This document shows positions 1-20,937 of a stretch of DNA of 20,937 bases, piece after piece (the stretch's first letter is position 1; each line of letters opens with the position of its first letter). The translations under genes were made by a program, and so were the position numbers. The notes under the pieces are model-generated. The model did not search any database and was not told the DNA's origin. It was given only the letters and a program-made list of their open reading frames with translations. The stretch is from positions 1 through 20,937 of the IMG/VR virus record IMGVR_UViG_3300002052_000571, one strand, 5' to 3'. The stretch is from a virus.

Positions 1-338
1 GACCACGCAGAAGCTGTCCATATAGCGATATACTCCTTGGCTCCGAAGCTCACATCAATAGCTCTTGACACTTCCCATGCACTTACATTAGAGCCCATCC
101 ACACAAAGTAACTTTCGCCTATTGTACTGACAAGAGCCTGGTAATCATAAGCGGCGGGTGGAGGACCTGGCGGACCCGGTGCGTTTGTAATTATTAAAAC
201 ACCTGAACTAGCACACAATATTGATATAAGGTATGCCATAATTTTCTTTAAATTTCTTCGTATTGCCTTTCTATAATAAAAAATAACGCCCACAATAACT
301 AATAAGGTAATTATACCTACAATTGCGAATATATTCAT
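1..338 (-). CDS. Partial membrane-anchored protein (C-terminus outside window)
   Basis: Reading frame open from an ATG at 338 to the window edge (112 codons, no stop), so the gene is truncated by the window. Residues 1-22 are a strong hydrophobic segment followed by a basic stretch (RKAIRRNLKK). A second hydrophobic segment covers about residues 34-52, then comes a short Pro/Gly linker (PGPPGPPP) and a soluble region rich in aromatic residues. This suggests a membrane-anchored protein with an external domain; I do not recognise the domain. A TATA-like element lies at 371-383, about 38 bp upstream. It follows the coiled-coil/membrane gene at 385-672 on the same strand, so the two may act together at the envelope, for example in lysis or host contact. 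That role is only a guess. Confidence 0.6.
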   Translation of the reverse strand, partial: MNIFAIVGIITLLVIVGVIFYYRKAIRRNLKKIMAYLISILCASSGVLIITNAPGPPGPPPAAYDYQALVSTIGESYFVWMGSNVSAWEVSRAIDVSFGAKEYIAIWTASAW

Positions 339-370
339 GAATATCAAAAAAAGATATCGCAACAGGCAAT

Positions 371-383
371 ATATATATTTATC
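371..383 (-). promoter_or_regulatory. TATA-like promoter of the partial membrane gene
   Basis: Minus strand reads TAAATATATATATT. Archaeal transcription would start about 25 bp downstream, near 350, giving a leader of about 12 nt before the ATG at 338. AT-rich context lowers certainty. Confidence 0.4.
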
Positions 384-384
384 C

Positions 385-672
385 TTAAATTGGCCATAAC
401 TTTATTATAAAAGCGGTTAAAATTGCCGATATCACAGCAATAATAATTTTGTCGATATTTGCCCATCGGCCTTGTCTGTATTCAGCACCAGCCATCACAC
501 TTGTGACTCTCCCTAAAATTTCCTCACGGCACCTGTTATGTGCTTTCCACAAAGCATTAAGCTGTTTTGTGTGCTCATCGTCATTCTTATTGAGCCCTAC
601 TACGATGTTGTCTATTTTTCCTTGCCACTTTGCAAGTTTTTCAAGCCACTCGTCATTTGATTTACGTGGCAT
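385..672 (-). CDS. Small protein: charged helical domain plus C-terminal membrane segment
   Basis: 95 aa from the ATG at 672 (MPRKSNDEW). The frame stays open upstream to 732, but the ATG at 672 lies just after the stop of a short ORF (677-754) and is the more natural start. Residues 8-60 are charged and likely helical or coiled-coil, and the last 20 residues form one hydrophobic segment (IIIAVISAILTAFIIKLW). The topology resembles small phage XhlA/holin-accessory proteins, which tether lysis factors to the membrane. The similarity is of architecture only, so the function is tentative. It is transcribed with the virion genes, after a hairpin at 783-800. Confidence 0.6.
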   Translation of the reverse strand: MPRKSNDEWLEKLAKWQGKIDNIVVGLNKNDDEHTKQLNALWKAHNRCREEILGRVTSVMAGAEYRQGRWANIDKIIIAVISAILTAFIIKLWPI

Positions 673-676
673 TTCC

Positions 677-754
677 CTATTCCCCTTTAAGTGTCTCAAT
701 GAACTCTTTCCATAACTCGCGCGCTTCTTCAATTGTTTTATCTACACCATTCAT
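677..754 (-). CDS. 25-residue ORF upstream of the coiled-coil/TM gene
   Basis: ATG at 754 with a GAGGT element 8 nt upstream; encodes a charged helix-like peptide (starts MNGVDKTIEEARELW) and stops 4 nt before the ATG at 672. The tight spacing suggests translational coupling. No family recognised. It could instead be a leader without a protein role. Confidence 0.4.
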   Translation of the reverse strand: MNGVDKTIEEARELWKEFIETLKGE

Positions 755-767
755 ACACTACGACCTC

Positions 768-800
768 TTGAATAAAAATAGTGGTAAGGCGAACCTTACC
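768..800 (-). terminator. Hairpin plus T-tract after the virion genes
   Basis: Perfect 7-bp inverted repeat GGTAAGG/CCTTACC closing a TTCG tetraloop (minus strand), followed downstream by a T-rich run. It sits 16 nt after the stop of the gene at 816-1289, so it probably ends or trims the head-gene transcript before the membrane genes. Confidence 0.6.
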
Positions 801-815
801 CGAGTTACGTTATAT

Positions 816-1289
816 TTAAGCTTGGTCTAATTGCACTTTCCAAGTAATGGTTAAAGAGTCACCGTCATTCACAGCTAAAGTTGCGAATGTTTGTCGGCAC
901 AACATATCCCCAGCTGCACCTGAGTTAAAAACCCCAGACTCTCTAATATTTAAAGACCCTGTGAAATTCCAACCAGATTTAAGCTGGATAGTGTCATCTG
1001 CCGTAGATGTTTGTTCAGACGATACCGTTGAAGCATCTCTTGCGCCACCATTTGTGGTGATTTCAGCCTCAAGCGATGTGTCACCAACTGTTGCAGTTGT
1101 GCTACTGGTACCAATTGCAATATGGGACCATGCATTTCCTGCTTCACCACATGCAAGATATACAATTTCTGATATACCTGCATTGGTTACAACATTTGGA
1201 CCGCTTCGCTCTTCTTTTATGAAGCCAAATTTATCACGAACAACCATGTTTACTTGGCCGTTCATGCCCATGCCTACTTTCTTCTCCAT
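816..1289 (-). CDS. Putative virion structural protein (head/tail surface type)
   Basis: 157 aa, preceded by a near-perfect ribosome binding site (AAGGAGGTG) 5 nt before the ATG. It shows a pattern common in tailed-phage structural proteins: NVVTNAG near residue 32, an IAIGTS strand near 58, a Thr/Ala-rich stretch, then ESGVFNS and a C-terminal SLTITWKVQL strand. These are typical of small beta-rich virion proteins found near capsid genes or in tail fibres. It is encoded directly after the major capsid protein (13-nt gap) and before a terminator, so it closes the head operon. Exact place in the particle is not known. Confidence 0.65.
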   Translation of the reverse strand: MEKKVGMGMNGQVNMVVRDKFGFIKEERSGPNVVTNAGISEIVYLACGEAGNAWSHIAIGTSSTTATVGDTSLEAEITTNGGARDASTVSSEQTSTADDTIQLKSGWNFTGSLNIRESGVFNSGAAGDMLCRQTFATLAVNDGDSLTITWKVQLDQA

Positions 1290-1301
1290 GGTTACACCTC
1301 C

Positions 1302-2129
1302 TTAACTGGTACAAGAAATATCCACAACAGCTGTTGCTACAACTACCTTTGGTTCTAAGAATTTCGCCACAGCATATCCTTCAAAGAATCTTGGGTCATC
1401 ATCACCGTATTTAACGGCAACTTCTGGACCTTCACCTAGTATAATTGCGGGTGCGCTCTTTGCAACAAGATATACATGGTCTGCAGTGATTCCGTTATCA
1501 ATTGTTAACGGATATCCAGCCACAGCCGGTAATATACCTGTCTTTACAATCGTTCCTCTTTCAAGCAACGATGTAATATGAGTGTTTGTCACCAAATCTA
1601 CATACTGGGTGTGATTCATTGCCATTTTGCTTGGGTCATAACCGTATCCGAAGACTGTGTCTTCAGCGGTTAATATATCCAAAACTGGGTCATGGTCACT
1701 AATACCGTTGGTTTTGTCGCCCCATACATATCCAGTGCCGCTTGTTGCGTTTGCTTCAATCTCCGTTGCAATTTGGGCGTTTTCCATACGTGCCATTTCT
1801 TTTGCAGCGTCGGAAATTTGTAGTCCCATTATGTCAATATCAGACTTAAGCTTTGCTTCTAGTGAAATTGCTAGATGCACAACATTCTTCCATAGGTCAA
1901 AGCTCGTTTTTGAATAGGTGTGTGACTTTATGTCAGCTTCCACCAGTTCGGGAACTTTTTCACTACCTGAATACGTTGTTGCTGTTCTTATATCAGCTGT
2001 TAAGTGTGGCATTCTGACTACCCTACAAAGCTCTCTCAAGTTATACTGAACTCTTGCAAGTCCAAGTAGCTCTCTAAGAACAGTGTAAGCTTGTACATCA
2101 GTTATGTCATCTACCATCATTATAGGCAT
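1302..2129 (-). CDS. Major capsid protein, HK97-fold type
   Basis: 275 aa. Start ATG at 2129 with GGGGTGG just upstream, overlapping the end of the decoration gene. The layout fits HK97-fold capsid proteins lacking a long N-terminal delta domain. An N-terminal arm is followed by a long helical segment rich in charged residues (about 78-130, containing LEAKLKSDIDIMG and MARMENAQIATEIE). Then comes a region with a Pro- and Gly-rich loop and a conserved-looking MNHTQYVDL segment (about 171-179), and finally a beta-rich C-terminus (EGYAVAKFLEPKVVV). Position between decoration and other virion genes supports the call. It would form the icosahedral shell after scaffold-directed assembly and proteolytic maturation by the protease at 4507-6078. 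Confidence 0.85.
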   Translation of the reverse strand: MPIMMVDDITDVQAYTVLRELLGLARVQYNLRELCRVVRMPHLTADIRTATTYSGSEKVPELVEADIKSHTYSKTSFDLWKNVVHLAISLEAKLKSDIDIMGLQISDAAKEMARMENAQIATEIEANATSGTGYVWGDKTNGISDHDPVLDILTAEDTVFGYGYDPSKMAMNHTQYVDLVTNTHITSLLERGTIVKTGILPAVAGYPLTIDNGITADHVYLVAKSAPAIILGEGPEVAVKYGDDDPRFFEGYAVAKFLEPKVVVATAVVDISCTS

Positions 2130-2130
2130 T

Positions 2131-2547
2131 TTACCACCCCGCTAACATAATTTTGCCTTCAGCTGCTATTGACGTCATGTTTTCTAGAACGTGCCCGATA
2201 ATACAGTATTCCGCTGTAGTTGTTGTTGCTCCAACAAACTTTCCGGTTGTTGTTGTTGACACCGTAACGGCTTGGTTCTTTTGTAATGCGTCGTCTGCGG
2301 CAATATCGTGGGTTGCCTCAACAACACCACGCCAGGCAACTAAAATTGTGTCACCATCAGCGGTGCATGTTTCAAGAGCAACACCATATGGCCCCATTTG
2401 GTCAAGTGAAGTATCAACTTTCTTGATGTGGCCGTCAGTTTGTCCATACTCTGCACAAACAATTTCGCCTTTTGTTATTGCTTCGCAAGCTGTTTCCTTA
2501 TCGACATACATTTCGAATGTCTTCATGATTTTTCCAGTGTCTGCCAT
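2131..2547 (-). CDS. Capsid decoration/cement protein (DUF2190-like)
   Basis: 138 aa, small and beta-rich, with many Thr and Gly residues. The order of elements matches head decoration proteins of the DUF2190 group: an early strand with KGEIVCAEYG, a middle GVALETCTADGDTILVAWRGVVEA segment, then ALQKNQAVTV and a final GKIMLAGW strand. Such proteins sit on the outside of the expanded capsid and stabilise it. Its ATG overlaps the stop of the scaffold-like gene (TAATG). It lies directly upstream of the capsid gene with one spacer base, so all three are co-translated. Confidence 0.75.
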   Translation of the reverse strand: MADTGKIMKTFEMYVDKETACEAITKGEIVCAEYGQTDGHIKKVDTSLDQMGPYGVALETCTADGDTILVAWRGVVEATHDIAADDALQKNQAVTVSTTTTGKFVGATTTTAEYCIIGHVLENMTSIAAEGKIMLAGW

Positions 2548-3074
2548 TATAGCTCACCTTTTTCCTTCTGTACCCCATAATATTCTACGGGGTCATTTTT
2601 ATGTCCGAATAACTTAAGAGTCATTTCCTCAACTTTATTCTTAAAGTCTTGTTCCGGAGAAAGTTGTGGGTTCGGTTCTGGAGCAGGTGTTGTTAAAGGT
2701 TTTGGAGTTTGAGTTAATTTCACCGGTAAACTCGAAAGTTCCTTCTCAAGTAATTCAAGTGTTCTAACGTCGTACTCGGATAATTCCTTTACGGCCTTCT
2801 CTTTCTCTTCATCTTTTAAAAGGCCTTTACCTACTTTAATATCAGCGACTTTTTCGGCTAGTGCAATTAAATTTTCGTGCTCAATGTCTGCGAGTTTCTT
2901 TTTCAACTCGTCGTTCTCTTTCTCTAGTTCCGAAGCTTTAGACTTCATATCCTCAATAGTATCCTTAAGCTGCTTTAATTCAGCACTGTTGTCAGGTACT
3001 GCAGGAGCTGGAGGACTCTCTTTTGGATATGCATTCTCTAAAGTAGGAACAACCTTTTCTGGTTTGTCTGCCAT
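2547..3074 (-). CDS. Scaffold-like coiled-coil protein
   Basis: 175 aa from the ATG at 3074 (MADKPEK), chosen because GAGGTG lies 9 nt upstream; an in-frame upstream codon at 3110 lacks such a site. Residues 25-110 form a highly charged coiled coil (LKQLKDTIEDMKSKASELEK and following). A Pro/Thr-rich hinge follows near 120-140 (TPKPLTTPAPEPNPQ), then a short C-terminal helical tail. High charge, low hydrophobicity and position between protease and decoration/capsid genes match scaffolding proteins, which guide capsid assembly and are then degraded. No sequence family is recognised, so the role rests on composition and context. Confidence 0.65.
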   Translation of the reverse strand: MADKPEKVVPTLENAYPKESPPAPAVPDNSAELKQLKDTIEDMKSKASELEKENDELKKKLADIEHENLIALAEKVADIKVGKGLLKDEEKEKAVKELSEYDVRTLELLEKELSSLPVKLTQTPKPLTTPAPEPNPQLSPEQDFKNKVEEMTLKLFGHKNDPVEYYGVQKEKGEL

Positions 3075-3126
3075 TATTTTTGCACCTCTGAAATATATTG
3101 TTCGCACCAACCCCTTTATAAAAGTT

Positions 3127-3139
3127 ATTATAAAAACTC
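3127..3139 (-). promoter_or_regulatory. Probable TATA box for the scaffold-decoration-capsid genes
   Basis: Minus strand reads TTTTTATAATAAC, about 55-60 bp before the ATG at 3074. Start of transcription near 3105 is expected, giving a leader of about 30 nt that includes the GAGGTG site. A copy of the 19-bp motif lies 60 bp further upstream (3197-3215). Confidence 0.45.
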
Positions 3140-3196
3140 ACTAATTTAATGGAAAGGTAAAATTATGTAGATATACATGATGTAAAAATACATAAT

Positions 3197-3215
3197 GTCG
3201 ACCGGGCCATAAGAC
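3197..3215 (+). repeat. 19-bp dispersed motif, copy 1
   Basis: GTCGACCGGGCCATAAGAC. Identical to the copy at 9498-9516. It lies in the 260-bp spacer between the homing endonuclease stop and the scaffold gene, upstream of a TATA box, and is inverted relative to copy 2 at 4489-4507. No other gene is evident in the spacer. Confidence 0.85.
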
Positions 3216-3335
3216 GGCGCAACCGGCAGTAAATTATTGAATTATATATAAGCTTTTCCATATTTTATGGCCGTTTGTATTTGTAAAGGGAAGTACGTAC
3301 CGAAAACAAGATATATATAAATAATTGGAACACAT

Positions 3336-4490
3336 TTAGGTTGTTAAAAATTTTTCAATTTTAATAATTACTTGATTAATATTCTCGAAGTCATGCCCCC
3401 ATAATATCAGTGTTTCGTACCCAAAAGTTCCAAAATACTTAACTCTGAAATCTTGTGTGCGGTGTTCTGCTATATTTTTTTCGGGGAAGTGCACTGGGCA
3501 ACTATGCCAGTAACATCCGAAAACCTCTATAATTTTTTTATGTGTTGGAAAAACAAAATCGGGGGTCAATTTCCCTACTCTCTTCTTTATATAAGGGTAA
3601 TTTTTAAATTGCATATATAGAATATCCGCAACTATCTGTTCAAGTCTTGACTCCGCTCGATATAATATATGTAAGTCATACCACATGTCTTTGCACTCAT
3701 CACAAAGTGATATATAATCGGAGGGTTGTTTAGCTTCCTTTTTGCAATATACAAATCGTGCTTTATTTTTATTACAAACTTCACAAATTGGCTTTAAATA
3801 AGTTTGGTCTTCTTGTAAAATTAATCCGTAACGAATTAGTGGCCCCAGTCGTCTGTATGATTTTTTTGGTTCATTTATTTCAGCAAAACAATTATCACAT
3901 AAATAAAAAATATTATCATCCCGTGGGTATTTTCCATGAAAGTATAATGATACATTTTCCTTTAAATGGCACTTCTGGCATCTTTTATTATGAATGTCAA
4001 TGTATTTATTATCATATGGCGGCAATAATTTTAACTTTTTCTTCTTACTAAAAATTTTATCAAGAGTCTCATTTATTTTATGTTGTTTTGCCGATTCTAT
4101 GATTTGGCATATTTCATCATAGTGTAATTTAGATTTCTTGCCAAATTTATTAAATATCCCCTTGATGCCTTCTTCGGTAAGATGACTACCTTTTTTAAAT
4201 TCATTCTTTAATGATTCAGCCCAGTCATCGTCTATTGAGATAACCTCAGAAAGAGTAATACAATTATCAATACCGATTATTTGTAAGGCGTTAAAATATT
4301 TTGTTTGTGACAAAGTCGAGTTAATACCGTGTTTAAATAATTCATTTTGGATTTCCTTTAAAAGTTCAATATCTCCATCAATTTCATAATAGGGAATTGG
4401 CCGCACGCCATACTTTACATCAGGGCGCCTACTGAACGTTACCCCAGAAAAGCCATCTTCGCGCAACGAAAGCGCCCAATGTTTCGTCAT
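3336..4490 (-). CDS. Composite homing endonuclease: LAGLIDADG-like, zinc fingers, Vsr-like nuclease
   Basis: 384 aa from the ATG at 4490; a TTG at 4517 would add nine residues. Near the N-terminus, WALSLREDGFSG resembles the LAGLIDADG helix and its acidic end. About residues 165-265 hold two zinc-binding Cys pairs sets (CQKCH...CDNC and CEVCN...CDEC). The C-terminus (about 300-384) matches Vsr/DUF559-type PD-(D/E)XK nucleases: TPDFVFP, then IIEVFGCYWHSCPVHF, then YETLILWGHDF, with likely catalytic D, E and H residues. EDxHD-type homing nucleases also use a Vsr-like core. It would cut DNA lacking the insertion and spread by repair. AT-rich codon use compared with its neighbours supports recent entry. 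Confidence 0.75.
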   Translation of the reverse strand: MTKHWALSLREDGFSGVTFSRRPDVKYGVRPIPYYEIDGDIELLKEIQNELFKHGINSTLSQTKYFNALQIIGIDNCITLSEVISIDDDWAESLKNEFKKGSHLTEEGIKGIFNKFGKKSKLHYDEICQIIESAKQHKINETLDKIFSKKKKLKLLPPYDNKYIDIHNKRCQKCHLKENVSLYFHGKYPRDDNIFYLCDNCFAEINEPKKSYRRLGPLIRYGLILQEDQTYLKPICEVCNKNKARFVYCKKEAKQPSDYISLCDECKDMWYDLHILYRAESRLEQIVADILYMQFKNYPYIKKRVGKLTPDFVFPTHKKIIEVFGCYWHSCPVHFPEKNIAEHRTQDFRVKYFGTFGYETLILWGHDFENINQVIIKIEKFLTT

Positions 4491-4507
4491 CTTATGCCCC
4501 GGTCGTC
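4489..4507 (-). repeat. 19-bp dispersed motif, copy 2 (inverted)
   Basis: Minus strand reads GACGACCGGGGCATAAGAT, ending at the endonuclease ATG (4490-4488) and overlapping the last base of the protease stop codon. Two or three bases differ from copy 1. Confidence 0.75.
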
Positions 4508-6078
4508 TATGCTCCAAAATAACAAACCTTACAGGCTGGATTCTGGCATACTGTTAATCTTTTATATGCCTTAACACCAGTAACCATTTTTCTTACTGGG
4601 TCCGCAAAAACTGTCGCATCAATTGAAAATCCTTGGTAATCCCCTTTTTTTATTTTCTCAATGGTTTCATAATCTTTTATAATGCCTTCTACTTTTACAT
4701 CATACCCGGAAAGTACTTTTTTAGTGACTGCCCCTGCAATTTTATCATTTTCGTGTTCAACATCAATAATCATACTATCAAAATCGTCCAAAGGTGATTT
4801 TTGTATAACCTCTGGGGACCAGAAAAAATTATTCCACACGCCGAATGATAATGCTGTGCCGGATATTTTTAATCCGTCAGGGGTTTCCTCCCATTTGATT
4901 TGTCCTGTAAGACAGATATCCATCGGAAATTCTTCCGATAATTTAACAGTCTCTTTTAGTGCATGCCAAATATTGGGTACTGTACTTGTGAATGACCATC
5001 TACCTTCTAATGCACTGCCAAAAAATTCAACTCTAAGTAAATGCGAACCATCTGGCTGGCCAGTGCTCTCATAAATAGCCACTTTACCTATGTCTAATCT
5101 CTCAATATGACAATCTTCAAGGTTAGACGGGTTGCCAGGATTACCCGGCTCTATTAATTCCTCTTTTTCACCCTTTTGCCAGAAATCCTCCGAGTATGGT
5201 TGTCGTTGCACTATTTTTATTTCCGTTTCTTTTAACGGATTATACTCAAGCACAAAATGCGAGGTAGTTTCCTCGTCATTGAGAAATAAGTCCCAGTGCT
5301 CATATTTTCCGTTTTCCCACCAGTGATGTATTAATGTATAATTCGCCATTGGGTGTTCTTCAGCAATTCGCTCGAATTGGTCGCTATCAGCAAGGGTGTC
5401 TATCTCAAGCTCCTCAGTGGTTATGCCTATATTAGGTTTCCCGTCAAGCATGTCCTCTAACTTGTAAAGGTCTTTTCCAATAGATTCACGAACTTTATAT
5501 CTACCAATTCCTGCACGTTTTGCGGCTGCTTCCAGTACACCTTTTGCTTTAGATATAAGGGATGATTTATTAGAGCCAGAACAAACCGGTTTTATTTGGT
5601 TTAATCTTGCTAGAGCATTTCGAAGGTGCGCTAAATCAACTTTCCCGTCCTTATCTTTATAAGGGAGATGTCTTGCGTTTTTATTATCGGTTTCTCCGCT
5701 TGTGTAACATCCTTCAATAACAGCAAAACTACTATTTGGCAAGTCGTTAATATATGCACTGGTCCAGGCTGCCAGTGATGCGTCTATTTCCTCAAGAATA
5801 CCAGTTTCTCTTGCCTCTATAACTAAATCGGACACATGGCTTACTTTCACAGTTTCGTCAAATAATTCAATATTTGTAATATCGCCGTCTTCCATCTTTA
5901 TTGCGGCAATTTTAACAGGAATTATATCACCAATTTTTAAAGGTTCTGCACCTGTATAATTATATTGTTTTGTTATAACTCCGCTGTTGCATTTCGGGCA
6001 TTCAAAGCCTATGAGGTAGCCCTTTTCATTTAACGCAATGACCTTTGCATTTGCATTTATATATTTTTCTTTATTCAT
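4507..6078 (-). CDS. Prohead maturation protease, XkdF-like, multidomain
   Basis: 523 aa from the ATG at 6078, preceded by AGGTGAAAAGA and overlapping the portal stop (ATGAATAA); the frame is open further upstream but inside the portal gene. Residues 1-75 include a Zn-like CPKCNSG. About 115-200 hold a phage-protease-associated segment (SFAVIEGCY, RHLPYKDKDGKVDLAHLRNALARL). About 235-420 resemble the LigD phosphoesterase-type insert seen in some phage proteases (LIHHWWENGKYEHWDLFL). The last 95 residues carry the XkdF/S78-like serine protease core: IDVEHEND with the probable catalytic His, VEGIIKD, and GDYQGFSIDATV with the probable nucleophile Ser. It would cleave scaffold and capsid precursors. 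Located after the portal gene as usual. Confidence 0.75.
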   Translation of the reverse strand: MNKEKYINANAKVIALNEKGYLIGFECPKCNSGVITKQYNYTGAEPLKIGDIIPVKIAAIKMEDGDITNIELFDETVKVSHVSDLVIEARETGILEEIDASLAAWTSAYINDLPNSSFAVIEGCYTSGETDNKNARHLPYKDKDGKVDLAHLRNALARLNQIKPVCSGSNKSSLISKAKGVLEAAAKRAGIGRYKVRESIGKDLYKLEDMLDGKPNIGITTEELEIDTLADSDQFERIAEEHPMANYTLIHHWWENGKYEHWDLFLNDEETTSHFVLEYNPLKETEIKIVQRQPYSEDFWQKGEKEELIEPGNPGNPSNLEDCHIERLDIGKVAIYESTGQPDGSHLLRVEFFGSALEGRWSFTSTVPNIWHALKETVKLSEEFPMDICLTGQIKWEETPDGLKISGTALSFGVWNNFFWSPEVIQKSPLDDFDSMIIDVEHENDKIAGAVTKKVLSGYDVKVEGIIKDYETIEKIKKGDYQGFSIDATVFADPVRKMVTGVKAYKRLTVCQNPACKVCYFGA

Positions 6079-7477
6079 TCTTTTCACCTTCACTTTCTTC
6101 TTCTTTCGGGGTGGCTTCCTCTTCAACTCTATCCAATTCCCAACCAACCCGTCTAAAGAATTCTTCAGCACTGACCGCACCATATCTGTAAGCATTTACT
6201 AAGGCTTGCATAAAGTCAGCGTCAGGCTGTAAGATTGGCCGCCACTCGTGGCGAATTCTAATTTTATCATCAAATCCTAAAGCCTTAACAATTGGGTCGT
6301 ACCATTGCTTTTCAAGTTGTCTTTTTAAATATGTTTGTTCACCTGCAATAGTAGATTCATAAAAGGCTTTAATACTAAATTCAAGTGTTGCACGAGCCAT
6401 TGTCTTTTCTCTACTTAATAGTGCTTTAGGAATACCGAAATTACCTATAATCTCTTCATCCTGTTTGTCAATAGCTCGAATAAGATTATTTAAGTCCGGG
6501 TTATATTGTACTACAGTATGTTCAACTGCTCTGTTTGTAACAATTATTGCGCCGGGCCTTAAATCAGTTTTAAGGGTGGCAAATAAATCTGATTCCTCTT
6601 GTGCAGTAAGCCCGCGAGTATCCACATTATAAATAACAATAGGAGCCCATAAACTACGCGAGGCGTAAAGTAAATCTCTTTCTAAATTCTTTTTAATTTT
6701 AATATTTCGCTCAATTGAACGACATGCTGAAACACCTAATAATGACGTGCTATTATTCTCAATCGTATCAAGTGAAAAGTAAAGTAATCTTTCTTTGGGA
6801 ATGAATTTGTTTGCTGCATAAGGGTAATTAACCCCTAAAAAATCACCTGTTTTATCATCAATTTCTGGTGTTATATAAGAGCTACTTAGTGGGGCTAACC
6901 CCATAATTTCGTCAAATTCTTTACTTGTTGTCCAACTCCAGCCGGCATTACCATGGATATGCCGCTTAATTTGGGTGATTCTAAGCACATCATCCATATT
7001 AACACGCCGGTTTAAGTCGTCAATCTTGCGTTTTACCTCTAAATATTCCTCTTTTTTGGGGTCGTCCTCGTCATCTAAGCATTTTATAGTGGTTTCGAAG
7101 CCATTTCTCGTGCTGAAATTAGCAATCATATTAATACATTTGCGCAAAACACCCGTAGATTTGTAATATTCCCAGTATTTTGTGGTGGTTCCATACCCCT
7201 TTTCAAGCACTTCCTCAATGGAATGTGCAGCAAACACATTACCCACTGAAAAAAGTTTCATTTCTAGCTCTTTTTTGCCTATTTTTTGTTCCTTTGCCGA
7301 TAACTTGTTGATATGCAGCTCCGGGGAGAGCTGTAAATCTGCGTCAACATCATAAAAATTAGCAACAATTGCCATTGGCTTGCCACTTTTTACGGTTTTT
7401 TTAGGTATAAATCCGCGAGGGTCTGGCTTACCCTCTTTATTTACGGGTTGTTTATTTTTTTTAGATGTAGTAGTCAT
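6071..7477 (-). CDS. Portal protein
   Basis: 468 aa from the ATG at 7477 (MTTTSKKN), with GAGG 10 nt upstream inside the terminase gene; an in-frame upstream start at 7495 is possible. It has the features of tailed-virus portals: a mixed N-terminal wing region with RKCINMIANFSTRNGF, a KFIPKERLLYFSL segment, a stem helix (ERNIKIKKNLERDLLYASRS), then the crown helices (IRAIDKQDEEIIGNFGIPKALLS and following). The C-terminus is very acidic. It forms the dodecameric channel at the capsid vertex through which DNA is packed. It overlaps the large terminase upstream and the protease downstream, so the operon is translationally coupled. Confidence 0.85.
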   Translation of the reverse strand: MTTTSKKNKQPVNKEGKPDPRGFIPKKTVKSGKPMAIVANFYDVDADLQLSPELHINKLSAKEQKIGKKELEMKLFSVGNVFAAHSIEEVLEKGYGTTTKYWEYYKSTGVLRKCINMIANFSTRNGFETTIKCLDDEDDPKKEEYLEVKRKIDDLNRRVNMDDVLRITQIKRHIHGNAGWSWTTSKEFDEIMGLAPLSSSYITPEIDDKTGDFLGVNYPYAANKFIPKERLLYFSLDTIENNSTSLLGVSACRSIERNIKIKKNLERDLLYASRSLWAPIVIYNVDTRGLTAQEESDLFATLKTDLRPGAIIVTNRAVEHTVVQYNPDLNNLIRAIDKQDEEIIGNFGIPKALLSREKTMARATLEFSIKAFYESTIAGEQTYLKRQLEKQWYDPIVKALGFDDKIRIRHEWRPILQPDADFMQALVNAYRYGAVSAEEFFRRVGWELDRVEEEATPKEEESEGEKNE

Positions 7478-8966
7478 GAAATTCAGCCTCATCAATTGGT
7501 TCTATAGGGGGTAATGGCTCTACTCTCTCATATACCCTGTCTCTTGTAGGGGGAATCCACGCCATTGGCTTCTGATTTAGGTCCTCTTTAAGCTCCCAAA
7601 CGGCGTTTGCTAGCGCATCAGCCATATCTTTTGACCCATTCCTAGGGTGGTCTACACGTATGCCCCTGACCAATTCTAAAGATTTTAATTCATCAAATAA
7701 TTTCTCATTTTCCGGTATTTTAATTTTGCCTGTATAAATATACTCTTTTAGGCAATCATACTCTGGTTTTTTCACGGTATGCTGTTTTACAAGCACACCC
7801 GAGTGCTCAATTGCCTGAATTGTTTCAGGATATTGCCAGGTGTCAATTAAAAACGCTCTAAGCGGGTATCTATTAGCAATAGAAATAATAAACTTTTTCA
7901 CCCTTTCCGCGTCAATTTCCCCGATTTGCCCTTCTGGCGGGGTAAACCTATGGACAAAATCTACAACTATTCCACTTCCCTCGTCATGAACGAGAGCAAT
8001 TCCAAAAGCGTCATTCTTAACGGCAGGGTCACCAGCTAGATAGTAATTCTTTCTATGAATGGGCATTGCAGAAGGAATCAATGTGTCGTATTCTATAATT
8101 TGTGGTGCGTGCACATTAAAAACGGTAGATAGTTTTTCTTTATCCCTAAAATATGCCTCAACAGCAGAAGGTGGTTTTGCCCCGTAGTCACGCCATGCTG
8201 TTTCTGGGTTTAAGTCAAATTCATGTTTAAGAGCTTCAAAGGTAAATCGCGGATTCATGTCCCATGTTGGTTTTTGGTAACAGAGGAAACTTTTAAGTTT
8301 TAACCCTTTTCTATATAAGCGCATTTGGAAATCATCGTCATAAATGGGAGACGAGACAGAGAATACCTTGCCTTCCTGCCCAAAAGTTTTAACAGCACGC
8401 GACACGGTAAAATAAACCATCTCGCCGCTGAATTTCCCTTGATTATCTTTAAAACGTGCTGTCTCGTCTAATACCACCATTTTTGCTGTTCTGCCCGCTA
8501 AACTAGCCGAATTTGAATGTTCGGCCCGGAGAAATAAATTATATTCAGGAAATTGAAATTCATTTGTTCGCTCAATCATGCCATGTTCAACGAACCACTC
8601 TGCATTCTCCAAAAGACCAGCAGTTTGGGCAAAAATTGTGTCTTTTGCCTGGTCTCGTGAATTTGCAACATGTAAAATGTAAATAGGTTGGCCAGGCGGC
8701 AAATTATAATATGCCTGTGGATTCCCTAACATAATAAGTTTAAATAATTCATAGGTTGTAGCCATGGCACCAAGTTGTGTTTTTCCGCTTCTCATTCCAC
8801 AAACAAGAATCATGTGGGTATAAACGCGATTTGGTGTGCAGTAAAATTTTGTTAAAATTTCCTTCTGCATGGGGTACGGGTCAATATGCAGAATACTTTC
8901 ACAAAAGTAAACTGGGTCGCGATACGCTTTTAACTCACTACTTAATTTGGATAACAGAGCTGGCAT
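7461..8966 (-). CDS. terL: Large terminase subunit (packaging ATPase and nuclease)
   Basis: 501 aa. The N-terminal ATPase has a Walker A motif (CGMRSGKT, about residues 56-63), an LAGRTAKMVVLDETA region with Walker B and catalytic Glu (about 156-170), and a coupling motif (SVSSP). The C-terminal RNase-H-like nuclease begins at AGDPAVKNDAFGIAL (about 312), continues with FLIDTWQ and ends with KDMADALANAVW, giving the expected acidic triad. It pumps viral DNA into the prohead and cuts the concatemer. The ATG at 8966 follows GAGGAAAATAAAG inside the small terminase gene (29-nt overlap). Confidence 0.92.
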   Translation of the reverse strand: MPALLSKLSSELKAYRDPVYFCESILHIDPYPMQKEILTKFYCTPNRVYTHMILVCGMRSGKTQLGAMATTYELFKLIMLGNPQAYYNLPPGQPIYILHVANSRDQAKDTIFAQTAGLLENAEWFVEHGMIERTNEFQFPEYNLFLRAEHSNSASLAGRTAKMVVLDETARFKDNQGKFSGEMVYFTVSRAVKTFGQEGKVFSVSSPIYDDDFQMRLYRKGLKLKSFLCYQKPTWDMNPRFTFEALKHEFDLNPETAWRDYGAKPPSAVEAYFRDKEKLSTVFNVHAPQIIEYDTLIPSAMPIHRKNYYLAGDPAVKNDAFGIALVHDEGSGIVVDFVHRFTPPEGQIGEIDAERVKKFIISIANRYPLRAFLIDTWQYPETIQAIEHSGVLVKQHTVKKPEYDCLKEYIYTGKIKIPENEKLFDELKSLELVRGIRVDHPRNGSKDMADALANAVWELKEDLNQKPMAWIPPTRDRVYERVEPLPPIEPIDEAEFHDYYI

Positions 8967-9453
8967 CTTTATTTTCCTCTTCGTCTAAAGACTCCACCAA
9001 CTCATCATATAGTTTAGCACAATCCGGGCATAATCTCGGGTAAATTTTTGTCATTTTTGCCACAACAAGTGACCTAAAATCATTATATTGCTCAATGGTT
9101 ATATGTTGGTCTGTGGGTTTGTTGCCCTCAAGAATATTTAAATCCATAATGGTTTTTCTAATTTCAGCACCTAACTGTACAAGCTGTTTTGTTGTAACCG
9201 GGCCGTATTGCTTTTGCATAGCTATATTATCAAGACTATCACTTAATTTTTGTAAAGTCTGCAGTAAAACGTTCCGTTTTGAATCCACATCTTTAAGCTG
9301 TTTGCGTACCAGATGTCTCGACATATGCTCGTAAACTTCGTCAACTCGGCAGGGTATAACCTCCGCTAAGTCGCGCTTCGTCATTTTTCCTTTTAAAACT
9401 TGTAATTCGAGACTATCTCTCTCCGGGTGTTGACAAATTGGGCAGTCATTCAT
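8938..9453 (-). CDS. Small terminase-like DNA recognition protein
   Basis: 171 aa from the ATG at 9453; a TTG two codons upstream is also open. It starts with a Cys pair (CPICQHP), followed by a helix-turn-helix-like segment (KRDLAEVIPCRVDEVYEHMSRHL). A helical middle contains LVQLGAEIRKTIMDLN, and a second Cys pair lies near the end (CPDCAKL). Its position directly upstream of and overlapping the large terminase is the main reason for calling it the small subunit, which selects viral DNA for packaging. The two Cys pairs could form one zinc site. A TATA box 27 bp before the ATG suggests a leaderless message. Confidence 0.7.
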   Translation of the reverse strand: MNDCPICQHPERDSLELQVLKGKMTKRDLAEVIPCRVDEVYEHMSRHLVRKQLKDVDSKRNVLLQTLQKLSDSLDNIAMQKQYGPVTTKQLVQLGAEIRKTIMDLNILEGNKPTDQHITIEQYNDFRSLVVAKMTKIYPRLCPDCAKLYDELVESLDEEENKDASSVIQIK

Positions 9454-9473
9454 TAGCAATATATATATGTCAT

Positions 9474-9486
9474 CTAATATTTAAAA
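9474..9486 (-). promoter_or_regulatory. TATA box of the terminase-portal-protease operon
   Basis: Minus strand TTTTAAATATTAG is centred about 27 bp before the ATG at 9453, the spacing expected for a leaderless archaeal mRNA. The 19-bp motif (9498-9516) lies just upstream of the TATA box, where an operator or activator site could act. Confidence 0.5.
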
Positions 9487-9497
9487 TGTGGGTTGGT

Positions 9498-9516
9498 GTC
9501 GACCGGGCCATAAGAC
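9498..9516 (+). repeat. 19-bp dispersed motif, copy 3
   Basis: Identical over 19 bp to copy 1. Sits between the small terminase promoter and the stop codon of the sulfotransferase gene, touching that stop codon. Confidence 0.85.
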
Positions 9517-10214
9517 TAATAGCCCCATTCTATCCCGGTAAGGGTATAAAAATGGTCGTTGGCTGGCTTAAAGTACTTTTGTAGCGGGCCAACAATCTCC
9601 TCAGGCATTGCCCCTTTTGCCCTAGCGTATGATTTTCCGTATTTTTCAAGTGAAAACCGTTCGATACCAAGAAAATCTTGTGCCTCGTGGTAAATTTTAT
9701 CGGGGTTTGCAAACATGTCCTCACTCTTAATTAATAAAAACCTCTCTTTGGGAAATAATTCCCACCAATGCGCGAGCGGCATCCAATATTTACCCCTCTC
9801 GAGAAATCCTGTCTGGTATTCCTTTTTAAGTGCAACCCGAACTCTCTCAGCAAAATCAGACGCACTTTTTGTATAAGGGTCAATGGCGGGAGTTTGCCAA
9901 TAAGCGGAGTACGCCCTTGTTACTGGGTCTCTAAATAGTATAATGAATTTACAATCAGGATACCATCTTTTAACTCTAAAGGGCACTAAGTAATGCTCAT
10001 AGTAGCCGACAGTGCCTTCAAAGTGCAACCCCGGCTTTAATGTATTAATATGAGCTTCATAATAACTCTGGCCCCTACTATATAAGCCCTCCTTATTAAG
10101 AATATTCAGCTCCTTAATACGTGGCAGTTGAACTTGCGGATGGGCTCCTAAATAATCGGTTAACGAGGTTGTGCCACATCTATGAACGCCAAGTATAAGA
10201 AAATCAAGACCCAT
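9516..10214 (-). CDS. Sulfotransferase, PAPS-dependent type
   Basis: 232 aa from the ATG at 10214 (MGLDFLILGV), which overlaps the end of the nuclease gene. The frame is open further up, but this start places the nucleotide-binding strand at the N-terminus as in the family. The 5'-phosphosulfate-binding loop is GVHRCGTTSL (about residues 9-18) and the 3'-phosphate-binding motif is ILFRDPVTRAYSAYW (about 90-104), as in cytosolic and heparan-type sulfotransferases. It would move sulfate from PAPS to a hydroxyl or amine, perhaps on a glycan or lipid of the host surface or on virion protein. Target is not visible from the sequence. Confidence 0.85.
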   Translation of the reverse strand: MGLDFLILGVHRCGTTSLTDYLGAHPQVQLPRIKELNILNKEGLYSRGQSYYEAHINTLKPGLHFEGTVGYYEHYLVPFRVKRWYPDCKFIILFRDPVTRAYSAYWQTPAIDPYTKSASDFAERVRVALKKEYQTGFLERGKYWMPLAHWWELFPKERFLLIKSEDMFANPDKIYHEAQDFLGIERFSLEKYGKSYARAKGAMPEEIVGPLQKYFKPANDHFYTLTGIEWGY

Positions 10215-10548
10215 AAGGATGTGCCAGACCTGTTTCGAGCAATTTATCACTTAAATTTGTTTCGAAATTTGGGCCATAAAAAACTTCAGCAATCCATCTG
10301 CCGAACTTGCCGGTTTTTTCTGTCTTAATCAGAACAAACTCACTTTGTATTTTATCGCACACAAACCCTTTGGCATGTTTTCCTGCTTTATATTCATCTG
10401 AATCCTTATTCACGCCATACGTTTCAGGTGTATTAACCCGCGCCAACCTAAACCGAATACGTGCAATCATATAGAAGCCAAGGTCAACATCACAATCTAT
10501 AGTGTCACCGTCAACAACACGCGTTACGAATGCTTTATAAGTATACAT
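10204..10548 (-). CDS. Staphylococcal nuclease-like (thermonuclease) protein
   Basis: 114 aa from the ATG at 10548 (MYTYKAF), chosen because a TATA box lies 27 bp upstream and the family fold starts here; the frame extends upstream to 10629 without a ribosome site. Core SNase motifs are present: VVDGDTIDCDVDLGF with the Ca-binding Asp, RLARVNTPE with catalytic Arg and Glu, and KTGKFGRWIAEVF with the second Arg. The full catalytic set seems intact. No signal peptide, so it acts inside the cell or is carried in the virion. It could degrade host nucleic acid or process DNA or RNA. It overlaps the sulfotransferase gene by 11 nt. Confidence 0.85.
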   Translation of the reverse strand: MYTYKAFVTRVVDGDTIDCDVDLGFYMIARIRFRLARVNTPETYGVNKDSDEYKAGKHAKGFVCDKIQSEFVLIKTEKTGKFGRWIAEVFYGPNFETNLSDKLLETGLAHPYGS

Positions 10549-10570
10549 GAAAATGGATATTTTGTACTTG

Positions 10571-10580
10571 AAATATAAAG
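10571..10580 (-). promoter_or_regulatory. TATA box of the nuclease-sulfotransferase operon
   Basis: Minus strand CTTTATATTT centred 27 bp before the ATG at 10548, predicting a leaderless transcript. Confidence 0.6.
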
Positions 10581-10632
10581 AGTGTGGTGACAAAATATTT
10601 ATATTAGGTGTGTATATACTATATTTCATATT

Positions 10633-10734
10633 ATGAATTTACAGCCGATACCAATAGATAATCGACATACGTATTGTAGTAAAGCGGTAGTCGGTGGTAG
10701 GTTCATTATTGAGACCACAGCCAGACGCTGTTAA
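10633..10734 (+). CDS. 33-codon ORF between the nuclease promoter and the tRNA array
   Basis: ATG at 10633, stop at 10732-10734; product begins MNLQPIPIDNRHTYC. TATA-like sequences lie at about 10597-10620, close enough for a leaderless or short-leader message. No family recognised and no Shine-Dalgarno, so it may be chance. Otherwise 10630-10760 holds nothing else I can support. Confidence 0.3.
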   Translation: MNLQPIPIDNRHTYCSKAVVGGRFIIETTARRC

Positions 10735-10760
10735 TCTCGCTTTTTTTGTCGGGCCCAAAA

Positions 10761-10770
10761 CTTATATATT
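10761..10770 (+). promoter_or_regulatory. TATA box of tRNA transcription unit 1
   Basis: CTTATATATT ends 21 bp before the first base of tRNA-Thr (10792), so transcription is expected to begin at or just before the tRNA. No second promoter is evident until 13961, so 23 tRNAs and seven small genes probably share one transcript. Confidence 0.65.
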
Positions 10771-10791
10771 TTTGCTCGGCAATTAATGCTC

Positions 10792-10865
10792 GCCGACATA
10801 GCTCAACTTGGAAGAGCAGGGAGCCTGTAACTCTCAGGTTGCATGTTCGATTCATGCTGTCGGCT
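10792..10865 (+). tRNA. tRNA-Thr(TGT)
   Basis: Full cloverleaf: acceptor GCCGACA/TGTCGGC, D stem GCTC/GAGC, anticodon stem GGGAG/CTCTC, T loop TTCGATT. Discriminator T73 fits archaeal tRNA-Thr. The loop CCTGTAA has C at position 33 instead of the near-universal U. No CCA encoded. Confidence 0.9.
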
Positions 10866-10878
10866 TGGTGAAAGAGCC

Positions 10879-11184
10879 ATGAAAAAAGAATATAAAGAAG
10901 ACCTAGAAGATGTACAGGAAACATGTATAATAGACGCAGGTAACGGAAAAAAGATTGAGATAGATTTCTCACACTTCCCAAATGTTGCTGGCAAAAGAAG
11001 TAAATTTACAGGTTTACCAATTTGGGTAGGAAAAACAAAAGCACGTGCACTTGGCGTTGAAGCCGTAGCATTATGTTGGGTGAAGGAGCCTTATTCATAT
11101 GAGCGTGGCCGATACGTTACTGCAGGCAGAATCCTTAAAAAGTTAGGCTTGCCAACTAGTCTGGCAGAACAAGTGCGGAAGTAA
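10879..11184 (+). CDS. Unknown protein encoded between tRNA-Thr and tRNA-Gly
   Basis: 101 aa. The ATG at 10879 is 13 nt after the tRNA-Thr end, and the tiny leader carries GGTGA. The product has a basic N-terminus, a beta-rich middle (IIDAGNGKKIEIDFSHF) and a C-terminal part with GRYVTAGRILKKLGLPTSLAEQVRK, perhaps helical and nucleic-acid binding. No family recognised. The TAA stop is formed by T8-A9-A10 of the next tRNA, so gene and tRNA overlap by 10 nt. Cutting by RNase P would remove the last codons and the stop of this message. Confidence 0.75.
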   Translation: MKKEYKEDLEDVQETCIIDAGNGKKIEIDFSHFPNVAGKRSKFTGLPIWVGKTKARALGVEAVALCWVKEPYSYERGRYVTAGRILKKLGLPTSLAEQVRK

Positions 11185-11245
11185 TCTAACGGTAGGATTT
11201 CACATTGCCAGTGTGAATGTCTGGGTTCAACTCCCAGCTTTCGCA
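11175..11245 (+). tRNA. tRNA-Gly(GCC)
   Basis: Acceptor GCGGAAG/CTTTCGC, anticodon stem TCACA/TGTGA with loop TTGCCAG, T arm CTGGG/CCCAG, A73. Its first ten bases are also the last codons and stop of the preceding gene. One base separates it from the next tRNA. Confidence 0.92.
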
Positions 11246-11246
11246 T

Positions 11247-11415
11247 GCATCCATATCACAATCGGAAGTGAACTGGCCCTCCACGGGTGGAAGTCCCGCA
11301 GCCATGAGACGTGTTGATAGACTGCTCAGGTAAGACCAAGTTAGAGTGTCTATCCACTGGCTTGGAGCACTCCTGAGGAAAGTCAGGTATATGGGTTCGA
11401 TTCCCATTGGGTGCA
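11247..11415 (+). tRNA. tRNA-Gly(TCC) with 97-nt intron
   Basis: Acceptor GCATCCA/TGGGTGC, D stem TCAC/GTGA, anticodon stem CTGGC/GTCAG, A73. The intron 11284-11380 lies at the canonical 37/38 position with a good BHB: central helix CCTC/GAGG, 3-nt bulges CAC and AAA. Spliced loop CCTCCAA, again with C33. The intron has a further 7-bp stem GATAGAC/GTCTATC (11316-11322 with 11348-11354). Confidence 0.88.
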
Positions 11416-11416
11416 T

Positions 11417-11563
11417 ATGACTGTATTACCAGGACCTCAAGTTAAATGCCCATATTGCGGGGGAATATTCACCTACAATAAATGGGAACAGGCTGAAGCT
11501 GAATTAAAAAGAAAGATGGATTTGTTGAATAAAAAAATAGCCGCACTATCTGAACCAAAATAG
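11417..11563 (+). CDS. 48-residue protein with CPYC zinc-like motif and coiled coil
   Basis: The ATG lies one base after the end of tRNA-Gly(TCC), so 3'-end processing of that tRNA would create a leaderless mRNA. The product has one Cys pair (CPYCGG, residues 11-16) followed by a charged helix (about 22-45). This resembles a half zinc ribbon with a coiled-coil tail, possibly a dimer sharing a metal site. The TAG stop overlaps the first two bases of tRNA-Gln. No family recognised. Codon use is AT-rich like the other wedge genes. Confidence 0.7.
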   Translation: MTVLPGPQVKCPYCGGIFTYNKWEQAEAELKRKMDLLNKKIAALSEPK

Positions 11564-11633
11564 TCCCGTAGTGTAACGGTAACATACCTGGCTTTGAACC
11601 AGGCGACTAGCAGTTCGACCCTGCTCGGGACTG
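11562..11633 (+). tRNA. tRNA-Gln(TTG)
   Basis: Acceptor AGTCCCG/CGGGACT with the A1-T72 start usual in archaeal tRNA-Gln, anticodon stem CCTGG/CCAGG, loop CTTTGAA. Position 73 reads G. It directly abuts the next tRNA and overlaps the preceding stop codon by 2 nt. Confidence 0.9.
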
Positions 11634-11708
11634 TACGGTGTGGCGCGGAGTGGTAACGCATCAGGCTCATAACCTGAAGTTAGGGAGGCTCAAATCCTCC
11701 CACCGTAA
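11634..11708 (+). tRNA. tRNA-Met(CAT), probably elongator
   Basis: Acceptor TACGGTG/CACCGTA, anticodon stem TCAGG/CCTGA with loop CTCATAA, T stem GGAGG/CCTCC. The anticodon stem lacks the three G-C pairs of initiator tRNA, so an elongator is more likely. The CAT anticodon could also become Ile-type by modification. No spacer to the preceding tRNA. Confidence 0.85.
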
Positions 11709-11709
11709 T

Positions 11710-11780
11710 GTCTCTATGGTGTAATGGCAACATCTTGGACTGTCTATCCTTGGCTCTGGGTTCGACTCCCAGTGGAGACG
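11710..11780 (+). tRNA. tRNA-Asp(GTC)
   Basis: Acceptor GTCTCTA/TGGAGAC, T arm CTGGG/CCCAG, loop CTGTCTA, and G73 as expected for tRNA-Asp. The anticodon stem TTGGA/TCCTT has two adjacent T-T mismatches. Confidence 0.8.
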
Positions 11781-11783
11781 TAT

Positions 11784-11858
11784 GCTCCTGTGGACCAATT
11801 GGGTAACGTCACCTGGCTTTCAACCAGGAGGTTGCGCGTTCGAGTCGCGTCAGGAGTA
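11784..11858 (+). tRNA. tRNA-Glu(TTC)
   Basis: Acceptor GCTCCTG/CAGGAGT (G1-T72 wobble), anticodon stem CCTGG/CCAGG with loop CTTTCAA, T arm GCGCG/CGCGT, A73. Confidence 0.88.
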
Positions 11859-11860
11859 TT

Positions 11861-11933
11861 GGGCTTGTGGTGTAACGGAAACATACCATCCTTGCAAGAT
11901 GTGAGACTAAGGGTTCAAATCCCTTCTCGTCCA
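11861..11933 (+). tRNA. tRNA-Ala(TGC)
   Basis: Loop CTTGCAA on a CCATC/GATGT stem, T arm AAGGG/CCCTT, A73. The acceptor GGGCTTG/CTCGTCC keeps the G3-U70 pair that identifies tRNA-Ala but has mismatches at pairs 5 and 6. Confidence 0.82.
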
Positions 11934-11938
11934 CTTAA

Positions 11939-12011
11939 GGAACCATAGGATAATGGGAGTCCGCCATCCTGAAGAGGTGGATATGTGCCGGTTCGATTCC
12001 GGTTGGTTCCG
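11939..12011 (+). tRNA. tRNA-Phe(GAA)
   Basis: Acceptor GGAACCA/TGGTTCC, anticodon stem CCATC/GGTGG with loop CTGAAGA, T arm GCCGG/CCGGT. Position 73 reads G, unusual for Phe. Confidence 0.88.
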
Positions 12012-12013
12012 CT

Positions 12014-12085
12014 AGGCGGGTAGCACAATGGTAATGCACTGCGTTTACACCGCAACGACTGAGGGTTCAACTCCTTCTCCGCCTA
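12014..12085 (+). tRNA. tRNA-Val(TAC)
   Basis: Acceptor AGGCGGG/TCCGCCT, anticodon loop TTTACAC on a CTGCG/CGCAA stem (outer pair mismatched), T arm GAGGG/CCTTC, A73. Confidence 0.82.
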
Positions 12086-12087
12086 TA

Positions 12088-12238
12088 GCCTCTTTAATCA
12101 AGCGGCTAAGATACATGGCTGCAACAGCAAATACTCTTGGGCATACGCGCGTAGAAACAGTGTAAATATATGACAACCCACACTGGGAGAGTATATTGCA
12201 GATACCATGGTATGTAGGTTCGACTCCTGCAAGAGGCT
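12088..12238 (+). tRNA. tRNA-Cys(GCA) with 79-nt intron
   Basis: Acceptor GCCTCTT/AAGAGGC, anticodon stem CATGG/CCATG, T arm GTAGG/CCTGC, and T73 as in archaeal tRNA-Cys. The intron 12125-12203 sits at 37/38 with a textbook BHB: central helix CTGC/GCAG, 3-nt bulges AAC and ATA. Spliced loop CTGCAAA. Confidence 0.92.
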
Positions 12239-12240
12239 TT

Positions 12241-12420
12241 ATGGAACCAACTGAAATAATGACAAGGGACGGTAAACCGGCAGTATGTTTTGAAGCCGGT
12301 AATACTGTTGAAATTGACACCAATCGTCGAGTTGTAATTATCATAATTAAACAAATAAAATACATAATACCGTTCGAGAATATATCATACATTAAATTTG
12401 AATCAAATAAGAACCCGTAG
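12241..12420 (+). CDS. 59-residue beta-rich protein between tRNA-Cys and tRNA-Lys
   Basis: The ATG lies 2 nt after tRNA-Cys, predicting a leaderless mRNA after tRNA processing. The product alternates short strands (PAVCFEAGNTVEI, NRRVVIIIIKQIKYIIPFENISYIKFE) and resembles the core of a small PH-like or SH3-like barrel; this is a guess from the strand pattern. The TAG stop is T8-A9-G10 of the next tRNA, so the last ten bases are shared. Confidence 0.72.
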   Translation: MEPTEIMTRDGKPAVCFEAGNTVEIDTNRRVVIIIIKQIKYIIPFENISYIKFESNKNP

Positions 12421-12485
12421 CTCAGTTAGGCCAGAGCAACAAACTCTTAATTTGGAGGTCGCGAGTTCAAATCTCGTCGGGTTCA
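12411..12485 (+). tRNA. tRNA-Lys(CTT)
   Basis: Acceptor GAACCCG/CGGGTTC, D stem GCTC/GAGC, loop CTCTTAA, T arm GCGAG/CTCGT, A73. The anticodon stem ACAAA/TTTGG has one outer mismatch. Bases 8-10 (TAG) end the preceding gene. Confidence 0.88.
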
Positions 12486-12487
12486 TT

Positions 12488-12652
12488 ATGACAGATGAAT
12501 GGCTACATCATAGATGTAAATCATGCAAATGGAACGGTAATTGTGACTTACAAGATGCCCCACCACCAGGCATGCTTACCAAAAAGCAAATTGAGAATTC
12601 CGTTGCATGTTGTTCATGGGAACAACGCCGTTATAAGAAAAAGAACTCGTAG
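12488..12652 (+). CDS. 54-residue Cys-rich protein between two tRNA-Lys genes
   Basis: The ATG lies 2 nt after tRNA-Lys(CTT). The protein has five Cys (CKSCKWNGNC near residues 10-19 and CC near 41-42) and a basic tail (EQRRYKKKNS). The spacing would suit a small zinc or iron-sulfur site; the basic tail could bind nucleic acid. No family recognised. The TAG stop is T8-A9-G10 of the next tRNA. Confidence 0.72.
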   Translation: MTDEWLHHRCKSCKWNGNCDLQDAPPPGMLTKKQIENSVACCSWEQRRYKKKNS

Positions 12653-12717
12653 CGTAACTAGGACAGCGCAATGGCCTTTTAAGCCAAAGGTTGTGGGTTC
12701 AAATCCCATCGAGTTCA
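12643..12717 (+). tRNA. tRNA-Lys(TTT)
   Basis: Acceptor GAACTCG/CGAGTTC, loop CTTTTAA on an ATGGC/GCCAA stem (outer A-A mismatch), T arm GTGGG/CCCAT, A73. Overlaps the preceding gene by 10 nt. Confidence 0.9.
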
Positions 12718-12719
12718 TC

Positions 12720-12815
12720 GCGAGCGTGGCGCAACGGTAACGCAACAGGCTTATACCCTGTCAACGCACCCCTCTGATAAAAGGGAGATTGAAGGTTCGA
12801 CTCCTTCCGCTCGCA
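12720..12815 (+). tRNA. tRNA-Ile(TAT)-like with 29-nt variable region or intron
   Basis: Acceptor GCGAGCG/CGCTCGC, anticodon stem ACAGG/CCTGT with loop CTTATAC, T arm GAAGG/CCTTC, A73. Between anticodon and T stems lie 29 nt with an internal CCCT/AGGG hairpin. That is far more than a class I variable loop, so it is either a long variable arm or a non-canonical intron. A TAT anticodon reads AUA, which most archaea read with a modified CAT tRNA. Confidence 0.75.
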
Positions 12816-12817
12816 TT

Positions 12818-12889
12818 GCGACTGTGGCCCAGCGGAAAGGCGCCTGACTGATAAACAGGAGACGGAAGGTTCGATTCCTTCCGGTCGCA
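12818..12889 (+). tRNA. tRNA-Ile(GAT)
   Basis: Acceptor GCGACTG/CGGTCGC, loop CTGATAA on a CCTGA/ACAGG stem (inner A-A mismatch), T arm GAAGG/CCTTC, A73. Confidence 0.87.
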
Positions 12890-12891
12890 CT

Positions 12892-13056
12892 ATGAAAATA
12901 TGTGATATATGCAAAGGCGAAAAAGATATAAAACAAGTATCATTATACATCGACGAAACAAAGGAGTGTGCGGATGCATATGTTGATATCGACTTATGCG
13001 CTGCCTGCAGAGAAATACTTGCAGACCTACATAAAAAATTTATTATATCCGCATAA
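12892..13056 (+). CDS. 54-residue protein with two CxxC pairs
   Basis: The ATG lies 2 nt after tRNA-Ile(GAT), predicting a leaderless mRNA. CDIC (residues 4-7) and CAAC (36-39) are separated by a strand-rich middle, an arrangement typical of a treble-clef or ribbon zinc finger. A helical tail follows (REILADLHKKF). The stop is one base before tRNA-Tyr and does not overlap it, unlike most of the other wedge genes. Function unknown; nucleic-acid or protein binding is plausible. Confidence 0.72.
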   Translation: MKICDICKGEKDIKQVSLYIDETKECADAYVDIDLCAACREILADLHKKFIISA

Positions 13057-13057
13057 C

Positions 13058-13129
13058 CTAGGCGTAGCTCAATGGCAGAGCACTCGGCTGTAGACCGAGC
13101 GGTTGGGGGTTCAACTCCCTCAGCCTAGA
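13058..13129 (+). tRNA. tRNA-Tyr(GTA)
   Basis: C1-G72 and A73 as in archaeal tRNA-Tyr; acceptor CTAGGCG/AGCCTAG with the last pair mismatched, anticodon stem CTCGG/CCGAG, loop CTGTAGA, T arm GGGGG/CCCTC. Confidence 0.9.
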
Positions 13130-13131
13130 CT

Positions 13132-13338
13132 ATGGATTTAAAAAACAAAGGATTAGAATACCTGAAATACTTTACGAAAGAGCATACAAAACATCCTGTA
13201 GGCAGCACATTAAACTACTCATATGATATTACAATAATTAAAGAGCTTGAGAAAGGAACAAAAAATCATACTCAATCTATAATGTATATCCGATGTAAAG
13301 ACTGCTGCGGCGAAGGGAGGTGTGTTCTGGACTCGTAG
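13132..13338 (+). CDS. 68-residue protein with C-terminal Cys cluster
   Basis: The ATG lies 2 nt after tRNA-Tyr. The N-terminal half is basic and helical, followed by strands, and the C-terminus carries CKDCCGEGRC (about residues 55-64), which could bind a metal. No family recognised. The TAG stop is T8-A9-G10 of tRNA-Arg(GCG), giving a 10-nt overlap. Confidence 0.7.
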   Translation: MDLKNKGLEYLKYFTKEHTKHPVGSTLNYSYDITIIKELEKGTKNHTQSIMYIRCKDCCGEGRCVLDS

Positions 13339-13400
13339 ATAATAGGATAGTCTCTTTCCTTGCGAAGGAATGAGTATGGGTTCAAATCCCATCGGGTCCA
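13329..13400 (+). tRNA. tRNA-Arg(GCG)
   Basis: Acceptor GGACTCG/CGGGTCC, loop TTGCGAA on a TTTCC/GGAAT stem (outer mismatch), T arm ATGGG/CCCAT, A73. Bases 8-10 end the preceding gene. Confidence 0.88.
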
Positions 13401-13402
13401 TT

Positions 13403-13476
13403 GGGCGTATAACTCAATAGGACAGAGTATCTCGCTTCGAACGAGAAAGTTGTGGGTTCAAATCCTACTACGCTCA
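13403..13476 (+). tRNA. tRNA-Arg(TCG)
   Basis: Acceptor GGGCGTA/TACGCTC, D stem ACTC/GAGT, anticodon stem TCTCG/CGAGA with loop CTTCGAA, T arm GTGGG/CCTAC, A73. Confidence 0.92.
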
Positions 13477-13478
13477 CT

Positions 13479-13552
13479 GGGAATGTAGTTCTAATTGGCA
13501 GAATAACCGCCTCCAAAGCGGAAGGTTATGGGTTCAAGTCCTATCGTTCCCA
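13479..13552 (+). tRNA. tRNA-Trp(CCA)
   Basis: Acceptor GGGAATG/CGTTCCC, loop CTCCAAA on an ACCGC/GCGGA stem, T arm ATGGG/CCTAT, A73. No intron, although tRNA-Trp of many archaea has one. Confidence 0.88.
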
Positions 13553-13556
13553 CTAC

Positions 13557-13575
13557 GTCGACCGAGTCATAAGAT
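13557..13575 (+). repeat. 19-bp dispersed motif, copy 4
   Basis: GTCGACCGAGTCATAAGAT, three differences from copy 1. It fills most of the 26-nt gap between tRNA-Trp and tRNA-Pro, in an array where tRNA-tRNA gaps are otherwise 0-5 nt. Confidence 0.8.
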
Positions 13576-13578
13576 AAC

Positions 13579-13651
13579 GGGCTTTTGGTGTAACCTGGTA
13601 GCACCGGTGGTTTGGAACCATCAGGTGAAGGTTCAAATCCTTCTTAGCCCA
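13579..13651 (+). tRNA. tRNA-Pro(TGG)
   Basis: Anticodon stem GGTGG/CCATC with loop TTTGGAA, T arm GAAGG/CCTTC, A73. The acceptor GGGCTTT/TTAGCCC has two T-T mismatches at its inner end. Confidence 0.85.
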
Positions 13652-13653
13652 CT

Positions 13654-13727
13654 GCCCTTGTAGTGTAATCGGATACACAGCGGTGTTCTAAGCCGTTAAA
13701 ATGAGAGTTCGAGTCTCTCCAGGGGCG
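13654..13727 (+). tRNA. tRNA-Arg(TCT)
   Basis: Acceptor GCCCTTG/CAGGGGC, anticodon stem GCGGT/GCCGT with loop GTTCTAA, T arm GAGAG/CTCTC, G73. Confidence 0.87.
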
Positions 13728-13728
13728 T

Positions 13729-13821
13729 ATGTATCCAAATGATGTGGATAAATATGATAAACTATTATTCATTATACCAGTGATAATAGTTATATTATGG
13801 ATAATGGCGGAAGTAGTGTAA
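13729..13821 (+). CDS. 30-residue single-pass membrane peptide
   Basis: The ATG lies one base after tRNA-Arg(TCT). The peptide starts with a charged segment (MYPNDVDKYDK) and continues with one hydrophobic helix (LLFIIPVIIVILWIM). Its last five codons and stop overlap the 5' end of tRNA-His by 16 nt. The regular wedge position supports it despite its size. Role unknown. Confidence 0.6.
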   Translation: MYPNDVDKYDKLLFIIPVIIVILWIMAEVV

Positions 13822-13877
13822 AGGCAGCACAACAGGCTGTGACCTTGTTAGAGCGCGTTCAAATCCCGCCTTTCGCC
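13806..13877 (+). tRNA. tRNA-His(GTG)
   Basis: Includes an encoded G-1 opposite C73, the histidine identity pair. Acceptor GCGGAAG/CTTTCGC, anticodon stem ACAGG/CTTGT, loop CTGTGAC, T arm GCGCG/CCCGC with one mismatch. Confidence 0.9.
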
Positions 13878-13879
13878 CT

Positions 13880-13952
13880 GCCAGTGTAGCATAACGGAAA
13901 ATGCACCCGGCCGTTAACCGGGGTTATAGCTGTTCGACTCAGTTCTCTGGCG
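13880..13952 (+). tRNA. tRNA-Asn(GTT)
   Basis: D stem GCAT/ATGC, anticodon stem CCCGG/CCGGG, T arm AGCTG/CAGTT, G73. Acceptor GCCAGTG/CTCTGGC has one mismatch. The loop CCGTTAA has C33 instead of U33. Last tRNA of unit 1. Confidence 0.88.
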
Positions 13953-13960
13953 CTACCATA

Positions 13961-13972
13961 AATTATATATAA
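13961..13972 (+). promoter_or_regulatory. TATA box of tRNA transcription unit 2
   Basis: AATTATATATAA. Transcription should begin about 13993-13996, just before the ATG of the Leu/Ser-rich leader ORF at 14001. A second AT-rich element follows at 13981-13990. Confidence 0.6.
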
Positions 13973-14000
13973 GAAATCATAATATAATTTAACCTCTATC

Positions 14001-14057
14001 ATGGTGAAAATACTGAGTCTACTATCCAGTTCGAGTCTCTTGCGACTCCTCTTATAA
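14001..14057 (+). CDS. Leu/Ser-rich leader peptide before tRNA-Leu/Ser genes
   Basis: 18 codons, MVKILSLLSSSSLLRLLL, then TAA, ending 7 nt before tRNA-Leu. Eight Leu codons (five of the six kinds) and five Ser codons make up 13 of 18 residues. The ORF lies between a promoter and a unit that encodes only tRNA-Leu and two tRNA-Ser. This fits a leader peptide whose translation senses charged tRNA-Leu and tRNA-Ser and so controls the downstream genes; that is inference. The sequence contains GAGTC twice and GACTC once, permitting alternative hairpins. A tRNA remnant is the main alternative, since GTTCGAGTCTC resembles a T arm, but its flanks do not pair as a T stem. Confidence 0.5.
   Translation: MVKILSLLSSSSLLRLLL
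14015..14048 (+). promoter_or_regulatory. Competing hairpins within the leader ORF
   Basis: GACTC at 14044-14048 can pair with GAGTC at 14033-14037 (6-nt loop) or with GAGTC at 14015-14019. The two pairings exclude each other. A T-rich stretch follows (14049-14061), so the short-loop hairpin resembles an attenuator. Confidence 0.4.
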
Positions 14058-14064
14058 TTTTAAT

Positions 14065-14228
14065 GCCAGCGTGGTCGAGTGGACGAAGGCGCCAGACTTT
14101 TTTAAGGGCGATGCCTAGAAGAGGGTGAAGCCAAGAAGGGCGATGCTTAAAAGGGCGAAGCTCAAAAGTTCCGCTCGGGGAAACCTGGTACGTAGGACAC
14201 GTCGACGGTTCGAATCCGTCCGCTGGCA
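14065..14228 (+). tRNA. tRNA-Leu (class II), with intron made of tandem hairpins; anticodon unresolved
   Basis: Acceptor GCCAGCG/CGCTGGC, Leu-type D arm, T arm GACGG/CCGTC, a long variable arm (ACGT...ACGT) and A73 indicate a class II tRNA-Leu. It is the only Leu candidate in an array that covers every other amino acid. About 80-85 extra bases split the anticodon loop between CCAGA and CCTGG. No standard BHB gives an unambiguous anticodon: TAA would fit Leu but needs an unusual splice point, and other cuts give TTT or TGA. The insert contains four tandem mini-hairpins (14104-14166). Confidence 0.75.
14104..14166 (+). repeat. Four tandem ~15-nt hairpin repeats inside the tRNA-Leu insert
   Basis: Units contain GGGCGATGCCT, GGGTGAAGCC, GGGCGATGCTT and GGGCGAAGCTC, separated by A-rich joints. 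Each can fold as a 3-4 bp stem with a GAA or GAT triloop. Flanking ACTTTT (14096-14101) and AAAAGT (14164-14169) could close the set. Confidence 0.75.
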
Positions 14229-14230
14229 TT

Positions 14231-14315
14231 GTCGGAATGGCAGAGTGGTCTATTGCCGCTGGGTGCTAACCAGATGGATTAAAAAATCACGTAGGTTCAA
14301 ATCCTACTTCCGGCG
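14231..14315 (+). tRNA. tRNA-Ser(GCT)
   Basis: Class II: acceptor GTCGGAA/TTCCGGC, loop GTGCTAA on a CTGG/CCAG stem, long variable arm with GATT/AATC, T arm GTAGG/CCTAC, and G73 as in archaeal tRNA-Ser. Confidence 0.92.
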
Positions 14316-14317
14316 CT

Positions 14318-14401
14318 GGAGAGGTGCCAGAGCGGTAATGGGATAGTCTTGAAAACTATTGGTTGAAAAATATCATGCAGGTTCGAATCCTGCTCTCTCC
14401 G
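14318..14401 (+). tRNA. tRNA-Ser(TGA)
   Basis: Class II: acceptor GGAGAGG/TCTCTCC, anticodon stem ATAGT/ACTAT with loop CTTGAAA, long variable arm, T arm GCAGG/CCTGC, G73. Last tRNA; a convergent gene ends at the next base. Confidence 0.92.
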
Positions 14402-14686
14402 CTAATAAAGTTCTGCTATTTTTTTCATTATTTTTTTGTATTCATCGTCGGGCGGCCTTCCAGTTGCAAGAAAAGGGCAGCTGTGCTCAAAACATTCATA
14501 ACATATTTTATTTAAACAGTATCTTGGCTTTCGCGGCATTCTATATTTAATTCCTTTTTTGCGTTGTGGATTTGGCAATTTAATAGCCTTATAAGGGTTT
14601 GTACTAACAATCTTATAAATAAATTTACCAGGCTTTAAACTCATACGCATACAGAAGCCTTCAAGGATTATATGATTCCATTCCAT
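14402..14686 (-). CDS. 94-residue protein with Cys cluster
   Basis: ATG at 14686 with GAGG 8 nt upstream. The product is basic, with a C-terminal-half cluster CLNKICYECFEHSCPF (C-x4-C-x2-C-x4-C) that suggests a zinc or iron-sulfur site, flanked by Pro-rich basic segments. No family recognised. It converges on tRNA-Ser with no spacer, so transcription of the two may interfere. It follows a 33-codon ORF and the ParB-TGT gene on the same strand and may serve that system. Confidence 0.65.
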   Translation of the reverse strand: MEWNHIILEGFCMRMSLKPGKFIYKIVSTNPYKAIKLPNPQRKKGIKYRMPRKPRYCLNKICYECFEHSCPFLATGRPPDDEYKKIMKKIAELY

Positions 14687-14762
14687 TTAATTGCCTCTTA
14701 AATTCATTACTTAAACCAAGATAATAAGCAGCATAATTATACAGCAACTGAGCATTATACAT
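14661..14762 (-). CDS. 33-residue ORF bridging the ParB-TGT gene and the Cys-cluster gene
   Basis: The ATG at 14762 overlaps the last codons of the ParB-TGT gene, and its stop lies 26 nt inside the next gene, so it links the two by overlaps. The peptide (starts MYNAQLLYNYAAYYLG) is Tyr-rich and amphipathic. No ribosome site is obvious, consistent with reinitiation. It may be chance, but the placement is typical of coupled viral genes. Confidence 0.4.
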   Translation of the reverse strand: MYNAQLLYNYAAYYLGLSNEFKRQLNGMESYNP

Positions 14763-16200
14763 CGCATTGATTTATACGCGTAAGAACATGGGGCGTCTGG
14801 TTGTCTGCCTGTGTAACTCCTTCACGGTATAACTTGACGAGAGTCCATGGGCTTCCAATACCGAAAGCATGAATTCCAATAGATGGATTAATTTCTCGTA
14901 CTCGTCTGCAGATAAACTGGTAACGCGATAATGTAGTGTTTCTCCGTTCGCCAGCTTGACTTCCAACTCCAATGATATGCTGTGAATTTTCAAAGATACC
15001 CATTTCACGAAACGCTTTAATACATTCGCCATATTCTTCGGCCTCGTGACCTTGCAGCACAAAACACTTTCGCGCCTTTGTCTTTAAATCTAACATCTGT
15101 TCAGCATTCTTAATAGTTATGGCTTGCGCCTCCTTAACAGTCATTTTACATTTTTCTAACAGGCCAATCTTGCACAACACATCCAAATGCGCCACAACAT
15201 CCGCATCAACCGCATTAGCAAACTCGACGAGCTCGGGCTGCCGACTAAACCAATCGGTATCACCCCGCGACATCGCAACAATCGCCGCACTATCAATCAT
15301 CAGGCTATCCATCAAGTCGCGCTTCTTAATCATGTCAACAACCATAGCCTGTTTGCCACCTCGATGCAAAACATGATAACCGGACACTAAAATATTGCGC
15401 TGCGGCAAAAGTTCCCACTGAATGCGAGTTGAAGCAGCAAAAGTGAAATAGAGGGTGAAATCGTCAGGAACGTTAAGTTTTAGCCGGGTCTTCGGCGCCA
15501 ATAATTCCCCATTATCGAGGTCACCCTCCAATTCGGGTAGCATAGCCAGGATAGCAGTCCGCCTGTTAAGTTGCATAGCAATTTTTGGCAAATCTGATTT
15601 AGCTATTTCACCACTAACAAGTAGTTTCGCTAATTTAACTCTTTCGGCTTGGTCTTTAATCCGCCGCAACCCAAGCACATCAGGCAACATCAACTCACCC
15701 CTCTTAACCGCCCCAAGTATGAACTCATCCTCCTTTAACACCGATATCGTATTATAAACAGTGGAACTCGACGTCTCAAAGGACCGCGCCACCTGGTCGG
15801 CAGAATAACCGTACCGGCTCATCAACCGCTCCCACGAAACGGCCAGCTCAAACAGGGTCAAATCCTCGCGCTTCTCGTTATAAAGCACCGCCAACTCGTA
15901 AGCCTGCCCCTCATCAATATCGTAAAAGGGCGCACAAGCTATCCGGTCCCAAGGAGGCGCAAAACTGCGCTCCTCGGCGACCAACAAAAACGCACAATGT
16001 GAACGGTGGCCGCTAATTATCTCGGCATAATCGGCCCTCGGAAACCAAATCGTAATCGCCCCCTTAAAGCCCTTCTCCCTAAAGGTATCAGCCAGCCCTT
16101 TCACTTTCTCCATATCCATAGAAAGCCGCGGTTGATTAGCCATAGGGTGGAGTTTGCGTGGGTCCATAAAAATAATATCTTTATTCAAATTTTGGTCCAA
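14755..16200 (-). CDS. ParB-like domain fused to TGT/DpdA-like transglycosylase
   Basis: 481 aa from a TTG at 16200; an ATG at 16167 would give 470 aa. Residues 8-110 are a ParB/Srx-type domain (MDPRKLHPMANQPR, then IISGHRSH), and 110-215 are its helical DNA-binding part (YSADQVARSFETSSSTVYNTISVLK). Residues 247-481 match the TGT barrel: MIDSAA for the first catalytic Asp (303), AHLDV (337-341), CFVLQGH (379-385), IIGVGS (409-414), HAFGIGSP (444-451), and AD at 465-466 where the nucleophile Asp is expected. In bacterial dpd clusters, DpdA (TGT-like) and DpdB (ParB-like) place deazaguanine in DNA; here both types are joined. Deazaguanine DNA modification is the best inference. tRNA G15 is an alternative target, but no PUA domain is present. 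Confidence 0.75.
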   Translation of the reverse strand: MDQNLNKDIIFMDPRKLHPMANQPRLSMDMEKVKGLADTFREKGFKGAITIWFPRADYAEIISGHRSHCAFLLVAEERSFAPPWDRIACAPFYDIDEGQAYELAVLYNEKREDLTLFELAVSWERLMSRYGYSADQVARSFETSSSTVYNTISVLKEDEFILGAVKRGELMLPDVLGLRRIKDQAERVKLAKLLVSGEIAKSDLPKIAMQLNRRTAILAMLPELEGDLDNGELLAPKTRLKLNVPDDFTLYFTFAASTRIQWELLPQRNILVSGYHVLHRGGKQAMVVDMIKKRDLMDSLMIDSAAIVAMSRGDTDWFSRQPELVEFANAVDADVVAHLDVLCKIGLLEKCKMTVKEAQAITIKNAEQMLDLKTKARKCFVLQGHEAEEYGECIKAFREMGIFENSQHIIGVGSQAGERRNTTLSRYQFICRRVREINPSIGIHAFGIGSPWTLVKLYREGVTQADNQTPHVLTRINQCDV

Positions 16201-16258
16201 TGTATCTTACAATTCCGGCAGTTGTCATTTCGTAGCCAGCAGGTATATACCAACACAT
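16181..16258 (-). CDS. 25-residue ORF at the 5' end of the ParB-TGT transcript
   Basis: The ATG at 16258 is 27 bp from the TATA centre, so the message would start at this ATG. The peptide (MCWYIPAGYEMTT...) ends 14 nt before the in-frame ATG of ParB-TGT at 16167 and overlaps the TTG start at 16200. It could be a leader ORF controlling the fusion gene. Size makes it uncertain. Confidence 0.4.
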   Translation of the reverse strand: MCWYIPAGYEMTTAGIVRYIGPKFE

Positions 16259-16280
16259 AGAAAGTAGTATCTCCGAAGGA

Positions 16281-16290
16281 GTATATAAAC
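16281..16290 (-). promoter_or_regulatory. TATA box of the ParB-TGT gene, possibly bidirectional
   Basis: Minus strand GTTTATATAC is 27 bp before the ATG at 16258. The plus strand also reads GTATATAAAC, about 26 bp before an ATG at 16312. Confidence 0.5.
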
Positions 16291-16311
16291 TTTGTGGCTA
16301 ATGTTTTGAAT

Positions 16312-16500
16312 ATGGTGTGTAAAAAACACAACCACCATAACTTTACTTATATACCCCTCTTTATTTTTTGTCTTTTTTTAATGGTTTTTGTTAAACTATA
16401 TAAAGGTGTAAGTCTATTACTAATTAATTGTAAGTGGCTAACGACATTTACAATAGCATACGCAATAATGTGCGAAACGATACAAAAAGTCAACCCCTAA
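16312..16500 (+). CDS. Possible 62-residue membrane protein
   Basis: ATG at 16312 at leaderless distance from the TATA element at 16281-16290. The product has a His/Lys-rich start (MVCKKHNHHN) and one or two hydrophobic stretches. A GTG at 16294 is also in frame. Low-complexity AT-rich DNA easily yields such frames, so this is weak. From 16501 to 16736 I see only AT-rich DNA, TATA-like elements at 16621-16641 and a hairpin at 16693-16714. Confidence 0.35.
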   Translation: MVCKKHNHHNFTYIPLFIFCLFLMVFVKLYKGVSLLLINCKWLTTFTIAYAIMCETIQKVNP

Positions 16501-16692
16501 AATGACATAGGTCTACGCCAAGAGGTCAAACGCCATAACAGAAATATCAAGGTGTAAATTTGTATTGTAGGTAGCACGAGGTTAATAGTTTTAATTTTCC
16601 TATTAAAAATTAAACTTTGCTTTATATATAAACTATATATAATGGGTGTTAATGGTGTTGACAGAAATAAAAAACCTATTATCAACAAAGGT

Positions 16693-16714
16693 AAACCATA
16701 ATAATATATGGTTT
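16693..16714 (+). promoter_or_regulatory. Inverted repeat before the 16737 gene
   Basis: AAACCAT and ATGGTTT with an 8-nt AT spacer, 12 bp before the ribosome site of the gene at 16737. Could be an operator or an mRNA hairpin. Confidence 0.35.
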
Positions 16715-16736
16715 GGAAAAACAGCGAGGTGAAAAT

Positions 16737-17207
16737 ATGAAAGTAGAATTTGATAATAATGGAAATCCAAAAACTGACACGGCAACAAAAGGATTTGCTA
16801 AAATAAGACAGCATAACTTAATTACAAATTGCACAAATTTATCAAAATTATGGATTTTAGGAAAAACAACAGATTTACCAAATTTATCAAGTGAAAAAAA
16901 GCGATTATTACAAGAGCAAATTGAAAACAAAATAAATCTTGGTATGTCTACAATACCTAAAGACCATCAGGTTCAAGTTTGGAACGATTGGACATTTATA
17001 GTAAATCATAAAATCGAGGTCGTATCTAAAGAGGGCAATAAAGAATTACATACTTTTGAAAGTCGCAAACTTAATGGAAAAAACATTTATTACGATTTGA
17101 CAGAAATGTGCAAACAAATATCCTTATGCAAAGACAAAACAAAAAAACAACAAATGCAAACACAGTTAGATGGCTTAAGAAAACTTGAAAAACCAAATCA
17201 CTACTAA
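16737..17207 (+). CDS. Unknown 156-residue protein, AT-rich cluster
   Basis: ATG at 16737 with GAGGTGA 5 nt upstream; a TTG at 16713 is in frame but less likely. The protein is Lys/Asn-rich. It has a helical N-terminal half (LSSEKKRLLQEQIENKINLG), a WNDWTFIVNHKIEVVSKEG strand region and a charged C-terminal helix. No family recognised. It is followed by a hairpin and T-tract and heads a run of four small plus-strand genes with similar GCGAGG-type ribosome sites. Base composition is markedly more AT-rich than the virion genes, typical of early or accessory viral genes. Confidence 0.65.
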   Translation: MKVEFDNNGNPKTDTATKGFAKIRQHNLITNCTNLSKLWILGKTTDLPNLSSEKKRLLQEQIENKINLGMSTIPKDHQVQVWNDWTFIVNHKIEVVSKEGNKELHTFESRKLNGKNIYYDLTEMCKQISLCKDKTKKQQMQTQLDGLRKLEKPNHY

Positions 17208-17209
17208 AT

Positions 17210-17240
17210 GGGGGATTTTTCCCCTAATTTTTCTTTTATC
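17210..17240 (+). terminator. Hairpin and T-tract after the 16737 gene
   Basis: GGGGA/TCCCC with a T loop at 17211-17224, then TAATTTTTCTTTT. It begins 3 nt after the stop codon. Partial read-through to the next gene is likely, as that gene lacks a clear TATA box. Confidence 0.5.
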
Positions 17241-17256
17241 ATAGCGAGGGATAAAT

Positions 17257-17481
17257 ATGCAAAAATATCAAAAAATAATCAATAATTTAAGGCACAATTT
17301 AAATAATGACAATTTAGGCACAAGAACGACATTTTTTACCGAAATAGACAATAAACTAATCAAATTTAGATTAGAATATGGTTTTCCAAATCCCAAAAAT
17401 ATTCCGATAAAAAAGACATTAGCGAGTTTGACAGATAGCGAATTTAAACTTTTTATACAAGAGCATTATCAATTTGTGTAA
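17257..17481 (+). CDS. Unknown 74-residue protein
   Basis: ATG at 17257 preceded by GCGAGGGATAAAT. Product is Asn/Lys-rich with an N-terminal helix (KYQKIINNLRHNL), a strand segment, and a C-terminal helix (LTDSEFKLFIQEHYQFV). No family recognised. Second gene of the AT-rich plus-strand run. Confidence 0.6.
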   Translation: MQKYQKIINNLRHNLNNDNLGTRTTFFTEIDNKLIKFRLEYGFPNPKNIPIKKTLASLTDSEFKLFIQEHYQFV

Positions 17482-17574
17482 ATCTATTGGATTTTCATCT
17501 ATCCCTAATGACTTGAAAAACGAGGGGATTAAATTTTTTTTTTATATATAAACAAAAATAACGAGGTAGATAAA

Positions 17575-17847
17575 ATGGATTTTATGACAAAAAGAAAAAT
17601 TGAGGAATTAAATAAAGAGTTAGGCAATAACACTTCGGCTTTAGGAATAACTTATTTTAATATGAAAAAAAATAACGACTTCGATAATGAAGTTTTAAAA
17701 GAGTGCGAGAAATTCTTTTTTAATGAGTGCGAAAGAATTATTAACGAAATGGAAGAAATAAAGTATAAAGGCAGAAGTGTTAGAAATTGTTATAATTTAC
17801 CTAAACATCTGAAAAAAAGAGTTGAAAAATATAAATTCAACTCTTAA
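17575..17847 (+). CDS. Unknown 90-residue helical protein
   Basis: ATG at 17575 with ACGAGGTAG upstream; a TATA-like TTTATATATA lies at 17541-17550. The product is largely helical and charged (RKIEELNKELGNN, CEKFFFNECERIINEMEEI) with a basic C-terminus. No family recognised. Third gene of the run. The 93-bp gap before it holds the TATA-like element only. Confidence 0.6.
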   Translation: MDFMTKRKIEELNKELGNNTSALGITYFNMKKNNDFDNEVLKECEKFFFNECERIINEMEEIKYKGRSVRNCYNLPKHLKKRVEKYKFNS

Positions 17848-17870
17848 ATTTTTTTGGCGAGGTTGTAAAT

Positions 17871-18011
17871 ATGGAATTAAAATTTAAATGCAAACACACA
17901 AGAAAAAAAGTAATAGATGGATTTATAGATGGTCAAAATCAAATATTAAGTATTGAATACGAGTGCTTGATATGTGGCGAAACAATCTTTGAATTAGATA
18001 AAATAATCTAA
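17871..18011 (+). CDS. 46-residue zinc-finger-like protein
   Basis: ATG at 17871 with GCGAGGTTG upstream, matching the leaders of the neighbouring genes. CKH (residues 7-9) and CLIC (32-35) with intervening strands suggest a small zinc ribbon (C-x-H...C-x2-C), often a nucleic-acid-binding module. Last gene of the AT-rich run; followed by a T-rich stretch that may terminate transcription. Confidence 0.65.
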   Translation: MELKFKCKHTRKKVIDGFIDGQNQILSIEYECLICGETIFELDKII

Positions 18012-18095
18012 TTTATTTTTTTTTTATTTATTATTATCTATATATATTTATATATATCTAATTATATACCCCCCTACAAACCCCCGTACTTTCCT

Positions 18096-18230
18096 CCCCT
18101 ACCGGCCAGCCAGAGAGAAACCCTCCCCTACCACCCAACGCGAGAGAAAACTATCTTATGCCACGGTCGACATTCTCCCCTACCCGCGAACCGTAGAGAA
18201 AGCCAGGCCTACCAGGGAATGCCAAAGAAG
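18096..18230 (+). repeat. Bipartite repeat cluster A: four CCTACC-N10-ARAGAAA units
   Basis: Units at 18096-18120, 18125-18149, 18177-18201 and 18208-18230. Each has (CC)CCTACC, a variable 10-bp spacer and AGAGAAA (AAAGAAG in the last). The 234-bp spacer 18012-18245 holds no gene; besides this cluster it has an AT-rich start and one 19-bp motif copy between units 2 and 3. Confidence 0.8.
18153..18171 (-). repeat. 19-bp dispersed motif, copy 5 (inverted)
   Basis: Minus strand GTCGACCGTGGCATAAGAT, lying between two bipartite repeat units in a gene-free spacer. Confidence 0.8.
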
Positions 18231-18245
18231 CCCTCTAAAAAAAAA

Positions 18246-18536
18246 TTACCAAAATACGCCGTCGTCTATAAACGTTCGTATGTCTTCCAGCGCATGCTTA
18301 ACGTGTTTGTCTAACACCCTTTGGTCGTCAGCCATCTTTATTACCTCGTCGAGCGACGGTTCGCTAACATACGAAAAAGCATCCTTCAGACGATTTAAAA
18401 CCATCTGCATTCGATGCGAAACCAACTCGATATAACAGTCCTCTATCCGGTGGACTTGCTCGGGCGCACTCCAAAATTCTTTCCCGTTAAAGGTTTCCTT
18501 CAGCGCTTTTAATTCTTTAACCAACTCGCTTTCCAT
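18246..18536 (-). CDS. Unknown 96-residue acidic helical protein
   Basis: ATG at 18536 downstream of shared promoter P-C. Product is helical throughout, with amphipathic segments (ELVKELKALKETFNG, MQMVLNRLKDAFSYV, HVKHALEDIRTFIDD) and an acidic N-terminus. No family recognised; size and composition resemble small viral regulators or anti-host factors, but that is not evidence. It stands alone between two repeat-bearing spacers. Confidence 0.6.
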   Translation of the reverse strand: MESELVKELKALKETFNGKEFWSAPEQVHRIEDCYIELVSHRMQMVLNRLKDAFSYVSEPSLDEVIKMADDQRVLDKHVKHALEDIRTFIDDGVFW

Positions 18537-18563
18537 ATTATATATACCCCACTATTATTTTTT

Positions 18564-18607
18564 CCATAATATATAAATAGATTACCACTTTATAAATTTT
18601 TTGAACC
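18564..18607 (-). promoter_or_regulatory. Shared promoter P-C
   Basis: Minus strand starts GGTTCAAAAAATTTATA, then AAGTGGTAA, then a T/A-rich start region. It matches P-A and P-B over about 40 bp. Drives the gene at 18246-18536. Confidence 0.65.
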
Positions 18608-18671
18608 GTATTCCTGCCAACTAACCCCGGGAGTAAAACTACCATATCTTAACCAACCCCTCTGCCTTCCT

Positions 18672-18743
18672 CCCCTACCACCCAACCCGACAGAAAGGCG
18701 CGACGCCGGTAAGCCTGGAACTTACCACCCTTTCCCAGAGAAA
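18672..18743 (+). repeat. Bipartite repeat cluster B: two units
   Basis: Units at 18672-18696 (CCCCTACC-N10-ACAGAAA) and 18722-18743 (TTACC-N10-AGAGAAA), again with 10-bp spacers. The first closely matches the second unit of cluster A. The gene-free stretch 18608-18883 also has a poly-C run near 18770-18778. Confidence 0.7.
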
Positions 18744-18883
18744 GCTGGGCGATTCCCGATGCCCGCGGCCCCCCCCCCGGCCAACCCCGCCCCACCCGGC
18801 GTTGCCCGACATTTTTATCTGCCTTCTTTTATATTTCCCCTTTTATCCTTAATCCCTTTTGAGCTGGTACTCAGTTGTGATTT

Positions 18884-18927
18884 GGTTCCAAACATTTATA
18901 TTGTGGTAAGTTATCTCTATATTGAGG
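18884..18927 (+). promoter_or_regulatory. Shared promoter P-B
   Basis: Starts GGTTCCAAACATTTATATT, then GTGGTAAG, then TTATCTCTATATT. TATA centre near 18897 predicts a start near 18922, giving a short leader with TTGAGG before the ATG at 18935. Confidence 0.7.
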
Positions 18928-18934
18928 AAAAAAT

Positions 18935-19021
18935 ATGAGCCATTTGGTGTGGAAGACGAGCCGGGCGGTTAGCATAAAAATAGTCCTGCCTGGCAAGGTT
19001 AATATCGGCGGGGTGATATAA
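18935..19021 (+). CDS. 28-residue ORF upstream of the winged-helix gene
   Basis: ATG at 18935 with TTGAGG 7 nt upstream and a shared promoter at the right distance. Its stop is 2 nt before the ATG of the winged-helix gene, and it contains that gene's ribosome site (GGGGTGAT). This indicates translational coupling. The peptide (starts MSHLVWKTSRAVSIK) is basic. It may act as a control ORF rather than a working protein. Confidence 0.5.
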   Translation: MSHLVWKTSRAVSIKIVLPGKVNIGGVI

Positions 19022-19023
19022 AT

Positions 19024-19440
19024 ATGGTGAATGTATTAGACAAACAGGGCAAGCCCGAAAAGATTGCAACGTCTGCTTCCAGACGGCAATCGCGCATCCT
19101 TTCCATTATCTACGATGACACAACCAACTACTTACTCGGCAAGGCCAAAAGTATACCTGCTCTCTGGGAACTCAAAAACCGTCTAAAAGCGGAACCCAAC
19201 AACCCGTATGGCATGAAACTAACAAAAGGACACACAAACGCCCAAGTTCACAGTGACTGCCTAAAACTCCGAGCCAACGGCTTCATTGAAGCTAAAGAGT
19301 TCGGCCGTTACGTCGTTTACTACAGTGCCCAAGCATACCGCGATGTCGTGAGCTCCACGAAAGACAAGAAGGTCCTTGAAAAAATCGCTGCCCTTTACAA
19401 AGTCCTGCAAGACATGCCACGCAAGGCAACCTACTACTAA
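19024..19440 (+). CDS. Winged-helix DNA-binding protein
   Basis: 138 aa, ATG at 19024 after GGGGTGATATAAAT. The N-terminal 25 residues are basic. About residues 35-105 look like a winged helix: IPALWELKNRL, then HTNAQVHSDCLKLRANGFIEA as recognition-helix region, then the wing EFGRYVVYYSAQA. A C-terminal helix (KDKKVLEKIAALYKVL) could mediate dimers. Likely a viral transcription regulator, possibly acting on the three shared promoters, one of which is its own. It is followed by a strong terminator. No closer family can be given. Confidence 0.7.
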   Translation: MVNVLDKQGKPEKIATSASRRQSRILSIIYDDTTNYLLGKAKSIPALWELKNRLKAEPNNPYGMKLTKGHTNAQVHSDCLKLRANGFIEAKEFGRYVVYYSAQAYRDVVSSTKDKKVLEKIAALYKVLQDMPRKATYY

Positions 19441-19447
19441 AACAGTC

Positions 19448-19480
19448 GGGCCCTTCGGGGCCACATATTTTTTTTTTTTA
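19448..19480 (+). terminator. Strong UUCG hairpin terminator
   Basis: GGCCC-TTCG-GGGCC hairpin (19449-19462) and a 13-nt T run ending at 19479. It begins 8 nt after the stop of the winged-helix gene. Confidence 0.85.
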
Positions 19481-19512
19481 CAAACAGACTGGCCGGCCGG
19501 GACTGGCCATCC

Positions 19513-19585
19513 CCCCTACCATCGCCCTAGAGAGAAAATAGAGATAGGGGCGGGATGTTGCCCCTACCTCTCGCCACATAGCGAG
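19513..19585 (+). repeat. Bipartite repeat cluster C: one clear and one weak unit
   Basis: Clear unit at 19513-19537 (CCCCTACC-N10-AGAGAAA). At 19561-19585 the left half CCCCTACC is perfect but the right half reads TAGCGAG. The spacer 19483-19602 contains nothing else. Confidence 0.65.
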
Positions 19586-19602
19586 GTATGGTTCCGATAA
19601 TC

Positions 19603-19782
19603 CTAAACTACTTTTGCGTTGCCTTCTTGTGTATCAATTATATCACAAATGTGCTCTTCCTCTAAATTTTTCTTTATCCGCGCTAGCTTTGCCTTACTGT
19701 CACTCGTATATAATATTGGCTTTTTCTTCCATACACTAGCTCTCCAATCATAATACAACGTGTATAAAATATATCTTTCCAT
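19603..19782 (-). CDS. Unknown 59-residue protein
   Basis: ATG at 19782 preceded by GGGGTG, which lies at the end of the upstream gene (2-nt gap). The product begins with aromatic-rich strands (MERYILYTLYYDWRASVWKKKPILY), followed by a basic helix (SDSKAKLARIKKNLEEEH) and an acidic end. This could be a small beta-beta-alpha fold. Last gene of a three-gene minus-strand operon. No family recognised. Confidence 0.6.
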   Translation of the reverse strand: MERYILYTLYYDWRASVWKKKPILYTSDSKAKLARIKKNLEEEHICDIIDTQEGNAKVV

Positions 19783-19784
19783 TT

Positions 19785-19916
19785 TTACACCCCAACATAC
19801 TTTATAACTATTTCCTGGCCGGTATGCAAACTAAGTGTTATTTCGTGCTCCAGAAACAATTGTGACAAGTCATCATCATCAATCTCAAAAATACCATGTT
19901 CAATCTCCTTAACCAA
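19785..19916 (-). CDS. 43-residue acidic protein, TTG start
   Basis: The TTG at 19916 follows GGGGTGATTCAGC, a good ribosome site with proper spacing, and overlaps the end of the upstream gene by 8 nt. The product (starts MVKEIEHGIFEIDDDDL) is acidic, with strands in its second half (ITLSLHTGQEIVIKYVGV). Tight packing on both sides supports it as real. Function unknown. Confidence 0.6.
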   Translation of the reverse strand: MVKEIEHGIFEIDDDDLSQLFLEHEITLSLHTGQEIVIKYVGV

Positions 19917-20226
19917 GCTGAATCACCCCTCCGCATCTTGCGCACACAACGCCATGTGTTCCGTCAGGCTCTTCAATGTAATCGCCATCTTCCGGCTCCT
20001 TACAGTTACACCAAATTAGGATGTCTTCCAGATATAACCCACCTGGCATTTCAATTTCATCGTCCGGATATTTAACCCAAGTTGGCACCCCACCAACCTC
20101 TGTTAATTCCTCCATCTGGACTGTTATCTTTTCCGGCTTGCGGCGCTTTGATGCCCACTCGCTTTTAGGTATCCTGGGCAAACGTCCAGGCACCATTTCC
20201 GATATTCTTACCTTTATTTTATCCAT
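19909..20226 (-). CDS. 105-residue protein with C-terminal zinc ribbon
   Basis: ATG at 20226 after GAGGTGAAAA. The N-terminus is basic and Pro-rich (GRLPRIPKSEWASKRRKPEKI), the middle acidic, and the C-terminus carries CNC (about residues 73-75) and CARC (94-97), which could form a zinc ribbon. First gene of a three-gene operon driven by shared promoter P-A. No family recognised; DNA or RNA binding is plausible. Confidence 0.65.
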   Translation of the reverse strand: MDKIKVRISEMVPGRLPRIPKSEWASKRRKPEKITVQMEELTEVGGVPTWVKYPDDEIEMPGGLYLEDILIWCNCKEPEDGDYIEEPDGTHGVVCARCGGVIQLG

Positions 20227-20247
20227 TTTTCACCTCGCCTTTTTTGT

Positions 20248-20291
20248 CTATAATATAGAGATATTTTACCAAAATATAAATTTTTTGAACC
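20248..20291 (-). promoter_or_regulatory. Shared promoter P-A
   Basis: Minus strand starts GGTTCAAAAAATTTATATT, then TTGGTAAAA, then TATCTCTATATT. Closely matches P-B, including the presumed start region. Confidence 0.7.
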
Positions 20292-20330
20292 ATCTGCCTG
20301 CGGGGCCGGCCAACCCAGCTAGCTAGTCTG

Positions 20331-20377
20331 CCCTACCGGGGAGCGCCAAAGAAACCTACCCGTCATCCTCAGAGAAT
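20331..20377 (+). repeat. Bipartite repeat cluster D: two tandem units
   Basis: CCCTACC-N10-AAAGAAA at 20331-20354 and directly after it CCTACC-N10-AGAGAAT at 20355-20377. The second unit runs into the 3' end of the minus-strand gene at 20356-20745. Confidence 0.75.
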
Positions 20378-20745
20378 TCGGCCTGATGGTAATCCCTGGC
20401 GCCGGTGTGGATGGTCTCCTCGGCAATCTTCGCCAACTCCTTTAAATACCAATCCCACGATGTCCAGGGCAAGTACGGGAATAACCTGCCATGCAGGGCT
20501 TGCAGGTCTATCAAGGTCTCTTCCTTAATCTCAATCTGGCGCCTTGCCTTCTTCTGCCCTCGGGCCGACCGCACACGCAACGTGCGCCGGTTCCGGTCCA
20601 AATCAGAGTTCGCAGAGAAAGCCCGCGTGGCCAGCTCATAAACCTTATCGTCAAAAGTGTCGCCGGCGACATCCAGGATTGCAAACAGGTTGAGTAGTGC
20701 CTCATGCGTACTTCGCGCAATTTCGACCCGAATTTTGTCGTCCAT
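20356..20745 (-). CDS. Unknown 129-residue protein with two similar halves
   Basis: ATG at 20745. Residues about 5-42 (RVEIARSTHEALLNLFAILDVAGDTFDDKVYELA in part) and about 70-110 (IEIKEETLIDLQALHGRLFP, then YLKELAKIAEE) share a pattern. Each has a short strand, a Thr/Ser-capped helix, then a second helix, as in ribbon-helix-helix or VapB-type antitoxin units. The joint is very basic (NRRTLRVRSARGQKKARRQ). A tandem DNA-binding protein is plausible, but the repeat is weak. GC-rich compared with its neighbours. A TATA-like element lies near 20850, about 100 bp upstream. Confidence 0.6.
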   Translation of the reverse strand: MDDKIRVEIARSTHEALLNLFAILDVAGDTFDDKVYELATRAFSANSDLDRNRRTLRVRSARGQKKARRQIEIKEETLIDLQALHGRLFPYLPWTSWDWYLKELAKIAEETIHTGARDYHQAEFSEDDG

Positions 20746-20865
20746 GCTCGAGGATACCAGATTTAACTATATGAACATGGTGGTGTGGGCATACCGGTTT
20801 CGCCCTCGAGCCTACTGATTGATATCATATGACAAAAACATACCGAAAACTATATAAAGAAACCT

Positions 20866-20925
20866 ACTCGAGACTAAACGAGTTTCAAAACCCCCCCCCC
20901 CGTACCCCTGTGGCGTAGAGAGCAA
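20866..20925 (+). repeat. Inverted repeat, poly-C run and last bipartite unit
   Basis: ACTCG/CGAGT inverted repeat near 20866-20883, a C run at 20891-20903, and GTACC-N10-AGAGAGC at 20904-20925. The stretch 20746-20937 shows no gene. Confidence 0.55.
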
Positions 20926-20937
20926 TATGCCTATGAT

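Follow-up and report, generated by a model that had tools for sequence, protein, structure and literature searches.

Transfer RNA punctuation is a textbook feature of mitochondria. In animal mtDNA, protein genes sit between tRNAs with hardly any spacing, gene ends overlap the adjacent tRNAs, and excision of the tRNAs would give messages with leaders of 0-2 nt. In archaea, functional RNAs have been described that adjoin the 3′ end of a tRNA. The Nanoarchaeum sRNA8 abuts a tRNA 3′ end, and RNase Z cleavage was inferred to generate the 5′ end of the sRNA (PMC3491384). Likewise, the Thermococcus sR44 adjoins a tRNA 3′ end, where RNase Z would make its 5′ end (PMC4247193). Protein genes within archaeal tRNA clusters have been noted as well, without the layout described below (PMC6333295). 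Among archaeal viruses, Halogranum tailed virus 1 (HGTV-1, Halomagnusviridae) has a set of 36 tRNA genes that together cover all 20 amino acids (PMC8651126).

Here we analyse a viral stretch of 20,937 nt (IMGVR_UViG_3300002052_000571, positions 1 to 20,937 of the record, to which coordinates refer unless stated otherwise; hereafter the window) in which seven small ORFs, W1 to W7, are wedged into a tRNA array. The window resembles animal mtDNA in the three respects given above, but it is viral, its tRNAs are of archaeal type, its protein genes are small accessory ORFs where mtDNA has respiratory genes, and it encodes complete stop codons, several of them inside a tRNA. After cutting, the remaining stump would mostly not be U or UA, so that polyadenylation could not complete the stops. 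The window also differs from the Nanoarchaeum and Thermococcus cases, which are single pairs with no operon and in which a C/D box guide, and no message, lies downstream of the tRNA.

A dense tRNA array in a tailed virus

Genes for an HK97-type capsid, a portal and TerL identify the window as part of a tailed virus (Caudoviricetes). All of the capsid relatives found in cellular genomes lie in Bathyarchaeota MAGs (12/12, 37-43% identity), and judging from this homology the host is most likely a member of the Bathyarchaeia.

The array spans 10792-14401 and holds 26 tRNAs that cover all 20 amino acids. Mature tRNA ends were fixed with Rfam RF00005 and the junction table was built from these; besides tRNAs, no known RNA scored above the Rfam cut-off. 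CCA is not encoded by the array tRNAs. The first unit (10792..13952, plus strand, as are all window features given here) measures 3.2 kb and comprises 23 tRNA genes, from Thr to Asn, together with the seven wedge ORFs, its empty junctions being mostly 1-5 nt. A putative TATA box for this main unit (CTTATATA, 10761..10768) was found by scanning ~24 nt before tRNA-Thr, in a region conserved in L002. A second candidate TATA box, found by scan and alignment (13962..13971), precedes a Leu/Ser-rich micro-ORF or small RNA (MVKILSLLSSSSLLRLLL, 14001..14057) that is conserved in the alignment and is followed by tRNA-Leu(TAA, with intron), tRNA-Ser(GCT) and tRNA-Ser(TGA) (14065..14401, from Rfam and the junction table). 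Apart from these two, the scan found no TATA-like site within the array or next to it, and none before W2-W7.

Two sets of predictions were rejected. The ARAGORN call Arg(CCG) at 11246-11416 was replaced by a tRNA-Gly(TCC) with a ~95 nt intron (11247..11415), whose identity rests on synteny with L002, where the gene is intronless. Antisense ORFs running across tRNAs were discarded, their frames being forced by the tRNA sequence.

Wedge ORFs start directly after tRNAs

As the first-pass annotation had claimed, six of the seven ORFs start 1-2 nt past a tRNA end. These are W2 (11417..11563, 48 aa, leader T), W3 (12241..12420, 59 aa, leader TT, after the intron-containing tRNA-Cys), W4 (12488..12652, 54 aa, leader TT), W5 (12892..13056, 54 aa, leader CT), W6 (13132..13338, 68 aa, leader CT) and W7 (13729..13821, 30 aa, leader T). 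Their leaders have the same length as most tRNA-tRNA spacers in the array and are too short to hold a Shine-Dalgarno site. The sole exception is W1 (10879..11184, 101 aa), with a leader of 13 nt (TGGTGAAAGAGCC, 10866..10878) containing the Shine-Dalgarno-like GGTGA. Elsewhere in the same virus, several operon-internal structural genes do have such a site, and GGTG or GAGG is present at structural genes such as those for the capsid, decoration and TerL proteins.

The open frames of the wedge ORFs are not due to chance. The probability that a single gap is open ranges from 0.0003 to 0.08, and the product over ten gaps in two viruses is ~1e-20. We counted as obeying the start rule every gap in which an ATG within -1 to +4 of the tRNA end opens an ORF of at least 29 aa, and found 6/9 gaps compared with 0.20 expected (Poisson P 7e-8). 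Furthermore, the coding score summed over 11 ORFs is -3 bits in the annotated frame versus -127 and -125 in the other forward frames, with weak scores for some individual wedge ORFs.

Four of the seven encoded proteins carry CxxC motifs: CPYC in W2, CKSC in W4, two CxxC pairs in W5 and CKDC in W6. When the wedge proteins were compared with Pfam, PHROGs and PADLOC, the only firm result was an HNH protein of L002; the match of W5 to PHROG 16644 is weak. No match to W1 was found among phages or across 251 Bathyarchaeia genomes, and its AlphaFold model was uninformative (pLDDT 41). In W7 we note, by eye, one membrane-spanning-like stretch. At W3 and W2, GAGG or GGTG lies three nt before the ATG, within the acceptor stem, and might represent a poor Shine-Dalgarno site.

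The start-side layout recurs in other archaeal viruses

A comparison with related viruses had been proposed, and the same layout was found in one close relative. IMG/VR queries with TerL, capsid, ParB-DpdA, tRNA-Pro, tRNA-Asp, micro-ORF and W1-leader patterns returned only one further array-bearing virus, L002 (TerL 84% identical), and a syntenic contig, L014, without tRNAs. The L002 array, compared here as one fragment against another, is syntenic with that of the window and holds 23 tRNAs and mostly different wedge ORFs that follow the same rules. CT leaders are present at 2/3 wedge ORFs of its first unit, and the start rule holds in 2/6 gaps, a small sample when taken alone.

Between the window and L002 the layout is conserved and the sequence is not. 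The C-terminus of W1 is homologous to an L002 ORF (3998-4243 of that sequence, minus strand) located at another junction, and the near-identical 13-nt leader with GGTGA is kept before both. In the comparison of W1 with L002 ORFa, the real score was reached by 0/2000 shuffles. No homologs of W2-W7 were detected in L002 or the other loci compared. An absence of conservation in related genomes had been named as grounds for abandoning the idea, and this absence applies to six of the seven ORFs and not to W1.

The start-side layout was also found in the unrelated haloarchaeal virus HGTV-1 (NC_021328), where ORFs are likewise wedged into the tRNA array, six of them starting 1-4 nt past a tRNA end, and the start rule holds in 6/16 gaps against 0.37 expected. 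A recognisable HNH endonuclease begins 1 nt after tRNA-Ala. At four of the junctions, behind tRNA-Arg(TCG), Arg(TCT), Val(GAC) and Ala(AGC), the ATGs stand at positions 46698, 46352, 42607 and 52079 of the HGTV-1 record. HGTV-1 differs from the window in virus and host, in the smaller share of junctions that obey the rule, in having internal TATA-like sites in its array, and in that its stops precede the next tRNA. The first-pass annotation knew of no archaeal viral system of this kind: this holds for the literature searched, in which we found no description of the layout in archaeal viruses, HGTV-1 included, but not for the genomes, since HGTV-1 has the 5′ layout. A plasmid search with the HGTV-1 array gave no matches. 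In the HGTV-1 annotation, one gene, now placed at 42595, probably starts 12 nt too late and one ORF of 32 aa is unannotated.

The tRNA cluster of phage T5 resembles the window in that small ORFs and HNH endonuclease genes are scattered among its many tRNAs, some of them running into the tRNA that follows. However, the annotated T5 starts lie mostly 16-25 nt past the tRNA, leaving room for a Shine-Dalgarno site, and a 1-2 nt start as in the window occurs in 0/16 gaps, the start rule likewise holding in 0/16. A ribosome-binding leader of the T5 type is missing at 6/7 window ORFs. The start rule also held in 0/12 gaps of Myrna and at 0/40 chromosomal tRNAs from two Bathyarchaeia genomes. Overall, it holds in 14/31 gaps of the archaeal viruses versus 2/48 in phages (P = 1.5e-5), and archaeal viruses differ from host tRNAs as well (P = 1e-6); the KVP40, HCTV-2, HF2, PaGz-1 and CcrColossus regions were left out of the array controls as unsuitable. 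Collectively, these comparisons support the proposed mitochondria-like 5′ punctuation, which is shared by a close relative and by an unrelated haloarchaeal virus and contrasts sharply with T5.

Stop codons within the downstream tRNA

At all seven wedge ORFs an in-frame stop is complete and the downstream tRNA is overlapped or 1 nt away. The stops of W1 (TAA at 11184, tRNA-Gly(GCC)), W3 (TAG at 12420, tRNA-Lys(CTT)), W4 (TAG at 12652, tRNA-Lys(TTT)) and W6 (TAG at 13338, tRNA-Arg(GCG)) are exactly positions 8-10 of the next tRNA, as first described. Of the two further overlaps that had been reported, that of W2 with tRNA-Gln is 2 nt as given, and that of W7 with tRNA-His is 15 nt, reaching the reported 16 only with G-1 included. 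The stop of W5 lies 1 nt short of tRNA-Tyr.

The first-pass annotation had presented T8-A9-G10 as nearly universal in tRNAs, and thus as a ready-made stop whose removal by RNase P would set tRNA and protein production in competition. Near-universality does not hold here, with TAA or TAG at positions 8-10 in just 15/26 window tRNAs and 11/23 L002 tRNAs. The competition itself would be a regulatory device additional to the start-side punctuation, in which tRNA output is traded against protein output, either because ribosomes entering the acceptor stem obstruct RNase P or because RNase P cuts the stop away. The exact coincidence at four window ORFs, and again at the HNH gene of L002, is consistent with such a device, and so is the tally in which RNase P cleavage would strip the stop from 8/11 ORFs. 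However, 3/11 ORFs end before the tRNA, the in-phase use of T8-A9-R10 is only marginally enriched (5/7 eligible ORFs in the two viruses versus 1 in 3 expected, P = 0.045), HGTV-1 ORFs never overrun the next tRNA, and T5 ORFs overlap downstream tRNAs as well, which means that overlap alone is not special. The coordinates and the recurrence in L002 stand, but together these data argue only weakly for a designed stop with competition between RNase P and translation, and we regard the regulatory device as doubtful.

Discussion

The array is probably transcribed as a polycistronic tRNA-mRNA operon, in which tRNA 3′ processing would make leaderless mRNAs. Transcription from the promoter at ~10761 would give one precursor extending at least to tRNA-Asn, and host RNase Z would cut past the discriminator base of each tRNA, which, because these tRNAs do not encode CCA, would fall right at the mRNA start. 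Where an ORF follows the cut, the mRNA would have just U, UU or CU ahead of its AUG and may be translated by the archaeal leaderless route; W1 would be the exception, using its Shine-Dalgarno leader. The small proteins, of which four contain CxxC, may be the products of accessory genes that act as exchangeable cassettes between tRNAs. More speculatively, a stop within the next tRNA would make protein synthesis and tRNA 5′ maturation mutually exclusive for each RNA molecule.

The tight spacing could instead reflect genome compaction and cassette turnover, with translation from uncut RNA or by internal entry. Consistent with turnover, a junction can be empty (1-2 nt) in one of the two viruses and occupied (79-309 nt) in the other, a homologous gene is found at different junctions, and HNH genes, which are typical mobile genes, are present in the L002 and HGTV-1 arrays. 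We nevertheless consider compaction an unlikely account, given that the equally interrupted T5 cluster still leaves its longer spacing before most starts, that the Shine-Dalgarno-like site at both wedge ORFs with a 13-nt leader is left unexplained, and that the remaining ORFs would still be without any initiation signal. That most wedge ORFs are unexpressed, as decayed remnants or fortuitous inter-tRNA frames, is highly improbable: W2-W7 are short (30-68 aa) and without homologs, family matches are weak or none and some coding scores are weak, but the joint open-frame probability, the frame-specific coding score, the start-rule count, the CxxC motifs, the conservation of W1 in L002 and the HNH genes at like positions all argue against it.

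Beyond the tRNA-mRNA operon of the window, we tentatively suggest a general strategy, which we hold as possible though less than likely, in which viruses of leaderless-translating hosts (archaea, perhaps actinobacteria) carry tRNA-punctuated leaderless genes. The cargo would usually be small zinc-ribbon-like proteins and HNH nucleases, and in the Bathyarchaeia viruses the stops would couple protein output to tRNA maturation.

Taken together, these results extend the logic of mitochondrial punctuation to two archaeal virus groups that are unrelated to each other, and the bacterial and host controls are sharp. For HGTV-1 the host strain is named, Halogranum sp. SS5-1, which makes the idea directly testable. 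Among the short genes of viral tRNA arrays, many have likely been missed or mis-started, and tRNA processing would offer archaeal viruses a testable route to leaderless mRNAs without promoters or leaders.

A tRNA array interrupted by gap-filling ORFs

The plus strand of the window bears 26 tRNA genes at 10792-14401 (ARAGORN with introns, and Rfam) that cover all 20 amino acids, none of which encodes CCA, and the spacers between neighbouring tRNAs are mostly 1-2 nt (T, TT, CT). Four have introns (Gly-TCC, Cys, Ile-TAT and Leu-TAA). The stretch 11247-11415 reads as an intron-bearing tRNA-Gly(TCC) because it shares the stem CTGGC/GTCAG and the loop CCTCCAA with the intronless tRNA-Gly(TCC) found at the equivalent position of L002, a close relative (IMGVR_UViG_3300002052_000476, 17 kb; TerL 84% identical to that of the window virus). 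This intron and that of tRNA-Cys (12088-12238) are found in the window and not in L002, while the Ile(TAT) and Leu introns are common to both.

Seven junctions of 79-309 nt hold one gap-filling ORF apiece (W1, 10879-11184; W2, 11417-11563; W3, 12241-12420; W4, 12488-12652; W5, 12892-13056; W6, 13132-13338; W7, 13729-13821). Among junctions of the first unit (tRNA-Thr to tRNA-Asn) that hold no ORF, the longest measure 5 nt and 26 nt, the latter a repeat element. The first-pass annotation had six of the seven ORFs starting 1-2 nt after a tRNA and four ending on positions 8-10 of the next one, and its leader and stop positions agree with our tabulated junctions save for one base at tRNA-His. When the ATG was held fixed and the remainder shuffled with dinucleotides preserved, the chance of a frame open to the next tRNA was 0.0003-0.08 per gap, or about 1e-20 across ten gaps in the two viruses. 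With codon scores trained on genes of the virus itself, the annotated frame outscores the other two forward frames by a summed >120 bits; reverse-strand scores, for which the background is unmatched, were left out. CxxC pairs occur in 4 of the 7 proteins.

Start sites abutting tRNA 3′ ends

We found no TATA-like sites before W2-W7 in a promoter scan, and these ORFs have no room 5′ of the ATG for a Shine-Dalgarno site; such sites are present before several structural genes of the virus and before W1. Many archaea commonly use leaderless mRNAs, and RNase Z cleaves CCA-less precursors after the discriminator, the last tRNA base before the leader. We infer that the promoter at 10761 would give a single precursor RNA, that RNase Z would cut it at the tRNA 3′ ends, and that the wedge mRNAs so freed would undergo leaderless translation. 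In Nanoarchaeum, an sRNA immediately 3′ of a tRNA is inferred to be freed by RNase Z (PMC3491384), co-transcription of a tRNA with an sRNA has been reported for Thermococcus (PMC4247193), and tRNA ends are trimmed before intron removal in Methanopyrus (PMC3695527).

We scored gaps of at least 60 nt after a tRNA for ORFs of at least 29 aa whose ATG lies at -1 to +4. This layout is present in 6 of 9 gaps in the window (0.20 expected), 2 of 6 in L002 (0.13 expected) and 6 of 16 in the unrelated haloarchaeal virus HGTV-1 (0.37 expected), and in 0 of 16 in phage T5 (0.27 expected), 0 of 12 in Mycobacterium phage Myrna and 1 of 10 in each of two Streptomyces phages. It was seen at none of the 40 chromosomal tRNA genes (L040-L079) taken from two Bathyarchaeia MAGs; most of these tRNA genes, unlike those of the viral array, encode CCA. 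Archaeal viruses differ from phages (Fisher P = 1.5e-5) and from the Bathyarchaeia chromosomal tRNAs (P = 1e-6).

In HGTV-1 (NC_021328), an HNH endonuclease starts 1 nt after tRNA-Ala, at an ATG that the annotation uses too. In the gene whose annotation begins at 42595, the frame is open from an ATG at 42607, 1 nt after tRNA-Val, and an unannotated 32-aa CxxC ORF lies at 48009, 1 nt after tRNA-Ile. The most telling contrast is with the T5 cluster, which is broken up by small ORFs just as the window array is, but whose ORFs start mostly 16-25 nt past the tRNA, as expected from the need for a Shine-Dalgarno site. The Streptomyces case is the same gene in both phages, pSt2308 (L032 8071) and GiJojo (L037 8071). 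It codes for a zinc-ribbon-like protein, and its frame is open from an ATG that follows tRNA-His by 1 nt, 5′ of the annotated start. Leaderless translation is common in actinobacteria as well, and this gene is possibly an actinophage instance of the layout.

A pattern of ORF exchange at tRNA junctions

The L002 array has the location and tRNA order of the window array, with a few tRNAs absent, and the array promoter region is conserved. Its wedge ORFs are mostly unlike those of the window and occupy other junctions. ORFa (3998-4243) follows tRNA-Asp; ORFb (3314-3460) and ORFc (3111-3236), each with leader CT, follow tRNA-Lys and tRNA-Ile, respectively. The second unit (tRNA-Leu, Ser, Ser) holds an HNH endonuclease gene (2072-2386; PHROG E 5.5e-22) that ends on a TAG formed by positions 8-10 of tRNA-Leu; the acceptor stem thereby encodes the C-terminal residues M-H-A of the endonuclease.

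ORFa has a 13-nt leader near-identical to that of W1, and the two proteins align with a local score of 55 (shuffles: mean 24.4, SD 4.4, 0/2000 reaching it), which marks their C-terminal 30 residues as homologous. Hence this gene, leader included, lies between tRNA-Thr and tRNA-Gly in the window and between tRNA-Asp and tRNA-Glu in L002. Where one virus has a filled junction, the other mostly has an empty one (1-2 nt) or lacks a flanking tRNA, a pattern of cassettes swapped at tRNA junctions. In L014, a third syntenic contig (TerL 71%), no tRNAs were seen.

Stop codons within the downstream tRNA

The first-pass annotation took T8-A9-G10 as nearly universal in tRNAs, which does not hold here: TAA or TAG (T8-A9-R10) occupies positions 8-10 in 15 of the 26 window tRNAs. 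It also proposed that RNase P, by removing the stop, sets tRNA and protein in competition. Across the two viruses, 8 of 11 ORFs would be left without a stop were RNase P to mature the next tRNA first, so full-length protein would require RNA with the 3′ tRNA still attached, a real constraint. The case for its regulatory use is thin: the T8-A9-R10 phase serves as stop in 5 of 7 cases where one third would be expected (P = 0.045), overlap with a downstream tRNA is also seen for T5 ORFs, and HGTV-1 ORF stops precede the next tRNA. Unlike in mitochondria, the cut ends here would mostly not be completable to UAA by A addition.

Conserved non-coding elements, virus and host

A strongly conserved non-coding stretch 5′ of the array promoter (window 10640-10760; L002 ~4650-4772, minus strand) has a GAGA/TCTC and ACAGC/GCTGT hairpin, then T7. 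Directly 3′ of a TATA box and 5′ of tRNA-Leu and two tRNA-Ser lies a conserved Leu/Ser-rich micro-ORF of 18 codons (MVKILSLLSSSSLLRLLL / MAKILSPLSSSSLLQLTL; window 14001-14057; L002 2450-2506, minus strand), with a 5-bp hairpin that shows two compensatory changes; we propose either a leader peptide or a small RNA.

At 20,937 bases, the window spans the entire IMG/VR virus contig, which is a genome fragment. Its minus strand encodes TerL, portal, HK97-type capsid and decoration genes, a protein with ParB HTH and DpdA/TGT-like (7-deazaguanine DNA modification) domains adjoining the tRNA array (14755-16200), and a Vsr-like nuclease domain fused to several zinc-finger-like Cys clusters (3336-4517); a sulfotransferase is also encoded. 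An interspersed repeat, GTCGACCGRGYCATAAGA, is intergenic in this virus group (window 3199, 9500 and 13559; L002 5902, minus; L014 2552, minus, 8075 and 8715, minus), with one copy within the tRNA array, and may be bound by the ParB-like protein. We searched an alignment of 11 viral capsid sequences against one genome per GTDB species, and all 12 relatives found lie in Candidatus Bathyarchaeota MAGs (37-43% identity), which makes Bathyarchaeia the likely host.

Protein genes within archaeal tRNA clusters (PMC6333295) and the HGTV-1 set of 36 tRNAs (PMC8651126) are already known. In a chiefly open-access literature, with the HGTV-1 genome paper possibly outside it, we found no prior account of tRNA punctuation for leaderless archaeal viral genes. 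The logic matches the tRNA punctuation of mitochondria, and within that literature its application to leaderless genes of archaeal viruses appears undescribed.
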